61,640 nucleotides of DNA from Gemmatimonadota bacterium (GTDB lineage: Bacteria > Gemmatimonadota > Gemmatimonadetes > Longimicrobiales > Gaopeijiaceae), in the NCBI GenBank assembly GCA_009692205.1, contig SHZR01000016.1, positions 1-61,640 on the forward strand. Direction: 5' to 3'. The notes below the pieces were generated by a model, which was given only the letters and a program-made list of their open reading frames with translations, ran no database searches and was not told the origin of the DNA. The stretch's first letter is position 1, and the number at the start of each line of letters is the position of its first letter. The position numbers and the translations under genes are program-made. Of this stretch, positions 1-61,640 are shown in pieces.

Positions 1-4
1 GCCG

Positions 5-1426
5 GTGGAGCTGCTCGAGATCGCGCTGACGCGCGTCGCGAAGCTGAACCCCACGCTGAACGCGGTCGTGCGGCCGATGGAGGACGACGCCCGCCGCGAT
101 GCCGCGCGTCCGCCCTCGGGGCTCTTCGCGGGCGTCCCCTTCTTGGCCAAGGACCTGATCAGCACGTACGCGGGCCACCCGACATCCTCGGGGAGCCGCC
201 TGCTGGCAGGGCACGTCTTCGACCACGACTCGGAGCTCGTGCGGCGGGTGCGCGCCACCGGGGTCAGCATCCTCGGCAAGACGAACCTCCCCGAGTGGGG
301 GCTGGTACCGTTCACGGAGTCCGAGCTCTGGGGCGCATGCCGGAACCCGTGGGACACGGAACGCACACCGGGAGGCTCGAGCGGCGGCTCCGCCGCGGCG
401 GTCGCGGCGGGCATGGTCCCGATGGCCGGCGGAGGAGACGGCGGAGGATCGATCCGGATACCCGCGTCCTGCTGCGGACTCTTCGGCCTCAAACCGACGC
501 GCGCGCGGACGCCGACCGGGCCCGACTTCGGCCTGATCTGGCGCGGAGCGGTCGTCGAGCACGTGCTGACGCGCTCCGTGCGGGACAGCGCGGCCATGCT
601 CGACGCCACCCACGGCGCGGACGCCGGCGCACCGTTCGAGATCCCGCCCCCCCGACGGCCCTTCCTGTCCGAAGTCGGCGAGGACCCGGAGATTCTGAGG
701 ATCGCGTGGACGACCGAGCCCACGCTCGGCTCGAGCGTGCACCCCGACTGCGTCGCCGCGGTCGAGGATGCCGTCGGGCTCCTCTCTGACCTCGGCCATC
801 ACCTCGTCGAGGCGCGGCCCGACGTCGACGGACCCGCGTTCGCGCGGAGCTTCCTTTTCATGGTCGCCGCAGAGCTCGCCGCGGACTTGGCCGACGCCGA
901 ACGAGTGCTCGGCCGCCGGCCGCGGCGCGGCGATGTCGAGCCCCCGTCCTGGGCGCTCGCGCTGCTCGGAAAGAGCCTGTCCGCGTCGAAGTACGCAGGC
1001 GCGCTCCGGGACATGGAGCGCGCCGGACGCAGCACAGGCGCTTTCTTTGCTGACTTCGACCTATTGCTCACGCCCACGCTGGCCGCCCCACCCCCGCGCA
1101 TCGGAGAGCTCGCGCCGACCGCCATCGAGGTCTTCTTGCTGCGCGTGCTCGGCATGTTCGGATCCGGGCGGCTGATCGAAGCCGCCGGCCTCCTCGACCG
1201 CATGGCCGCGGAAGCATTCGAGTGGATACCGTGGACGCCGGTCTCCAACGCGACCGGCCAGCCCGCGATGTCCGTCCCACTCCACTGGAACGCGGCGGGG
1301 CTTCCGATCGGCGTGCATTTCGTGGGGCGCTTCGGCGACGAGGCCACGCTGCTGCGACTGGCTTCGCAGCTCGAGGAGGCCCGGCCGTGGTTCGGCCGAC
1401 TCCCGGAGTTGGCCAGGTCCGTCTAA
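5..1426 (+). CDS. Amidase signature family protein (5' end off window)
   Basis: Amidase-signature hydrolase that would cleave amide bonds with a Ser-cisSer-Lys triad. Visible candidates are Lys49 in FLAKD, the cis-Ser at about 125 in GGSSGGS, and the nucleophile Ser149 in DGGGSIRIPAS; the usual Thr before GGS is Gly here. The last 470 or so residues match the family, including the VPFT segment and the C-terminal NATGQPAMSVPL stretch. The GTG at position 5 is only the first start inside the window, so the true N-terminus probably lies upstream. It converges tail to tail with the next gene, with a 4-nt overlap. The substrate cannot be told. Confidence 0.85.
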   Translation: MELLEIALTRVAKLNPTLNAVVRPMEDDARRDAARPPSGLFAGVPFLAKDLISTYAGHPTSSGSRLLAGHVFDHDSELVRRVRATGVSILGKTNLPEWGLVPFTESELWGACRNPWDTERTPGGSSGGSAAAVAAGMVPMAGGGDGGGSIRIPASCCGLFGLKPTRARTPTGPDFGLIWRGAVVEHVLTRSVRDSAAMLDATHGADAGAPFEIPPPRRPFLSEVGEDPEILRIAWTTEPTLGSSVHPDCVAAVEDAVGLLSDLGHHLVEARPDVDGPAFARSFLFMVAAELAADLADAERVLGRRPRRGDVEPPSWALALLGKSLSASKYAGALRDMERAGRSTGAFFADFDLLLTPTLAAPPPRIGELAPTAIEVFLLRVLGMFGSGRLIEAAGLLDRMAAEAFEWIPWTPVSNATGQPAMSVPLHWNAAGLPIGVHFVGRFGDEATLLRLASQLEEARPWFGRLPELARSV

Positions 1427-2379
1427 TGCGCGCTCGCCGACACCCTCACCGACTCCATGAACGCGAGGACGCGCTCGCGCACCGCATCCGTCGAGCCGGG
1501 CGACATGATGTCGCCCGCGATCACGTGATGCGCCGGATCGCCGGAGTCGTCCACGCGAAAGAGCGTCGGCCCCTCGCCGCCGAGGCTCGAGAGTAGGCGC
1601 TCGGTCTCCCCGGGGTCCACGACGGCGTCCCGCGGCGAGTACACGACGAGCGTCGGCACGCGCACCTCGCCGAGATCCAACGAGCGAGTGTGATCCACGA
1701 GCGCCATCATCGGCAGGAGCGCGCGCGTCGGGTAGCACGCCGTCCAGTGGAGCGCCTGCGCCTCGCTCTCCGGCTCGAAGCAGCGCTCCGCGCCCACGAG
1801 AACACGCGCGAGCAACCCGCCCCACGGCCAGAGCAGCACGCGGGACGACCGGTCCTGGAGGCCGAGGTTCGGCGAGACGAGCACGAGCGCAGCCACCCGA
1901 TCCGCCGCCTCAGGCCGTGCGGCCGTCCAGAGCGCGAGCGTCGCGCCGGTGGACGTGCCGACGAGCACGACGCGCTCGCCGATGCGAGTGCCAACGGCCA
2001 GCGCCTCCGCGGCGTCGGCGAGCCAGTCCTCGACGGTCGCGTCGGCCAGGGCCGCCCCGTCCTGTGCGTGTCCCGTGAGCCGCGCGAAGTACGCATTCGC
2101 CCCGAGGTCGCGAGCGAGGTCGCTGACGAGCGGCTCCACCTCGTGCCGGTCGGCGGAGAAGCCGTGCAGGTAGACGACGGCGAGGGCCGTCCTGGCCCGG
2201 CTGGCCGAGTCCGCCCACAGCACGGACTTGGCCTCCCCTGCACGCAGCCTCGGCACCGTCGCCTCGCCGGCCGCCAGCCAGGCATCCACGTCGGGCCCTA
2301 CCACCGGCTCCGCCCATGCCTCCTCGACGCGGGGTCTCGGCCCGAGCGCAACAGCCGCGCCGAGCGCGCTGATACTCAT
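1423..2379 (-). CDS. Alpha/beta hydrolase
   Basis: Serine hydrolase of the alpha/beta fold, 318 aa. The oxyanion HG is in VVYLHGFSADRHE, the nucleophile elbow is GTSTG, the acid is the Asp in YSPRDAVVDP and the catalytic His is in DPAHHVIAGD. This layout resembles carboxylesterases and monoglyceride-lipase-like enzymes. The N-terminus (MSISALGAAVALG) looks like the end of a hydrophobic signal or anchor, so the start could lie a little further upstream. The substrate is unknown. It is transcribed away from the PQQ dehydrogenase gene; the 199 nt between the two starts must hold both promoters. Confidence 0.8.
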   Translation of the reverse strand: MSISALGAAVALGPRPRVEEAWAEPVVGPDVDAWLAAGEATVPRLRAGEAKSVLWADSASRARTALAVVYLHGFSADRHEVEPLVSDLARDLGANAYFARLTGHAQDGAALADATVEDWLADAAEALAVGTRIGERVVLVGTSTGATLALWTAARPEAADRVAALVLVSPNLGLQDRSSRVLLWPWGGLLARVLVGAERCFEPESEAQALHWTACYPTRALLPMMALVDHTRSLDLGEVRVPTLVVYSPRDAVVDPGETERLLSSLGGEGPTLFRVDDSGDPAHHVIAGDIMSPGSTDAVRERVLAFMESVRVSASAH

Positions 2380-2578
2380 GAGCGCGAGCCACGCGGGGCG
2401 TTTCGGAAAGCTCGGTCGGAACTTGGGAACGGGCCGGCCCTCGTTCTGTAGGATTCCTCAGCGATCCAGGGTAGTCGGAGGTCCATGGGGCAGCAACGCG
2501 GCGCTTCCCTGGCGGGTCAACGGGCCTCCAAGCAGGTTGTTGCCGCAGTCGAATCCCTATAGCGGATGGAGCAGCACG

Positions 2579-4507
2579 ATGGTGCGTCTCTCGAGCGTCC
2601 GGCCGGCGTCCCTTCTCCTTCTCGCCGCGTTGGCGATGCCCGCCCACGCCGCGGCCCAGCGCGGCGCCGGGAACGAGTGGCGAGTCTACGGTGGCGATCC
2701 CGGTCACACGCACTTCTCCACCCTCGACCAGATCAACGCGAGCAACGCCGGGACCCTGGAGGTCGCGTGGCGCTGGAGCGCGCAGAACTTCGGGCCCAAC
2801 CCGCGGACCCAGAGCCAGACCACCCCGCTTTACATCGATGGGATTCTCTACGCGACCGCGGGCATCCGCCGCTCGGTCGTGGCGATCGACCCGTCGAACG
2901 GCGAGACGCTGTGGATGTGGCGCCTGGACGAGGGCGACCGCATCGAGGACGCGCCGCGCCTCAACCCCGGGAGGGGCACCGCCTACTGGAGCGACGGCCG
3001 GGGCGACGACCGCATCCTCGTGATCACGCCCGGCTACAACCTCGCCGCGCTCGACGCGCAGACGGGCGTGCCGGTGCCCGGGTTCGGCAACAACGGCATC
3101 CTCGACCTGAACGAGAACCACCGCACCCGGCCAGGCATCTCCCTGGTCGGAACGATCGGCGCGAGCTCGCCGCCCGCCGTCATTGGCGACGTCATCGTCG
3201 TGGGTTCGGCCCACCACGTCGGCATGCGTCCGCCGTCGATGGCCAACACGCCCGGCGACGTCCGCGGATTCGATGCGCGCACGGGGCGGCTCCTCTGGAC
3301 ATTCCACACGATCCCCGAGCCGGGTGAGTTCGGCAGCGACACTTGGCTCGAGGACTCGAATTCGTTCACGGGCAACGCCGCGGTCTGGGCGCAGATCTCC
3401 TGGGACGCGGAACTCGGCTACGTCTATCTCCCCGCCGAGGCGGCTACGGGCGACTACTACGGCGGCCACCGTCCAGGCAACAACCTCTTCTCGACGACGA
3501 TCCTCGCGCTGAACGCCCGGACCGGCGAGCGAGTCTGGCACTTCCAGACGATTCACCACGACATCTGGGACTGGGACAATCCGACGGCGCCGATCCTCGC
3601 CGACGTGACGATCGACGGGCGGCCGCGACAGATCGTCGCGCAGATCACCAAGCAGGGCTTCGTCTTCGTGCTCGACCGCGTCACCGGCCAGCCCGTGTGG
3701 CCCGTCGAGGAGCGGCCGGTGCCGCAGTCGGACGTGCCGGGCGAATGGACGTCGCCCACACAGCCGTTCCCGACCAAGCCCGCGCCGTTCGAGCGGCAGG
3801 GCTTCAGCGAGGCCGATCTCGCCAACTACACGCCGGAGATCTTCGAGCGCGCCAAGACGATCGCGAGCGCGTACCGGTGGGGCCCGATCTACACGCCGCC
3901 GTCGTTGGCGGCCTCGCCCGACAGCACGCGCGGCACGATCACCCTGCCCGCCTCCACCGGCGGAGCGAACTGGGAGGGCGGTGCGCTCGACGCCGAGACC
4001 GGCATGCTCTTCGTGCCCTCGGTCACGGCCTTGTCCTACCTCGCGCTCGTCGAAGGGGGCGAGCAGTCCGACATGCGCTACATCGCGGGTGGCGGCCGCG
4101 GGCAGCTCGCCCCGGGCGTTTCGATCGTGCGCCCGCCGTGGGGACGCATCACGGCGATCGACCTGAAGACCGGCGAGCACGCGTGGATGGTGCCCAATGG
4201 CGACACGCCCTCGTACGTGGCGGAGCGCCTCCAGATCGATCCGTCGCTGATTCCGCCGACCGGCGTGCAATCGCGCGCGAGCTTGATGGTCACGCGTACA
4301 CTGCTCTTCGCAGGCGAGGGTATGGCCGGCGGACCGAACCTCTGGATCCTCGACAAGGCGACCGGAGCCCGAGTCGCGCGGCTCGACCTGCCCGGCACCA
4401 CGGTGGGCAAGCCCATGACGTTCATGCACGACGGAAAGCAGTACGTCGTGGTCTCGGTGTCTCCGGAGGGCGGTTCGGCGGAGTTGGTCGCGCTCACCCT
4501 GCCCTAA
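2579..4507 (+). CDS. Exported PQQ-dependent dehydrogenase (quinoprotein)
   Basis: Eight-bladed quinoprotein dehydrogenase, 642 aa, acting outside the cytoplasm. It begins with a Sec signal (LLLLAALAMPAHAAAQ), followed by WRVYGGDPGHTHFSTLDQIN, the usual opening of glucose/polyol-type PQQ enzymes. Repeated tryptophan-docking blades follow, such as LDAQTGVPVPGFG, LNARTGERVWHFQ and LDRVTGQPVWPVEE. HHDIWDWDNPTAPIL matches the conserved active-site region. I chose ATG 2579 because it is followed at once by the signal peptide; the frame stays open upstream without protein-like sequence. Unlike membrane glucose dehydrogenases it has no N-terminal five-helix anchor. It would donate electrons to a periplasmic cytochrome or quinone; the alcohol or sugar substrate is not evident. 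Confidence 0.9.
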   Translation: MVRLSSVRPASLLLLAALAMPAHAAAQRGAGNEWRVYGGDPGHTHFSTLDQINASNAGTLEVAWRWSAQNFGPNPRTQSQTTPLYIDGILYATAGIRRSVVAIDPSNGETLWMWRLDEGDRIEDAPRLNPGRGTAYWSDGRGDDRILVITPGYNLAALDAQTGVPVPGFGNNGILDLNENHRTRPGISLVGTIGASSPPAVIGDVIVVGSAHHVGMRPPSMANTPGDVRGFDARTGRLLWTFHTIPEPGEFGSDTWLEDSNSFTGNAAVWAQISWDAELGYVYLPAEAATGDYYGGHRPGNNLFSTTILALNARTGERVWHFQTIHHDIWDWDNPTAPILADVTIDGRPRQIVAQITKQGFVFVLDRVTGQPVWPVEERPVPQSDVPGEWTSPTQPFPTKPAPFERQGFSEADLANYTPEIFERAKTIASAYRWGPIYTPPSLAASPDSTRGTITLPASTGGANWEGGALDAETGMLFVPSVTALSYLALVEGGEQSDMRYIAGGGRGQLAPGVSIVRPPWGRITAIDLKTGEHAWMVPNGDTPSYVAERLQIDPSLIPPTGVQSRASLMVTRTLLFAGEGMAGGPNLWILDKATGARVARLDLPGTTVGKPMTFMHDGKQYVVVSVSPEGGSAELVALTLP

Positions 4508-4584
4508 TTCGCGGAGGTGGCATAAACGGGGGAGGTGCCCGAACTTTCGGAGCGCCCCCGCGCGCCGCGAGCTACGGAGCAGAC

Positions 4585-5070
4585 ATGCTGGCCAAGCAGC
4601 ACGCTCAGGGCAGAGACTATGCGATCGGGCACCCCGCGCTCACCGACGGGCAGACGGGGCTCGCCAACGGGATCCACTTCGAGTTGGTCTATTCGTATCT
4701 CTTCGCGGCGGGCGACCGCGGCCTATTCTTCACGGTGATGCTGCTCTCCGTCGGCGGACCCGACGGCATCGCCAAAGAGCGACTTAGGATCGTCGGGGAA
4801 AAGATCCAGACGGCGACGCGCGACTCCGACCTCGTCGCCCACGTGGGCAGCGGCCGCTACGTGGTCCTGTTGCTCGGGACCAACCTCCAGGGAGCGAGGA
4901 TCGCGGCCGACCGCCTCGAGATGGCGATTGGCAAGGTGGCGCCGGAGTCCACGGCCTTCGGGCTCGCCGCCTACGACCGGCGCATGCGAGACTCCTCCGA
5001 ACTGCTGGAGGCGGCCGACCGGGCGCTCCTGGCGGCCGAGGCCGCCGGCGGGGGCGTGGAGCTGGCCTAA
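4585..5070 (+). CDS. Degenerate GGDEF-like protein
   Basis: 161-aa stand-alone domain with the outline of a diguanylate cyclase. It has an N-terminal DGQTGLANGIHF (compare D-LTGL-NR-F), a central RDSDLVAHVGSGRYVVLLLG at the place of the R-D-(GGDEF) strand, and a C-terminal SSELLEAADRALLAAEAAGGG (compare the AD-ALY-AK-GRN helix). The active-site GGDEF is replaced by GSGRY, and the metal-binding D-FK-ND segment is not recognisable, so it should not make cyclic-di-GMP. There is no sensor domain or membrane segment. It lies 77 nt after the PQQ gene and may be cotranscribed. The role is unknown; nucleotide sensing or protein binding is possible. Confidence 0.6.
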   Translation: MLAKQHAQGRDYAIGHPALTDGQTGLANGIHFELVYSYLFAAGDRGLFFTVMLLSVGGPDGIAKERLRIVGEKIQTATRDSDLVAHVGSGRYVVLLLGTNLQGARIAADRLEMAIGKVAPESTAFGLAAYDRRMRDSSELLEAADRALLAAEAAGGGVELA

Positions 5071-5101
5071 CAGGCCGGACATACTCGTGACCCGAAATCT
5101 C

Positions 5102-6007
5102 ATGGCTGCATCAACGGTCGGGGCCTTGGGGTCCGTCCTCGTCGTCGCGGGTACCTGGGCGGCGGCGGCGGCGCCGCTCGACGCGCCCCCGCGCGCGACG
5201 GAGCTCATCGCCGGCAGCCCGGCCGGCTGCGCGATGGGACCATTGCAGCTGTCGGGCTTCGAGGTGGCCGACGGATACCTCAAGGCGCCGAACACGGGTG
5301 CGACGACGCACCACCAGTTCTACTTCGCGCGCGCGATGTACTCCGAGGGAGGCCGGTTCGGTTTCTTCGGTCGCGGTGACAGTTGGCTCGGGGACGGCGG
5401 TCCCGGGTGGTCGACCGACTATCCGAGCGCCGACCGCCACATGATGATCGTGGCGAAGCGCCTCTCGAACCTCGACGCGTGCGAATGGGGACAGCCGGTC
5501 TCGCTCGCCGACCCGGACCTCAGGCGCTTTCCTTTCCTCTACTCGCTCGAATGGGGCCGCAACGCCGACCTCTCGGAGCCCGAGATCGAGGGGCTCCGCA
5601 GCTTCTTGGCGGCGGGCGGTCTCCTGATGCTGGACGACTTCTGGGGAAGCCAAGAGTGGGCGAACGTCGAGTACCAGATCACCCGCGTGCTTCCCAACCG
5701 GCCGATCGTCGACATCCCGCTCAGTCATGTGCTCTTCCGCGCGCACTACACGATCGAGGGACCGATCATTCAGGTGCCCGGAGCCGGCGGCGGCATCTAC
5801 GGAAGGGGGACGTCGCAGCGCGACGGCTACGACCCGATCGTGAAGGGCGTGTTCGACGATGAGGGGCGCATCATGATCGCCGTTTACGGCAACACGGACC
5901 TCGGCGACGCGCTCGAGTGGGCGGAAGACCCGATGTATCCGCTGGAATTCTCGACGTACGCGTCGAAGCTCTTCCTCAACACGATCATGTACGCGATGAC
6001 GTACTAG
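5102..6007 (+). CDS. DUF4159 family exported protein
   Basis: Protein of 301 aa with a hydrophobic leader (VGALGSVLVVAGTWAAAAAP), followed by a DUF4159 domain related to the class-I glutamine amidotransferase-like fold. FYFARAMYSEG, MIVAKRLSNLD, FPFLYSLEWGRN, LRSFLAAGGLLMLDDFWG and FSTYASKLFLNTIMYAMT are the conserved blocks. The family is common near aerotolerance-type MoxR/VWA operons, but no such operon is here. An in-frame GTG lies at 5087; I prefer ATG 5102. Function is unknown. Confidence 0.8.
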   Translation: MAASTVGALGSVLVVAGTWAAAAAPLDAPPRATELIAGSPAGCAMGPLQLSGFEVADGYLKAPNTGATTHHQFYFARAMYSEGGRFGFFGRGDSWLGDGGPGWSTDYPSADRHMMIVAKRLSNLDACEWGQPVSLADPDLRRFPFLYSLEWGRNADLSEPEIEGLRSFLAAGGLLMLDDFWGSQEWANVEYQITRVLPNRPIVDIPLSHVLFRAHYTIEGPIIQVPGAGGGIYGRGTSQRDGYDPIVKGVFDDEGRIMIAVYGNTDLGDALEWAEDPMYPLEFSTYASKLFLNTIMYAMTY

Positions 6008-6011
6008 CTCC

Positions 6012-6371
6012 CTAGCAGCCCACCAGCCGGACCTGATCCGGTCGGTTCGGCACGACGCAGAGGAACTCAAAGGGCTCGCTCCCTTCGTCTGCGTCGTAGC
6101 TGTGCGGGACGCCCCCGGGAATGAAGACGACGTCCCCGGCCTTCACATGGTGCGTCTCGTCACCGATCCGCACCTGCGCGCTTCCCCGGAGCACGTACTG
6201 CTCGTGCTCCACGTCGTTGGTGTGCAGCGGCATGCCCCCGCCCGGCTCCATGATGAAGCGGCGCAGGGCGAAGTTCGGGCCCACATCCGGACCGATGAGC
6301 ACCTGGCGCGTGGTGGCCCGCCCGGCGGACACGGGCTCTGCGGGAAAGGCGTCGACATTGCGTACGGACAC
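6012..6371 (-). CDS. Cupin-domain protein
   Basis: Small single-domain cupin, 119 aa. Motif 1 is visible as GGGMPLHTNDVEHEQYVLRG (His, His and Glu metal ligands) and motif 2 as AGDVVFIPGGVPHSYD (His ligand), so a divalent metal site looks complete. Such proteins may be dioxygenases, isomerases or ligand-binding proteins; nothing here decides. GTG 6371 was chosen because the residues before it lie over the terminator hairpin just upstream and do not look like protein. It converges with the DUF4159 gene, leaving 4 nt between stops. Confidence 0.8.
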   Translation of the reverse strand: MSVRNVDAFPAEPVSAGRATTRQVLIGPDVGPNFALRRFIMEPGGGMPLHTNDVEHEQYVLRGSAQVRIGDETHHVKAGDVVFIPGGVPHSYDADEGSEPFEFLCVVPNRPDQVRLVGC

Positions 6372-6445
6372 GGCTCTGCTCCTGGGCGAGTGCACAGCCG
6401 AAGTTTGAGCCGAGGGGGTCCGTCCGCAAAGCCCCAAACGCAAGA

Positions 6446-6473
6446 ACCCGGCGAGGCCGAAGCCTCACCGGGT
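6446..6473 (-). terminator. UUCG-loop intrinsic terminator
   Basis: On the minus strand, ACCCGGTGAGGC and GCCTCGCCGGGT form a 12-bp stem with one G-T pair around a TTCG loop. The stem is followed by a mixed T-rich tail (TTCTTGCGTTT). It lies upstream of the cupin gene and about 245 nt after the stop of the 135-aa gene, so it would end a transcript that carries the structured stretch described next. Confidence 0.7.
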
Positions 6474-6690
6474 CCTGAGGAAGCGCCTGTGACCCTCCCG
6501 CCAGCAGACGCTTCACATCTGTGGGCCCGCCGAAAGCCCCTGCCCAGAACTTCCGGCGGAACCCCCGGGCCGGCTCGACAACTGCTGCCGTGCACGGCCC
6601 TGAAGTCTGGGTTCAAGCTACGCCCACCGAGGAACCCCGGAAGTAGGGCATCCTCCGTTGGCGCGTGGGGGGAAAACCCCTACACGGAGG
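6474..6690 (-). ncRNA. Candidate structured RNA, boundaries approximate
   Basis: Gene-free stretch read on the minus strand. A rod-like fold is possible: TGCCC (6652-6648) with GGGCA (6545-6541), then CTTCCGG (6645-6639) with CCGGAAG (6556-6550), with internal loops and a GCCG-TGCA-CGGC hairpin near the tip. Other hairpins flank it: CCTCCGT/ACGGAGG around a GGGG-TTTT-CCCC hairpin on the 5' side, and a six-bp CAGATG/CGTCTG hairpin on the 3' side. The stretch ends at the UUCG terminator. A long rod of this length recalls 6S RNA, but I cannot confirm the family. No tmRNA, SRP RNA or RNase P hallmark was found. Confidence 0.35.
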
Positions 6691-6720
6691 TGACGTGCGA
6701 GAGGACGACCAGGGCTGAGG

Positions 6721-7128
6721 TCAGCCCGGGCGCCGCCAGACCGTGACGCGCAGCGCGGGCGCCATCGTGTACTGGAAGTGGAGGCGGTTCTCGAGCTCGA
6801 CGACGACGTTGCTCGTCTTCTGCCTCGTCTTGGGCCAGTCGTTCCCCTGCTCGTTGTCGACGACGAGCAGCTCGCCCGCACTCAAGCCCCGATCGAGCGC
6901 GACGATCTGCTCAGCAAGACGGCCTAGCAGCGCAGTCTCGGTCTCGTCCTGCACGGAGCCCTGGGCCTCGGCCACCAGCTCACGTGTACCCACCTTGGCG
7001 TAGGCCGCGAAGTCGTCCGCCGGAATCGACTCCAGCTGGTCGCGGCGGAATCCGATCTCGTTGAGTGCCCTCGAGTCGAAGTTCAACTCCACACTGTGAT
7101 AGGCGATGCCGTAACGACGGAAGATCAT
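6721..7128 (-). CDS. Conserved-looking hypothetical protein
   Basis: Soluble protein of 135 aa, not recognised. It opens with MIFRRYGIAYHSVELNFDS and has a charged helical middle (GTRELVAEAQGSVQDETETALLGRL) and a C-terminal stretch of alternating hydrophobics (NVVVELENRLHFQYTMAPALRVTVW) that reads like beta strands. There is no signal or membrane segment. It starts 25 nt after the DEAD-box helicase stop on the same strand, so the two are probably cotranscribed. The candidate structured RNA lies downstream. Confidence 0.65.
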   Translation of the reverse strand: MIFRRYGIAYHSVELNFDSRALNEIGFRRDQLESIPADDFAAYAKVGTRELVAEAQGSVQDETETALLGRLAEQIVALDRGLSAGELLVVDNEQGNDWPKTRQKTSNVVVELENRLHFQYTMAPALRVTVWRRPG

Positions 7129-7153
7129 GCGTGTGTCTCGCGGTTCAGTCGGT

Positions 7154-8413
7154 TCAGGATCCTTGATCGAGGAGCTCCGCGAGTTCCTCGGGCGTCAGGT
7201 CGGCGGTGGAGCGCGCTCCCATTCCACGCGGCAGCCGAGAGCGCCGACCCCTCGACGCCGGAGAGCCGCTCTCCGTCTGGGGCGTGCCCACGTAGTCGAA
7301 CTCGGGCAGGTGCACGCGTTCGACGGTGCGCCCCAGCCGATGCTCTAGGGTCTTCATCGCGCCCAGGTCACCAGCGGTCACAAATGTGATCGCGACACCC
7401 TTGGCGCCGGCGCGACCGGTGCGGCCGATCCGGTGGATGTAGTCCTCCGGGTCGAGCGGGACGTCATAGTTCACGACGTGGCTGATCCCCTCGACGTCTA
7501 GGCCGCGCTGCGCCAGGTCGGTCGCGACGAGCACGCGGATCTTCCCGGTCGAGAAGCGCTCGAGTGCGCGGGTGCGGTCCTTCATGTGTCGGTCGGAGTG
7601 GAGCGCGTCGGCCTGGATGCCCTCGCGCTGTAGCCTACCGTCGAGCACGTCCGCGGCGGCCTTGGTGCGCGTGAACACCAGAACAGCATCCCAACCGGGT
7701 CGGCTCACGAGCTCGAGCAGCAGATCGGGCTTCTTCTCCGGCTTCACCGAATAGAAGAACTCCTCGATGCCCGAAGCGGTGGTGCCGGGGGGCGCGGCCT
7801 CGATCCAGACGGCCTCGCGGGTGATGCGGAGCGCGAGGTCGTGCACGCCGTTCGGCATGGTCGCACTGAAGAGCATCGTCTGGCGGTCGCGCGGGAGCAC
7901 CTTGAGCACCTGCTCGATCTGCGGGCGGAAGCCCATGTCGAGCATGCGATCGGCCTCGTCGAGCACCAGGTACCGCACGTTCGAGAGATCGCCCCGCTTC
8001 GACTGCAAGTGGTCGATGAGGCGGCCCGGCGTGGCCACGATCACCTCGTCGCCCCGCGAGAGCGCGTCGATCTGCTCCTTGTAGCTCACGCCTCCGAAGA
8101 TCGCCTGGGCCTTGATGCGCGTACCCTTAGCGAGCGCCTCGGTGTCCGCGCACACCTGCTGCGCGAGCTCACGCGTGGGACAGAGCACGAGCACCTGGGT
8201 GCCCTCCCCCATCTTGATTCGCTCGAGCGCCGGAATCATGAACGCCGCGGTCTTGCCCGTCCCGGTCTGCGCGATGCCGACCACATCCTGTCCCGCCATA
8301 CCCGCCGGGATGGCCTTGGTCTGGATCGGCGTGGGCACTGTCCACCCGAGGGCTTCGATCGCCGCGAGTCGGTCGGGCGAGATTTGCAGCTCCTGGAAGC
8401 CGGCTGGGTTCAA
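7154..8413 (-). CDS. DEAD-box ATP-dependent RNA helicase (RhlE-like)
   Basis: RNA helicase of 419 aa, cytoplasmic, for remodelling RNA or ribosome precursors. All classical motifs are present: Q motif (GWTVPTPIQ), I (AQTGTGKT, about 48-55), Ia (PTRELAQQ), Ib (TPGRL), II (VLDEAD), III (SAT), IV (VLVFTRTK), V (ATDLAQRGLDV) and VI (HRIGRTGR). The tail after the core is short and basic (GRRSRLPRGM). It resembles RhlE more than CsdA or DbpA because it lacks an RNA-recognition domain. Compare the ATPase-dead relative at 11782-13329. It is divergent from the phosphatase gene, with 76 nt between starts. Confidence 0.93.
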   Translation of the reverse strand: MNPAGFQELQISPDRLAAIEALGWTVPTPIQTKAIPAGMAGQDVVGIAQTGTGKTAAFMIPALERIKMGEGTQVLVLCPTRELAQQVCADTEALAKGTRIKAQAIFGGVSYKEQIDALSRGDEVIVATPGRLIDHLQSKRGDLSNVRYLVLDEADRMLDMGFRPQIEQVLKVLPRDRQTMLFSATMPNGVHDLALRITREAVWIEAAPPGTTASGIEEFFYSVKPEKKPDLLLELVSRPGWDAVLVFTRTKAAADVLDGRLQREGIQADALHSDRHMKDRTRALERFSTGKIRVLVATDLAQRGLDVEGISHVVNYDVPLDPEDYIHRIGRTGRAGAKGVAITFVTAGDLGAMKTLEHRLGRTVERVHLPEFDYVGTPQTESGSPASRGRRSRLPRGMGARSTADLTPEELAELLDQGS

Positions 8414-8489
8414 GATGATGATGGTCTCGGATCAGGGGACTGGATCGGCAAAGGTAACCGGCCGGGTTGCCCGGGGTGTAGGCGGTGGA

Positions 8490-8984
8490 ATGGACGGCAT
8501 CACCCCCGACACGCCCCCTACCCGCGTCCTCTTCGTGTGCCTCGGCAACATCTGTCGCTCGCCCCTCGCGGAGGGCGTCTTTCTGCACCTCGTGCGCGAG
8601 GCGGGGCTCGCCGACCGCTTCGAGGTCGACTCGGCCGGAACGGGGGACTGGCACGTCGGTGAGCGGCCCGACGCGAGGGCGGCGGCAGTCGCGCATCGGC
8701 ACGGCGTCGAGCTGCCGAGCCGGGCGCGGCAGGTGACGCGAGACGATCTCGACACCTTCGATCACGTCCTCGCGATGGACCGCGAAAACCTACGCGAGCT
8801 CGGGCGCATCGCCCGGCCGGGCGCGAGAGCCGAGATCCGACTGCTCCGCGCGCACGATCCCGTCCGGGACGGCGACGACGTGCCAGACCCGTACTACGGG
8901 GGCCCGAGCGGATTCGACCTCGTGTACGAGATGGTGCACCGGTCGTGCTCGGTGCTCTTGGCCGAACTCACGGCGACGCGATGA
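8490..8984 (+). CDS. Low-molecular-weight protein tyrosine phosphatase
   Basis: Cytoplasmic phosphatase of 164 aa. The P-loop C17-LGNIC-R23 followed by Ser fits the CX5R(S/T) signature near the N-terminus, and the general acid Asp is in VPDPYYGG (about residue 133). DSAGTGDWHVGERPDARA is typical for the family. Close relatives remove phosphate from protein tyrosines (capsule regulators) or, in the ArsC branch, reduce arsenate. No capsule kinase or arsenic gene is nearby, so the partner is unknown. ATG 8490 gives a normal family length. Confidence 0.9.
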   Translation: MDGITPDTPPTRVLFVCLGNICRSPLAEGVFLHLVREAGLADRFEVDSAGTGDWHVGERPDARAAAVAHRHGVELPSRARQVTRDDLDTFDHVLAMDRENLRELGRIARPGARAEIRLLRAHDPVRDGDDVPDPYYGGPSGFDLVYEMVHRSCSVLLAELTATR

Positions 8985-9017
8985 CGCTCCTGGCTGGCGT
9001 AGCTCGAACGCTAGGGC

Positions 9018-9521
9018 TCACGCTCCCATGGGTGCGTCGATGCCAGCCCACAGGTTCATGGTGTTCAGCTCCGTGCGGCCGCAGGCCTTGAGGTACACGA
9101 ACAGCTGGGTGCGGTACGCGGCGTATCCGCATAGCACCACGTTGACGAAGAACGCCCCCTTCGAGCTCTTCGAGCCGAACATCTCGATCTCGGCCCGGAA
9201 ATCGGCGTCCGACATGCTGCCCAGCACCTTGGCGTAGAAGTCGGATTGTTGGCCGATCGCCGCCACCGTCTGCGCGAAATCCCGCGCTTGCGCGGCTTGC
9301 TCCTCGCGCGTCCAGTCGGCTTCGTCGAACCCTCCTGCTTTGGCCGCCCGCACCATCGTCGGCCCCATCATCGACAGGTATCTCAGGAGATCGAGCGTGC
9401 TGCGCTGAGTGGCCGTGGGGCGGTAGTCGAGCTTCTCCCGGTCGACCTTGCCCGCGAGATGCACAAGGATCCGGGCCTCGTTCTGCATGGAAGCGACGAG
9501 TTCGAGCTTCGTCAGTACCAT
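9018..9521 (-). CDS. DinB-like four-helix protein, metal site apparently lost
   Basis: Protein of 167 aa predicted as a four-helix bundle of the DinB/YfiT superfamily. It opens with LELVASMQNEARILVHLAGKV and has LRYLSMMGPTMVRAA and a last helix with NVVLCGYAAYRTQLFVYLKACG. Catalytic members carry a His from helix 2 and an HxxxH pair on helix 3 or 4. Here the late helix reads GYAAYRTQ, so the His pair is missing and only the early His in ILVHL remains. It is probably not a metal-dependent transferase. It is a stand-alone gene with no clear operon. Confidence 0.65.
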   Translation of the reverse strand: MVLTKLELVASMQNEARILVHLAGKVDREKLDYRPTATQRSTLDLLRYLSMMGPTMVRAAKAGGFDEADWTREEQAAQARDFAQTVAAIGQQSDFYAKVLGSMSDADFRAEIEMFGSKSSKGAFFVNVVLCGYAAYRTQLFVYLKACGRTELNTMNLWAGIDAPMGA

Positions 9522-9548
9522 GGTGTCCTCCCTAGAGAAATGTGGGTG

Positions 9549-10763
9549 TCACGCGGTGGAGTTCGCGCCCACGCTGGCCGCGATACGGGCCAGCGCGTCT
9601 TCGAGCACCTCGTCGGACGCGGCGTAGCTCATCCGCACCCAGCGGTCGTCGCCGAACGCCGCGCCGGGCACGAGGGCGACGCCCTGGTCTTCCAGGAGCC
9701 GCGAGCACCACGCGGTGGCGTCGCGCACGTCGGCCGTGAAGAAGCCGTCCACGCGGAAGTACAGGTAGAATGCGCCTTCAGGTTCGACGAACGGCACCTC
9801 GGGGAGCAGCCCGCGCATGCGCGTGGTCACCAGGTCGCGGCGACGCCGGAACGCCGCGCGCATCTCGGCGACCGATGCGTTCGCCGCGCGCACGTTCGAG
9901 TACGCCTCGAGCGCCGCGACCTGCGCGGGCGTCGTCGGATTCGACGTGATCTGGCTCTGCAGTGCGGCGAACTTCTTCGAGAGCTCCGGGTCTGCCCAGG
10001 TGAAGCCGATCCGCCATCCCGTCATCGCGAAGGCCTTCGAGGCGCCGTCGATGAGCACGAACGGGCCGAGGCTCGACGTCGGCAGCTCGAGCAGACCGGG
10101 TGCGGGCTCGCCTTCCGGGCCGTAGTAGATCGCGCGGTAGATCTCGTCGCTGAGCAGCCACACGTTGCGATCGCGCGCCCACTCGGCGATGCGCTGCACC
10201 TCGGCGAGCGAGTAGACGGCGCCGGTCGGGTTGCATGGGCTGTTGAGCACGAGGCCGCGCGTGCGGGTCGTAACCGCCTTGTCGAGGTCGGCCGTCGTGA
10301 TCTTGAAGCTCTTTCGCTCGTCGCCCATGACGAGGACGGGCTCCGCGCGCGCGATCGTGACGAGGTCCGGATACGTGGTCCAGTACGGAGCGGGTACGAT
10401 CACCTCGTCGCCCGGGCCGAACAGCGTGAAGATCGCGTTGAAGAGCGCCTGCTTGGCGCCCGACGTGACCACGACACCCTCCCAGTGCATGTCGCGCCCT
10501 GCGCGCTCGGTGAGCCGCGCGGCGATCGCCTTCCGCAGAGCGGGCGTGCCGGCCGGTGGCGTGTACCGCGTCTGTCCGGTCTGGATGCCGCGGATCGCGG
10601 CTTCGCGCACGAAGGCCGGCGTGTCGAAGTCCGGCTCGCCCGCGCTCAGGTCGCGGATGTCCCGGCCCTCGCTCGCCAGGCGCTTCGCGAGCGCGCTGAC
10701 GGCCATGGTCGCGGACGGTTTCAGCTTCCTGACGTTTTCGCTGAGCTGCATGCTGGACTGCAT
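9549..10763 (-). CDS. Class I/II pyridoxal-phosphate aminotransferase (aspartate aminotransferase-like)
   Basis: PLP enzyme of fold type I, 404 aa, probably transferring amino groups between aspartate or similar acids and 2-oxoglutarate. LSAGEPDFDTP and RYTPPAGTPALRKAI are typical of the Igamma aspartate/prephenate aminotransferases. PLP contacts are seen in NSPCNPTGAVY, LLSDEIYRAIYY and the Schiff-base Lys in DGASKAFAMTGWRIGF; the substrate-binding Arg is near the C-terminus in GDDRWVRMSYA. ATG 10763 fits the family start; an ATG at 10811 would overlap the divergent gene. Only 46 nt separate the two divergent starts. Confidence 0.92.
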   Translation of the reverse strand: MQSSMQLSENVRKLKPSATMAVSALAKRLASEGRDIRDLSAGEPDFDTPAFVREAAIRGIQTGQTRYTPPAGTPALRKAIAARLTERAGRDMHWEGVVVTSGAKQALFNAIFTLFGPGDEVIVPAPYWTTYPDLVTIARAEPVLVMGDERKSFKITTADLDKAVTTRTRGLVLNSPCNPTGAVYSLAEVQRIAEWARDRNVWLLSDEIYRAIYYGPEGEPAPGLLELPTSSLGPFVLIDGASKAFAMTGWRIGFTWADPELSKKFAALQSQITSNPTTPAQVAALEAYSNVRAANASVAEMRAAFRRRRDLVTTRMRGLLPEVPFVEPEGAFYLYFRVDGFFTADVRDATAWCSRLLEDQGVALVPGAAFGDDRWVRMSYAASDEVLEDALARIAASVGANSTA

Positions 10764-10809
10764 CGGTCTCCCCGTGTTGGCGGCCCGGAATATGGTACTT
10801 TGGACGCCC

Positions 10810-11385
10810 ATGTCGCACCCCGGCGCGCGCTTCTACTTCGACTTCGTCGATCCTCTCTCGTACCTGCTCGAGCTCGAGCTGCGCGCGCTGGAGGCGTCGC
10901 TCCCGGGGCGCGTCGAGCGGGTCAGCTTCGAGCTCGCGCCGCCGCCCATGCCACTCACCGCTCTCGACGATTCGCGCTGGGCCGCGCGCTGGGCCGAGGC
11001 CCGCCCCGTCGCTGCCGCCGCCGACGTGCTGCTCGAGCCCCCGCGGCTGGTGCCGTGGACGCGCAAGGCGCACGAACTCCACCTGCATGCCCTCGCGCAC
11101 GGCAAAGCTGACGAGGTGCGTATGGCGATCTTTTCGGCGTACTTCGGGCGCGGCGAGGATATCGGCCGCGTGGACCGACTCGTCGAGATCGCCGCGGCGC
11201 TCGGGCTCGACCGCACGACGGCCAAGGCCGTGCTCGACGTGGACCGCCACGAGGAGGGCGTTCTCGCCTCGCGTGCCGACGCGACGGCTGCCGGAGTGGC
11301 GGACGTCCCCGTGATCGCTGTGCGCGGTGGGCTCGTCCGGGGCTTCCACAACCGCGCGGACCTCGGCACCTTACTCCGCCCCTAG
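10810..11385 (+). CDS. DsbA-family thioredoxin-fold protein (HCCA isomerase/FrnE-like) without CXXC
   Basis: Cytoplasmic thioredoxin-fold protein of 191 aa. The N-terminal FYFDFVDPLSYLLE stands where DsbA has its CXXC. The Ser-containing DPLSYL pattern is shared with 2-hydroxychromene-2-carboxylate isomerases and kappa glutathione transferases, which use glutathione instead of a disulfide. The cis-Pro loop appears as GVADVPVIAVRGGLVRGF. It has no signal peptide. It is divergent from the aminotransferase. The substrate is unknown; a glutathione- or bacillithiol-type thiol reaction is an inference. Confidence 0.75.
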   Translation: MSHPGARFYFDFVDPLSYLLELELRALEASLPGRVERVSFELAPPPMPLTALDDSRWAARWAEARPVAAAADVLLEPPRLVPWTRKAHELHLHALAHGKADEVRMAIFSAYFGRGEDIGRVDRLVEIAAALGLDRTTAKAVLDVDRHEEGVLASRADATAAGVADVPVIAVRGGLVRGFHNRADLGTLLRP

Positions 11386-11474
11386 CTGGGCGGCGCGTAG
11401 CTGGCGCCTCGATCCTGGACCGCTTTTTCTCACCGCTCGGCTCCCGACAGGCCGACCCTATCGGTAGGCACCGC

Positions 11475-11777
11475 ATGGCCGGATATCAGCGAAGGACCGC
11501 ACTCTCGCCCCACGATGTGATGGAGCAGGCCGGGCACGCGCTGCCCGAAATGGTCGGGCTCAACCGCACCGGCGGGTCGTCTCACGAGGCGACGTTCGAC
11601 GGCGCCGAAGGGACGCTGAAGCTCTCGGCCCATCGGCACGGTCCGTACACGAGCGTGCTCGCGAACACCGACCGCCTGCGCACGTCGCGGATCGACTACG
11701 AGGTGCAGCGCTTCCTCAATCGGCTCCCCTACGAGCCCGGCGACGTCGGGGGCCCCGGCTCCGGCGAGGCGAGCTAG
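11475..11777 (+). CDS. Small hypothetical protein upstream of the helicase-like gene
   Basis: Protein of 100 aa, not recognised. It carries GSSHEATFDGAEGTLKLSAHRHG followed by DRLRTSRIDYEVQRFLNRLPYEPGD, reading like a small alpha/beta domain, and ends in a Gly/Ser tail. The stop is only 4 nt before the GTG start of the DEAD-box-like gene, so the two are almost certainly cotranscribed and perhaps translationally coupled. That makes an RNA-related role possible, but only by association. Confidence 0.6.
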   Translation: MAGYQRRTALSPHDVMEQAGHALPEMVGLNRTGGSSHEATFDGAEGTLKLSAHRHGPYTSVLANTDRLRTSRIDYEVQRFLNRLPYEPGDVGGPGSGEAS

Positions 11778-11781
11778 CGCC

Positions 11782-13329
11782 GTGGAGTCCTTCGAAGAGA
11801 TCGACGTCGCACCCGAGTTGGTCGAGGCACTCGCCGCGGAAGGCATCGAGCGCCCCACGCCCCTCCAAGAGGTGGCCATCCCCGTGCTTCGGCGCGGCAA
11901 CAACCTCGTGCTCGCCGCGGGCCCAGGAAGCGGCGTGCTGGTCGCGTGGCTCGTGCCGCTCCTCGAGCGTGCGGACCCGAACGCGACCACCCCGCAAGTT
12001 CTCGCGCTGACCGCGAGTGCCGAAACGGCGGACCAGCTCGCCGAGTCCGCCGCCCGGCTCGCATCGATGACCGGACACACCGTCGCCGCACTCGGCACGC
12101 CGTGGCTGCTCCCCGAGAGGGCGCAGGTCGTGCTCGGCACGCCGGCCGACGTGCTCGCGCGCGTAGCCTCCGGCGACCTCGATCTTTCGACCGTGCAGGC
12201 GCTCGTGGTGGATTCGGCGCACGTCCTCGAGCGCCTCGGCGCGCTCGCAGACGTCGAGCGCGTGATCGACTATCTCCCGCCCGAGGCGCAGCGCGTCGTG
12301 AGCGCGTATCCGGTGACGCGCGCCGTGGCGGACTTCGTCGAGCGTCACTGCAAACGCGCGCTCACGCTGCCGGCGCCCGAGCCTGGCGCCGGCTCCGTGC
12401 CCATGCGCGGGCGCGTGCGCTTCCGCGTCGCGCCCGAGCCTCGTGAAGCAGCGGCGCTCGCGATCACGGACGAACTCCTAGGATCCGGCGCTCGCCACGT
12501 GCTGGTCTTCTGCCGCAGCGACGACCGCGCGGCGGACGTCGGTGACTATCTCACGCTCCACGGCTTCCTCGCCGGGGCACCCGGAGACGCGGACGTCCCC
12601 GTGTGGTTGGGCGTGGACGCGCTCGCCGCCCGCGCCGTCGCCCAGGGCGTCGAGGGTGTGCGCGTGGTGAGCTTCGATGTTCCGGCCGACCCCGACACAC
12701 TGGACCGCCGGCACGCGATCAGCGCCGACGGCGTCGTGTTGGTTCTGCCGCGAGAGGTGTCGCACCTCCGGGACGTCGGCCGCCGCACCGGCTACGAGGT
12801 CGTTCCCTTCCCGCCGCCCGCGAGCCGTGGGCCGACATCGATCGAGCAGCTCCGGGCCACGCTCGAGCGGGCGCTCGAGGGCGAAGACGGCGCCGCGTAC
12901 TTGCCCATGCTCGAGCCGCTCTTCGAGCGCTTCGACCCCGCCGAGGTCGCCGCGGCGGCCGTGGCGCTCCTTCGCGAGCGGCCCGCCGCGCCGGTTGCGC
13001 CGCCCCTGCGGCCGAGCCAGTCCGAGGCCGAGACGGCCGACGGCCCCGCGTGGGCGAAGCTCTTCCTCTCCGTGGGTGAGCGCGACGGGCTCCGGCCCGG
13101 CGACCTCGTCGGCGCCATCACCGGCGAAGCCGGCGTCGAAGGCCACCAAGTCGGGAAGATCGATATCAAGGAGAGCCACACCGTCGTGGAGGTCCACGAC
13201 TCCGTCGCGCGCAAGGTGATCAAGGCGCTCAACGGAACGACCATCAAGGGCCGCTCGGTGCGGGCGGACTTCGACCGTCCCAGGAAGGGCGTGAAGCCAC
13301 GGGCTCCCCGGCCGCCTCGTCCTCGCTAG
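11782..13329 (+). CDS. DEAD-box-like protein with dead ATPase core and DbpA-type RNA-binding domain
   Basis: Protein of 515 aa built like a DEAD-box helicase but lacking its catalytic residues. The Q motif is kept (GIERPTPLQ, 21-29). Motif I reads AGPGSGV (46-52) instead of A-x-TGxGKT, so the ATP-binding Lys is absent. Motif II reads DSAH (144-147) instead of DEAD, motif III SAYP, and no HRIGRTGR arginine motif is seen. The second RecA lobe is still recognisable (HVLVFCRSDDRAADV). Residues about 440-505 (WAKLFLSVGERDGLRPGDLVGA to IKGRSVRADF) match the DbpA domain that binds 23S rRNA hairpin 92, followed by a basic tail. GTG start. It may be an RNA-binding scaffold or antagonist of a true helicase. 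Confidence 0.8.
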   Translation: MESFEEIDVAPELVEALAAEGIERPTPLQEVAIPVLRRGNNLVLAAGPGSGVLVAWLVPLLERADPNATTPQVLALTASAETADQLAESAARLASMTGHTVAALGTPWLLPERAQVVLGTPADVLARVASGDLDLSTVQALVVDSAHVLERLGALADVERVIDYLPPEAQRVVSAYPVTRAVADFVERHCKRALTLPAPEPGAGSVPMRGRVRFRVAPEPREAAALAITDELLGSGARHVLVFCRSDDRAADVGDYLTLHGFLAGAPGDADVPVWLGVDALAARAVAQGVEGVRVVSFDVPADPDTLDRRHAISADGVVLVLPREVSHLRDVGRRTGYEVVPFPPPASRGPTSIEQLRATLERALEGEDGAAYLPMLEPLFERFDPAEVAAAAVALLRERPAAPVAPPLRPSQSEAETADGPAWAKLFLSVGERDGLRPGDLVGAITGEAGVEGHQVGKIDIKESHTVVEVHDSVARKVIKALNGTTIKGRSVRADFDRPRKGVKPRAPRPPRPR

Positions 13330-13350
13330 CGGCGGGGCCCGGAAACGACC

Positions 13351-13381
13351 GGGGCCGTGTCGCTTGAAGCGACACGGCCCC
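13351..13381. terminator. Strong hairpin between converging genes
   Basis: GGGGCCGTGTCGCT and AGCGACACGGCCCC form a perfect 14-bp stem around a TGA loop. It sits between the stop of the helicase-like gene (plus) and the stop of the HU gene (minus), and so probably serves both. There is no clear T-run on either side, so the call rests on stem strength and position. Confidence 0.65.
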
Positions 13382-13413
13382 GTGAAGAAGTCGGCTGCGA
13401 GAGCGTCTGCGAC

Positions 13414-13698
13414 CTACTGGATCGCGTCCTTCAGGCCCTTGCCGGCGCGGAACCCTGGCGTCTTCGTCGCCTTGATCTGAATCGCCTGGCCGGTGCGGGG
13501 GTTACGGCCGACGCGCGCCTTGCGCTGCTTGGCCTCGAAGGTCCCGAACCCGGTGATCTGCACTCGCTTACCACCCTTCAACGCACCCGCGATCACCCCG
13601 CCTTCGGGTGAGAACAACGCATCCACCGCCCGGGAGGCATCGGCCTTCGTCATGCCGGCCTTGCCGGCGAGGGCGTCCACAAGATCGGACTTGTTCAT
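13414..13698 (-). CDS. HU family nucleoid DNA-binding protein
   Basis: 94-aa histone-like protein that bends DNA and compacts the nucleoid as a dimer. It shows the full HU pattern: MNKSDLVDALAGKAGMTKADA helices, GKRVQITGFGTFEAKQRKARVGRNPRTG (the DNA-binding arm starts here, with the intercalating Pro in RNPRTG) and the closing GFRAGKGLKDAI. Length and start are canonical. It is a single gene with its own promoter upstream and a strong hairpin downstream. Confidence 0.96.
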   Translation of the reverse strand: MNKSDLVDALAGKAGMTKADASRAVDALFSPEGGVIAGALKGGKRVQITGFGTFEAKQRKARVGRNPRTGQAIQIKATKTPGFRAGKGLKDAIQ

Positions 13699-13758
13699 GA
13701 GCAGCTCCAGAGAAGCAGGGTGAGTGATCCGGGCACGACGGGGGTCGCGTGTCGTCGA

Positions 13759-13787
13759 ACGGTAAGCCGCGCTGTGGGGAGCGTCAA
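13759..13787 (-). promoter_or_regulatory. Predicted sigma-70 promoter of the HU gene
   Basis: On the minus strand, TTGACG (13787-13782) and TACCGT (13764-13759) are spaced by 17 bp, a good fit to a housekeeping -35/-10 pair. The start codon of the HU gene is about 60 nt downstream. Confidence 0.5.
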
Positions 13788-13845
13788 GGGAAACAGATGG
13801 CCCGAAACCCGCTTATTTCCTGGCTTCCCGATGGGTCCGGCCGCC

Positions 13846-14043
13846 TTACGCGTTCGCTTCGTCGCGGCGCTTCCGGATCATCGAGTAGATGAAGAAGATG
13901 ACGGCGGCGATGAGCGCGAGCTTGGCCGCGGATGCGATCAGTCCGAGCATCACACCCAAGAGCGGCAGGACGATCATCGCGAACAGCTTCCACAGGACCA
14001 CGCCGGATAGGGCGGCGACAGTGACGGGAGCCAGGAATCTCAT
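13846..14043 (-). CDS. Small membrane protein
   Basis: Protein of 65 aa with one long or two short membrane helices (APVTVAALSGVVLWKLFAMIV, then LGLIASAAKLALIAAVIFFIY), ending in a positive tail (RKRRDEANA). ATG 14043 was chosen because it leads straight into the hydrophobic part; the longer frame upstream is not protein-like. Not recognised. It lies just downstream (minus strand) of the infA remnant. Confidence 0.55.
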   Translation of the reverse strand: MRFLAPVTVAALSGVVLWKLFAMIVLPLLGVMLGLIASAAKLALIAAVIFFIYSMIRKRRDEANA

Positions 14044-14133
14044 GGTATCCTCCGAGACATGCAGCGTTCGTTCCGCCCACCCTACGGAGGCGGACGGCCC
14101 GGGTTTCATCCGAACCCGCCGCGCGCTCCCGAC

Positions 14134-14301
14134 CTACTTGTAGCGGTAGGTGACTCGGCCCCGAGTCAGGTCGTAGGGCGACATCGCGATCTTCACGCGA
14201 TCGCCCTCGAGAACGCGGATATAATTCTGGCGCATCTTGCCCGACAAATAGGCGAGCACCTCGTGATCGTTCTCCAGCTTGACCCGGAAGGTCGCGTTGG
14301 G
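14134..14301 (-). pseudogene. infA: infA remnant: translation initiation factor IF-1 lacking its 5' end
   Basis: The minus strand encodes the last 55 residues of IF-1: [30 protein letters not shown], then [15 protein letters not shown] and stop. IF-1 is about 72 aa; the first 16-17 residues are missing. Directly before the first recognisable codon (CCC at 14301-14299) the frame has TAA, and the sequence becomes the reverse side of a recombinase gene. No replacement start exists, so this copy cannot work. IF-1 is essential, so an intact infA should exist elsewhere unless this junction is an assembly error. Confidence 0.85.
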
Positions 14302-14576
14302 TTAGAGAACCCACACGCAAGACGGGCTCCTGCCACATGTTCCGTCACACGATGGCCACGCTGATGCTCGAGGCCGGCGCCGACGTCCGCTACATCCAGG
14401 AGATCCTCGGCCACGCCGAGCTCTCCACGACGGCGATCTATACGCGCGTGAGCATCGGCAAGCTCCAGGACGTCCACCGCCGCACGCATCCCGCGCGGGC
14501 CCGGCGCACAGAGCGCGACCACGAGAAGCTGCTCTCTTCGTTAGCCGCTGAGCTCCTGGCCGCCGATGAGTCCTGA
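14301..14576 (+). pseudogene. C-terminal fragment of a XerC/D-type tyrosine recombinase
   Basis: The frame encodes [19 protein letters not shown], then [20 protein letters not shown] and [18 protein letters not shown]. This is the last part of a Xer-like phage or plasmid integrase, with the box-II HxxR (HMFR), the following His (LGH) and the nucleophile Tyr. The first catalytic Arg and about 200 N-terminal residues are absent: homology starts within a few codons of the infA break, and the frame meets a stop at 14280-14282. The C-terminal end and stop look natural. It could not recombine DNA. Two dif-like palindromes follow immediately. Confidence 0.85.
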
Positions 14577-14596
14577 GGCCCACGACCCGGGTGCAA

Positions 14597-14621
14597 GGTG
14601 GCATAACTTCGTTATGTCACC
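14597..14621. repeat. dif-like inverted repeat A
   Basis: GGTGGCATAAC and GTTATGTCACC form imperfect 11-bp arms (10 of 11 paired) around TTC. The arms resemble the XerC half-site of E. coli dif (GGTGCGCATAA). The site lies 20 nt after the recombinase fragment's stop and could be a crossover or arm site of the lost element, or simply a hairpin. Confidence 0.5.
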
Positions 14622-14658
14622 CCCGAAGGGGCGAAGCGCGGCGTCGGTTCCGAGGGCA

Positions 14659-14687
14659 AGTGCGTATAAGGCTGCCTTATGCGCAAG
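14659..14687. repeat. dif-like inverted repeat B
   Basis: Arms AGTGCGTATAA and TTATGCGCAAG flank a 7-bp centre (GGCTGCC). Each arm matches the E. coli XerC half-site at about nine of eleven positions, and a 6-8 bp centre is normal for Xer sites. It is nested in a wider inverted repeat, GGGCAAG (14654-14660) and CTTGCCC (14704-14710). Confidence 0.5.
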
Positions 14688-14710
14688 CGAGCGCAGCGAG
14701 CGGCTTGCCC

Positions 14711-15139
14711 GGTGCCCGGAGTGAAACGCAGGGCACGGAACGACGTCGCGCCGCTTGCACCCGGGGGCGAGGAGCAACCTCACGAGGTCCTCGACCAGGA
14801 GCTCATGGGTCCCACCCTCCGACCGCTTCTGCATGCCCAGGGATCGAGCGGCGCGTGCCCGCTGCGTCTCCTATGAACCCGCCCGAGGGTCGGCGGCTGG
14901 AGAGTGCGGTACACCTACCTCACAAAAGAGAACGTGCTGATGGTGCTCCGCGTGCTACCGCGAGGTAAGGCGTACGATCGCTGACCTGCGAGTACGACGC
15001 CCCTCGCGCGCCCAAGAACACGCATCAGGGGGTATCTACCATTACTGGGGGGGCAACGCGCCACGCTAACACGGGGTTGGTGCTTGCCGGATAAGCTGCG
15101 TGTGCCCGGGGCGTTCGCCTGGCTTGGAGCAGCCCTCCC
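14711..15139. other. Gene-free stretch, likely element debris
   Basis: No frame here reads like a conserved protein. The stretch lies between the dif-like repeats and the stop of the 15140-15772 gene and contains no tRNA or clear promoter. It is probably leftover sequence from the same recombination event that truncated infA. Confidence 0.4.
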
Positions 15140-15772
15140 CTACGACGCGACCAGCTCCACTTCCTCGAGGAAGTCCTTGAGCGGGTTCGCGACCGCGATG
15201 GCCCGCTCCCGAATGGCGTCGGCGAGCGCCATTCCACGGGTGGCATCGCCCACGAGGTGGCGCGACACTGCGGCGCCGAGCCGCGCGTCCGACTCGGCTG
15301 CGGCCTGGTTGTACTCGGCGTACCTGGCGCTGACGCGCTGCTCGAACAGAGGGAGCTGCCCCGACGGCGTCCCGTGCTGGACCATGTCCTCGAACACCGC
15401 ACGGTGCAGCGCGTCGAGCCCTTCGCGGATACGTTGATCGGGCGCGCGGCCCATGAACGCGAGCTGGGCTCCGCGGGTGTGGGCCCACAAAAAGAAGATC
15501 AGGGCTTCCTCGGCTGTGCGACGTGCGTGACGTTCGTCGTCATACCTGGTGCCCACGTCGGGCAAGGGCGTTTCGACGTCCTCACGCGAGAGGAAGTCGG
15601 AAAAGCTTTCCCAAACGAGGAGAGCGAGGCTGTCACCGAGCTCGGCCGTCGTCATCGTCTGGGGCGCCCGGAACTCGCGAGTATCGTCTAAAAGCGTGGT
15701 TTGCACGACCAATTCCTCAGGGTCTTCGGTTGCTTGTAACCTCAATTCGGAGCGCTGACCACACAGTGTCAA
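15140..15772 (-). CDS. Hypothetical helical protein
   Basis: Up to 210 aa, not recognised. The C-terminal two thirds are rich in predicted helices (ALIFFLWAHTRGAQLAFMG, LDALHRAVFEDMVQHG, ADAIRERAIAVANPLKDFLEEV) with no signal or membrane segment. The N-terminus is uncertain: ATG 15772, an internal GTG, or ATG 15655 are all possible, and the shorter form starts at MTTAELGD. It is divergent from the lipoprotein gene at 15850. It lies at the edge of the infA scar and may be part of the incoming DNA. Confidence 0.5.
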   Translation of the reverse strand: MTLCGQRSELRLQATEDPEELVVQTTLLDDTREFRAPQTMTTAELGDSLALLVWESFSDFLSREDVETPLPDVGTRYDDERHARRTAEEALIFFLWAHTRGAQLAFMGRAPDQRIREGLDALHRAVFEDMVQHGTPSGQLPLFEQRVSARYAEYNQAAAESDARLGAAVSRHLVGDATRGMALADAIRERAIAVANPLKDFLEEVELVAS

Positions 15773-15849
15773 GGCTATCGATTCCCACCCCGCGCCACGG
15801 CCTGCCGGGGGTGCCCCACCGCCGCCCTGGAGACCCCAGGAAAAGCCTT

Positions 15850-16509
15850 ATGTCCCTTGGGCTCCTGGCCCTGGCCCTGGTTCCGGCGGCCTGTAGCTCC
15901 GGTCCCCGGTCGGTGTCCGAGCCGCGACCGGTCATCATCTACTCCGGGGCCCGCCTGCGGGTGGAGCAGGAGCGGATGGATTCGGTCTATGCCTGGGTCA
16001 CGAACGAGCAGCTCAACATTCAGGAAGACCCGTCGTTCTGGGTCATCACGCTGCCGACCATCGGGGAGACCTATCCGTGGGAGGACCTGAACGTCCGCGA
16101 GGATAGCGTCTCGGTCCGGACCCCCATGGGCGTCCAAGACACCGAGCTCGTCTACATGATCTACGGCCATCTCCACCTGATGGCGACCATGGGCAGGCAG
16201 GAGGAGTGGCTTCCCGAGGCTCCGGCGGCGGCGGGCTACGACCTGGAACGGGCGATCCTGTCGCGCACGGCGGACGCCTGGATCTTGGGCCGGACGGTCT
16301 TCAACACCGAGCCGTACGGTCCGCTCGACGAGTTGGCATACGCCAAGGAGGCCGGCTTCCTGGACGCGTTCATCTTCACCGCGAGACCGGACGAGTTTGC
16401 CTCGAATCGCGCGGAGTGGGCGCGCGGGAACCCGGGCCAGATGGAGCGCTACCGCGAGTGGTTCCTCGACACGTTCAGCCAGGAGCCCCCGGGGCTGCGG
16501 GCGAACTGA
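15850..16509 (+). CDS. Hypothetical lipoprotein
   Basis: Protein of 219 aa with a lipoprotein signal (MSLGLLALALVPAAC, lipobox VPAAC), so it is anchored by lipid on the cell envelope. The mature part has RMDSVYAWVTNEQLNIQEDPSFWV, a LVYMIYGHLHLMATMG helix and DAWILGRTVFNTEPYGPLDELAYAKEAG. I do not recognise the family. ATG 15850 is set by the lipobox. It converges with the next gene. Confidence 0.65.
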   Translation: MSLGLLALALVPAACSSGPRSVSEPRPVIIYSGARLRVEQERMDSVYAWVTNEQLNIQEDPSFWVITLPTIGETYPWEDLNVREDSVSVRTPMGVQDTELVYMIYGHLHLMATMGRQEEWLPEAPAAAGYDLERAILSRTADAWILGRTVFNTEPYGPLDELAYAKEAGFLDAFIFTARPDEFASNRAEWARGNPGQMERYREWFLDTFSQEPPGLRAN

Positions 16510-16515
16510 GAGCCG

Positions 16516-16842
16516 CTACGCGGGCGTGACTTCCCAGCGCAGGCCCACGGGATCTCCGCCGCCGATCTCGTCGACGTGAACATCGAGGCGGCCGGTACGT
16601 GCCAGTCGACCGTCGCTCGGCTTGCCGCCGAACAGCGCGAAGCCCTTCACGCGCACGCGGCGCTGCTGCCCGGACGGGGATGTGGCGATGAGCTCCGACC
16701 CCTTGAGCGAGCGGATCGAGGGCGCTTCGCCGGATTGCAGGCGAAGGCGTAGAATGCGCCCGGAATGCGGGGCGTCCATAGCGTCCAGGACGCGAAACAC
16801 GACACCCCTCTTCGTGGCCGTAGTGGTCGTTTCCGCAGACAT
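16516..16842 (-). CDS. Small hypothetical protein, possible beta-barrel domain
   Basis: Protein of 108 aa. From residue 10 it alternates strands (RGVVFRVLDAMDA, GRILRLRLQSGE, GSELIATSPSG, QRRVRVKGFALFGG, RTGRLDVHVDE), like a small beta barrel. There is no signal peptide. ATG 16842 leads into TTTTATKRG and avoids upstream sequence overlapping the divergent decarboxylase gene, whose start is 18 nt away. The function is not known. Confidence 0.55.
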   Translation of the reverse strand: MSAETTTTATKRGVVFRVLDAMDAPHSGRILRLRLQSGEAPSIRSLKGSELIATSPSGQQRRVRVKGFALFGGKPSDGRLARTGRLDVHVDEIGGGDPVGLRWEVTPA

Positions 16843-16860
16843 GGAAGAAAGGGTATCGCG

Positions 16861-18303
16861 ATGACGTCGCCCACGGAAGGCGCTCCGCGGAGCGAGCTCG
16901 TCTTGCCGAGGGACGAGATGCTCGCGCTCGCGCAGCGAGCCGCGGAGCTGATCGTGCACCGACTCGAACATCTTCCCTACGAGCCTGCCTGGCGGGGAGG
17001 AACGCGCGCGGAGCTGGAGGCGCTGTTCCGGGAAGACGCGCCCGAGGAAGGGCGCCCGGCGCTCGAGGTACTCGAGCGCGCCGCGCTAGAGGTCCTGCCG
17101 CTCGCGAGCCGCGTCGACCATCCCCGCTTCTTCGCGTTCGTTCCGTCGTCGGCCACCTGGCCGGGCGTGCTCGCGGACTTCCTGTGTGCGGGGCACAACA
17201 CCTTCCAGGGCACGTGGCTCGGGGCGAGCGGTCCAAGCCAGATCGAGCTCATCGTGCTCGATTGGTTCCGCGACTGGATCGGCTATCCCGACACCGCGAG
17301 CGGGCTCTTCACCAGCGGGGGCTCCGCGGCCAGCCTGGACGCGTTCGTCGCCGCGCGCGAGGCGGCCGGCGCCCCCCAGCATGCCACCGTCTACATGAGC
17401 GACCAGAGCCACTCGGCGCTCATACGCGCGGCGACGATCGTGGGCATTCGCGCCGAGCATGTGCGAAAAGTGAAGAGCGACGACTACTTCCGCATGGACA
17501 TGGAGATGCTCGCGCGGATGGTTGTCGAGGACCGTGCCGCAGGCTTGAACCCGATCGCCGTGTGCGCCAACGGCGGCGCGACGAACACGGGTGCGGTGGA
17601 CCCACTCGAGGCGATGGCCGATTTCTGCGCGGCCGAGGGCCTCTGGTTCCACGTGGACGCCGCCTACGGAGGTTTCGCGGTGCTCACCGAGAAGGGAAGG
17701 CAGGTCCTGCGCGGCATCGAGCGAGCCGACTCGATCGCGATGGACGCGCACAAATGGCTTTTCCAGCCGTTCGAGGCGGGCTGCCTGATGGTCAAGGACG
17801 TGCGCCGCCTGGAGGCGGCGTTCTCGGTCCATCCCGAGTATCTGCAGGACACGCAGTTCGGCCACGAGCAACCGAACTTCAGTGACCGCGGGCTGCAGCT
17901 CAGCCGGTCGTTCCGCGCGCTCAAGGTGTGGATGTCGATCCAGACGTTCGGATTGGCCGCCTTCCGTCGCTCCATAGCCAAGGGCATCGAGCACGCCGAG
18001 CACGCCGAGGAGTATGTGCGCGCTTCCGAGCTCCTCGAGATCGCCAACCCGGCGTCGCTCGGCGTCGTGTGCTTCCGGTTCAACCCGCGCAACTCGGGCT
18101 ACTCGCCCGAGTACCTGGAGCAAATCAACACGAAGGTCCAGGCGCGCGTGATCGAGACCGCCACCGCCATGACGTCGTCCACGCGGCTCCGCGGGATCTA
18201 CTCCCTGCGCTTCTGCATCCTGAACCACAACACGACCTGGGAGGATGTGCTCGGCACGCTTCAGGCGATCGAGCGCTTCGGCCTCGAGGCGATCGCGGAG
18301 TGA
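16861..18303 (+). CDS. Group II PLP-dependent amino acid decarboxylase
   Basis: Cytoplasmic decarboxylase of 480 aa, similar to aromatic-L-amino-acid and tyrosine decarboxylases. HPRFFAFVPSSATWPGVLADFL is the typical N-terminal domain block, GLFTSGGSAASLDAF binds the phosphate, WFHVDAAYGGFAVL carries the Asp that pairs with the pyridine nitrogen, and MDAHKWLFQPFEAG contains the Schiff-base Lys. The product would be an aryl- or other amine. The stop overlaps the GTG start of the CPBP gene (GTGA), so the two are coupled. Confidence 0.88.
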   Translation: MTSPTEGAPRSELVLPRDEMLALAQRAAELIVHRLEHLPYEPAWRGGTRAELEALFREDAPEEGRPALEVLERAALEVLPLASRVDHPRFFAFVPSSATWPGVLADFLCAGHNTFQGTWLGASGPSQIELIVLDWFRDWIGYPDTASGLFTSGGSAASLDAFVAAREAAGAPQHATVYMSDQSHSALIRAATIVGIRAEHVRKVKSDDYFRMDMEMLARMVVEDRAAGLNPIAVCANGGATNTGAVDPLEAMADFCAAEGLWFHVDAAYGGFAVLTEKGRQVLRGIERADSIAMDAHKWLFQPFEAGCLMVKDVRRLEAAFSVHPEYLQDTQFGHEQPNFSDRGLQLSRSFRALKVWMSIQTFGLAAFRRSIAKGIEHAEHAEEYVRASELLEIANPASLGVVCFRFNPRNSGYSPEYLEQINTKVQARVIETATAMTSSTRLRGIYSLRFCILNHNTTWEDVLGTLQAIERFGLEAIAE

Positions 18304-19118
18304 GGGCCGAGAGCGACCTGCCGAGTGCCGTGAAGGTAGTTGGCTGGGTCGGCACGATCCTCTTCTGGGTGGTGCAGCTCACGCTGCTCCTCGTGTTCGA
18401 CCTGGCGCTCGCGGATACGATTCTGCTGGCCGCGCTCCTGGTGGCGGTGCCGGCGGTCGCGACCGCGCAGCTCCCGCTCATCGCCAGCGTCCGCGTGGAG
18501 CGGCTGCCGGCGTACTGGGGATCGATCGCTACGCTCTGGCTGCTCGGCTCCGCCTGCTGGCTCGTGGGCACGCGCACGGGCGGCGCCGCGGCGCTCGGTC
18601 TCCTCCCGCTGGCGCCCGTGAGCATGGCGCTGTGGTCCGTGGGGCTCACGCTCGGTGGGCTCCTGACCATCCTGCTCTTTCGGGAGATCTCGGTCTGGAC
18701 GGGAGCGGAAGAGAGCCCAGTGCTCCGGGATCTCATGCCGCGGACGCGGCAGGAGAAGGGCGTGTTCGGTCTGCTGTCCCTCGCGGCTGGGGTGGCTGAG
18801 GAGCTGGCGTACCGCGGCTACGCGATCCCGATGCTGGCACCGCTGGTCGGCGTGGGTGGGGCCGCCATCCTCACGTCCGGGGTCTTCGGGGTGCTCCACG
18901 GTTACCAGGGATGGCTCGGCACCTTGCGCACCGGACTCATGGGTGGGCTGCTCGCCTGGGGGTTCCTCGCCTCGGGCAGCCTGTGGCCCGCGATCGTGGC
19001 CCACACGGCCATCGACCTCATCGCGGGGATCGTACTGGGGGAGAAGCTCCTGCCACCCCCGAGGGGTGCCGGGGTAGTGGGTGCGCTCGATGCACGGTCC
19101 CCCGAGACGGAGAGGTAG
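18300..19118 (+). CDS. CPBP family intramembrane metalloprotease
   Basis: Polytopic membrane protein of 272 aa with about eight hydrophobic stretches, belonging to the CAAX/ABI (Rce1-like) protease family. Motif 1 is EELAYRG (EExxxR), motif 2 is FGVLHGY (FxxxH) and motif 3 is AHTAID (HxxxD in place of HxxxN), so the glutamate/histidine active site looks complete. GTG 18300 overlaps the upstream stop, implying coupling to the decarboxylase. The substrate is unknown. Confidence 0.82.
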   Translation: MRAESDLPSAVKVVGWVGTILFWVVQLTLLLVFDLALADTILLAALLVAVPAVATAQLPLIASVRVERLPAYWGSIATLWLLGSACWLVGTRTGGAAALGLLPLAPVSMALWSVGLTLGGLLTILLFREISVWTGAEESPVLRDLMPRTRQEKGVFGLLSLAAGVAEELAYRGYAIPMLAPLVGVGGAAILTSGVFGVLHGYQGWLGTLRTGLMGGLLAWGFLASGSLWPAIVAHTAIDLIAGIVLGEKLLPPPRGAGVVGALDARSPETER

Positions 19119-19532
19119 ATGGAGGTTGACCTGGCCCTGCTGGCCGACGCCGCGACGATCGACGGTTCCGGCAAACTGAACATCCTTGGGATCTTCGACC
19201 GGCTCACGACGCAGGCGTTCCCCACGCGACATCCCCGGCTCAGCCTCGTGCTGCGATTCTCCGCAGGACTCGACGAAGTCGGACGCCATCAGGTGGGGAT
19301 CGCGCTCAAGGCTCCGGACGGCAAGGAGATGGTGCGCATCGACGGCGAGATGAACCTCGCCCCCGGGCCGAGCGGCTCGGGCGGGGCCGTGTTGGTGCCG
19401 CACGTCCTGAACATGGACGGCCTGATCTTCCCGGGGCCCGGGCGGTATTCCTTCGACGTGCGCGTCGACGGCGTGCACCACGTGTCGATCTCGCTCAGCG
19501 TACACGGTCCGGAAAGCTCGGCGCAGGCCTAG
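19119..19532 (+). CDS. DUF6941 family protein
   Basis: Protein of 137 aa starting directly after the CPBP stop. MEVDLALLADAATIDGSGKLNILGIFDRL is typical of this uncharacterised family, followed by a beta-rich body (LSLVLRFSAGLDEVGRHQVGIAL, PGRYSFDVRVDG) that reads like one immunoglobulin-like sandwich. No signal peptide. Third gene of the decarboxylase-CPBP operon. Function unknown. Confidence 0.7.
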   Translation: MEVDLALLADAATIDGSGKLNILGIFDRLTTQAFPTRHPRLSLVLRFSAGLDEVGRHQVGIALKAPDGKEMVRIDGEMNLAPGPSGSGGAVLVPHVLNMDGLIFPGPGRYSFDVRVDGVHHVSISLSVHGPESSAQA

Positions 19533-19622
19533 GCACGGGCTTTCGGCGTCCGGGGGCGCCGAGCCGAGATGCTTGCAGAAACCATGGCTCCGTTCGATTA
19601 ATAGGAGTCCCCTGGAGCCCAA

Positions 19623-20045
19623 GTGATCCTCCACTGCAACTACGAAGAGGTCGAAGCCCTCAGGGGCGGCGCGCGCGCGTTGCTCGGGGAGCCTGGGAGC
19701 TCGACGTCCGCCGTTTTGGCTCCTCCGGAGAGCCGCGCGCGGGTGGAGGCGCTCCTCCCACGACTGGTGGGTGACCTCTCGCTCTCCACGCTCGACGAAC
19801 TCCGCGGCGTCCAGATGGCCCTCGACGCGATCGTGGAGCACCTGCGCGAGGAGATGGAGTCGATGGTCCTCGCGGCGCATGCGGCCGACGAGTCTGCGGT
19901 CACCGCCTATTTCGCGTTCGCGCACGGGTTCACCGTGCTGAGCCGGGTGGACGAGATCGCCGGGGAGATGCAGGCGATCATCGAGTTGGTGACCGGCGAC
20001 ACTCCGTCGCCCGAGGCCGTCCGGACGTTCCGCTTTCCGGACTAA
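19623..20045 (+). CDS. Hypothetical protein
   Basis: Protein of 140 aa from a GTG start, MILHCNYEEVEALRGGARALL, with a largely helical body (LDALVEHLRE-like: LDAIVEHLREEMESMVLAAH; EIAGEMQAIIELVTG). It has no signal, no membrane segment and no motif I know. It lies 90 nt after the DUF6941 gene and 141 nt before gyrA. Confidence 0.6.
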   Translation: MILHCNYEEVEALRGGARALLGEPGSSTSAVLAPPESRARVEALLPRLVGDLSLSTLDELRGVQMALDAIVEHLREEMESMVLAAHAADESAVTAYFAFAHGFTVLSRVDEIAGEMQAIIELVTGDTPSPEAVRTFRFPD

Positions 20046-20186
20046 CCGCGCCGCGGCACCTGCCGCCGCCGCGCCACTCCGCCCGCCACTGCGGCGACAT
20101 CGACCGCGGCTCGCGGTCGCTTGCTTCCCCCTTGGCGATATGAGAAGCTAGCGAGCCCCTTCGCCTAGGCACGCCACGGAGACGGA

Positions 20187-22697
20187 ATGGCTACGGCCTC
20201 CAAACGGGAACGGATCCTCCCTCGCACGATCGAGGAGGAGATGCGCGAGTCGTTCCTCGACTATTCGATGAGCGTCATCGTGCAGCGCGCACTGCCCGAC
20301 GTACGCGACGGCCTGAAGCCGGTGCATCGTCGCATCTTGTACGCCATGCACGAGGCGGGGCTCAGTCCGGACCGGCCGTACAGGAAGAGCGCGACGGTCG
20401 TGGGCGACGTGCTCGGCAAGTTCCATCCGCACGGCGACGTCGCAGTCTACGACTCGCTCGTCCGCATGGTGCAGGACTTCTCCATGCGCATGCCGCTCAT
20501 CGACGGGCAGGGCAATTTCGGTTCGGTCGATGGCGACTCGGCGGCGGCCTACCGCTACACCGAGGCCCGACTTGCGCCCATCGCCGTGGAGCTCCTCGAC
20601 GACATCGAGAAGGATACCGTCGGGGTCCAGCCGAACTTCGACGGACAGCGTAAGGAGCCCGTCGTGCTGCCCGCGCGGTACCCGAACTTGCTCGTGAACG
20701 GCTCGTCGGGCATCGCCGTCGGGATGAGCACCAACGTGCCGCCGCACAACCTCGCCGAGGTCGCCGCGGGCGTGCGTCAGCTCGTGATCGATCCCGACTG
20801 CTCGGTCGAGGACCTCGTACGCCACATCCCCGGCCCCGACTTCCCGACGGGCGGCTTCGTGGTGGGACGCAAGGGCATCGAGGCGATGTACCGCGAGGGC
20901 CGCGGCCGCGTGGTCATGCGTGGCCGCGTCGTGAAGGAGTCGATGCGCGGCGGCAAGGAGCAGCTCGTAGTCACGGAGCTGCCGTTCATGGTCTCCAAGA
21001 CCAAGGTGATCGAGCAGATCGTCGAGTTGGCCAAGAAGGGCCGCGCCGACGAAGTCTCGGACGTCCGCGACGAGAGCGATCGCGACGGCATGCGCCTCGT
21101 GATCGAGCTCAAGCGCGGAGCGGACGCGCCGGGCGTGGTGAAGCTGCTGTACCGCGCGACCGGGCTGCAGACGACGTTCGGCGCGCACATGCTCGCGCTC
21201 CAGGACGGCCAGCCGCGCGAGTTCAACCTGAAGCAGCTGCTCGAGAGCTTCCGCGACCACAGGCTCGACGTCATCCGCCGGCGGAGCCGCCACGACCTCG
21301 AGCAGGCCGAGGCGGAGCGGCACATCGTCGAGGGGCTGCTCGCCGCGCTCAAGCACATCGACGAAGTCATCAGGATCATCCGCGGGTCGAAGGACCGGCC
21401 CGAGGCGTCCGAGAAGCTGCAGAGCAAGTTCGGCCTGAGCGAAATCCAGGCGGATGCGATCCTGAGCATGCGCCTCGCCCGCCTCACCGCGCTCGAGCGG
21501 TCGCAGCTCAAGGCGCGACTCGAAGAGCTGGCGGCTCTCATCAAGGAACTCAAGGCGGTCCTGAAGTCCGAGGAGCGGCAGCTCCAGGTCATGCTCGACG
21601 AGCTGGCGGCCGTCGTGAAGAAGTACGGGGACGCGCGGCGGACCGTGTTGTTGAACGAGGAGGAGACCGAGATCGAGACGCCCGAGCTCGAACGTCAGCT
21701 CGCGGACGAAGACGTCGTCGTCACCCTCTCCCACCTTGGCTTCGTCAAGCGCATCCCCATCCACCTGTACAAGAGGCGCATCGACTCCGGTAAGGCGTTG
21801 GCCGATCTCGAGCGCCACGATGACGACTACCTCGAGCGCCTGTTCGTCGCGCGCACGCGGGGCTGGATCCTGACCTTCACGGAGAGCGGGCACTGCTTCT
21901 TCCTGCCCGTGATGGACGTGCCCGAGAGCGCACGCGCATCGCGGGGGCAGTCGGTCTACGCGCTGCTCGAGGGCGCTGACCGCAAGGACAGGATCGTGGC
22001 GATGATTCCGGTGGACGACTTGGGCGCGGAGGACCGGTTCCTCGTGTTCGTGTCGCGGGAAGGGGTCATCAAGCGGACGCCGCTCGCGGAGTTCGCGAAC
22101 GCGCGCGCCGGGGGCGTGAAGGCCGCCGGCGTGAAGAAGGGCGACCGCATCCTGGACGTGGCACTCTCGGACGGGTCGGCCGAGGTGATGCTGCTGTCGC
22201 GCGCGGGACGAGCGATCCGCTTCCCCGAGGAGGACGTCAGCGTGGTCGGGCGCACCGCGCAGGGCGTGAAGGGGATGGGCCTGCGAGACGGCGACGAAGT
22301 GGTGGGGATGATCCTCATCCGGCGAGATGCAGCGGTGCTCACGGTGAGCGAGGACGGCATGGGCAAGCGCACCCCCGTGGACGAATTCCCGCTGCAGCAG
22401 CGCGGAGGCCTCGGCACGCTGGCGGTGCCGAGCGGCGAGAAGGTCTCGCCGATCGTGTGCGCGCTCGAGGTCCTCGACTCCGACGATCTCGTGATCGTGA
22501 CCGCGACGGGCAAGGTGACGCGCGCGTCGGCCGGCTCGGTGCCCGTGCAGGGGCGCAGGACGCAGGGCCGGAGGCTCGCGGAGGTCGCCAAGGGGGACCG
22601 GGTGGTGGAGGTCACGCGCGCGGAGGGCGAGGGGGGCGCGCCGGCGGCTGACTTGGTCTCGCGCGGTCGCGGTCTACAGTCCGAGCTGGACTTCTGA
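20187..22697 (+). CDS. gyrA: DNA gyrase subunit A
   Basis: Breakage-reunion subunit of DNA gyrase, 836 aa, which cuts and reseals DNA for negative supercoiling together with GyrB. The N-terminal [31 protein letters not shown] and GKFHPHGD blocks are canonical, the catalytic Tyr is in [11 protein letters not shown] and the C-terminal beta-pinwheel follows (repeats such as [19 protein letters not shown]). A GyrA-box-like [10 protein letters not shown] supports gyrase over ParC. At the quinolone-contact position (E. coli Ser83) this protein has Val85, while Asp89 (E. coli Asp87) is kept. gyrB is not in the window. Confidence 0.93.
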
Positions 22698-22843
22698 TGC
22701 GCGTTCTCGTGCTCGGCGCAGGCGCTCAGGGCTCCGCGTGCGCGCTCGACCTCGCGCGCTCGCAGGGCGTCGAGATGGCAATCCCTTGTCGAGCTTCGCA
22801 GGTCCTCTCACCGCGCGAGTTCGCAGCGGAGGTACCGGGCTAG
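22697..22843 (+). pseudogene. 5' remnant of a Rossmann-fold (saccharopine dehydrogenase-like) gene
   Basis: It starts with TGATG overlap at the gyrA stop: [21 protein letters not shown] is an excellent NAD(P)-binding GxGxxG beta-alpha start, like saccharopine dehydrogenases. After about 27 residues the resemblance ends, and a stop follows at codon 49. The rest of a 350-400 residue enzyme is missing, so this is a truncated gene that once formed an operon with gyrA. Confidence 0.7.
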
Positions 22844-22858
22844 CGCTAGCGAGGCCTC

Positions 22859-23166
22859 ATGCGGCGGCTACAGGATCGAGGGCCTCGGTACCACGACGAT
22901 CGGTTCCACTCCCAGGCTGCCACGGCGTGGCCGGAGCTCATCGAGTCCGGGAACCGGTTGTCGACGAGCAGCTACGTGATTCTTGAGTGTTTCGCATTGC
23001 AGCCGTGCGCGCCCTTGCCGACCACCTCGTCCCACTCGTCAACACGGAGTGGATCGGTGAGTGCTACACGAGCTTCCACCTGATGAGGGCGGGAAGCGTT
23101 CGCCGAGCGTTCACGTTCGACCCACACTTCAGTGAGAAGGGCTTCGCTCCGGTTTCGAGCCCGTGA
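22859..23166 (+). pseudogene. Decayed PIN-domain (VapC-like) toxin gene
   Basis: Two frames together give pieces of a PIN ribonuclease. First comes DDRFHSQAATAWPELIESG and STSSYVILECFAL; then, in another frame, AVRALADHLVPLVNTEWIGE and later SFHLMRAGSVRRAFTFDPHF. The first acidic strand (VDTSAL-like) is missing, a frameshift lies near 23000, and about 30 codons with the central acidic motif are deleted. It cannot make an active toxin. No antitoxin is adjacent. Confidence 0.7.
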
Positions 23167-23186
23167 ACGCGGATGCGCTGCGCGTA

Positions 23187-24950
23187 CTAGCGCGCCGCGC
23201 CCAGTGTCGCCGTCACGGACACCCGCGCGCCATCCCGCTCGACCACGATCACGACCTCGTCTCCGGGGGCCTGGGCCTGGAGCGCGTACGTATACGCGTA
23301 GATGTCGGTGACCGGCCTGCCCGCGAACTCGACGACCACGTCGCCCGGCCGTAGTCCGGCCGCCGCGGCAGGGCTTCCCTCGCGGACGCCCGTGAGGCGC
23401 AGGCCGAAGGGGCGGGGCGTCATGTCGGGCACGGTGCCTAGGTAAGGGCCGTAACCGCTGCTCGTCGATGAGGCCGCCTGATTCGGACCTCCGCGCTGCT
23501 GCGGCTGCTCGATACGCGTGAGTGCCACGGCGTCCGCGCCGCCGGTGGCCAGACGTGCCGCGATGCGTGCGGCGAGCTGACTCACGCGCTCGAGGCCGTC
23601 GACGTTGATCTTCTCCCAGTCGTCCGAGGGACGGTGGTAGTCCTCGTGCAGGTTGGAGAGGAAGTGCAGCACGGGGATGCCCTCGCCGTAGAACGACGAG
23701 TGGTCGGAGGGGCCGTAGCCGTCGGGCGACTTGCCGATCGTGAACGGTGTGGACAAGGCGGCGTTCGCGCGGTCGATGATCTCGTTCCACTCGGCTGCGG
23801 TGCCGACGCCCATCACCGTAAGCCCGTCGTCGACCACGCGGCCCACCATGTCGAGGTTGAGCATGGCTACCGCTTCCTCGAGATCGATGGTCCGCTCCCG
23901 GACGAAGTACGCCGAGCCCCAGAGGCCCCGCTCCTCGCCCGTGAACGCGATGAACAGCACGCTCCGATCGGGCCTCGGTCCGGCGGCCAAGATGCGCGCG
24001 ATCTCGAGCATTCCCGCCGTCCCGCTGGCGTTGTCGTCGGCGCCGTTGTGGATGGCGGTCTCGCCCGGAGCGAGCGAGCCCTCGCCCCCGTAGCCGAGGT
24101 GGTCGTAGTGCGCCCCGACGATCACGTACTCGCCGCGCAGTAGCGGGTTGGCGCCCGGCAGGAGCGCCACCACGTTGCGCGCCTCGGCGCTCGTGGCGCG
24201 GACGTCGGTGCGCAGACTCGCGCTGGCGCCGCCGATGAGTGCCTCGCGCAGGACGGCCGCGGCCGCGCCGCTGACGATACCGACGGGGATGGCGAGTGCC
24301 GCGCGCATCTCACTGTCGGGCGTCGGCAGCTCCATTCCGATCGGTGCCAGGAGCAGGATGCCCGCGGCGTCCCTGCCCGCCGCCACCGTCGCCTTGAAGT
24401 GGGGGTCGCCCCTGAGCCCTGTCCCGTGCGGGTCGTCCGGATCGCCCCACTCGACCACGACGATCCTGTCCGAGATGTCCATCCGCGCGAACTCGTCCGC
24501 CGGGTTGCCGGGGCTGCTCAGGAGGTGGCCGCCGTAGACCAGCTCGCCCTCGACGCTGGCACTGGCCGAAAAGCCCGTCGGGACCCAGTCCGTGCCGACG
24601 CCGTACTCGCGCCCCGCGACCGTGAGGCGAGTCTGTGGGCCGAGCTCCGCACCTTTACGGATTTCGAACGTCTGGAAGAAGCTACTTTGGCTTCCAGCAG
24701 GCTCGAGGCCGAATGACTCGAATTGGCTCGCGAGGTAATCCGCCGCGCAGTGCTCGCCCGCCGTGCCGACGGCCCGCCCCTCGAGGCGATCGTCGGCCAG
24801 GAAGCGAACGTGGGCGAGGACACCATCGAGTCCTCTGGTCAGAGCCTGCGCGTCGGGACAGGTTTGAGCGCGCACGCCCGCGAAGGGCATGGCGAACAGG
24901 GCCACGAGGCCCGAGAACGTCCGAAACGAGGTGGAGACGTGGTGACTCAT
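23187..24950 (-). CDS. Exported M28 family metallopeptidase with PA and PDZ domains
   Basis: Secreted zinc aminopeptidase-type protein of 587 aa. It has a Sec signal ([17 protein letters not shown]), then a protease-associated insert around residues 120-290. The M28 core has metal ligands in [27 protein letters not shown] and LNLDMVG, and the last His in [14 protein letters not shown]-terminal PDZ domain ([22 protein letters not shown]) may bind substrate tails. All five ligands look present, so it should be active on peptides or amino-capped substrates. ATG 24950 is required to include the signal peptide, which makes the gene overlap the divergent start of the next gene. Confidence 0.88.
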
Positions 24951-26027
24951 CGATTGCTGACCGTGTTGACGTTGACGTCCATCTTCGCCTGCGCCCCGGA
25001 GGCTGCCGAGGAAGCTCCTCCCGCGCTCGCCAACCTGGCGGGCGAGGGCGTCCAGCTCCAGCTGCCCGGTGAGGCCCATCTCCGCAACATACGCCAAATC
25101 ACGAAGGGCGGAGAGAATGCGGAGGCGTACTGGGCATTCGACGGCTCCATGCTCATCTACCAGGGGAACAAGCCGGATGGTCCCGGCTGCGACCAGATCT
25201 TCCTGCTCGACCCGAGCACGGCCGCCTCGACGCGCGTCAGCAACGGCACGGGCCGCACGACCTGCTCGTACTTCTATCCGGCGGGGGATCAGATCCTCTA
25301 CTCCTCTACCCATCATCACGACATCACGTGCCCGCCGAATCCGGACTTTTCCCTAGGCTACGTGTGGGCGATCTACCCGACGTTCGACATCTTCGTCGCC
25401 AACGTGGACGGCACGAACCTTCGGCAGCTGACCGACGTGGACGGCTACGATGCCGAGGCCACGTTCTCGCCGACCGGCGACCGCATCGTTTTCACCAGCA
25501 TGCGAGACGGCGACCTCGACCTCTACTCGATGGCCCCGGACGGCTCCGACGTGGTGCGCCTCACGAACCGTCCCGGCTACGACGGCGGCGCATTCTATTC
25601 TCCCGACGGGTCACAGATCATCTACCGAGCCCACTATCCCGAGGAGGGCACCGAACTCGACGACTATATGGGGCTGCTCGATCAGGGCCTAATCCGGCCG
25701 GGCGAACTCGAGATCATGGTGATGAACGCGGACGGCTCGAATCAACGACAGGTGACGAGCGTCGGCGGCGCCAACTTCGCCCCCTATTGGCACCCCTCGG
25801 GCGACAAGATCGTGTTCAGCTCGAACCACCACGATCCGACGGGTCGGGACTTCGACGTCTACATGATCAACCTCGACGGGACCGGCCTCACGCGGATCAC
25901 CGAGGCCGAAGGGTTCGACGGCTTCCCCGCGTTCAGCCCGGACGGCAGCACGCTCGTGTTCGCGTCGAACCGGAACAACGGTGGGACGAACGACACGAAC
26001 GTTTTCATCGCGGAGTGGGTGGAGTAA
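24942..26027 (+). CDS. TolB-like beta-propeller lipoprotein
   Basis: Protein of 361 aa with a short n-region (VTHR), a hydrophobic core and Cys (SIFAC), so it is probably a lipoprotein. It has WD40-like/TolB repeats: [67 protein letters not shown] and [19 protein letters not shown], giving about six blades. Such proteins bind proteins or glycans at the cell surface. A GTG at 24939 is an equal candidate start. Its 5' end overlaps the 5' end of the M28 gene by 9-12 nt on the opposite strand. Confidence 0.82.
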
Positions 26028-26044
26028 CGCGGCCTTCTTGGGGC

Positions 26045-26155
26045 GGGACGCGCCGTACACTCCCCTCACTCACGGCGCGACCCACGCTGCGCGTGGGTGC
26101 CCCCTCCAGATGCTTCGCATCTGAGCGTTCGTTCGGGGAGTGTACGGCGCGTCCC
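26045..26155. repeat. Large cruciform: perfect 21-bp inverted repeat with two inner hairpins
   Basis: The arm GGGACGCGCCGTACACTCCCC (written in two parts: GGGACGCGCCG, TACACTCCCC; 26045-26065) is perfectly inverted at 26135-26155. Inside lie two perfect hairpins: ACCCACGC-TGC-GCGTGGGT (26080-26098) and CAGATGC-TTC-GCATCTG (26107-26123). The DNA or its RNA can fold as a three-way junction on either strand. It lies 17 nt after the propeller gene stop. It could act as a terminator or be a mobile or REP-like palindrome. Confidence 0.8.
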
Positions 26156-26495
26156 CACATAGACCGGTTTCTCTGGGGGCGCGTACCAACGGCGGCTCGT
26201 CGGCGGAGGTGAGGCAGCTCCTCGCGGACGGGCCTTCCCGGGACAAAGCGCCTGGGTTGCTGCCTTCAGCGAGATCACGGATGAGTTCGACGGCGCCGCG
26301 TTCGGCTCCTTGGTTCTCACGTTCGCGGGAGGTGTGTCGCTAGAGTCACGCACCCAGCCGCCAGAGTCGAGTGTTCACGACGCTGCGCGCGGCCTCGAGC
26401 TTCGGAGATCCATAGCGCGTGCGCGCGGCGGTCCGTGCGCGGGCGGAGGAGATCGCGCTCCGGGGCGGCACACCATCATACGGGGATCGTCTCGG
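26156..26495. other. Intergenic stretch without recognisable content
   Basis: Between the cruciform and the stop of the BLUF gene no frame reads like a known protein, and no tRNA, promoter pair or terminator stood out. Short open frames exist on both strands but show no conserved pattern. Confidence 0.4.
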
Positions 26496-26915
26496 TCAGC
26501 CCGCGAGCGTCGTGATCAGCTCCTCGAGCAGCGCCAAAGCCCTCTCGGTCGACAGCGTCGACGGGTCCAACTCGGCACGCTCCGAGTAGCGGAGCAACGT
26601 GCTCGGGTTCACTTGGTTGAGGTCGATCCGTCCCATGCGCCAGCTGGAGAAGCGTCGCTCGCCGATTTCAGCGTAGCCGAGCAACAGCACGTCCGTGTGA
26701 CGGGGGTCCCGCACGATCTTGTTGTAGAGTCGATTGACTTCGTCGCGTGAGCCTTCGAGCACCTGCAGGAAACTGTTGCCGGCCTCGTGGGCGCACAGGA
26801 CCCCGGTGATTCCCCGGGACTGGTTGTAGCCACGCGACTGCTGGAGGACCGTATCCAGCATCTTTGCCGTGATCGGTTCCGCGGCCCGACTCGCGTAGAT
26901 CAGCCTGACGAGCAT
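26496..26915 (-). CDS. BLUF-domain blue-light photoreceptor
   Basis: Protein of 139 aa consisting of one BLUF domain (blue-light sensing using FAD) and a short C-terminal helical tail. The photochemical residues are present: Tyr7 in RLIYAS, Asn31 in YNQSRGITGVL and Gln51 in FLQVLEG; RDPRHTDVLLLGYAEIGERRF and SSWRMG are typical. With no effector domain it would signal through protein contacts. It starts 1 nt from the folE stop on the same strand and is the last gene of the operon beginning at 28031. Light absorption itself is well known for the family; the partner is not. Confidence 0.88.
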   Translation of the reverse strand: MLVRLIYASRAAEPITAKMLDTVLQQSRGYNQSRGITGVLCAHEAGNSFLQVLEGSRDEVNRLYNKIVRDPRHTDVLLLGYAEIGERRFSSWRMGRIDLNQVNPSTLLRYSERAELDPSTLSTERALALLEELITTLAG

Positions 26916-26916
26916 A

Positions 26917-27615
26917 TCAGCGCCCTCCCTTCTGGCTGGCGAGCAGAGCGAGGAACTCCCTCCGCAGGCTGGCGTCCCTGAGGAACGATCCTCGCATCAC
27001 GCTGTTGGTCATCTTGGAGTCCATGTCTTTGACGCCGCGCCAATGCATGCAGTAGTGATCGGCCTCCATCACGATGGCGAGCCCATCCGGCCGCATCTTC
27101 TCTTGCAGGAGTTCGGCGAGCTGAGTGATAGCCTCTTCCTGGATCTGGGGGCGGGTCATGATCCATTCGACCAGCCGCGCGTAGTTCGAGAGTCCAATCA
27201 GCGCCGAGCTCTCGTTGGGCATGACGCCGACCCAGACGCGTCCGATGATCGGGCAGAGGTGGTGAGAGCACGCGCTGCGCACGGTGACCGGGCCAACGAT
27301 CATGAGCTCGTTGAGCCCGGACACGTTGGGGAATTCGGTCACCCCCGGAGCGGCCGCATATCGCCCCGCGAATACCTCGCGAACGAACATCTTGGCCACT
27401 CGGCCGGCGGTGTCCTGCGTGTTGTGGTCGTTCTCGATGTCGATGACGAGGGAGCGCAGGGCCTCGCGGAGGTGTGTTGCGACCTCGGCCTGGATGAGGT
27501 CCAGTTCACCCGGCTCGACGTAGGCGCTGATGTTGTCGTTCGCGTAGAACCGCTCACCTGCGGCCTGTAGCCGAGCGCGCACGAGCTCCGACGCTCGGTC
27601 GGCGGTCGGGTCCAT
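26917..27615 (-). CDS. folE: GTP cyclohydrolase I
   Basis: Converts GTP to 7,8-dihydroneopterin triphosphate, the first step toward folate and pterins and, through QueD and QueE, queuosine. It has 232 aa, with zinc ligands Cys116 and His119 in SACSHHLCPIIGRVWVG and Cys189 in EADHYCMHWRGV; GLSNYARLVEWIMTRPQIQE is canonical. The N-terminal 40 residues are longer than usual. The gene is third in an operon (two small membrane proteins upstream, BLUF downstream) under the repeat-containing promoter at 28060. In light-responsive bacteria a folE copy is often induced together with photolyases, whose antenna is a pterin or folate. Confidence 0.95.
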   Translation of the reverse strand: MDPTADRASELVRARLQAAGERFYANDNISAYVEPGELDLIQAEVATHLREALRSLVIDIENDHNTQDTAGRVAKMFVREVFAGRYAAAPGVTEFPNVSGLNELMIVGPVTVRSACSHHLCPIIGRVWVGVMPNESSALIGLSNYARLVEWIMTRPQIQEEAITQLAELLQEKMRPDGLAIVMEADHYCMHWRGVKDMDSKMTNSVMRGSFLRDASLRREFLALLASQKGGR

Positions 27616-27634
27616 GCCCGTCGTCCTCTAGCGG

Positions 27635-27817
27635 CTAGCGGCGCTCGTCGCGCGTCGCGAGCGGCCGGCGTACGACGTCGTGCGCGGGCTTGGCCTTCGC
27701 TCCGGCGGGCTCTGCCCGCTCGGAGGCCACGAAGCTCTGGAGCAGGACGGTGTAGGCACCGGCCACGGCTATGAACGTCACCACGCAGCCGAAGGCGAGC
27801 AGGTTTCCGTTATCCAC
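27635..27817 (-). CDS. Tiny single-span membrane protein
   Basis: Protein of 60 aa from a GTG start: DNGNLLAFGCVVTFIAVAGAY is one membrane helix near the N-terminus, followed by a charged cytoplasm-like tail (ASERAEPAGAKAKPAHDVV). It overlaps the upstream small gene by 8 nt and ends 19 nt before folE, so cotranslation is likely. Not recognised; shaped like a small accessory subunit. Confidence 0.6.
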   Translation of the reverse strand: MDNGNLLAFGCVVTFIAVAGAYTVLLQSFVASERAEPAGAKAKPAHDVVRRPLATRDERR

Positions 27818-28031
27818 GGGGCCCGCCGATCAGAAGCGTTCCGGCGGAGAGGATGGATGGCACCCAGATGCCGACGAAGATCCCCTGTTCCTGGTTGCCT
27901 GAGAAGAACAGGTAGACCGAGGCTACGAACGAGAGACCGGCGGCCAGGAAGATCAGGCCACGGCCGATGTCGATGGGGAAGGCGCGGGTGCCGGGGATGC
28001 CGCGGGGCTGGGCCGGGCGGTCGACTTGCAT
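27810..28031 (-). CDS. Small two-span membrane protein, first gene of the folE-BLUF operon
   Basis: Protein of 73 aa with two hydrophobic stretches (GRGLIFLAAGLSFVASVYLFF and GIFVGIWVPSILSAGTLLI). ATG 28031 has an AAGGA ribosome site nine nt upstream (GAAGGATCCTCTTCC) and lies about 26 nt after the predicted transcription start. It is the promoter-proximal gene and overlaps the next. Function unknown. Confidence 0.65.
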   Translation of the reverse strand: MQVDRPAQPRGIPGTRAFPIDIGRGLIFLAAGLSFVASVYLFFSGNQEQGIFVGIWVPSILSAGTLLIGGPRG

Positions 28032-28059
28032 GGAAGAGGATCCTTCGGAAAAGGTGAAG

Positions 28060-28092
28060 GGTAAGTATAACCTGTGTACATCTAATGTCAAA
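28060..28092 (-). promoter_or_regulatory. Promoter made of three 11-bp direct repeats (CarH/LitR-like operator)
   Basis: On the minus strand the sequence is TTTGACATTAG, ATGTACACAGG, TTATACTTACC: three tandem 11-bp units, each containing a variant of TnTACA (TTGACA, TGTACA, TATACT). The first unit holds a perfect -35 (TTGACA) and the third a -10 (TATACT), 16 bp apart. CarH, the B12-dependent photoreceptor of the MerR family, is known to bind 11-bp direct repeats of the type TnTACA that overlap the -35 box. The regulator itself is not in the window. Downstream lies the operon 28031-26496. Confidence 0.6.
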
Positions 28093-28319
28093 CTAAAAGA
28101 TGAACAAATCTTCGTCTTCGCCGCTTCTCGATGCGCTCCGGGCTCAGTTCGCTGGCGAAGTAGGCTTCATCGTATTGCTTCATGGATCGCCCGACGGTCG
28201 CGCCACCCCGTCTTTCTCGCACGTCGTTTGCGACCGAGCGGTCTGCTCGCGAATAGCCGGTCGGGCATCCATCTTGCCCACCGGTATCGCCCTTACGTCG
28301 AACCCTCGGAAGCACCGCC

Positions 28320-29204
28320 ATGAACAATCTCCAGAGAATCGCCTCCGCCCTCGCCCTCACCACCGTGGTTGCCTCCCCCGCGATGGCCCAAACCATCGAT
28401 GCGGGCCGCGGGCCGGTCCCGCTCACCGTACCCATGGGCTACGACACCGACGTCCCAATTCCGCTCATCGTTTCGCTGCACGGCTACAGCGGCAGCGGTG
28501 AGGGTCACGACCGCCGCTGGGGCATCAGCGCGCTGGCGGATCGATACAACTTCCTCACGATCGCGCCCGATGGCACGAGAGAGGCTGAAGGCGACCGCAA
28601 TCCCTATTGGAACGCGTCCAGCGCCTGCTGCAATTTCGCGGGGACGGACATCGACGACTCCGCCTATCTGCGGCGCATCATCGACCAGATCAGGGCGAGC
28701 TACAACGTGGACGCGAGTCGTATCTACGTCATCGGCCACTCCAACGGCGGCTTCATGAGCTACCGCATGGGCTATGAGCACTCGGATGTGGTCGCGGCGA
28801 TCGTCAGCCTCGCCGGCGCGAATCACCTCGAGCAGCGGGAGCCTCCACCCAATCCCGTTCACGTCCTGCAGATCCACGGTACCGATGACACCACCATCGC
28901 GTACCGCGGCGGGGAGATCCAAGGCAACCGATACCCGGGGGCCTTCGCTAGCGTGAGCCGCTGGGCCCAGTACAACGGTTGTGACACGTCGGTGGCCAGC
29001 CGCGAGATGCGTGACTTGGATGCTTCGCTGCCCGGCCATGAGACGGGGGTGATGAAGATCAACGCCGGGTGCAGAGACGGCGGCTCCGCGGAGCTCTGGA
29101 CGATCTCCGACGGCGCCCACTCGCCCGTGTACTCCGACACCTGGGGTGAGCAGATCGTGGAGTGGCTCCTGGCGCATCCGAAGCCGGCGCACCTGCTCGA
29201 CTGA
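28320..29204 (+). CDS. Exported polyhydroxybutyrate depolymerase/feruloyl esterase-like protein (LpqC family)
   Basis: Secreted alpha/beta hydrolase of 294 aa. The signal peptide is IASALALTTVVASPAMAQ. The oxyanion loop is in LIVSLHGYSGSGE, the nucleophile in VIGHSNGGFMSYRM, the acid in LQIHGTDDTTI and the His in SDGAHSPVY. CCNFAGTDIDDSAYLRRIIDQI is characteristic of the LpqC/esterase-PHB depolymerase group, which acts on polyesters or feruloylated glycans. Its promoter would lie near the repeat promoter of the divergent operon (227 nt away), so shared control is possible but unproven. Confidence 0.85.
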   Translation: MNNLQRIASALALTTVVASPAMAQTIDAGRGPVPLTVPMGYDTDVPIPLIVSLHGYSGSGEGHDRRWGISALADRYNFLTIAPDGTREAEGDRNPYWNASSACCNFAGTDIDDSAYLRRIIDQIRASYNVDASRIYVIGHSNGGFMSYRMGYEHSDVVAAIVSLAGANHLEQREPPPNPVHVLQIHGTDDTTIAYRGGEIQGNRYPGAFASVSRWAQYNGCDTSVASREMRDLDASLPGHETGVMKINAGCRDGGSAELWTISDGAHSPVYSDTWGEQIVEWLLAHPKPAHLLD

Positions 29205-29313
29205 AGCGCGTCGCCCGCTGAATCCTTAGTCCGGCGTCCGCTCGTTGGACATCGAGCCCAACCCGCCGCCTGCGAGTCAGGAACTCGAGGAGACGCTCAG
29301 GGAAGTACGAAAA

Positions 29314-29866
29314 TCAAATCGCCCCGAACAACTCCGCAAGCGCGATCGCGAATCCGCTCAGGACGTCCTCCCCGTTCAGCGTGTCTGTCTCCCGCAGCAG
29401 ACGCGCTGTCCCGTCGGCCCGGAATACGGTCACCGTGCGAGCGCGCGGGTCGACGATCCAGACGAGACGCGCGCCGCCGGCCAGATAGTCCAGCGTCTTC
29501 TCCTGGATGCCGCTGAACGTATCGGACGGCGACAGGATCTCGACCGCAGCGTCGGGGGCGCCGGATCCAGCCGCCGGGCTGCCCCTTGCTGGAGCGCGGA
29601 ACGACCACCACCGCCAGGTCCGGCCCACGGAGAGTGGGTGGGTCCTCCGCCAGGATGTAGCCCGACTCCGCGGTGACCCTCGCGCCGTGCTCGTGCGCCC
29701 AGTTGCCTAGAAGGCGGCCGAGCTCGATTTGCATCGCGCCGTGTGGGTCGCCCGGCCGCGGTTCGCGGACCATGACGCCCCGCACCAGATCGGTGACGTA
29801 GCGCTCGTCGGTGTCGGTGTGGGCCGCGTACTACTCGAGGGTCATGAGATCCGCGGTGGTTGTCAT
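29314..29866 (-). pseudogene. Uma2 family nuclease-like gene, broken twice
   Basis: Start ATG 29866 has a consensus AGGAGG. The protein begins MTTTADLMTLE, meets TAG at 29833-29831 where GAG would be natural, and continues DERYVTDLVRGVMVREPRPG and RVTAESGYILAEDPPTLRGPD. Near 29580 the frame shifts and resumes as GAPDAAVEILSPSDTFSG, LDYLAGGARLVWIVDPRART and ends GFAIALAELFGAI. The PD-(D/E)XK-like blocks of Uma2 (COG4636) are therefore split between two frames. One nonsense change and one frameshift make it non-functional. Confidence 0.8.
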
Positions 29867-29903
29867 CGATTCAACCTCCTGCGGTGCGGCCGTCGTAAAG
29901 AAT

Positions 29904-30569
29904 CTACTCGGCGTTCCCGAGCCCCGGCCATGTTCCGATGGGCTGCGTGGCGGTGCCGCCGCCGTACACCTCGAGGAAGCGCTCGAGGATCCGGTAGGTG
30001 AGTCCCCAGACGTGCTCGCCGATCACGTGGAACGAAGGGAAGCTCTGCGGCCCGCCGGGCAGCGGGATCTCGACCTCGGAGCGCGTGGCGGGGGCGCGCA
30101 GATCGGCCACGCTCACCCAGCAGACCCGTTCGACCTCTCTGCTCGCCACGCGGGCCTCGATGTGGGCGGGCACGCCGAACACGAACGGTGAGATGGTCAG
30201 CTTGGGCAGCCGCGGGCTCGAGGGCGCGACGTCCTCGATGCGGCCGAGCGGCCTTCCGTCGCGCTGGAGATCGACCCCGGTCTCTTCGAGCGTCTCGCGC
30301 TTGGCGGTGACCAGGAGATCTGGGTCCGACTCGTCGCGGCGGCCACCCGGGAGCGCCATGTGTCCCGACCACGGGTCGCGCTCCGACGTCGCGCGCTTGA
30401 TGAGCAACAGCTCGAGCGGATCCTTCGCGCGGAGCACCAACGCCACGGCGGCCTGCACGTAGCCGCCCCCGAGGACGAGAGGGTCGTTCCCGTCGCCCGC
30501 GTACGAGGCGAGCGCCTCGGAGAGGACCCAGAAGCGCGGGTCGGTCTCGAGCGGGCCCCCGGGCGTCAC
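29904..30569 (-). CDS. NUDIX hydrolase (CoA pyrophosphatase-like)
   Basis: Protein of 221 aa that should hydrolyse a nucleoside diphosphate linked to another group. The Nudix box is GGRRDESDPDLLVTAKRETL followed by EETGV, with the catalytic glutamates present. LLLIKRATSERDPWSGHMALPGG resembles NudL-type CoA pyrophosphatases, and PSFHVIGEHVWGLTYRIL also fits them. The GTG start overlaps the queE stop, so it is coupled to queE. Confidence 0.87.
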   Translation of the reverse strand: MTPGGPLETDPRFWVLSEALASYAGDGNDPLVLGGGYVQAAVALVLRAKDPLELLLIKRATSERDPWSGHMALPGGRRDESDPDLLVTAKRETLEETGVDLQRDGRPLGRIEDVAPSSPRLPKLTISPFVFGVPAHIEARVASREVERVCWVSVADLRAPATRSEVEIPLPGGPQSFPSFHVIGEHVWGLTYRILERFLEVYGGGTATQPIGTWPGLGNAE

Positions 30570-31240
30570 ACGCCCTTCCGCTCGGCTCCCCAGATGAGCT
30601 TGTGCAGCTGCACCTGGAAGCGGACCGGGAGCGCGTCCTCGAGGATCCACGCCGCGAGATGCTCCAAGTCGATCGCGTCCCAGACGGGGGAGACGAGGAG
30701 CGCGCGGAGCGTTCCCTCCTCGACGCGCCGATCGAGCCCGCGCCCGCGAATCGTGTCGCGCATCCAGTCGTAGTCGGCGCGGTCCCTGACCACGAATTTG
30801 ATCTCGTCCCGACCGGTGAGGTGCTCGAGGTTCTCCCAGCGGTTCCGGTGGCTCTCGCCGGAGCCCGGACACTTGAGGTCCATGATCTTGTGCACGCGCT
30901 CGTCGAGCGGTGCGACATCGATGGCGCCGGAGGTCTCGACCAGGACGGTGTAGCCCGCGGCGAGCAGGCGGCCTGCCAGCTCGTACGATGCGGGTTGGGA
31001 GAGTGGCTCGCCGCCCGTGATCTCGACCACCTTGGCAGGGAACCCCCCCACTCTGGCCATGACGTCGTCGAGCGTCATGCGCTCGCCGCCTTGGAACGCG
31101 TAGGCGGTGTCGCACCACACGCAGCGAAGCGGACAGCCCGTCAGCCGCACGAAGGTGCACGGAGCGCCGACCCAGGTGGACTCGCCCTGGATCGAGTGGA
31201 AGATCTCGGTGATGCGCAGGGTGCGATCCGACGTCGTCAT
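30566..31240 (-). CDS. queE: 7-carboxy-7-deazaguanine synthase
   Basis: Radical SAM enzyme of 224 aa that ring-contracts 6-carboxytetrahydropterin to 7-carboxy-7-deazaguanine in queuosine/preQ0 synthesis. The 4Fe-4S ligands are C36-PLR-C40-VW-C43; EIFHSIQGESTWVGAPCTFVR is the conserved N-terminus, EITGGEPLSQ the SAM contact, and DLKCPGSGESHRNRWENLEHL is typical. It is the central gene of a three-gene minus-strand operon. folE is 3 kb away on the same strand and queG is at 34283, but queD, queC and tgt are not in the window. Confidence 0.93.
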   Translation of the reverse strand: MTTSDRTLRITEIFHSIQGESTWVGAPCTFVRLTGCPLRCVWCDTAYAFQGGERMTLDDVMARVGGFPAKVVEITGGEPLSQPASYELAGRLLAAGYTVLVETSGAIDVAPLDERVHKIMDLKCPGSGESHRNRWENLEHLTGRDEIKFVVRDRADYDWMRDTIRGRGLDRRVEEGTLRALLVSPVWDAIDLEHLAAWILEDALPVRFQVQLHKLIWGAERKGV

Positions 31241-31668
31241 GGGCCCGCCGCGCGCCCGATCGCGTCGACGAGGAGCGTCTGGACCTCGAGCAGCGTCAAC
31301 TCGCCGAGGCGACGGAGAGCCTCTTCGTGGCTGGCGCACTCGACGAGGGTCGGCGTCTCGACGTGCCCGACGATCCCGACCCCGGTCTGCGCCCAGCGGG
31401 GGAAGACCAGATAACCGGCGTGCGGGGCGCGGAGATTCGCGGTCCTCTCCACCTCGAGGGAAACCGAATACGGATGCCCGTCCGGCCCTCCGTACGCGGG
31501 GGGCCGGTCGTGCACCTCGAAGTACCCGCCGAGCGTGGAATCGTCGGCGCGCGCCGAGTCGGCGGGGGGGTGGTCGTGGTCGGACGTCGGAAGCAAGCCG
31601 AGGGGCCGGCGGAGGGTTCGTTCGCGGGAAACAGAAGAAGCTAAAGGAGACGCCCGCCTCGGGGCCAT
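31237..31668 (-). CDS. Hypothetical protein coupled to queE
   Basis: Up to 143 aa, not recognised. The folded part seems to begin near STLGGYFEVHDRPPAYGGPDG and continues YSVSLEVERTANLRAPHAGY, VFPRWAQTGVGIVGHVETPTLV and EEALRRLGELTLLEVQTLLVDAI. The first 25 residues are basic and low in complexity, so a TTG at 31596 may be the true start. The stop overlaps the queE ATG by 4 nt, indicating coupling. It is not QueD: no HxH zinc motif is present. Confidence 0.6.
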   Translation of the reverse strand: MAPRRASPLASSVSRERTLRRPLGLLPTSDHDHPPADSARADDSTLGGYFEVHDRPPAYGGPDGHPYSVSLEVERTANLRAPHAGYLVFPRWAQTGVGIVGHVETPTLVECASHEEALRRLGELTLLEVQTLLVDAIGRAAGP

Positions 31669-31744
31669 CGCCCGCTCGGTTGTGACCCCTTCGGTGCGCC
31701 TCTAGACTAGGCTCCGCTACGGATGACCCCGAGGGAGCCGACCC

Positions 31745-32782
31745 ATGCCCAAGACGATGCGCGCGGCGGTCTTCTCCGAGTTCGGGGGCCCCGAGGTCGT
31801 CGAAGTCCGCAAGGTGCCGATGCCCGAGCCGGGCGCCGGCCAGGTGCGCGTGAAGGTCGAGGCCGCGTCGATGAACCACCTCGATCTGTGGGTACGCCGC
31901 GGGCTTCCGATCGAGACGCCGATGCCGCACATCGGCGGGGCGGACATCGCGGGCATCGTCGACGCGGTGGGTCCCGGCGCCGAGTGGATGACCGTGGGCA
32001 CGCGGGTCGTCGTCGACCCTTCGCTTGGATACGGTTGGTACGAGGGACAGGACCAAGGCGAGTCGTTTCCCGCGCCTCCGCTGCGGCTGATCGGCGAGCA
32101 CACGCAGGGCGGGTTCGCGGAGTACGCGGTGGTTCCGGTCGTCAACGTCCTGGAGATCCCGAAGGACTTCGGCTTCAAGGAGGCGGCGGCGGCCGGCCTC
32201 GTCTTCGTGACCGCGTGGAGAGCCTTGATCACCAGGGGCGGGCTCCGGCCCGGCGAGCGCGTGCTGATTACCGGCGCGTCCGGAGGCGTGGGCACCGCCG
32301 CCGTGCAGATTGCGGCGCGCGCGGGCGCCAAAGTCTTCGCGGTGACGTCTGGTCCGCGGAAGGTCGGGCTGGCCCAGGGGCTCGGCGCCCATGTCGTGTA
32401 CGACCGGCTGGCCGGGGACTTCTCGCGCGAGGTGTGGCGGGACACCGCCAAGCGAGGAGTCGGCCTGATCTTCGACACGGTCGGCGAGACCGTGTGGCCG
32501 CACTGTCTGCGCGCGCTGTCACCGGGTGGGCGACTCGTCACGTCGGGCGCCACGACGGGCTCCCACGGAGTCACCGAGATTCGCCTCGTCTTCTGGAAGC
32601 AGCTCTCCATCCTCGGGAGCACCATGGGAACGCCCGCGGAGTACCGGCAGGTCATGCGCCTCGTCTTCGCCGGCAGCTTGAAGCCCGTCATTCATGAGGT
32701 GCTGCCCCTCGCCGATACGCGCCGCGCCCACGAGATCCTCGAGAGCGGCCAGACCTTCGGGAAGCTGGTGATCACCCCTTGA
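31745..32782 (+). CDS. Zinc-type alcohol dehydrogenase/quinone oxidoreductase family protein
   Basis: Medium-chain dehydrogenase/reductase of 345 aa. The GroES-like N-terminal half includes AASMNHLDLWVRRG and PHIGGADIAGIV, and the Rossmann half includes VLITGASGGVGTAAVQIA. It lacks the Cys/His set of classical zinc alcohol dehydrogenases at the first motif (Asn-His-Leu-Asp instead of Cys-His-Thr-Asp), so it is closer to NADPH:quinone reductases. The stop overlaps the TTG start of the next gene. Confidence 0.85.
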   Translation: MPKTMRAAVFSEFGGPEVVEVRKVPMPEPGAGQVRVKVEAASMNHLDLWVRRGLPIETPMPHIGGADIAGIVDAVGPGAEWMTVGTRVVVDPSLGYGWYEGQDQGESFPAPPLRLIGEHTQGGFAEYAVVPVVNVLEIPKDFGFKEAAAAGLVFVTAWRALITRGGLRPGERVLITGASGGVGTAAVQIAARAGAKVFAVTSGPRKVGLAQGLGAHVVYDRLAGDFSREVWRDTAKRGVGLIFDTVGETVWPHCLRALSPGGRLVTSGATTGSHGVTEIRLVFWKQLSILGSTMGTPAEYRQVMRLVFAGSLKPVIHEVLPLADTRRAHEILESGQTFGKLVITP

Positions 32783-33099
32783 GCCTGCGAGACGCACAGG
32801 GGCAGGTCGATGCCTGGATTTCGCAGTTCGAGGAGGGCTACTGGCCGCCGCTGTCCAACCTCGCGCGCCTCACCGAAGAGGTCGGCGAGCTCGCGCGTGA
32901 GATGAACCACCGCTTCGGCCACAAGCCCAAGAGGGCCGACGAGCCCGAGCAGGACTTGGCGATCGAGTTGGCCGACGTGCTGTTCGTCCTCCTGGTGATC
33001 GCGAACGAGCAGAAGATCGACCTGGAGGAGGCGCTCGCGCGCGTCCTGGAGAAGTACCGCACCCGCGACGCGGAGCGCTGGACACCGGCGCGGCCGTAG
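32779..33099 (+). CDS. MazG-like nucleotide pyrophosphohydrolase
   Basis: All-helical house-cleaning pyrophosphatase of 106 aa. LARLTEEVGELAREMNHRFG supplies the EExxE metal ligands, and LAIELADVLFVLLVIANEQKI the second ExxD half. TTG start overlapping the upstream stop. Single MazG domain, similar to YpjD-type proteins. Part of the operon 31745-35461. Confidence 0.85.
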   Translation: MSLRDAQGQVDAWISQFEEGYWPPLSNLARLTEEVGELAREMNHRFGHKPKRADEPEQDLAIELADVLFVLLVIANEQKIDLEEALARVLEKYRTRDAERWTPARP

Positions 33100-33111
33100 G
33101 TCGCGACGAAC

Positions 33112-34278
33112 GTGCTGCTGCCGCTCCTTCTCGCGCTTCCGTGGGTCGGCGTGCTCGTGTTCATCCTCTTCGTGGCGCGTCTGCCGCGTGAGCTTCCGCG
33201 CCCGAGTCGCCCGGGCGCGCCCGAGCCCCTGGTCAGCGTGATCGTTCCCGCCAGGAACGAGGCGGCGAACATCGAGACCTGCGTGCGCTCGCTGACTGCG
33301 TCGAGCTACCCGGCATTCGAGGTGATCGTCGTAGACGACCGCAGCGAGGATGGCACGGCGGAGATCGTGCGGTCGCTCGGCGGGGGGAACGCGCGGCGCC
33401 TCTGCCTCGTCGAGGGCGCCGAGCTCCCTCAGGGGTGGCTCGGGAAGCCGTGGGCGTGCCGACAGGGCGCCGTCGTCGCGGAGGGAGGGCTACTCCTGTT
33501 CACCGACGCGGATACCTGGCACGGACCGGATCTGCTCGCGCGCGCGGTCGCGGGGCTTCGCGAAGAAGAGGCCGACCTGTTGACCCTGGTGGGCAAGCAG
33601 CTCATGGAGTCGTTCTGGAAGCGCCTCGTCCAGCCGCAGATCTTCATGCTCATGCTCTTCCGGTTCCCCCGCTTCGAGCGCACGGCGAAGAGCCGTAGCT
33701 GGCGCGATGGCATCGCGAACGGCCAGTACCTGCTCTTCCAGCGCGTAGCCTACGATGCGATCGGAGGACAAGAGTCCGTGAAGGACGAGGTCGTCGAGGA
33801 CCTCGTCCTTGCGCAGCTGGTGAAGCGCGCCGGGCTCCGGCTGAGGATCCGCGGCGCTCAGGACGACCTGGCCACACGCATGTACCGCTCGCTGGGCCAC
33901 CTCGTGGAGGGCTGGCCGAAGAACATCGTCCTCGGCGGACTTCGGAGCCTTCCTCCGTGGCTGCGCCCGGTGATGCCCCCGGTGTCGCTGGCGGTCGGCG
34001 TAGGACTCTGGCTCGTGCCGCCCCTCACGCTCGTGGCGACGCTCGGCGGTGCCGGCGACGCCTCGCTGCTGCTCTGGTCCGCCGCGGTGAGCGCCCTCAG
34101 CGTCGTCCTGTGGGCCGTGTTTACGCGACAGATGGGCGCGCCCGCGGCGTATGGGCTCCTTTATCCGCTCGGCGCCGCCGTGGGTGCCTTCATCTTCATG
34201 CGCTCGTGGGCGCGCGGACGGCGGGTCGAGTGGAAGGGCCGCCGCTACACGCTGCCGCACGCCTCGGGCCAACGCTGA
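33112..34278 (+). CDS. Membrane glycosyltransferase family 2
   Basis: Membrane-bound GT-A glycosyltransferase of 388 aa. An N-terminal helix (LLPLLLALPWVGVLVFILFVA) is followed by the catalytic domain: VSVIVPARNEAANIETCVRSL, VIVVDDRSEDGTAEIV (nucleotide Asp), LFTDADTWHGPDLL (DxD) and VVEDLVLAQL (catalytic Asp). Three or four C-terminal helices follow. HGPDLLARAV and the overall order recall CrtQ/HpnB-like transferases of carotenoid or hopanoid clusters, but no such genes are here. GTG start. Confidence 0.85.
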   Translation: MLLPLLLALPWVGVLVFILFVARLPRELPRPSRPGAPEPLVSVIVPARNEAANIETCVRSLTASSYPAFEVIVVDDRSEDGTAEIVRSLGGGNARRLCLVEGAELPQGWLGKPWACRQGAVVAEGGLLLFTDADTWHGPDLLARAVAGLREEEADLLTLVGKQLMESFWKRLVQPQIFMLMLFRFPRFERTAKSRSWRDGIANGQYLLFQRVAYDAIGGQESVKDEVVEDLVLAQLVKRAGLRLRIRGAQDDLATRMYRSLGHLVEGWPKNIVLGGLRSLPPWLRPVMPPVSLAVGVGLWLVPPLTLVATLGGAGDASLLLWSAAVSALSVVLWAVFTRQMGAPAAYGLLYPLGAAVGAFIFMRSWARGRRVEWKGRRYTLPHASGQR

Positions 34279-34282
34279 GGTC

Positions 34283-35461
34283 ATGAACGAGACCCGGCGG
34301 GAGCTCGCCGACGCGTTGAAGTGGAGGGCGCGCGAGGAGGGGTTCTCGCTCGTGGGCATCACGCCCGCGGAGCCGAGCGAGCACTCCGGCTTCTACCGCT
34401 CGTGGATCGACGCGGGTCGCCACGGCGAGATGGCATATCTGGCGCGCCCCGACGCCGTGCGACGTCGGGCCGACCTGGCGGAGACCATGGCTGAGGCGCG
34501 CTCCTGCCTCGTCGTCGCCCACGAGTACGCGGTCCCCGATCCACCCGGCGTGCCCAACGACCCTTCGCGTGCGGTCGTAGCACGCTACGCCCGAGGCGAC
34601 GACTACCACGAGGTCGTGCTTCCGAAGCTCGAGCGGCTCCTGGCCTGGCTGGGCGAGCGCGTGGAGGGCGTGCGCGGGCGTGCCTACGTCGACACGGGCC
34701 CGATCCTCGAGCGCGAGCTCGGGCGCAGAGCCGGGCTCGGATGGTTCGGCAAGAACACGATGCTCATCCACCCGGGCAGGGGCTCGTACTTCTTCTTGGG
34801 CGTGTTGTTGCTGGATCTCGATCTGCCCGCCGACGAGCCATTCATGGAAGACCGTTGCGGGTCGTGCCGCGCGTGCCTCGACGCGTGCCCCACCGGTGCG
34901 CTCCTCGGGCGAGATGCCGACGGTGCTCCTGTGATGGACGCCCGGCGCTGCATCTCGTACCTGACCATCGAGATGAGGGGCTCCATTCCGATCGACCTGC
35001 GCCCGGCGATCGGGAACCGCGTGTTCGGGTGTGACATCTGTCAGGAGGTGTGTCCCTGGAACGAGCGGTTCGCGCGTCCGACGGATGAGCCGGGCTATAC
35101 GCCACGCGACGCGCTGCAGGGGCCCTCGCTCGTCGCGCTCGCGGAACGGCTGCTCGCGCTGGACGAGGAGGGCTTTCGGACGCTCTTCCGCGCCTCTCCC
35201 GTTCGCCGGACGAAGCGCGCGGGCCTGCTCCGGAACGTGTGCGTCGCGCTCGGGAACTGGGGCGCGGACGACGCGGTGCCGACTCTCGGCCGGGCTCTCG
35301 CCGACGCGAGCCCGCTCGTGCGCGCCCACGCGGCGTGGGCTCTCGGGCGGGTAGGAAACCACCAGGCGGCCGCGGTCCTCGCCGGGAGGCTGACCCTCGA
35401 GACCGACACCGAGGTGATGGGGGAGGTTCGTGCAGCGCTCACCCAGCCCGGGGTGTCTTGA
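34283..35461 (+). CDS. queG: Epoxyqueuosine reductase
   Basis: Cobalamin-dependent last enzyme of queuosine synthesis, reducing epoxyqueuosine in tRNA; 392 aa. The proton-donor Asp is in RAYVDTGPILER (about 137). Two 4Fe-4S clusters are supplied by C192, C195, C198, C202 (CGSCRACLDACPTGAL) and C223, C250, C253, C257 (CDICQEVCPWNE). HEAT-like repeats with VRAHAAWALGRVGNHQA close the protein. ATG 34283 has 4 nt after the previous stop. A hairpin follows the stop. The need for cobalamin implies B12 supply in this organism. Confidence 0.93.
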   Translation: MNETRRELADALKWRAREEGFSLVGITPAEPSEHSGFYRSWIDAGRHGEMAYLARPDAVRRRADLAETMAEARSCLVVAHEYAVPDPPGVPNDPSRAVVARYARGDDYHEVVLPKLERLLAWLGERVEGVRGRAYVDTGPILERELGRRAGLGWFGKNTMLIHPGRGSYFFLGVLLLDLDLPADEPFMEDRCGSCRACLDACPTGALLGRDADGAPVMDARRCISYLTIEMRGSIPIDLRPAIGNRVFGCDICQEVCPWNERFARPTDEPGYTPRDALQGPSLVALAERLLALDEEGFRTLFRASPVRRTKRAGLLRNVCVALGNWGADDAVPTLGRALADASPLVRAHAAWALGRVGNHQAAAVLAGRLTLETDTEVMGEVRAALTQPGVS

Positions 35462-35501
35462 CAGGTGGAACGGGCGGGGGCTATCACCCCCGCTCCACCT
35501 G
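35462..35501. terminator. Hairpin after queG
   Basis: CAGGTGGA pairs with TCCACCTG, and inside it GCGGGGG pairs with CCCCCGC around a CTATCA loop. It starts one nt after the queG stop. There is no T-run directly after it, so it may slow rather than fully stop transcription. Confidence 0.55.
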
Positions 35502-35535
35502 CCCAGTCAGAATCGGTTTTCAGCCCGGAGTAGCT

Positions 35536-36708
35536 ATGCAACGAACCGCTCGCTTCACGCTCGCCATCGCGACCTTGGTCGCGGTGGCGGCCCCCGCCCT
35601 CCTCCAGGCTCAGGCGCCAGCCGAGCCCTTCAAGGTGGGTACGTTCCAGATCAACAACAGGAAGACCGTCGGTCTCGTCCTCAGGGACCAGTTCATCGTC
35701 GACATCGGAGCGGCCAACGCCGCGATGGCGTCGGGCCGCATCGAGGCCCCGGCCCATATGATCGACCTGATCGAGCGATACGACAGCGGCGTCAGGACGC
35801 GGCTCGTCCAGATCACCAACGACCTCGTCCAGAACAACCGGCTGTCGGGCAGCGCGCGCGCCGCGTACGTGCACGACGTCGAGGACGTCGACATCCTCGC
35901 GCCCATGACGGATCCTTATCCGTCCAAGATCATGAACGCGGCGGTGAACTTCTACAGCCACGCGTGCGAGGGGTGTAACGCTGAGGAGTTGAACCAGAGC
36001 AACCTGGAGCGGCGTGCGACCCGCGGCGTGCCGTACCTGTTCCTCAAGCCGACGCGCGGGGCGATCATCGGTGACGGCGATGAGATCATCATGCCGTACG
36101 GCCGTGACGAGATCGAGTGGGAGGTCGAGCTGGCGATCGTGTTCGGCCGCGAGGGCAAGTACATCTCGGCGCGGCGCGCGTACGACCACGTGTTCGGCTA
36201 CATGGTCGGGATGGACATCTCCGACCGCGGTGGGCGTCCGCCCGGAGGCTTCGAGGGGTTGGACTGGTTCGTCGGCAAGGGCCACGACACGTTCGCGCCG
36301 CAGGGTCCGTGGATCGTACCTAAGGAGTTCTTCGGCGATCCGATGCAGAACTTGCACCAGCAGCTCGTCATCGACGGCGTGACGGTGCAGGAAGCACGGG
36401 CCGGGGACATGATCCACTCGATTCCGGAGTTGATCGAGTACGCGTCGTCGCTGATCACGGTCTACCCCGGTGACGTCATGCAGAGCGGTACGTCGGGCGG
36501 AACGGGCGAGGGACGTGTCCAGCGCGCGACGGGGTCGGGCTTCCTGGTGGACGGGGAGACGCTGACAGCCACGATCACGGGCATCGGCTCGCTCCGCCAC
36601 ACGGTCCGCAGGGAGGCAAACGTACCGAGCGACTTGTCGGGTGCGCAGTTGACTCCGACGGCCCGATACCGGGGCCAGGGTGGTCGCGGCGGCGGGGGCG
36701 GTCAGTAG
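35536..36708 (+). CDS. Exported fumarylacetoacetate hydrolase family protein
   Basis: FAH-fold protein of 390 aa behind a Sec signal (FTLAIATLVAVAAPALLQAQA), so it should act outside the cytoplasm, unlike most FAH enzymes. The metal ligands appear in EIEWEVELAIVFG and GYMVGMDISDRG; KPTRGAIIGDGDEI and GSGFLVDGETL are typical. It ends in a Gly-rich tail (GRGGGGGQ). Relatives open the C-C bond of acylpyruvates or isomerise 2-oxo acids. ATG 35536 is fixed by the signal peptide. Confidence 0.82.
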   Translation: MQRTARFTLAIATLVAVAAPALLQAQAPAEPFKVGTFQINNRKTVGLVLRDQFIVDIGAANAAMASGRIEAPAHMIDLIERYDSGVRTRLVQITNDLVQNNRLSGSARAAYVHDVEDVDILAPMTDPYPSKIMNAAVNFYSHACEGCNAEELNQSNLERRATRGVPYLFLKPTRGAIIGDGDEIIMPYGRDEIEWEVELAIVFGREGKYISARRAYDHVFGYMVGMDISDRGGRPPGGFEGLDWFVGKGHDTFAPQGPWIVPKEFFGDPMQNLHQQLVIDGVTVQEARAGDMIHSIPELIEYASSLITVYPGDVMQSGTSGGTGEGRVQRATGSGFLVDGETLTATITGIGSLRHTVRREANVPSDLSGAQLTPTARYRGQGGRGGGGGQ

Positions 36709-36739
36709 GAGTTGACCGCTCCGCCCAGCGGAGTATTTG

Positions 36740-36776
36740 GCGCCGGCCGGGTCACCCGGCCGGCGCTCTTTTCTTG
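36740..36776 (+). terminator. Rho-independent terminator after the FAH gene
   Basis: GCGCCGGCCGGG and CCCGGCCGGCGC form a perfect 12-bp stem around TCA, followed by TCTTTTCTTG. It is the most convincing terminator in the window and separates the FAH gene from the TolC gene. Confidence 0.85.
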
Positions 36777-36901
36777 TCATCCGGTGAGCCCCGTGGCCTA
36801 ACGATCCACTTCGCTGGATTGTCCATAGGAAGCCCAAAGAATGGGCGCCTCCCAACGCAGGCGCTGGGCGACGATTGCGCATACTCGAGCGAGGAAGTGT
36901 C

Positions 36902-38494
36902 ATGACGAAGCGTGCATATGGGATAGCGGCGTGGGCCGTGCTTGCAATGATGGGATCACACCTGGACCTCGCCGCGCAGGATCGCCCTGCGGAGGCCCCG
37001 GTGGACCGCTACGAAGTGGGGAGGGCGCTGCCTCCGAGCGACCCCGCGCGAGTGATGGTCACCATGACGCTCGACCAGGCCATCGCGCGGGCGCTCGAGA
37101 CGAACCTCGACATCCAGACGGCGCGCTTGAGTCCTCGCATGCAGGCCTTCTCACTCGAGGCCGCGCGCGCCGCGTTCACGCCGACGCTGAACGGCACGTA
37201 CGGCTACAACAACTCGACGAACCAATCGACGAGCCAGCTCGACGGAGGCGCGCGCACCACGACCGAGCGCCACTCGTTCAACACGTCGATCCAGCAGACG
37301 GTGCCGTGGTACGGCGGTCGGATGGGCCTCGGGTTCAACAACAGCCGCACGTCCACCGACAACGCCTTCTCGACGCTCAATCCCAGCTATCGATCGACGC
37401 TCAACCTCGACTACACGCAGCCGCTGCTCGCGGGCCTCAGCACCGACAACCAACGAACGGCGCTCCAGACGCAGGAGATCCAGGGGAGCATCACGGAGAT
37501 CCAGCTCGTCGGCCGGATCGACAACATCACCGAGCAGGTTCGCCAGGCCTACTGGGGTCTGCGCGCCGCGATCGAGCAGATCGAGATCCAGCGTCGGAGT
37601 CTCGCGCAGTCGCAGCAGTTGCTCGCCGACAACCAGGTGCGCGTGCGCCTCGGCACGATGGCACAGATCCAGGTGATCCAGGCGGAGGCTCAGGTCGCCG
37701 GCGCGGAGCAGTCCCTGCTGAACGCCCAGATCCAGTGGCGCAACCAGGAGCTCGCCTTCAAGAGCCTGCTCATCAGTGGGGCCGACGATCCGTTGCTCTA
37801 CCAGACGGTCAATCCGGCGGACGTGCCGACCTTCTTGGACCAGGCCGTCGACATCGAGGCGGCGCTCGAGATCGCATTGCGCGAGCGCACCGACATTCGC
37901 GAAGCACGCCAGGACAGGCAGATCGCAGAGCTCGACCTCGAGGTGACGGAGAACAACCGACTTCCGGAGCTCAACCTCACGGCGTCGTACGCGCTCGCCG
38001 GCGTCGGTGGCACGGAGTACAGCCGAAGCGGCCTCGGCGGGGCGCCCGTGCTGGTGAGCCAGGGCGGCTACGTCGATGGAATCAACCAGATCACCGGGTT
38101 CGACACCCCGACCTGGAACCTGGGCCTGAGCTTCTCCTATCCGATCGGAATGCGGTCGGCGAAGGCGAATCTCCAGCGCGCCAGGCTCCAGATGGAGCAG
38201 CGCGACCTGGCCATCCGGAGCCAGGAACTCGCGATCGTCACCGAGGTCACGAGTGCGGGCCTCTCGGTCACGGACACGCGTCTACAGCTCGCGGCGGCCA
38301 CGCGGAGCCGGGAGCTCTCCGAGCAGAGCGCCGCGGCCGAGGTCACCCGCTTCAACGCGGGAGCGGCGACCAACTTCGAGGTGGTGGCGGCGCAGGACGA
38401 ACTCACGTCCGCGCGCCTCTCGGAGCTGCGCGCCACGATCAACCACATCAACGCGATCGCCGAGTTCGAGCGGGTGCAGCGCGTGGGCCGGTAA
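36902..38494 (+). CDS. TolC family outer membrane efflux protein
   Basis: Outer-membrane channel protein of 530 aa. A signal peptide (GIAAWAVLAMMGSHLDLAAQ) is followed by two OEP repeats rich in coiled coil: MTLDQAIARALETNLDIQTARL with GLRAAIEQIEIQRRSLAQSQQ, and VDIEAALEIALRERTDIREARQ with LSELRATINHINAIAEFERV. Aromatic and Asn/Ser-rich strands between them fit the barrel (LNGTYGYNNSTNQS). It has no inner-membrane pump gene adjacent. ATG 36902 is preceded by GAGGAAG at good spacing. Confidence 0.88.
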   Translation: MTKRAYGIAAWAVLAMMGSHLDLAAQDRPAEAPVDRYEVGRALPPSDPARVMVTMTLDQAIARALETNLDIQTARLSPRMQAFSLEAARAAFTPTLNGTYGYNNSTNQSTSQLDGGARTTTERHSFNTSIQQTVPWYGGRMGLGFNNSRTSTDNAFSTLNPSYRSTLNLDYTQPLLAGLSTDNQRTALQTQEIQGSITEIQLVGRIDNITEQVRQAYWGLRAAIEQIEIQRRSLAQSQQLLADNQVRVRLGTMAQIQVIQAEAQVAGAEQSLLNAQIQWRNQELAFKSLLISGADDPLLYQTVNPADVPTFLDQAVDIEAALEIALRERTDIREARQDRQIAELDLEVTENNRLPELNLTASYALAGVGGTEYSRSGLGGAPVLVSQGGYVDGINQITGFDTPTWNLGLSFSYPIGMRSAKANLQRARLQMEQRDLAIRSQELAIVTEVTSAGLSVTDTRLQLAAATRSRELSEQSAAAEVTRFNAGAATNFEVVAAQDELTSARLSELRATINHINAIAEFERVQRVGR

Positions 38495-38550
38495 CATAGA
38501 TTCGGCGGTCGGTCAGGCTGGATCGAAAACCGTTCGCCAGGAGCCCCAGT

Positions 38551-40851
38551 ATGCGCGTCCACCCTCGCGCCCGCGTCACCCTTGGAGCCATCGCCGCCGC
38601 GGCGCTGGTCTTCGTCGCCTCGGCATGTGAGCCGCCGGAGCCGACCACCTTCGAAGAGCTGGCGCAGGCGCACCTGCCCCAGATCGAGGGCACGATCGAC
38701 GTTCCCGGCCTCCAGGCCGACGTCGAGGTGATCCGCGACCCATGGGGCGTCCCGCACATCTACGCCGACAACATGGACGATGTGTTCTTCGCCCAGGGCT
38801 TCGTGCAGGCGCAGGACCGCCTCTGGCAGATGGACATGTACCGGCGGGCCGCCGAGGGCCGTCTCTCCGAATTCTTCGGGCCGGAGATGCTCGAGAGCGA
38901 TAGGGCGGCGCGGCGATTCAAGTTCCGCGGCCCCTGGACCGACGCGGAGTTCAGCAGCTACCACCCGGAGGGGCGGCGGATCCTCGAGGCGTTCGCCGCG
39001 GGCGTGAACGCCTACATCGCCCACGCGGAGGCGGAGGGCACGCTTCCGGTGGAGTACACGCTCACGGGCTTGAGCCCGGAGCCCTGGGCGCCGGAGTCGT
39101 CGCTGATGAGGACCGAGACCGCGATGCCCCTGGGCGACGTACGCGGTGAACTCTCGCTAGCCCAGCAGGTCGTCGAACTCGGTGCGGCGGAGGCGAATCG
39201 TCGGGCCCGCCCGACTCCGTATCGCGATCTCGTCGTGCCGAGGGGTGTCGACTACTCGATCATCACCGACGCCGTGGTCGACGGCACGAGAGGCTTCCAT
39301 GGCACGAGGGTCGAGCCGCCGCTCGTGGCGCCGTACGACACGTGGGCCGGGGCGACGGCCTCGCTCAACCTCGGGCCGAATGAGACCTCCCCCGGAAGCA
39401 ACAACTGGGTGCTCAGCGGGGCCAAGACCGCCAGCGGGCGGGTGATCGTCGCGAACGACCCGCACCGCAACGTGTCGAATCCGTCGCTTCGCTACATCGT
39501 GCACCTCGACGCACCGGGGTGGACCGTGATCGGCGCGACGGAGCCGGTCCTGCCGGGTGTGTCCATCGGGCACAACGGACGCGTGGGTTGGGGACTCACG
39601 ATCCTCGGGACCGACCAGTCGGACGTCTATGTCGAGACGGTCAACCCCGACAACCCCAACGAAGTCCGCTTCAACGGCGCCTGGGAGCCCCTGCGCATCG
39701 AGTACGACACCATCCAGGTCAAGGGCGCGGCCCCCGAGATACTCGAGCTCAAGTTCTCCCGGCACGGTCCCGTGTTCTACGAGGATGCGGAGCACGACCG
39801 CGCGTATGCCATGCGCTCGACGTTGCACGAGCCCGGCACCACGGGATACCTCGCGGGCCTGCGCCTCGACGGTGTGGACAGCTGCGTCGAGTTCCTCGAG
39901 GAGATCATGTACTGGAAGGCCCCGACCGAGAACATGGTGTGCGGGGATGCCGAGGGTAACATCGCCTGGCACGGCTCCGCGCTCTCGCCGGCGCGTGACG
40001 GTTGGCAGGGACGGCTTCCGGTGCCGGGCACCGGCGAGTACGAGTGGACCGGCTTCCGCCAGGATCTGCCCTTCGTGCTGAACCCCGAGGCCGGGTTCGT
40101 CGCGACCGCCAACAACGACACGCACATCAACGTGCCTGGGTACGATCCGCCGCTCTTCTTCAAGACCGCGGGTACGTTCGACCGGTTCGACCGGCTGAGC
40201 GAGGTGCTCCCGACCATGAGCAACGTGACGGTCGAAGACGTGAAGAATCTCCAGCACGACTCGTTCAATCCGGCGGCACTGCGGGCGATCGAGTACTTCA
40301 AGGGCTGGACGGCCAAGAACCCCGAGGTCGAGACGTACCGCCAAGAGCTCGCGGAGTGGGATGGCATCCAGCGTCGCGAGCAGCGCGCGCCGGCCATCTA
40401 CGGCGCCGTGCGTTCGCTGTTGCCGGGTGGCGGCAGGGGAGCGCCTCCGGCGGGAGCGCCCTTCGATCCCGAGGCCGCGATGGCCACGGCGATCGATCGG
40501 CTCCGCCAGGAGCAGGGGCCGGACCCCGCGCAGTGGCACTGGGGCCGCACGAACCGGAGCGAGTTCCCGCACGGCCTGGTCTCGGCCTATGATCTGCCCG
40601 CGGAAGAGCGCAGGGGTGGGAACGGCACGGTCGCGGCCATCGGTGCGACATACCGCGAGATCATCGACTTCGCGAACATCGACGGGTCGGTCAGCACGAA
40701 CACGCCGGGCCAGTCGGGTCGGCCGGGGAGCCCGTTCTACGGCAACCTGATCGAGAACCACGCGAATGCCGAGTACTTCCCGCTCTCGTTCAGCCGCGGC
40801 GCGGTGGAAATGAACGCCGCGTATCGGCTGGTGCTGAGGGCGGGGGGCTGA
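38551..40851 (+). CDS. Penicillin acylase family N-terminal nucleophile hydrolase (lipoprotein)
   Basis: Ntn-hydrolase of 766 aa, made as a precursor that cuts itself to expose Ser283 in SPGSNNWVLSG. The A-chain has IRDPWGVPHIYADNMDDVFFAQGF and QAQDRLWQMDMYRR; the B-chain has ANDPHRNVSNPSLRY and GVSIGHNGRVGWGLT. The signal FVASAC suggests lipid anchoring. The family hydrolyses amides such as beta-lactams or acyl-homoserine lactones; activity here cannot be predicted. It follows TolC by 56 nt. Confidence 0.9.
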   Translation: MRVHPRARVTLGAIAAAALVFVASACEPPEPTTFEELAQAHLPQIEGTIDVPGLQADVEVIRDPWGVPHIYADNMDDVFFAQGFVQAQDRLWQMDMYRRAAEGRLSEFFGPEMLESDRAARRFKFRGPWTDAEFSSYHPEGRRILEAFAAGVNAYIAHAEAEGTLPVEYTLTGLSPEPWAPESSLMRTETAMPLGDVRGELSLAQQVVELGAAEANRRARPTPYRDLVVPRGVDYSIITDAVVDGTRGFHGTRVEPPLVAPYDTWAGATASLNLGPNETSPGSNNWVLSGAKTASGRVIVANDPHRNVSNPSLRYIVHLDAPGWTVIGATEPVLPGVSIGHNGRVGWGLTILGTDQSDVYVETVNPDNPNEVRFNGAWEPLRIEYDTIQVKGAAPEILELKFSRHGPVFYEDAEHDRAYAMRSTLHEPGTTGYLAGLRLDGVDSCVEFLEEIMYWKAPTENMVCGDAEGNIAWHGSALSPARDGWQGRLPVPGTGEYEWTGFRQDLPFVLNPEAGFVATANNDTHINVPGYDPPLFFKTAGTFDRFDRLSEVLPTMSNVTVEDVKNLQHDSFNPAALRAIEYFKGWTAKNPEVETYRQELAEWDGIQRREQRAPAIYGAVRSLLPGGGRGAPPAGAPFDPEAAMATAIDRLRQEQGPDPAQWHWGRTNRSEFPHGLVSAYDLPAEERRGGNGTVAAIGATYREIIDFANIDGSVSTNTPGQSGRPGSPFYGNLIENHANAEYFPLSFSRGAVEMNAAYRLVLRAGG

Positions 40852-40864
40852 GCGTTTCGCTGAG

Positions 40865-41581
40865 ATGACGAGAGGGCCCGCGACGACCGTCGACCGCCGC
40901 TCGTTCCTCCGCCGGGCCGGGGTCGCCGCTCTGGTGGTGCCGGCGGCTCCGTTGCTCGCGTGTGCCGGCGAGCGACCGGGCGCCGGCGCGGACCCATCGG
41001 GTGACGACCATTCGATGGGGGACATCACGCGGCCGATCCTGCTGCCTTGGTCCGACGACGCCGTGCGCATGGACGCGCCCGCACGGGAGATGCCGGTCGC
41101 GTATGTGTCGATGGGGCGCATGCAGCTGTACGTCGACAGCGCCTTCCGCGATCAGGTCTACTGGGACCTGCGCGCCCACATCTCGGTCAGCACGGGCGTG
41201 TGGAGAATCCCGCTCGTCGGAGACCCCCCGACCGCGGCGGTCATGCCCGGGGACGTGTTACGCGAGTTCGAGGAGTTGTCGGAGCGAGAGTGGGATGCCG
41301 CGGCTGCGCCGACGCTCGGGGACATCCGCATCATGCGTGGCACGGTGGTGTCGAGGCACGTCGACATCGTGTGCGCGCCACTCGCGGGGGGCGGTGCCTG
41401 GTTCCGCGCGGGTCCGTGGGACATCCTCCAGTGCGGGGGTCCGATGGAGGGGCTCTGCCGGGAGGACTTCATGTCCGTCGGCACGGGCATGCGCTACGCC
41501 GATCGGGACTGCTCGAGGCCGCGGGGCGAGGTGGACGTCCTCACCTGGGCGTGTACGCCGCCTATTCCCTCGGTCGGCTGA
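40865..41581 (+). CDS. Tat-exported hypothetical protein
   Basis: Protein of 238 aa with a twin-arginine signal (DRRSFLRRAGVAALVVPAAP) and Cys in LLACAG, so a folded protein is exported and perhaps lipid-anchored. The mature part has MGRMQLYVDSAFRDQVYWDLRAH, DVLREFEELSEREWDAAAAP and several Cys (IVCAPL, ILQCGG, GLCRED, DCSRP). The family is not recognised; Tat export hints at a bound cofactor. It starts 13 nt after the acylase stop. Confidence 0.65.
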   Translation: MTRGPATTVDRRSFLRRAGVAALVVPAAPLLACAGERPGAGADPSGDDHSMGDITRPILLPWSDDAVRMDAPAREMPVAYVSMGRMQLYVDSAFRDQVYWDLRAHISVSTGVWRIPLVGDPPTAAVMPGDVLREFEELSEREWDAAAAPTLGDIRIMRGTVVSRHVDIVCAPLAGGGAWFRAGPWDILQCGGPMEGLCREDFMSVGTGMRYADRDCSRPRGEVDVLTWACTPPIPSVG

Positions 41582-42695
41582 ACGCCGCGCGCACGTCGGC
41601 CCACAGCGCTTCGTTGCCGTAGGCAAGAGGAAACAGCGCGACTCCACCGAGGCCGTTCTCGCGCACGAACTCGTACTTGGCGCGTAGGCTCTCGGCGTCC
41701 TCGAACCACCTCTGGTGCCATCCGGTGGAGTCCTGGAACGTGTAGTACGGAGATCCGCTCGCGGGATCGCGGCGGACCCCGTACCGAGAGGCCTGCTCGA
41801 ACGCACGCGGGAGCTCCGGCACGACGTCGTCAGCCGGCGCCAAGGGAATCTCCACGGCCTCGGCGCGCGTCTCCGCCCCGGGCGCGTCGCTCACGACAGG
41901 CCACTCGTAGCCGTAGAGCGGAACCGCCATCACGATCTTCCGCGCCGGCACCCCGAAGCCGAGGAAGCGGTCGAGCACGCTCTGCCAGTTCAATCGACCC
42001 CACCCGGCGAGCGCGGCCACGGGACCCGCCCGGGGCTCGGCGCGGCTGTGGAAGTCGTAGCCCTGCACGACCAGGAAGTCGGTGATCTCGGCGAGGGCCC
42101 GCTCGTTGTAGACGTCGTCGTCGTCGAACGCGAGCGCGAAGGCCGATAGCGACAGGGAAGGATCCGCCTCGGCCATGCGACGGTCGAGCCTCGCCACGAA
42201 GGCGGTATAGCCGTCCCGCACGTCGAGCGCGACCGGCTCGAAGACCTCGAAGTCGAGGTGGAGTCCGCCGAGGCCGGGCGTCGCGCCCACGAGCACGATC
42301 AACTCTTCGACGAGGCGCGCGACGCGAGAGGGCTGGGCGAACAGCTCGGCGAAGACCGCCGCATCGTGGACCGAGACCGTGGGCACCACTCGGACGCCCT
42401 CGGCCCGGGCTCGCTCGAGGAGCGGGCGCCCGAGCTCAGGCCATCCTCGCATGTCTGCGAGTCCGCCGTCCGCGCCCGCGTCGATCTCGAAGTAGTACAC
42501 CTCGTCGAGCACGTCCCAGGGGGAGGTCCGCCACGAGTCGCCCGTCCAATAGGGGTGGTAGCCCGCGACGAAGAAGCTGTCGCCCGCGACGGGGGTGACC
42601 ACGCCCAGGCGAGCGCCCGAGGCGCAGCCGCTCGACCACGCGGCCGCGAGCGCGAGCGCCGAGAAGCCCGTCAGCCGGAGACGAAGGCGGCTCAT
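41562..42695 (-). CDS. GH18-like (chitinase-fold) lipoprotein
   Basis: Exported TIM-barrel protein of 377 aa, with lipobox SSGC. GYHPYWTGDSWRTSPWDVLDEV and the end GLGGVALFPLAYGNEALWADV are typical of GH18 proteins. The catalytic strand reads GGLHLDFEVFE: the last Asp and the Glu of the DxxDxDxE motif are present but the first two acids are Gly and His, so activity may be weak or altered. VQGYDFHSRAEP carries the conserved Tyr/Asp strand. It overlaps the Tat protein gene tail to tail by 20 nt. Confidence 0.8.
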   Translation of the reverse strand: MSRLRLRLTGFSALALAAAWSSGCASGARLGVVTPVAGDSFFVAGYHPYWTGDSWRTSPWDVLDEVYYFEIDAGADGGLADMRGWPELGRPLLERARAEGVRVVPTVSVHDAAVFAELFAQPSRVARLVEELIVLVGATPGLGGLHLDFEVFEPVALDVRDGYTAFVARLDRRMAEADPSLSLSAFALAFDDDDVYNERALAEITDFLVVQGYDFHSRAEPRAGPVAALAGWGRLNWQSVLDRFLGFGVPARKIVMAVPLYGYEWPVVSDAPGAETRAEAVEIPLAPADDVVPELPRAFEQASRYGVRRDPASGSPYYTFQDSTGWHQRWFEDAESLRAKYEFVRENGLGGVALFPLAYGNEALWADVRAAFSRPRE

Positions 42696-42708
42696 GCCAC
42701 GAGGCCGC

Positions 42709-43206
42709 CTAGGGCGTGGCCGTCCGCCCTTCAGTGGGGACGAGCAGCGAGATGCGCGCCTGGCGGCCGGGAGCGAGCGTCGGGAGCGGCACGCGCACCC
42801 CCCACTCCGTCGCGGCGAAGTCGACGGAGCGGCCGTCCACCAGGACGACCATCGACGCCGACCCGCGCGGCAGCACGAGATCGACCCAGAGGCCGTCCAG
42901 GCCGCGGTCGACCGGCGCCTCCACCAGGAGGTCGGAAACACCCGCGCGCTCGAACCCCTCGCCCCGGAAGCCCGAGTCGTCCGGGGGAACGAACGTCAGT
43001 CGGACTTCCGCGCGCGCGATCCACCAGTCCGCCACGTCTTCCGCGCGCGCGATCCACCGGGCTCCCTGCGCCCGGGCGGAGTCGGCCACGGTGCGGATGG
43101 CATCGAGCCGCGGGCCGGGTCGCATGATCTGGGTGTGACCCGCCACGATCGCGAGCCCGCCGATCGCGTGCATCTTGCGAGCGTCGTCCAAGAACGCCCG
43201 CTCTAG
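42709..43206 (-). pseudogene. C-terminal part of a polysaccharide deacetylase-like gene, cut at a tRNA
   Basis: About 165 residues remain. FLERAFLDDARKMHAIGGLA, IVAGHTQIMRPGPRLDAIRT and WIARAEDVADWWIARAEV are the end of a NodB-type deacetylase barrel, followed by a beta domain (LDGLWVDLVLPRGSASMVVLV). The frame runs without a start into half a tRNA-Arg gene at 43204-43241, so the N-terminal 60 percent or more is missing. ATG 43191 would give a 160-aa protein with no catalytic site. Confidence 0.65.
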
Positions 43207-43241
43207 GAAACCGTCGCTCTATCCACCTGAGCTACGAGGGC
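43204..43241 (-). pseudogene. 5' half of tRNA-Arg(CCU)
   Basis: On the minus strand the sequence reads GCCCTCGTAGCTCAGGTGG, ATAGAGCGACGGT, TTCCTA. This is an acceptor 5' strand, the D arm, the 5' strand of the anticodon stem (ACGGT) and the loop with anticodon CCT. The 3' strand (ACCGT), T arm and acceptor are missing; instead the deacetylase reading frame begins. It is half a tRNA at a recombination junction. Confidence 0.8.
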
Positions 43242-43244
43242 GAC

Positions 43245-43336
43245 GCACCGTAATGCGTTGTTTTATATTGTCTTACGGTGCAGACTGGTTCTTGGCGCCA
43301 GTGCCCACAGCGGGCCCTAGGGCACTCCTAGGGCAC
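43245..43336. repeat. Inverted and direct repeats beside the tRNA half (att-like region)
   Basis: GCACCGTAA (43245-43253) is perfectly inverted as TTACGGTGC (43273-43281) around an AT-rich centre that is unusual for this genome. At 43316 and 43327 the 10-mer CCTAGGGCAC is repeated directly, 11 bp apart. Paired repeats next to a tRNA resemble arm sites of a tyrosine-integrase attachment region. Confidence 0.45.
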
Positions 43337-43373
43337 CGCGTGGCTACCTTGACCAAGGCAGTAGTCGGAAAGG

Positions 43374-43721
43374 CTACCGGCCGGCAGCGGCGGGGTCAAC
43401 GAGACTCTGCATTTCTATCCAACGGGCGATGTTGAGTGGAGTGCCGAGGCCAATCTGCGCCGGACCGTCCAAAGAAACGAACTTGTGGAATCTGGCCGTC
43501 ACTTCACAGGTCTCGCGGTCCCCTCCTGTTGATCCGTCCACAAGGAAGTCAACAACGTCCGCGTAACCAGTCTCGTCCATAGCTTCGCTTAGGACTATCC
43601 ACTCGTTTTCCGTCGGTTTGCGAACCTCGTTCGGGCTCATGCCCAAGGTGTAGCGCCCTATCGCGACGCCCAAGAGCCGCCGTGCACGCTCTCCGACCAG
43701 GTCTCCGATCCCGTCTGGCAT
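43374..43721 (-). CDS. Hypothetical protein in the tRNA island
   Basis: Up to 115 aa, not recognised; a later start at MSPNEVRKPTENEWIVLSEA is likely. ARFHKFVSLDGPAQIGLGTP and a charged front half give no motif. No signal peptide. Codon choice is less GC-biased than in the neighbours, in keeping with imported DNA. Confidence 0.45.
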   Translation of the reverse strand: MPDGIGDLVGERARRLLGVAIGRYTLGMSPNEVRKPTENEWIVLSEAMDETGYADVVDFLVDGSTGGDRETCEVTARFHKFVSLDGPAQIGLGTPLNIARWIEMQSLVDPAAAGR

Positions 43722-43745
43722 TTCGCCGACCGCCCCGAGAAAGCG

Positions 43746-44249
43746 CTAGTTCTTGACCACCTCGATCTGGACCGGCGTGGACGAACGCACAGTGGCCACA
43801 CCCGCGCTCCGCTGATCGAAGGCGACGGTCACGCTGATAACGTCAGGGCCGTCCAACGAGGCGTCCACCTGCTCAAGGGACAGGATAACGTTCTCAGGCT
43901 GTAGATCATACCACCCGCCTGTTGCCGCATCGACCACGACACCCAGCAAACCCGTGAAGAGGATGTCCAGGATGACGGGCCCGGTGCGCAGCTTGCGTGT
44001 AATCTGCCCCGTGGCGTCCCTATAGCCCTGCCTACGTGCAGTAACCGTGTACGAGTGTTTACGCTCTAGCTGAACCGAAGCGGGAGTGGTGAACTCCCCT
44101 GACGGAGGAACAGTCGCCAGTGTTGCCGCCGCGGGGATTGACGTGATCATGATGGTCTTGGTGGCGCCACCGCTCATCACACCACACCCAGTCAACACTG
44201 GGAGCAAAGCAAGCGTGGCAAGCCCGAGCCGAAACGGCCGCTTAGACAT
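43746..44249 (-). CDS. PEGA-like lipoprotein
   Basis: Lipoprotein of 167 aa: a signal ending LPVLTGCG, then TIMITSIPAAATLATVPPSG and SYTVTARRQGYRDATGQI, which match the PEGA surface-domain pattern (P-x-G-x-V, Y-x-G-Y). A hydrophobic stretch follows (PVILDILFTGLLGVVVDAATG), as in many PEGA or YgdI-like lipoproteins with a late hairpin. ATG 44249 is fixed by the signal. Confidence 0.65.
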   Translation of the reverse strand: MSKRPFRLGLATLALLPVLTGCGVMSGGATKTIMITSIPAAATLATVPPSGEFTTPASVQLERKHSYTVTARRQGYRDATGQITRKLRTGPVILDILFTGLLGVVVDAATGGWYDLQPENVILSLEQVDASLDGPDVISVTVAFDQRSAGVATVRSSTPVQIEVVKN

Positions 44250-44327
44250 GTGAATACGCTCTCGTAAGGGGAGACCACACCTGCAAGGCTCATGTAACCT
44301 CCGGGGCGGTTTTACGCAAATGACTCC

Positions 44328-44507
44328 GTGGTCCGCGCCGTCGAGTTGTTCGACTCGATGGGCCGCGAGGCCTTCTTGAGTCGGTATGGTTATGGGAGGG
44401 CTCGCAGGTACTTCCTGCGATATCGGGGGCGGTACTACGACTCCAAGCCAATCGCTGGAGTAGCTGCAGGCTTCGTGTTTAGCGCCCCCGATTTCACTGG
44501 ACAGTAG
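44328..44507 (+). pseudogene. N-terminal fragment of a ScoMcrA-like restriction endonuclease
   Basis: The frame reads VRAVELFDSMGREAFLSRYG, RARRYFLRYRGRYYDSKPIA and GVAAGFVFSAPDFTGQ, then TAG. This is the head domain (x-F-L-x-x-Y-x-Y-G-x-A-R-x-Y ... G-R-x-Y-D-S-K-x-I) found at the start of ScoMcrA-type enzymes that cut modified DNA. The HNH nuclease part is absent. Likely a dead remnant of a defence gene. Confidence 0.65.
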
Positions 44508-44726
44508 ATTGGCGTTCTCCGGCGGCAGATCCTGAGATTCATCCTCGTCGAAATCGGCACGCTGGCGATCACCGTCATCGTCTACAACGCATTCCGGGAA
44601 TGGGTCGGCATCGACTACCGCATCGCCCGGCTCCTGTCGGCCACGGTCGTCTATCTGGGGTTCAGTTTGCCGATGTGGCATTGGGTGTTCAGCAAGCAGG
44701 CGGCGCCGCGCTCGCCGCCGGGGTAA
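44508..44726 (+). pseudogene. C-terminal membrane-protein fragment (GtrA-like)
   Basis: Directly after the ScoMcrA stop an open frame gives LRFILVEIGTLAITVIVYNA, IARLLSATVVYLGFSLPMW and HWVFSKQ, then a stop. Two membrane helices and the WHWVF end resemble the last half of small GtrA-type flippase-like proteins. No ATG or GTG start is available, so it looks like a truncated gene. Confidence 0.45.
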
Positions 44727-44743
44727 CCCAATTGTGCTCATGC

Positions 44744-44759
44744 CATTACCGTAGTAATG
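44744..44759. promoter_or_regulatory. Palindromic operator of vapBC
   Basis: CATTAC-CGTA-GTAATG is a perfect 6-bp palindrome lying 7 nt before ATG 44766 and covering an alternative ATG at 44757. Toxin-antitoxin operons are usually repressed by their own antitoxin at such sites. Confidence 0.5.
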
Positions 44760-44765
44760 TGCCTT

Positions 44766-45029
44766 ATGTCACTCGCGAAATCCAAGGTCACCGCCCAGGG
44801 TCAGATCTCCGTTCCGGCGGAGGTCCGACGGAAGCTCGGCATCGGCCCGGGTGCAGTTCTCGAATGGGATGAGGCGGATGGGGAAATCGTCGTTCGACGA
44901 GTAGGGCGGTACAGCTCCGAGGATATCCACCGCGTGTTGTTCGCCGATCGAGACCTCACGCCCACGAGCGCAGAGGAGATGAAGGAGGGCATTCGGCGCC
45001 ATACCAGGAAGCGCCATGCGCGCGGTTGA
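44766..45029 (+). CDS. AbrB/SpoVT-type antitoxin (VapB-like)
   Basis: 87-aa antitoxin and DNA-binding repressor. KSKVTAQGQISVPAEVRRKL plus GIGPGAVLEWDEADGEIVVR is the swapped-hairpin AbrB domain; the tail (SAEEMKEGIRRHTRKRHARG) would wrap the toxin. An ATG at 44757 lies inside the palindrome, so ATG 44766 is preferred. Its 3' end overlaps the toxin gene by 14 nt. Confidence 0.85.
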   Translation: MSLAKSKVTAQGQISVPAEVRRKLGIGPGAVLEWDEADGEIVVRRVGRYSSEDIHRVLFADRDLTPTSAEEMKEGIRRHTRKRHARG

Positions 45030-45396
45030 CACCAATCTTCTCCTTCGGCTCGTGGCGCGAGACGATCCCAAACGGGTTGTTGCCGCCGAGAACTTCGTCA
45101 GCAACGGCGCATGGGTATCTCAACTTGTTCTCATGGAGGTGACGTGGGTTCTTGAAAGCGTGTACGATCTTACTCCCAAGGAGGTTGGGACCGCTGTCGA
45201 CATGTTGCTGAACCACACGAGTTTGACCGTTCAGGACTCGGACGTCGTGCACGCGGCATTGGACCAGTTCCGGGCGGCGCCGGCGCTTGGTTTTTCGGAC
45301 TGCCTGGTGTTGGAAGTGGCGCGCAAGGCTGGGCATCTGCCGTTGGGCACGTTCGACCGCAGACTTGGAAAGCTCGGGGGAACCGAGAGGTTGTGA
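45016..45396 (+). CDS. PIN-domain toxin (VapC-like)
   Basis: 126-aa ribonuclease toxin. The PIN active-site acids are in MRAVDTNLLLRLVARDD (Asp5), LVLMEVTWVLES (Glu), GFSDCLVLEVA (Asp) and LGTFDRRLGKL (Asp), so the four-acid site looks intact. It overlaps the antitoxin gene, the standard arrangement. Together they form a complete type II module that could help keep the island in the chromosome. Confidence 0.9.
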   Translation: MRAVDTNLLLRLVARDDPKRVVAAENFVSNGAWVSQLVLMEVTWVLESVYDLTPKEVGTAVDMLLNHTSLTVQDSDVVHAALDQFRAAPALGFSDCLVLEVARKAGHLPLGTFDRRLGKLGGTERL

Positions 45397-45464
45397 ACCG
45401 AGACGCGGCGCGACGGCCGCCACGAGGCCCCTCATTGAGCACGATCGCTGACATGCGAGGCACC

Positions 45465-46466
45465 ATGACCGCCCGGCGCTTCGCGCTCGGCGTGATGACG
45501 TGCGCCGCGCTCGCCGCCGGGTGCGACACGCTAGGCCTGACCTACGGCGATGCCAACAGCGTCATCGCCGTCATGGCTCCCGAGCGCTGGGACGAGGTCG
45601 CCGAGGACGTCTACGCGGCGCTCGAGCGCACGATCGTCACGGTGCGCGACGAGAAGACCTTCACGGTCACCTACCAGGAGCCGTACGGCGACGAGTGGCA
45701 GGACCTGAGTCGGTTCCGCCAGCTGCTGCTCGTCGGGCAGCTCGGAGATCCCTGGATCGCGGAAGCGATCGCGGACGCCGAGCCGGCCATCACGGTGCCC
45801 GGCCTCTATCGGGTCCAAGACGTGTGGTCGCGCGGCCAGACCGTCACCGTGGTCGTCTTGTCCGCGGCGGGCGGAGCCGAAGAGCTCGAGGAGCACCTCC
45901 CCGCGGTAGCCGGGCAGCTCGACGCCGACTTCCGGACGTTCGCCCGCAACCGCATGTACACGACGGGCGTCGACACCGCCCTCGCGGATACCCTGTACAC
46001 ACAGGCGAAGTTCGCGGTGCTCGTCCCCGAGGTGTATCGCTGGACGCGCACGGACTCGACCTACGTGTTTCGTAACGACAATCCGGATCCGTCCGAGCTC
46101 ATTCGTGAGGTCGTGGTGTCCTGGGTGAGTCCGGTTCCGCCGGAGCTCCCTCCGGACTCCGTGCTCGCGTGGCGGGCCCGCGTCGTAGCGGAGCACTACA
46201 GCGAGCCGCAGGAGGTGGTCCCGGATGCGATGACGTTCGAGAGGCTCGCCTTCTCGAACTACATCGCCCTCGAGATCCGTGGGCAGTGGAGGAACCCTCC
46301 CGATCGCGGCTGGCCCGCGGGCGGCCCTTTCATCACCCGCGCAGCGGTGTGCGAGGGCCAGGACCGGGCGTATCTCTTGGACGCGTGGCTCTACGCGCCC
46401 GGCGTCGAGAAGTACGAGTACATGATCCAGCTCGAGACGATCCTGGAGACGTTCCGCTGCGACTGA
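45465..46466 (+). CDS. DUF4837 family lipoprotein
   Basis: Envelope lipoprotein of 333 aa. The signal ends with CAALAAGC (lipobox LAAGC), and the mature part follows the DUF4837 pattern: DANSVIAVMAPERWDEVAED, EPYGDEWQDLSRFRQLLLVG, DVWSRGQTVTVVVL, and a second half starting KFAVLVPEVYRWTR that repeats the fold. ATG 45465 has a GAGG ribosome site five nt before it; ATG 45453 is less likely. Function unknown. Confidence 0.8.
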   Translation: MTARRFALGVMTCAALAAGCDTLGLTYGDANSVIAVMAPERWDEVAEDVYAALERTIVTVRDEKTFTVTYQEPYGDEWQDLSRFRQLLLVGQLGDPWIAEAIADAEPAITVPGLYRVQDVWSRGQTVTVVVLSAAGGAEELEEHLPAVAGQLDADFRTFARNRMYTTGVDTALADTLYTQAKFAVLVPEVYRWTRTDSTYVFRNDNPDPSELIREVVVSWVSPVPPELPPDSVLAWRARVVAEHYSEPQEVVPDAMTFERLAFSNYIALEIRGQWRNPPDRGWPAGGPFITRAAVCEGQDRAYLLDAWLYAPGVEKYEYMIQLETILETFRCD

Positions 46467-46585
46467 ACGCTCGCAGCGCGGATCGCTGACCGCCGGCACG
46501 GAGCCCTCCGGCGCTCGCCGATGGCCGCCTGAGCCTCACGTTCGGCCCCCCGCCCCGCGGCCTTGGTCGCGCAGACGACGGTCGA

Positions 46586-46614
46586 TTGGCCATCCCCTGG
46601 CCGCCCGCTACAAT
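46586..46614 (+). promoter_or_regulatory. Predicted sigma-70 promoter of dnaE
   Basis: TTGGCC (46586-46591) and TACAAT (46609-46614) are separated by 17 bp. The predicted start of transcription is about 36 nt before the dnaE TTG. Confidence 0.5.
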
Positions 46615-46656
46615 GTCGGCTTCCCGACCTTTTCGGACTCGCCGCAGGCGCCCTCC

Positions 46657-49600
46657 TTGAGCTTCGTCCACCTCCACACGCATTCGGAGTTCTCGCTCCT
46701 CGACGGCGCCAACCGCATCAGCGACTTGGTCGGCAGGGCCAAGGAGCTCGAGATGCCTGCGCTCGCGCTCACGGACCACGGCTGCCTCTTCGGCGCCTGG
46801 ACGTTCTACAAGGAGGCCACGCGGGCGGGCCTGAAGCCGATCGTCGGGATGGAGGCCTACGTCGCCCCCGGCGATCGCCGCGAACGCTCGGCCTCCGGCG
46901 AGGGGGAGCGCGCCTACTACCACCTCGTGCTGCTCGCGCGGGACCGGGTCGGCTACCACAACCTCATCAAGCTCTCCTCGATCGGGTACACGGAGGGCTT
47001 CTACCATCGGCCCCGCATCGACCGCGAGGTGCTCGCGCGGCACAGTGAAGGCCTGATCGTGACCTCGGCATGCATGGCGGGCGAGGTGGCGCGCCACCTG
47101 GCGGCCGGCGACCAGGCTGGCGCGCGCCGCGCAGCGGAGTGGTACGCCAACCTCTTCGACGGGCGCTACTACCTCGAGGTTCAGGCGCACGAGTCGCCGG
47201 GCCAGGCCGAGCTGAACCAGCAGATCTTCACGCTCGCCGACGAACTCGGGCTACCGGTGGTCGCGACGAACGACGCGCACTTCCTCACGCCCGCCGATCA
47301 CGGGGCGCACGACATCCTGCTCTGCATCGGACTCGCCAAGGACCGCGACGATCCACGGCGCATGCGCTACGACAAGGGCCTCTACTTCAAGAGCTCCGAG
47401 GAGATGGCCGCGCGCTTCCCCGACCGCGCGGACGTGGTCGAGAACACGCTTCGCATCGCGGACGAGGTCAACCTCGTCTTCGAGAAGACGTACCACCTGC
47501 CCGCCTTCCCCCTCCCCGCGGGCCCTACCTCGGAGAACGACTACCTCGAGCACCTGGCGCTCGACGGCGCCAAGGGGCGGTACGGCGATCCGCTCCCGCC
47601 CACAGTGAAGGAGCGGTTTGACTACGAGATGGGCGTGATCCGCGGCACGGGATACGCCGGCTACTTCCTCATCACCGCCGACTTCATCCGTTGGGCGAGG
47701 GAGCGGGACATCCCGGTAGGCCCTGGAAGAGGCTCGGCGGCGGGCTCCCTCGTCGCGTACTCGCTCGGCATCACCAACCTCGACCCTCTGAAGTTCGACC
47801 TGCTCTTCGAGCGGTTCCTGAACCCCGAGCGCATTTCGATGCCGGATATCGACATCGACTTCTGCTACGAGCGGCGCGGCGAGGTGATCGACTACGTCCG
47901 TCAGAAGTACGGCAAGGCGGCGGTCGGGCAGATCGTGACGTTCGGGACCATGAAGAGCCGCGCGGTGATCCGGGACGTCGGCCGCGTGCTCGGCTTCGAG
48001 CCCTCGGAGACCGATCGCATTGCCAAGCTGATCCCGAACCAACCTGGGCAGTCGTTCACGCTCCACGAGGCGGTCGACAAGCTCAAGGAGGTGAAAGACC
48101 TCTACAAGCTCGACGAGCGGCACCGCCAGCTCTTCGACTACTCGATGACGCTCGAGGGCCTCTCGCGACACGCTTCGGTCCACGCCGCGGGCGTGGTGAT
48201 CGCGCCGGGACCGCTCGACGACTACGTGCCGGTGAGCGTGCAGACCGGGAAGGGCGCGGCCGGATCGAACGGCGACGCGATGGTCGTGACCCAGTACGAC
48301 ATGAACTGCCTCGACGAGGTGGGCATGCTCAAGATGGACTTCCTGGGCCTCAAGACCCTCACCGTCATCCACGACGCCGTGGTGATGGTCAAGGCGAGGT
48401 ACGGGAAGCTGGAGAACCCGGACACCGGGCTGGTCTACGAGAGCATGGACGACGTCCCGCTCGACGACCCGGCGGTGTACCGCATGCTCGCGCGCGGCGG
48501 CACGTCCGGCGTCTTCCAGTTCGAGTCCAACCTCGCGAACGACAAGCTGCGCGCGATGAAGTGCGATCGCTTCGAGGACCTGGTCGCCACCAACGCGCTC
48601 ATCCGTCCCGGGCCGCTCGACTCCGGCATGGCCGACGTGTACATCGACCGGAAGCTCGGCAGGAAGTCGGTCAGCTATCCGCACCCCGCGCTCGTGAAAG
48701 TCCTGGAGCCGACGTACGGCGTCATCGTCTATCAAGAACAGGTGATGCGGATCGCGTCGGAGCTGGCGGGCTACACGCTCGGCGAAGCCGACGTGCTCAG
48801 AAAGGCCGTCGGCAAGAAGGACGCCGAGTTGATCCGTGAGGACCTCGGCCGCTTCGTGGAACGCGCCGTCGCGCGCGGTGTCGACCGGCACGTCGCGCTC
48901 GAGCTCTCGACGCAGATCGAGACGTTCGGCCGGTACGGTTTCAATCGCAGCCATGCGGCGGCCTACTCCCTCATCTCGTACCACACGGCATGGCTGAAGG
49001 CGCACTACCCCGCCGAGTTCATGGCGGCAATGCTCTCCTCTGTGCTCGACAACACCGACAGCGTGGTGAAGTACATCAGCGCGTGCCGGGACCTCCCGCG
49101 TCACGTCCCGAAGCTCGAGGACCCGGTCGACGTGCTGCCGCCGGACGTGAACGAGTCCGGATGGAAGTTCACGGTCACGGACGCGGGCAAGATCCGCTTC
49201 GGGCTGGGCGCGGTGCGCGGCGTTGGGCACGGCGCTGCCACCTCGGTACTGCACGCGCGCTCGACGGAGCGCTTCACCTCGCTCTTCGACTTCCTGGAGC
49301 GGGTCGACATCCGTGCGCTCAACAAGCGCGCGTGCGAGGCGCTCATCGCCGCGGGGGCACTCGATGCGTTCGGGCACCGCTCCCAGCTCCTTGCGGGCCT
49401 CGACTCCACCTATGGCGAGGTGCAGGCACGGCAGGCCGAGATCGAATCCGGGCAGGCGTCGCTCTTCGGCGACACCTCAGACATCCCGCACAAGGCACCG
49501 CCGCTCCCGAACATCCCTTTATGGACCGAGCCCGAGCGGCTCGCGCGCGAGAAGGAGGCCCTCGGCTTCTTCATCTCCGGACACCCCCTCGACCGCTACC

Positions 49601-50253
49601 GCGAGGTCGTGCGCGCGTACGAGCCCGTGGCCTCCGACACGCTCGTGGAGCGACCCGGACGGCTCGTCGCGCTTCCGTGCGTGGTGACCGCGATCTCCCG
49701 TCAGATCTCCCGACGGGATAGCGCCGAGTGGGGGAAAGTCACCGTAGAGGACTTCAAAGGGACGGCCACCGTGCTGGCGTTCGGGGACGTCTGGCAGCGG
49801 TACAAGGAAGTGCTCCAGCAGGATGCGGTCGTCGAGATCGTCGGCCGCGTGAGCGGCAGGGAGCGCGACGAGGAGAACCCGCCGATCTTCCTCGACAGCG
49901 CGCGCCCTCTGGACGCGGTCGCGCCCGAACTCGCCGTGCAGATCGAGCTCGAGCTCGGAGCCGGCTTCGCGGAAGAGGCATTCGAACAGGCCCGGCGTGT
50001 GCTCGCCGAGCACCCAGGGTCGTCCGTCGTGTGGTTCCAGGTGGGCGCCGACAACGGTGAGCGCGCGCCTAGGCTCAAGTCCCGCTCGCTGCGTGTGGAT
50101 CCGGGCGAGGCCACGCTCGGGGCGCTACAGCGTGTCTTCGGACGCGGCAACGTGCGGCTCGTGAGGACCGTCCATGAAGCGGACTCGGAGGACGCCGGCC
50201 CGCGCTGGAAGGGTGGACGGCGAGAGGCCGGCAGCGAGGGGGACGCGGGATGA
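46657..50253 (+). CDS. dnaE: DNA polymerase III alpha subunit
   Basis: Replicative C-family polymerase, 1198 aa, working with the clamp and clamp loader. Domains in order: PHP (VHLHTHSEFSLLDGA, DHGCLFG, GMEAYV), palm with the catalytic acids in ISMPDIDIDFCYE (about 393-403), GPGRGSAAGSLVAYSLGI, the fingers with YDMNCLDEVGMLKMDFLG, helix-hairpin-helix (GRYGFNRSHAAAYSL), then an OB fold (GTATVLAFGDVWQRYKEVLQ) and a C-terminal tail. Length and order fit DnaE1 rather than the error-prone DnaE2. TTG start without an obvious ribosome site. The stop overlaps the aldehyde dehydrogenase start (ATGA). Confidence 0.95.
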   Translation: MSFVHLHTHSEFSLLDGANRISDLVGRAKELEMPALALTDHGCLFGAWTFYKEATRAGLKPIVGMEAYVAPGDRRERSASGEGERAYYHLVLLARDRVGYHNLIKLSSIGYTEGFYHRPRIDREVLARHSEGLIVTSACMAGEVARHLAAGDQAGARRAAEWYANLFDGRYYLEVQAHESPGQAELNQQIFTLADELGLPVVATNDAHFLTPADHGAHDILLCIGLAKDRDDPRRMRYDKGLYFKSSEEMAARFPDRADVVENTLRIADEVNLVFEKTYHLPAFPLPAGPTSENDYLEHLALDGAKGRYGDPLPPTVKERFDYEMGVIRGTGYAGYFLITADFIRWARERDIPVGPGRGSAAGSLVAYSLGITNLDPLKFDLLFERFLNPERISMPDIDIDFCYERRGEVIDYVRQKYGKAAVGQIVTFGTMKSRAVIRDVGRVLGFEPSETDRIAKLIPNQPGQSFTLHEAVDKLKEVKDLYKLDERHRQLFDYSMTLEGLSRHASVHAAGVVIAPGPLDDYVPVSVQTGKGAAGSNGDAMVVTQYDMNCLDEVGMLKMDFLGLKTLTVIHDAVVMVKARYGKLENPDTGLVYESMDDVPLDDPAVYRMLARGGTSGVFQFESNLANDKLRAMKCDRFEDLVATNALIRPGPLDSGMADVYIDRKLGRKSVSYPHPALVKVLEPTYGVIVYQEQVMRIASELAGYTLGEADVLRKAVGKKDAELIREDLGRFVERAVARGVDRHVALELSTQIETFGRYGFNRSHAAAYSLISYHTAWLKAHYPAEFMAAMLSSVLDNTDSVVKYISACRDLPRHVPKLEDPVDVLPPDVNESGWKFTVTDAGKIRFGLGAVRGVGHGAATSVLHARSTERFTSLFDFLERVDIRALNKRACEALIAAGALDAFGHRSQLLAGLDSTYGEVQARQAEIESGQASLFGDTSDIPHKAPPLPNIPLWTEPERLAREKEALGFFISGHPLDRYREVVRAYEPVASDTLVERPGRLVALPCVVTAISRQISRRDSAEWGKVTVEDFKGTATVLAFGDVWQRYKEVLQQDAVVEIVGRVSGRERDEENPPIFLDSARPLDAVAPELAVQIELELGAGFAEEAFEQARRVLAEHPGSSVVWFQVGADNGERAPRLKSRSLRVDPGEATLGALQRVFGRGNVRLVRTVHEADSEDAGPRWKGGRREAGSEGDAG

Positions 50254-51815
50254 CCCGAGACGAGATCTTCGCCGCGCTCGGGCTCGATGAGAGCTGCTCG
50301 GGCGGGTTCGACGGGCATTGGCTTGGCTCCGGCGCAGACCTCGAGGTTCGCTCCCCGATCGACGGGGCGAGGCTCGCCACCGTGCGGCAGGTCACCGAGG
50401 CCGAGTACGACCGCGTTGCCGAGCGTGCTCACGCCGCATTCCTCGAGTGGCGGAAGGTCCCCGCCCCCAAGCGCGGAGAGTTGGTCCGGCGCCTCGGCGA
50501 TCGGCTGCGTGCACACAAGCACGCGCTCGGTGCGCTCGTGACGCTCGAGATGGGCAAGATCCGAGCGGAGGGTGAGGGCGAGGTCCAGGAGATGATCGAC
50601 ATCTGCGACTTCGCCAATGGTCTGTCGCGCCAGCTCTACGGGCTCACCATGCAGAGCGAGCGACCCGATCACCACATGCGCGAGCAGTGGCACCCGCTGG
50701 GTGTGGTCGGCGTGGTCACCGCGTTCAACTTCCCCGCAGCGGTGTGGAGCTGGAACGCCGCCCTGGCAGCCGTGTGCGGGGACGCGACGCTGTGGAAGCC
50801 TTCGTCGGCGACGCCGCTCACCGCGATCGCCGTCACGAAGCTCGCGGCCGAAGTCTGCCGAGAGTGCGACGCCGACCCGGCGATCTTCTCGCTCGTCATC
50901 GGGCGTGGTTCGGACGTGGGCGACCGACTGCTGCACGACGCGCGCATCCCGCTGGTCTCCGCGACGGGATCGTGCCGCGTGGGCAAGCGCGTCGCCGAGG
51001 TGGTGGGCAAGCGGCTCGGGCGCACGATCCTCGAGCTCGGCGGCAACAACGCCATCATCGTCACGCCGTACGCCAACCTGGGTCTCGCCGTGCCCTCGAT
51101 CGTCTTCGGCGCGGTGGGCACGGCAGGCCAGCGGTGCACGAGCACCCGGCGCATCATCGTCCACCGGTCCATGAGCGACACGCTCGTGGACCGACTCGTG
51201 CGGGCCTACCGTGGCGTACGCATCGGCGACCCGATGGCCGACGGTACACTCATGGGCCCCCTCGTGAACCACGCCGCGGTCGATGCGCTCCTAGAGGCCC
51301 GTCGCCGCGTCCAGGAGGAGGGCGGTCGGATCCTCTACGGGGGCGAGCGACTCGAAGGTCCCGAGTATCCGGGTGGACTGTACGTGACGCCCTGCATCGC
51401 CGCCGCTGAGAACCACTACGCGATCGTCCAGGAAGAGACGTTCGCACCGATCCTCTATGTGCTCGAGTACGGCGACGCGGCCAACTCGCCGTTCGACGCG
51501 ATCGACGACTTGGAGGAGGCCGTTCGGCTCCACAACGCCGTCCCGCAGGGGCTCTCCTCCGCGATCTTCACCGACAACGTCCGCGAGGCTGAATACTTCG
51601 TCTCGCACCGCGGCAGCGACTGCGGCATCGCCAACGTGAACATCGGCACGTCCGGAGCCGAGATCGGCGGCGCCTTCGGAGGCGAGAAGGAGACCGGCGG
51701 CGGCCGCGAGTCCGGCTCCGACTCCTGGAAGGCCTACATGCGCCGCCAGACCAACACGGTCAACTGGAGCACCGAGCTGCCCCTCGCGCAGGGACTCGAG
51801 TTCGGGGTGGAGTAG
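50250..51815 (+). CDS. Aldehyde dehydrogenase, alpha-aminoadipic semialdehyde (ALDH7)-like
   Basis: NAD-dependent aldehyde dehydrogenase of 521 aa. Visible are VVTAFNFPAAVWSWNAALAA (Asn of the oxyanion hole), LELGGNNA (general-base Glu), GTAGQRCTSTRR (nucleophile Cys near residue 296) and QEETFAPILYVLEY. SWKAYMRRQTNTVNWS and the GGNNA variant point to the ALDH7/antiquitin branch, which oxidises 2-aminoadipate semialdehyde in lysine breakdown. It overlaps dnaE by 4 nt, an unusual partnership that may only reflect gene packing. Confidence 0.88.
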   Translation: MTRDEIFAALGLDESCSGGFDGHWLGSGADLEVRSPIDGARLATVRQVTEAEYDRVAERAHAAFLEWRKVPAPKRGELVRRLGDRLRAHKHALGALVTLEMGKIRAEGEGEVQEMIDICDFANGLSRQLYGLTMQSERPDHHMREQWHPLGVVGVVTAFNFPAAVWSWNAALAAVCGDATLWKPSSATPLTAIAVTKLAAEVCRECDADPAIFSLVIGRGSDVGDRLLHDARIPLVSATGSCRVGKRVAEVVGKRLGRTILELGGNNAIIVTPYANLGLAVPSIVFGAVGTAGQRCTSTRRIIVHRSMSDTLVDRLVRAYRGVRIGDPMADGTLMGPLVNHAAVDALLEARRRVQEEGGRILYGGERLEGPEYPGGLYVTPCIAAAENHYAIVQEETFAPILYVLEYGDAANSPFDAIDDLEEAVRLHNAVPQGLSSAIFTDNVREAEYFVSHRGSDCGIANVNIGTSGAEIGGAFGGEKETGGGRESGSDSWKAYMRRQTNTVNWSTELPLAQGLEFGVE

Positions 51816-52012
51816 GCCAGCCCCTCAGCGCGGAGCCGCTCGGATGGCTGGCTCAGCTCCTCGGACGCGTGCTGGACGACGATCTCTCACCGAGGCGGGG
51901 GATCGCGGCCATCACCGGGGCCACGCTGACGACGCGCGCGGTCACCGGAGCCGCGCGGCGTGTGCTGGCGGTGCACAAGGTGCTCGCGCCGCTCCGGGGC
52001 GACCCCCGGTGA
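51816..52012 (+). pseudogene. FMN-binding domain remnant, coupled to the next membrane gene
   Basis: A frame with no normal start begins at the aldehyde dehydrogenase stop and reads PLGWLAQLLGRVLDDDL, then GIAAITGATLTTRAVTGAAR and RVLAVHKVL, ending TGA. ITGATLTT is the covalent flavinylation site used by ApbE (S/T-G-A-T-x-S/T) in RnfG/NqrC-like domains. The first half of the domain is absent; the only in-frame start is GTG 51869, giving 47 aa. The stop overlaps the next gene's GTG. Confidence 0.6.
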
Positions 52013-52521
52013 GCCCCTTCCAGAAGTGGTTGGTGTGGAGCAGCTCGGTCATGACAGGCCTGACGGGGCTCGTGTACTGGTGGATGCGGAACCGGATGGA
52101 GCCGCTCGACGAATTCGCGGTGATCAACCATCCACTCGAGCCATGGATGCTGAAGGCCCATATTCTCGTGGCCCCGGTGATGGTCTTCGCGTTCGGCGCG
52201 ATCGCCGGCGAGCACATCTGGCGCCAATACCGGCAGCGTGTGAAAGCGGGACGCCGGTCAGGGTTACTGTCCGCGTGGGTGATCGCGCCGATGATCCTGA
52301 GCGGGTACCTGATCCAGGCGGTGACGCACGCGGGGTGGCTGTCGGCCCTCGCCTGGGCCCATTTGGTGACGGGCGTGGTCTACCTCGTTGGGCTCGGCGC
52401 GCACCACCGGGTCGTGCGAAGGCTCTGGCCGCGCGTGACGCCGGTCGCTGACCCCTCCTACGGCCGCAGCGACTCCAGCGTCGGCACGATCGCGTCCACC
52501 CGGAAGGGCGGTATCCGGTAG
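52009..52521 (+). CDS. Four-helix membrane protein (DUF4405-like)
   Basis: Membrane protein of 170 aa from GTG 52009, which overlaps the FMN-remnant stop. Helices: KWLVWSSSVMTGLTGLVYWW, LKAHILVAPVMVFAFGAIAG, LLSAWVIAPMILSGYLIQA and WAHLVTGVVYLVGLGAH. Paired His residues (INHPLEPWMLKAH, GEHIWR, VTHAGW, AHLV) could ligate b-type hemes, as in DUF4405/cytochrome b561-like proteins that partner FMN-binding domains. The last 21 codons overlap the end of the converging DUF4340 gene. Confidence 0.65.
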   Translation: MSPFQKWLVWSSSVMTGLTGLVYWWMRNRMEPLDEFAVINHPLEPWMLKAHILVAPVMVFAFGAIAGEHIWRQYRQRVKAGRRSGLLSAWVIAPMILSGYLIQAVTHAGWLSALAWAHLVTGVVYLVGLGAHHRVVRRLWPRVTPVADPSYGRSDSSVGTIASTRKGGIR

Positions 52522-53372
52522 CGCACGCTATCGCCTGCGGCCGTGGCCCAACGGTCGCCGCTTCCGCTCCCCACGGTGACCGCGGCGAGCTGCTCCCCCG
52601 AGGCTGAGTACGCTACGGTGGCGCCGCCCTGCGGCAGCGCCCCGATCGAGTCCCCCGGCGCGATGAATCTCGATGCGACGAGGCCGCCACCCAGCTCGTT
52701 GAGGAGGCTCTGCACATGGCGACCGTCGGCCGCGCCACCGCCCTCGAACGTCCACACGCTGTCCGTGCGCACCAGCGCGAAGGAGTCGGCGTCACGTTCG
52801 ACGGTAATGCGCCTCACCTGAGACGTATCGATCGCGAGCATCTTCCGGTTGCGCCAGTCGTCGAGCCCTCGGTACAGGTAGTTTCGTAGCCCGCTCGTGA
52901 GCAGATAGACGGCATCTTCGTCCGGGATGCGCGCGTAGATCGTCCCCCCGCGCGGGCCGTCCAACCCCACCAGGAGCCTGCGGGTTGAGCCCCCCGCCTC
53001 GAACTCCAGCGTTGCCGCGGTGTCCGCATCGACGCCCATGCGCGCATGGTTCGAGGGATTGCTGGCCGCGAGCCCGTCGACCTCGGTGTCGCCCAGCGTC
53101 TGGAAGAAGCGCGCCACGGCTCCCGAATCGCTCTTGAACCCGTTCACCACCCAGGAGCCGTCGACCCGCCGAAGCTCGACCGTCGCCCCGGGGTGCGAGA
53201 GCCGAACGGCGGTGAGCGTCGAGTCGGTCGCGCTCTCAAAGAACGCGGCGATCGGCCCCGTGATCTCGGCCTCGGAGGCAGGCTCCCGGCTCGAGACCAG
53301 GAAGACGACGAGCCACAGCACGGCCGCGCCGCCGAGGACGCCGAGGAGCCGCTTGAGAGTCCGCTCGCTCAT
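52458..53372 (-). CDS. DUF4340 domain protein
   Basis: Membrane-anchored protein of 304 aa: one N-terminal helix (LLGVLGGAAVLWLVVFLVSS) followed by an extracytoplasmic beta-rich part with WVVNGFKSDSGAVARFFQTL, LLVGLDGPRGGTIYARI, VYLLTSGLRNYLYRGLDDWRN and ITVERDADSFALVRTDSVWTF. These are DUF4340 repeats. The family is regularly found after GldG-type genes; here the start overlaps the GldFG stop, so it is the third subunit of the same transporter operon. Confidence 0.85.
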   Translation of the reverse strand: MSERTLKRLLGVLGGAAVLWLVVFLVSSREPASEAEITGPIAAFFESATDSTLTAVRLSHPGATVELRRVDGSWVVNGFKSDSGAVARFFQTLGDTEVDGLAASNPSNHARMGVDADTAATLEFEAGGSTRRLLVGLDGPRGGTIYARIPDEDAVYLLTSGLRNYLYRGLDDWRNRKMLAIDTSQVRRITVERDADSFALVRTDSVWTFEGGGAADGRHVQSLLNELGGGLVASRFIAPGDSIGALPQGGATVAYSASGEQLAAVTVGSGSGDRWATAAGDSVRYRIPPFRVDAIVPTLESLRP

Positions 53373-55591
53373 GCGACCACCCCCTGCCAACGAGCCTCTG
53401 CACGCCGCCGCCGCCCGGTCACGCGCAGCAGGCCGAACAGGACAAACAGGATCGGTACGCCCACGAGGTTGCCCCACTTGAGGACGTTCCTCGTGAGGTC
53501 GGACTCGAAGACCAGGCTGGGAGGCGTGCGATCCTTGGAGCGGATGCTGAGGAGCGCCTCGTCCTGGGCGAGCCAATCGATCGAGTTCGCCAGGAACGCG
53601 AGGTTGCCCGGATTCGACTGGATGAACTGACCCTCCGTGAACGTGGCATCCCCGACGACGACCATCCGCCCCCGGCCATCCCCCTCCGGCGGGGTCACGG
53701 CCACGGCAAGCGTGCGAACCGCCAGCTGCTCAGGCGGAACGTTCCATTCCTGATCTGGCAGGATCGGCAGGGACATATCGCGCATCGCACCCGCCTCGCT
53801 GGTCTGCCAGAGCGGCGTCACGTTCGTGCTGTCCGAGACCTCCAGCGCGGCCACCCACCCCATGCTGAGCGCGTTGATGCCGCTGGTGATCGCGTGGTCC
53901 GCGGCGGGGCGCGCGATCGGCCAGAGCGGATACGGCACGACGACCTGGAAGATTCCCTGGCTCCCGAGGTTGACCTGCTGGCTGGAGGCCAGGTCCGCCA
54001 CCAGGCCCGAGGCGATCCCGATCCCACGGTCCGTGAGCAGGCCCTCGAGCCCAGACGTGACGGGGATGATCATCGGCGACTGTTCGTCCAGGGTGCCCGG
54101 CTCCAGCATCATCAGCGTGGCGCCGCCCGCGTCGACGAATTCACGGACGCGCTGGAGCGCGGAGCTGCTGAACGGCTCCGTCGGTCCCTGGACGACGAGC
54201 ACCTCGACCGCCTCGCGCGAGATCTCCGGAACTGAGTCGCCCATCAGGTCGACCGCGCGCATGTCGTAGCGCTGGCCGAGGTTGTCCATGAGGCCCGGCA
54301 CGTCCCCGAGCCGTTGACTCCCGTAGCCCTGGACGTAGCCCAGCCCCACCCTGTCGGTGGTGGTCATGTCGTAGATCGTCGACGCGAGCCGGAACTCGAG
54401 GTCGTCGGTACGATCGATCACCGGCGTCACCGAGCTGCGCTCCGCGTAGCGGATGGCCAGGCCGTAGTAGCCCCTGCGCACCACGAATTGGTCTTCGCTG
54501 AGCACGTTGAACTCGACCGGATAGATGCCGAGCGCCTCCGCTTCCGAGCCGGCCTCTTCGTCCTCGTCCGGATCGACTTCGGTCACCAACAGGTTTCCGT
54601 TCGCCGCCCCGTGCATGTCGGCGAGGACGTCGCGAATGTCGCGCAGCTGGAGCTGCAGCTCGGGCGGAAGCTGCGACGACGCGAAGAGCTTCACCTCGAC
54701 CAGGTCGTCCAGGTCCGCGAGCAGGTCGCGCGTGCCGTCCTCCAGGGTGTAGAGGTTCCCGGAGGTGAGATCGACACGGCCGCGCACGTAGCTGCCGAGC
54801 AGGTTCACCACCAACACCAAGAGCGCCACGACCGCCGACCCGACGCGCAGGCGGCGCCACTCCACCCTGCTGTGGCTCAGGCGCTCACGCAGGACCGCGC
54901 CGAGCGCAAGCATGACGAAAAGCCCGGTCGTCGACACGAAGTACACGACGTCGCGGAGATCGATCACACCCCGGGCGACGTTCTGGAAGTGGCTCAGCAC
55001 GGAGAGCTTCGCCACGGCGCCCGAGAGCACCGGCGGGAGTCCGATCTGCACGACCGGCAGCCCGATCAGGAAGAGCACGAAAGCCGTGCCCGCCGCAACG
55101 ATGAACGCGGTGATCTGGTTGCGCGTGAAACTCGACGCCCACAGCCCGAGTGCCACGAACTGGGCCGCGAGAAGGCCGGCGCCGATATACTGCGCCACCA
55201 CGATGCCGACGTCGGCATCGGAGACGAGCAGCACCCCGATCGCCGTCGGCACCGTGCCCGCCAGCGCGAGCATCACGAAGATCCAATCGCCGAGCAGCTT
55301 GCCGATGACGACGTCGAGCTCCGTCACCGGCTGTGCCAGCAGCCACTCGAGCGTGCGGCTCCGGCGCTCCTCCGCCACGGAGCGCATGGTGGCGGCCGGC
55401 ACGAACACCGCGAAGAGGATCGGTAGCAAGTCGAATATGGGGCGCAGGGACGCCACACCCATCGCGTACATCGAGCGGTAGGCGAGGAAGAGCGAGATAC
55501 CGAGGAAGGCGACGATGAGCACGTACGCCGTCGGTTGATCGAAGTAGCCGCGAACCTCGCGGCGAGCGACCGCCCAGATGTTGCGCATCAT
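53369..55591 (-). CDS. Fused ABC-2 permease and GldG-like protein
   Basis: Membrane protein of 740 aa joining two units that are separate genes in Bacteroidota. Residues 1-230 form an ABC-2 type permease (EVRGYFDQPTAYVLIVAFLG, six helices, EERRSRTLEWLLAQPVTELD), like GldF. After a further helix (AVVALLVLVVNLLGSYVRGR), residues about 270-700 are a GldG/DUF4350-like domain (RVDLTSGNLYTLEDGTRDLL, GYVQGYGSQ, LMMLEPG, RMVVVGDATFTE), with a last helix before a basic end. It couples to the ATPase at 55588 and to DUF4340 downstream. Confidence 0.88.
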   Translation of the reverse strand: MMRNIWAVARREVRGYFDQPTAYVLIVAFLGISLFLAYRSMYAMGVASLRPIFDLLPILFAVFVPAATMRSVAEERRSRTLEWLLAQPVTELDVVIGKLLGDWIFVMLALAGTVPTAIGVLLVSDADVGIVVAQYIGAGLLAAQFVALGLWASSFTRNQITAFIVAAGTAFVLFLIGLPVVQIGLPPVLSGAVAKLSVLSHFQNVARGVIDLRDVVYFVSTTGLFVMLALGAVLRERLSHSRVEWRRLRVGSAVVALLVLVVNLLGSYVRGRVDLTSGNLYTLEDGTRDLLADLDDLVEVKLFASSQLPPELQLQLRDIRDVLADMHGAANGNLLVTEVDPDEDEEAGSEAEALGIYPVEFNVLSEDQFVVRRGYYGLAIRYAERSSVTPVIDRTDDLEFRLASTIYDMTTTDRVGLGYVQGYGSQRLGDVPGLMDNLGQRYDMRAVDLMGDSVPEISREAVEVLVVQGPTEPFSSSALQRVREFVDAGGATLMMLEPGTLDEQSPMIIPVTSGLEGLLTDRGIGIASGLVADLASSQQVNLGSQGIFQVVVPYPLWPIARPAADHAITSGINALSMGWVAALEVSDSTNVTPLWQTSEAGAMRDMSLPILPDQEWNVPPEQLAVRTLAVAVTPPEGDGRGRMVVVGDATFTEGQFIQSNPGNLAFLANSIDWLAQDEALLSIRSKDRTPPSLVFESDLTRNVLKWGNLVGVPILFVLFGLLRVTGRRRRAEARWQGVVA

Positions 55592-56556
55592 GGCGTCACC
55601 TCGCTCGGTACGTCGGGCGGTACTTCGGCCGCGGGCGCCTCGACGGTGAGCGCGCGGAAGATCTGCTCGAGGCTCGCGCGCTCACGGTGGAGCTCCCAGA
55701 GGGTCCAACCGCGGTCACGCGCCATCGCGAAGATCTCCGGCCGCAGCTCGAGTTCGTCCCCCGCCTCCAACGTCACCCGCACCCGGTCGTTCACGGGCTC
55801 GAAGCTGTGCGAGATCACCCCGCGAAGCGTTCCGAGCGACTCAGCCACGCCGCCCCCCTCCGCCTCGACGATGTAGCGCGCCCCACCGGTGCGCTTGGCC
55901 ATGAGTTCCTGCACGCTCCCCTCGGCGGCCAGGTGACCCTGGCTGAGGATCACCAGACGCGAGCAGGTCGCTTCGACCTCCTGCATGACGTGGGTGCTGA
56001 GGAGCACCGTGCGCTCGCGTCCGAGCGTGCTCACCAAGCGCCTGATCTCCACCCGCTGGTTGGGGTCGAGCCCTTCGGTCGGCTCATCGAGGATGAGCAC
56101 CTCGGGCCGGTGCAGAATGGCGCTCGCGAGTCCGATGCGCTGGCGATACCCCTTCGAGCACTCGCCGATGGGGCGGTAGAACACCGCGCCGATATCCGTC
56201 TCCTCGACCGCGGCTTTCACGCCGGATCTCGCATCCTCGCGAGAGAGCCCCCGCAGGTCCGCCACGTAATCGAGGTACTCGGCGACGATCAGCTCCTCGT
56301 AGAGCGGGTTGGCCTCGGGCAGGTAGCCGATCCGGCGCTTCGCGGCCAAGGGGTCGTCCGTCACGGAGACGCCGTCGAGGAGCACGGCTCCTTCGTCTGG
56401 CTGTAGCGTGCCCGTGATCATGCGCATCGTCGTGGTCTTTCCCGCGCCGTTGGGGCCGAGGAAACCGACCACGTCACCACGCTCGACCTTGAACGTCAGG
56501 CGGTCCACGGCCGTGACGCCGCCGTACCGCTTGGTCACACCCTCCAACGAGATCAT
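55588..56556 (-). CDS. ABC transporter ATP-binding protein (GldA-like)
   Basis: Motor subunit of 322 aa for the fused permease. Walker A is GPNGAGKTTTMRMITG, the Q-loop is IGYLPEANPLYEEL, the signature is CSKGYRQRIGLASAI and Walker B is VLILDEPTEGLD, followed by the H-loop LLSTHVMQEVE. An extra C-terminal domain of about 100 residues is typical of ABC-2 ATPases. The stop overlaps the permease start (ATGA). Together with GldFG and DUF4340 it forms a complete three-gene operon; the substrate is unknown and gliding is not implied. Confidence 0.92.
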   Translation of the reverse strand: MISLEGVTKRYGGVTAVDRLTFKVERGDVVGFLGPNGAGKTTTMRMITGTLQPDEGAVLLDGVSVTDDPLAAKRRIGYLPEANPLYEELIVAEYLDYVADLRGLSREDARSGVKAAVEETDIGAVFYRPIGECSKGYRQRIGLASAILHRPEVLILDEPTEGLDPNQRVEIRRLVSTLGRERTVLLSTHVMQEVEATCSRLVILSQGHLAAEGSVQELMAKRTGGARYIVEAEGGGVAESLGTLRGVISHSFEPVNDRVRVTLEAGDELELRPEIFAMARDRGWTLWELHRERASLEQIFRALTVEAPAAEVPPDVPSEVTP

Positions 56557-56575
56557 CTCGACTCCTGACTCTGGT

Positions 56576-56606
56576 CCCCAAAAACGAAAAGAGCCGCGCC
56601 GGCTCT
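56576..56606 (-). terminator. Rho-independent terminator after the DUF72 gene
   Basis: On the minus strand AGAGCC-GGCGC-GGCTCT forms a 6-bp hairpin followed by TTTTCGTTTTTGG. It separates the DUF72 gene from the ABC transporter operon. Confidence 0.7.
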
Positions 56607-56718
56607 GGCTCGACGTGGCTCATGCGCGCGGGTCGGAGTGCCTCCCCCGACCAATCGAGCGAGGGCCCGCCGCTGTCGCTTCCGAACGGGTCCCGTAGAG
56701 AAATATCGCGGCCCGATT

Positions 56719-57501
56719 CTATTCGCCGCGCCGGGCCTTGTCCACCCGCTTGGATGCAGGCCGCGCAGAAGGAGTTGCCGGGCCCGCCGACCCCGAAGCG
56801 CCTGCCAACTCCCGGAAGCGCGCCGCCAGCCTCGGACCGGCGCCCTCGTCCTCGTGCTTGAAGAACACGAAGGCCCGGTCCCAGCCCGTGGCCGCCACCC
56901 GTTCCGCCCACCTGGCCAGGTCGTCGTCGGTGTAGTCCGGCCGCCGAAGCCGCAGGTATCCCCAGGATGTGGTGGATAGGATCGGCTCGTCGTCCGCGGA
57001 CTCCTCGTTGTCGGCGCACACGAGCGCCATGCCGTGCTCGCGCAGCACGTCGTGGACCGCCTCGTCTCTCCAAGTCTCGTGTCGGAACTCGAAGGCACCG
57101 GGGGCGCCCGCGGGCAGGGTGCTGAGGAACGTCGCGAGCCGATCCACATCCGCCTTCAGGTTGGGTGGGAGCTGAAAGAGCACGACGCCGAGGCGGGCTC
57201 CGAGCGAGGCGACCGTCGACATCAGGTACTCGGTGGGCTCACGCGCCTCTGGCTTGAGCCGCGCGAAGTGCGTGATGCGGCGCGACGCCTTGATCGAAAA
57301 GCGGAACGCATCCGGCACCTGACTCGCCCAGCCCTCCAGCACGGAGGCGTTCGGCAGCCGATAGAACGTGTTGTTGATCTCGACCGCGTTCAGGCGCTCC
57401 CCGTAGTACGAGAGCATGCGCTTGGCCGAGAGATCCTCGGGATAGAAGCTCCCCTTCCACTCGGCGTAGCTGTAGCCGCTCGTACCGACGTAGATCTCCA
57501 C
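56719..57501 (-). CDS. DUF72 domain protein
   Basis: TIM-barrel-like protein of 260 aa of unknown function. It opens MEIYVGTSGYSYAEWKGSFY and shows AVEINNTFYRLP, FRFSIKASRRITH, VLFQLPPNLK, AFEFRHETW and YLRLRRPDY, the conserved DUF72 blocks. The last 30 residues are a basic, low-complexity tail (ARPASKRVDKARRGE), longer than usual. A terminator follows. Confidence 0.9.
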   Translation of the reverse strand: MEIYVGTSGYSYAEWKGSFYPEDLSAKRMLSYYGERLNAVEINNTFYRLPNASVLEGWASQVPDAFRFSIKASRRITHFARLKPEAREPTEYLMSTVASLGARLGVVLFQLPPNLKADVDRLATFLSTLPAGAPGAFEFRHETWRDEAVHDVLREHGMALVCADNEESADDEPILSTTSWGYLRLRRPDYTDDDLARWAERVAATGWDRAFVFFKHEDEGAGPRLAARFRELAGASGSAGPATPSARPASKRVDKARRGE

Positions 57502-57630
57502 GATTCACCCCCCTCCCAAGACGGTCGCACTGGCCCAAGGCTCGCGGTTCGTGAAACTTTGGCCCGGAGCCACCCGTCCCGAAAGACGTCTTGGTGCGGC
57601 GCCCCGACTTTGCTGAAAGAGGTTCGTGCA

Positions 57631-57963
57631 ATGGGCCCAGAGATGTGGGTCGCCCTACTCGCGGTCTTCGTGAGCGGCGGAGCCATCGGGACTGCGGGAA
57701 CACTCCTCTCGCAGTGGCTCCTCAAGAGGTTCGACGCATCAGCGTCGCCACCAGAGCGGCTCGACGTGGCCGAGGTGGAGGTGCTGCGGTCGGAGGTGGC
57801 CGACCTCGGTCGGCATCTGCAGAACCTCGACGCCCGCTTGGACTTCACGGAGCGACTGCTCGATGGGGGGCTGCCGGTGACGCCGGCGCCCGCGCGCATC
57901 ACCGGGTCGGAGCCCGACACGGCCGGGACGCGGCCGAGCGAACTCCGACCCAGCGCGAGTTAA
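57631..57963 (+). CDS. Small membrane-anchored coiled-coil protein
   Basis: Protein of 110 aa: an N-terminal helix (MWVALLAVFVSGGAIGTAGTLLSQW), then LDVAEVEVLRSEVADLGRHL and QNLDARLDFTERLL, a heptad-like coil, then a Pro/Thr-rich tail. This resembles small envelope spacers. ATG 57631 chosen because the helix follows directly. It overlaps the next gene's stop by 4 nt, tail to tail. Confidence 0.6.
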   Translation: MGPEMWVALLAVFVSGGAIGTAGTLLSQWLLKRFDASASPPERLDVAEVEVLRSEVADLGRHLQNLDARLDFTERLLDGGLPVTPAPARITGSEPDTAGTRPSELRPSAS

Positions 57964-58391
57964 CGCCGGCCCTTCTTTCCCTTCTTTTTCGGCTTGCGAC
58001 CCTGGTTGGGGTGCTCCAGATGCTGCCAGGTCTCGCCCCGGCGGAGCATGTAGATCGTACTGGCCGAGACGCCAAACTTCCGGGCCCACTCGGCGCCGGA
58101 TGCCTTCCAGCGATCCGCCTTCTCATCCCAGTCGTCCAAGACTTTCTTCGCCTGGGCGGCGTTGAGCTGGGCATGCGGGGAATTCTCGCCACGCAGCCAA
58201 ACGTTCGACCCATACCAGCGGTCGACGGTCTGAAGCGGGCCCGCCACCCCACGTCCGGTGTGGCCCAAACAGTAGTGGCGGACTTGGTCGACCGAGAACT
58301 GCGGGTGCTGACGCGCGATTTCCGCGTATAGGAACCCGTCCTCGGCCAACTTGCGCCATTTGACGACGAGGTCGCCGTCCGGCTTTGCCAT
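57960..58391 (-). CDS. Putative DNA-binding protein with two helix-turn-helix-like parts
   Basis: Protein of 143 aa. The front has WRKLAEDGFLYAEIARQHPQ and SVDQVRHYCLG; the back has LNAAQAKKVLDDWDEKADRW and ASGAEWARKFGVSASTIYML with RRGETWQHL. The latter is a clear recognition helix of the kind found in HTH modules of homing endonucleases and resolvases. It ends in a very basic tail (KPKKKGKKGRR). No nuclease motif is present. Role unknown. Confidence 0.6.
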   Translation of the reverse strand: MAKPDGDLVVKWRKLAEDGFLYAEIARQHPQFSVDQVRHYCLGHTGRGVAGPLQTVDRWYGSNVWLRGENSPHAQLNAAQAKKVLDDWDEKADRWKASGAEWARKFGVSASTIYMLRRGETWQHLEHPNQGRKPKKKGKKGRR

Positions 58392-58491
58392 CGTGAGTGT
58401 CTCCTGGTTTGTTGCGTGGGGGGTGCTGGTGCGCTGGCGTTAACCCTGCGGAAGATACCGAAGTTCCAACGGACCGGCGACGCGCGACTCG

Positions 58492-59037
58492 TTAAAGCTT
58501 CATCGACAGTCGATGCGCGAACCTCTGGCGGAACTTCGCAAGTTTCGGGCCGATCACGATTCGGCAGTACGGCTGGCCGGAGTTTAGGCGAAAGTACTCG
58601 TCGTGGTAGCGCTCGGCCGGATAGAACTCCTCGAGGCGCGAGACCTCGGTGACGATGGGGTCGTCCCACGGCCCGTCCTCGCCCAGCGCGGCGATGACCG
58701 CGCGGGCGGTCTCCATCTGCTCGTCGGAGTGAGTGTAAATCGCAGAGCGGTACTGCGTTCCGACGTCCGCTCCCTGCCGGTTCGGCGTCGTGGGATCGTG
58801 GATCGCGAAGAAGATCTCGAGCAGGTCGCGATACGCGAGGACCGCCGCATCGAACGTGACCTGCACGACTTCGGCGTGGCCCGTCCGGCCGCCGCATACC
58901 TGCTCGTACGTGGGACTCTTTGTCGCGCCGCCGGCGTACCCGGACTTCACGGCGCTCACGCCCTGCACCAACTCGAACGCCGCCTCGAGGCACCAGAAGC
59001 ACCCTCCGCCGAGCGTGGCGCGTTCCTCGCGGCTCAC
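58492..59037 (-). CDS. msrA: Peptide methionine-S-sulfoxide reductase
   Basis: Repairs oxidised methionine (S form), 181 aa. Catalytic Cys13 lies in [18 protein letters not shown]; the [22 protein letters not shown] and [23 protein letters not shown] blocks are canonical (written here in parts: [23 protein letters not shown]). [11 protein letters not shown] is the usual C-terminal signature. A GTG start overlaps the stop of ltaE upstream, so the two are coupled. Confidence 0.95.
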
Positions 59038-60071
59038 CGCGCGAGCACCGCCGCCATGACCTCTAGGGCCTGCGCCACGGCGTCGTCATCGATGTCGCGA
59101 TGGAGCACGGCGCGGATGCCTCGGGCCCCACCCGGGATCATGTGCACACCCCCAGCGTGGCAGCGCTCCGCGAGGTCAGCCGCGGTGCCGTCGGTGACGC
59201 TGAAGCGCACGATGTTGGAGTGCACGTCCTCCGGGTCCACGTCGATGCCGTCGAGCTCCGCGATGCCCTCCGCGAACGTCTTCGCGCGGCGCACGTCGTC
59301 CCGCAGGTGCGGCCGGTGATGGTCGAGTGCGTACAATGCGGCGGCGGCCAGGATGCCCGCCTGCCTGAACCCGCCCCCGAGTTGCTGCTTGAAGCGTCGC
59401 GCCCGTGCGACGAGCTCCTTCGTGCCGGCCAACGCGGAGCCGACCGGCGCGCCGAGCCCCTTGCTGAAGCACACGTTGACCGTGTCGAACGGAGCGGCGA
59501 AGTCGCGTTCCGGCACGCCCGAGGCGGCCGTCGCGTGCCAGAGCCGCGCTCCGTCCAGATGGAGCGCGAGGCCGTGCCTTCTACCCGCCTCGCACACCGA
59601 GCGCACGGCCTCGAGCGGCCAGACCGTGCCGCCCCCTGCGTTGTGCGTGTTCTCGACACAGAGCAAGCGCGCCGGCGCACTGAGCGTCGCGGGCCTGAAC
59701 CTGTGCGGCACACCCACCGCGGTGTCGACGTCGGCGGCCGTGAAGACCCCACGCACGCCTCGCAGCGGCACGATCGAGACCCCGCTGATGGCGGCCGCCC
59801 CGCCGCCCTCGTTCACGACCACGTGGCACGTGCCCTCGCAGAGCGCGGCGTCGCCGGGCTCGGTGTGGATGCGCACCCCGATCTGATTGGACATGGTCCC
59901 GGTCGGCACGAACACCGCCGCCTCTTTGCCCAGCAGCGCCGCCGTGCGCGCCTCGAGCTCGTTGACCGTCGGGTCCTCACCGTAGACGTCGTCACCCACT
60001 TCGGCCGCTGCCATCGCGGCCCGCATGGCCTGGGTGGGCTTCGTGACCGTGTCGCTGCGGAGATCGATCAT
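59034..60071 (-). CDS. ltaE: Low-specificity L-threonine aldolase
   Basis: PLP enzyme of 345 aa that cleaves threonine or allo-threonine to glycine and acetaldehyde. It opens [58 protein letters not shown] (PLP-ring Asp) and [13 protein letters not shown] (Schiff-base Lys) are typical. It starts an operon with msrA. Confidence 0.93.
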
Positions 60072-60163
60072 GAGTGCTTCATGGAGGCTACCTCGGCACG
60101 CGGTCGGGGACGGTTAGCGTACGGATGGGTGACCCGGCCGACAAGCGGGCGACCCGCACCGCA

Positions 60164-60667
60164 TCACTTCCTTCTCGCCTTCGACTTCTCTGGCTTCTCT
60201 GGACCACCGGGCGCAGCGCCGCGAGTCGCCCCGCGACCCTTTTCGTGTTGCTCGATGAAGCGTTTCAAGGGCGTGGCCGCGACGGCCTCGCCGATCACGT
60301 CGAGCGGAAGATCGTCGAGCTTCCGGAAACGCACGCACGAATGGCCCACGTCGAAGCGCTTTCCGGTCGCCTGGTACGCCGCCTCGAAGGCCTCACGCGC
60401 GTCTTCGTCGGCGTAGATCGCCGACAGGTAGACCACCATGTAGCCCTTCTGCGATGCGAGCGCCGCGTACATCAGCGGCTTCGTGTTGTACGTGTCGGGA
60501 TAGATGTCGAGGGGCACCTGATAGCTGATCATGCCCCAGTCCATCGTCTCCACATACCCCTTCGGTAGGTTGGCGAGGATGACCTCGCGAACGGCGCGAA
60601 TCGCGTCGCGGCGCTCTTTGGGGAGGCCCTCCAGATACCGCTTCACGGTCAACGCTTCGGATCCCAT
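60164..60667 (-). CDS. DUF1801 domain protein
   Basis: Protein of 167 aa with a DUF1801 (YdhG/YjbR-like) domain: YLEGLPKERRDAIRAVREVI, YVETMDWGMISYQVPLDIYP and ALASQKGYMVVYLSAIYADE, then KRFDVGHSCVRFRKLDDLPL. A basic tail follows (GPEKPEKSKARRK). The family is of unknown function and often stress-linked. It lies 60 nt after the FkbM gene on the same strand. Confidence 0.85.
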   Translation of the reverse strand: MGSEALTVKRYLEGLPKERRDAIRAVREVILANLPKGYVETMDWGMISYQVPLDIYPDTYNTKPLMYAALASQKGYMVVYLSAIYADEDAREAFEAAYQATGKRFDVGHSCVRFRKLDDLPLDVIGEAVAATPLKRFIEQHEKGRGATRGAAPGGPEKPEKSKARRK

Positions 60668-60727
60668 GCGCTCACTCCTTCTCGGCGGTTCGTACGAGGT
60701 CGGCTCGCAGCCTGCGGATCGACCGCG

Positions 60728-61444
60728 TCAATCCGGTGGGCCCGGCACGAAGACGAAGTTGTTCGCGTAGGGTCGGCGACCCTCCACCTGGTGCACGCGG
60801 GCGTCGAAGCGGGCCACGTCGACCGACTCGCCATGCCAGAAGAACCGGCCGCGGTACCCGAGCCCGGCGAGATGGGCGAATACGTCCTCGACGGTCCCGC
60901 CGAGCAGATGACGCGCCTCGCACTCGAACAGGATCACCGGCCGGTGCTCGCGCAGCGTGTCGCGCGCGCCGAGGAAGACATCGAGCTCGTGCCCTTCCGC
61001 GTCGCACTTGAGCAGCCTGAGCCGAGAGCCGGGTGCCAGCGCGGCGAGACAGCGATCGAGCGTGTCGACCGTCACCGGAAAGCTCCTCGGCCCCGGCGGG
61101 AGCGACGCGCCGACGAGCGACGCGGCCGGCGACGGACCCTCGCCTGGCCGGAGCAGGGTGGTCTCGCCCGGCGCCGACGACAGGGCGACTTCCACGACGC
61201 TCACGTTCTGCCATGCGAACGCCGCAACGTACCGGCGCAGCATGGACGCGGCCTCGGGCTGAGGCTCGAACGCGAGTACCCTCCCCTCACCTCCAACCCC
61301 GCGCCGCATCCAGTAGGTGTATCCGCCCTTGTAAGCGCCCACGTCGACCGAGAGGTCTCCTGAATGCAGGGCGCTGGACATCCAACGGATCCCGTTCTGG
61401 TCCACGCGCTGACGGTAGCGCCAAGCACGATGGATCAACTCCAC
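60728..61444 (-). CDS. FkbM family methyltransferase
   Basis: SAM-dependent O-methyltransferase, 238 aa with GTG 61444. The SAM loop is DLSVDVGAYKGGYTYWMRR; VLAFEPQPEAASMLRRYV, VTVDTLDRCL and LLKCDAEGHELDVFLGARDT, then ILFECEA, are the FkbM pattern. An ATG at 61501 gives 19 more residues, but these lie on the cold-shock gene's terminator hairpin, so the GTG is preferred. It probably modifies a sugar or surface glycan. Confidence 0.82.
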   Translation of the reverse strand: MELIHRAWRYRQRVDQNGIRWMSSALHSGDLSVDVGAYKGGYTYWMRRGVGGEGRVLAFEPQPEAASMLRRYVAAFAWQNVSVVEVALSSAPGETTLLRPGEGPSPAASLVGASLPPGPRSFPVTVDTLDRCLAALAPGSRLRLLKCDAEGHELDVFLGARDTLREHRPVILFECEARHLLGGTVEDVFAHLAGLGYRGRFFWHGESVDVARFDARVHQVEGRRPYANNFVFVPGPPD

Positions 61445-61457
61445 CCTACCAAGCCAA

Positions 61458-61489
61458 GCGGGCCGCCCCGATTGCTCGGGACGGCCCGC
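61458..61489 (-). terminator. Hairpin terminator after the cold-shock gene
   Basis: GCGGGCCG and CGGCCCGC form an 8-bp stem, extended by CCCG/CGGG past small bulges, with a six-base loop. It follows the cold-shock stop by 23 nt on the minus strand. Only a weak T-rich tail follows (TTGGCTTGG). Confidence 0.55.
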
Positions 61490-61512
61490 TGGTTGATTCA
61501 CGGAACCGGAAC

Positions 61513-61640
61513 TCAGGAAACCTGGGTCACGTTCTCCGCAGCGGGGCCCTTGGTCCCCTGGACCAGGTCGAACTCAACCTTCGAGCCCTCGGCCAAGCTC
61601 CGGAAGCCATCCGCCTGGATGGCGCTGTGGTGGACGAAGC
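61513..61640 (-). CDS. Cold-shock protein (partial, right edge)
   Basis: C-terminal 42 residues of a CspA-like single-stranded nucleic-acid-binding protein: [20 protein letters not shown] then [17 protein letters not shown], ending TQVS. FVHHSAI is the RNP-2-type motif. The N-terminal part, including RNP-1 (KGFGFI), lies beyond the window. It is followed by a hairpin terminator. Confidence 0.93.

Follow-up and report, generated by a model that had tools for sequence, protein, structure and literature searches.

The window analysed here, a 61,640-nt stretch of a Gemmatimonadota contig, carries on its minus strand four consecutive genes for two small membrane proteins, a GTP cyclohydrolase I (FolE) and a short BLUF blue-light sensor, which raises the question of what controls their common promoter. 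The sequence-only reading had described this promoter as three 11-bp direct repeats, with the -35 TTGACA in the first and the -10 TATACT in the third. Both the repeats and the placement of the hexamers were confirmed on the minus strand at 28092-28060, where three adjoining units carry TTGACA, TGTACA and TATACT at exact 11-bp steps (Table 1). These 33 bp are in all likelihood the operator-promoter of the four-gene operon, at which CarH would repress in the dark.

Table 1. Repeat units and genes of the folE-BLUF operon; positions are those of the window, strand in brackets.
Feature	Position	Description
DR1	28082..28092 (-)	TTTGACATTAG; TnnACA is TTGACA (28091-28086), doubles as the -35 hexamer
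DR2	28071..28081 (-)	ATGTACACAGG; TnnACA is TGTACA (28080-28075), within the promoter spacer; the sole unit not forced by -35/-10
dr3 (pseudo-repeat)	28060..28070 (-)	TTATACTTACC; TATACT (28069-28064), doubles as the -10 hexamer
Inverted half-site TGAACA	28101..28106 (+)	Minus strand TGTTCA; weak unit 9 bp upstream of DR1
Weak fourth unit TTCACC	28053..28058 (-)	In 11-bp phase with the repeats; absent from G003
Small membrane protein, 73 aa	27810..28031 (-)	Leads the operon; no Pfam family
Small membrane protein, 60 aa	27635..27817 (-)	GTG start; 8-bp overlap with the preceding gene; also present in G003
folE, GTP cyclohydrolase I	26917..27615 (-)	PF01227
Short BLUF blue-light sensor, 139 aa	26496..26915 (-)	PF04940

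As a promoter, TTGACA-N16-TATACT matches sigma-70 at 11 of 12 positions and is the sole promoter-like site within 26300-28400 (shuffles 0.2). CarH operators are built from the unit nnnnTnnACAn, repeated three to four times in tandem over the -35/-10, with imperfect units or pseudo-repeats tolerated (PMC9304148). At the folE promoter we found such tandem 11-bp units in the order DR-DR-dr and their overlap with the -35/-10; units 1 and 2 fit the published TnnACA in full and unit 3 lacks the final A. The operator core had earlier been given as TnTACA, which has to be replaced by the published consensus TnnACA (PMC9304148); a strict TnTACA triple used as search pattern returned weak matches only and was dropped, TnnACA fitting better. 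The pattern TnnACA-N5-TnnACA-N5-TnnAC occurs once in the window and in none of 100 window shuffles, and TTGACA-N5-TnnACA likewise has a single match there (mean of 0.02 in shuffles). In the whole genome of this uncultured lake bacterium (2.7 Mb, 98% complete, 61 contigs) the TnnACA-TnnACA-TnnAC triple is again found a single time, its reversed-pattern control not at all.

A -35 and a -10 hexamer set 16 bp apart already dictate much of units 1 and 3, so that the middle unit TGTACA is the only independent evidence that the promoter itself offers. An ordinary sigma-70 promoter, with a spacer that resembles a repeat by chance and an operon outside CarH control, would thus owe most of units 1 and 3 to its hexamers alone and leave to chance a TnnACA at the fixed middle position, for which the probability at the spacer composition is about 0.006. 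The uniqueness of the triple in the genome speaks against such a coincidence, as do the comparisons with carH loci and with related genomes.

For the carH loci, we took 25 carH genes from this genome and its relatives, each with 260 bp of upstream sequence. There were 41 TnnACA pairs spaced by 11, in 22 of the 25 loci, whereas unphased spacings averaged 1.5 (about 27-fold fewer); further peaks at 22, 31-33 and 42-43 correspond to whole helical turns. Of 42 TTGACR sites, 18 were followed by TnnAC at offset 11, and no other offset had more than three. A matrix was trained on 37 pairs from 19 loci of other genera, leaving out the own genus, and applied to the window and to the genome's own carH/fas and outer-membrane protein (OMP) promoters, while genome-wide scans were done by pattern. 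In the window the folE promoter ranked first and second (22.8 and 18.1); the next unrelated site scored 11.8, and the top sites of shuffled windows 8.9-14.5. A margin this wide, obtained with sites from other genera, argues against chance resemblance. The same matrix also picked out the own carH/fas and OMP promoters.

The motif is also specific in its distribution: among 184 loci retrieved for other purposes, TTGACA-N5-TnnACA occurred nowhere except at carH loci and, in this genus, at the folE-BLUF promoters, with no strict match at the housekeeping folE loci of relatives (L014-L040). This bears on whether another reader of 11-bp direct repeats could use the site, be it a PhoB/OmpR-type response regulator, a BldC-like protein or another MerR protein. 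Direct repeats with a period near one helical turn are known binding sites of PhoB/OmpR-type and BldC-like regulators, the Pho box being of this kind; the unit here, however, is the TnnACA motif, which clusters at the family's carH loci and is absent at housekeeping folE loci, and we regard a different regulator as extremely improbable.

Upstream of carH in relatives (L041-L067), inverted TGTnnA/TnnACA half-sites recur at helically phased gaps of 9-10, 19-21 and 30-32. The arrangement suggests repeat blocks that face each other at divergent promoters. Two of these loci (L057 and L064) carry four perfect tandem TnnACA units on the divergent strand, those of L064 being TTGACA, TATACA, TGTACA and TGCACA, and such four-unit operators would be good substrates for in vitro work.

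The repeat had been expected to be conserved before orthologous operons, and in a sister species of the same genus (G003) this was the case. The operon is the same, with FolE 94% identical, and the orthologous promoter reads TTGACA/TAAACA/TATACT in the same 11-bp register, the middle unit having changed from TGTACA to TAAACA and still being TnnACA. Within the 16-bp spacer all four TnnACA bases were kept and four of the 12 others (about 0.04 for this alone, direct promoter conservation being judged from this one sister promoter). The upstream inverted half-site reads TGGACA for TGAACA there and retains the T..ACA form. In two further genomes from other genera of the family (G017 and G288), folE-BLUF are the last genes of a fas-AOx-DUF1365-CFA-CFA-SRPBCC operon and therefore lack such a promoter of their own. 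In G017, carH is divergent from the fas operon with a TTGACA-TGTACA operator in between; in G288 the contig starts inside the fas operon, and the carH end lies outside view. Since each has either the G003-type promoter or membership in the CarH-divergent operon, all four family genomes with this BLUF couple folE-BLUF to predicted CarH-type control, in two different ways. That G003 keeps TnnACA although inner bases have changed, and that G017 and G288 have folE-BLUF within the CarH-divergent operon, adds to the case against a chance promoter, which we consider very unlikely.

An operator of this kind calls for a regulator, and the search for a protein joining a MerR-type HTH to a B12-binding domain, proposed along with the repeats, succeeded. 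The genome encodes a single CarH/LitR homologue of 310 aa (G000:C57:9693-10625), on a contig other than that of the folE operon. The domains MerR_1 (PF13411), B12-binding_2 (PF02607) and B12-binding (PF02310) are above cut-off, and the closest solved relative is Thermus thermophilus CarH (TtCarH, E about 2e-26). Both RxWERRY (RAWERRY) and Wx9EH (WETSEVTMAQEH) are intact, and so is the B12 motif ExHx2G-x41-SxV-x27-GG (ERHALG...SMV...GG), read against the class I CarH/LitR form D/ExHx2G-x41-SxT/V-x22-27-GG. As the protein scores 129 bits with the NCBIfam CarH equivalog NF052513, under the cut-off of 400 bits, we call it a CarH/LitR homologue and not an equivalog. A cobalamin adenosyltransferase (PF01923) is encoded in the genome as well. 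Several relatives (G002, G020, G027, G043, G051, G055 and G058) have two or three CarH/LitR homologues.

How this homologue would respond to light is less straightforward. Of the SignatureFinder elements, GxxW (GAGW), EH and GxxH (GERH) were found, and GxxxP reads STDLP (SxxxP). The residue after the Trp of Wx9EH, which in TtCarH is His132 and forms the light-state bis-His link, is a Glu; His at this position is present in many CarH proteins, not all, and was seen in several relatives (e.g., L049 and L051). In one report the TtCarH H132A variant bound AdoCbl normally yet stayed mostly tetrameric in the light (PMC10442372), and the light response of the homologue should therefore not be taken for granted. 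CarH might accordingly bind the repeats while another light sensor, for example the BLUF protein, holds or releases it in place of AdoCbl photolysis. The missing His132 and GxxxP fit such an arrangement, as does the membership of the short BLUF in the regulon, and precedents exist in a short LOV protein acting on class II LitR (PMC9758184) and BluF acting on BluR (PMC3509220). However, the homologue has intact Wx9EH and ExHx2G motifs for AdoCbl, the genome encodes an adenosyltransferase, the cobalamin-binding Rossmann domain that class II LitR has lost is retained, and most carH-bearing relatives have no close homologue of this BLUF; across the phylum, such homologues were found in just 12 of 395 genomes. 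Control by a different sensor thus appears unlikely, and direct control by AdoCbl-loaded CarH is the reading we follow.

At its own locus, carH is divergent from an operon for a fasciclin (fas), an FAD amine oxidase, DUF1365, a CFA/UfaM-type synthase, SRPBCC, a photolyase-like protein and NmrA/DUF2867. A search for the same repeats before photolyase genes had been proposed, and 11-bp repeats do occur at promoters of this photolyase/UfaM-type operon adjoining carH. Genome-wide, TNKACA-N5-TNKACA gave six exact pairs: one is the folE promoter and three are on the carH/photolyase contig, namely one in the fas leader and two at the promoter of the OMP gene at the opposite end of the photolyase operon (operator-like repeats at 9579-9595 and 1945-1988 of C57). 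The outer-membrane beta-barrel gene is a probable further CarH target. At its promoter (L008) the two TnnACA pairs are head to head, and the gene is likewise accompanied by repeat pairs in G003 (L076, near 5282-5292). The remaining two TNKACA pairs were rejected as chance-like, C4:19286 lying beside a tRNA-like stretch and C59:5733 within a TATACACG...CGTGTAT palindrome. The own carH-direction promoter has one clear unit only (TTGACA, then TGGGCC) and is therefore missed by the strict -35 pair pattern. Repeats, promoter overlap, conservation, regulator and an operator common to the putative targets can thus all be read from the DNA. A second folE at G000:C9:42825 looks housekeeping-like.

Beyond the family, a FolE search gave 80 close loci (L082-L161), mostly from Beta- and Gammaproteobacteria with some from Acidobacteriota, Myxococcota and others. 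In 75 of the 78 loci with enough flank, drawn from several phyla (e.g., L089, L102 and L122), the gene immediately after folE encodes BLUF. CarH repeats before folE-BLUF in some 78 loci of other phyla were no more frequent than chance, with no strict match, so the CarH wiring of folE-BLUF appears lineage-specific; by gene order, the pair is distributed more widely than this predicted wiring. Relatives of the 73-aa membrane protein adjoin folE-BLUF in Myxococcota and Acidobacteriota MAGs (e.g., L084, L110 and L149). In one of these, a Myxococcota MAG (L084), a single 9.6-kb contig unites folE-BLUF with genes for a CarH homologue, the small membrane protein and a fasciclin, the last preceded by a TTGACA-N5-TGGACG repeat.

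A pair that is kept with or without a CarH operator hints at a direct relation of FolE and BLUF; with folE so constantly at its side, BLUF may have FolE as its partner in place of a MerR-type repressor. More tentatively, and with more doubt than confidence on our side, CarH might switch on the short BLUF, which would then act on FolE as a light-driven regulator or on CarH as an anti-repressor. Our literature search found no paper on BLUF with GTP cyclohydrolase and none tying CarH/LitR to Gemmatimonadota.

The folE promoter shares with the CarH operators of Thermus thermophilus, Bacillus megaterium and Myxococcales the tandem nnnnTnnACAn units of 11 bp, three to four in number, the pseudo-repeats, the -35/-10 overlap and a CarH homologue in the genome; it differs in its target, folE-BLUF instead of carotenoid genes, in the non-adjacent carH and in the phylum (PMC9304148). 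The class II LitR proteins of Pseudomonas (PplR/PmlR) control photolyase, UfaM, FAD oxidoreductase and folE, the last being light-induced under LitR (PMC9758184). This light regulon resembles the one described here, as does the separate flavin blue-light sensor encoded alongside. However, in Pseudomonas LitR the B12 region is reduced to its four-helix bundle, where both B12 domains are intact here; the protein is released by a short LOV protein instead of accompanying a BLUF, and its sites are described as TGTACA-N12-TGTACA (PMC9758184). In Escherichia coli, BluF-BluR likewise couples a BLUF protein to a MerR-type repressor, but BluF is a BLUF-EAL protein and BluR a shorter MlrA paralogue (PMC3509220), whereas the BLUF-only protein here is a putative target of the repressor.

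Taken together, the CarH homologue, the matrix rank, the repeats at carH loci and the conservation in G003 support the proposal of a CarH/LitR-like light operator. Unit 3 is imperfect, the hexamers account for part of units 1 and 3, the regulator falls short of the equivalog cut-off and departs from TtCarH at His132 and GxxxP, carH is on another contig, and folE-BLUF relatives outside the lineage lack the repeats; with these points counted against it, we still hold the CarH reading with considerable confidence. From homology and operator identity, we infer CarH binding at the folE promoter, dark repression, dependence on AdoCbl and light, and the roles of FolE and BLUF. In the dark, AdoCbl-loaded CarH would bind the tandem 11-bp TnnACA repeats over the -35/-10 and block RNA polymerase. 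In the light, the Co-C bond would break, CarH would leave the DNA, and the operon would be transcribed along with the fasciclin-FAD oxidase-DUF1365-CFA/UfaM-SRPBCC-photolyase operon and the OMP gene. Dark repression and light release of the four genes at a CarH operator are thus strongly favored by the sequence, and light very probably turns on the folE-BLUF gene set. The operon would then serve photoprotection: FolE may make pterin/folate available for antenna cofactors of the photolyase type, and BLUF may be a second, blue-light sensor added to CarH control.

With these results, light control of the CarH type and its readable operator code would reach an uncultured freshwater lineage of Gemmatimonadota, in which the CarH target would be a photorepair/pterin programme rather than carotenoids. 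The predicted regulon of at least three promoters could be tested in vitro from synthetic DNA. Less expected were a short BLUF under putative CarH control and a folE-BLUF pair kept across phyla. A BLUF sensor under a cobalamin sensor would form a layered light circuit, and the role of the short BLUF may become testable via its FolE partner.
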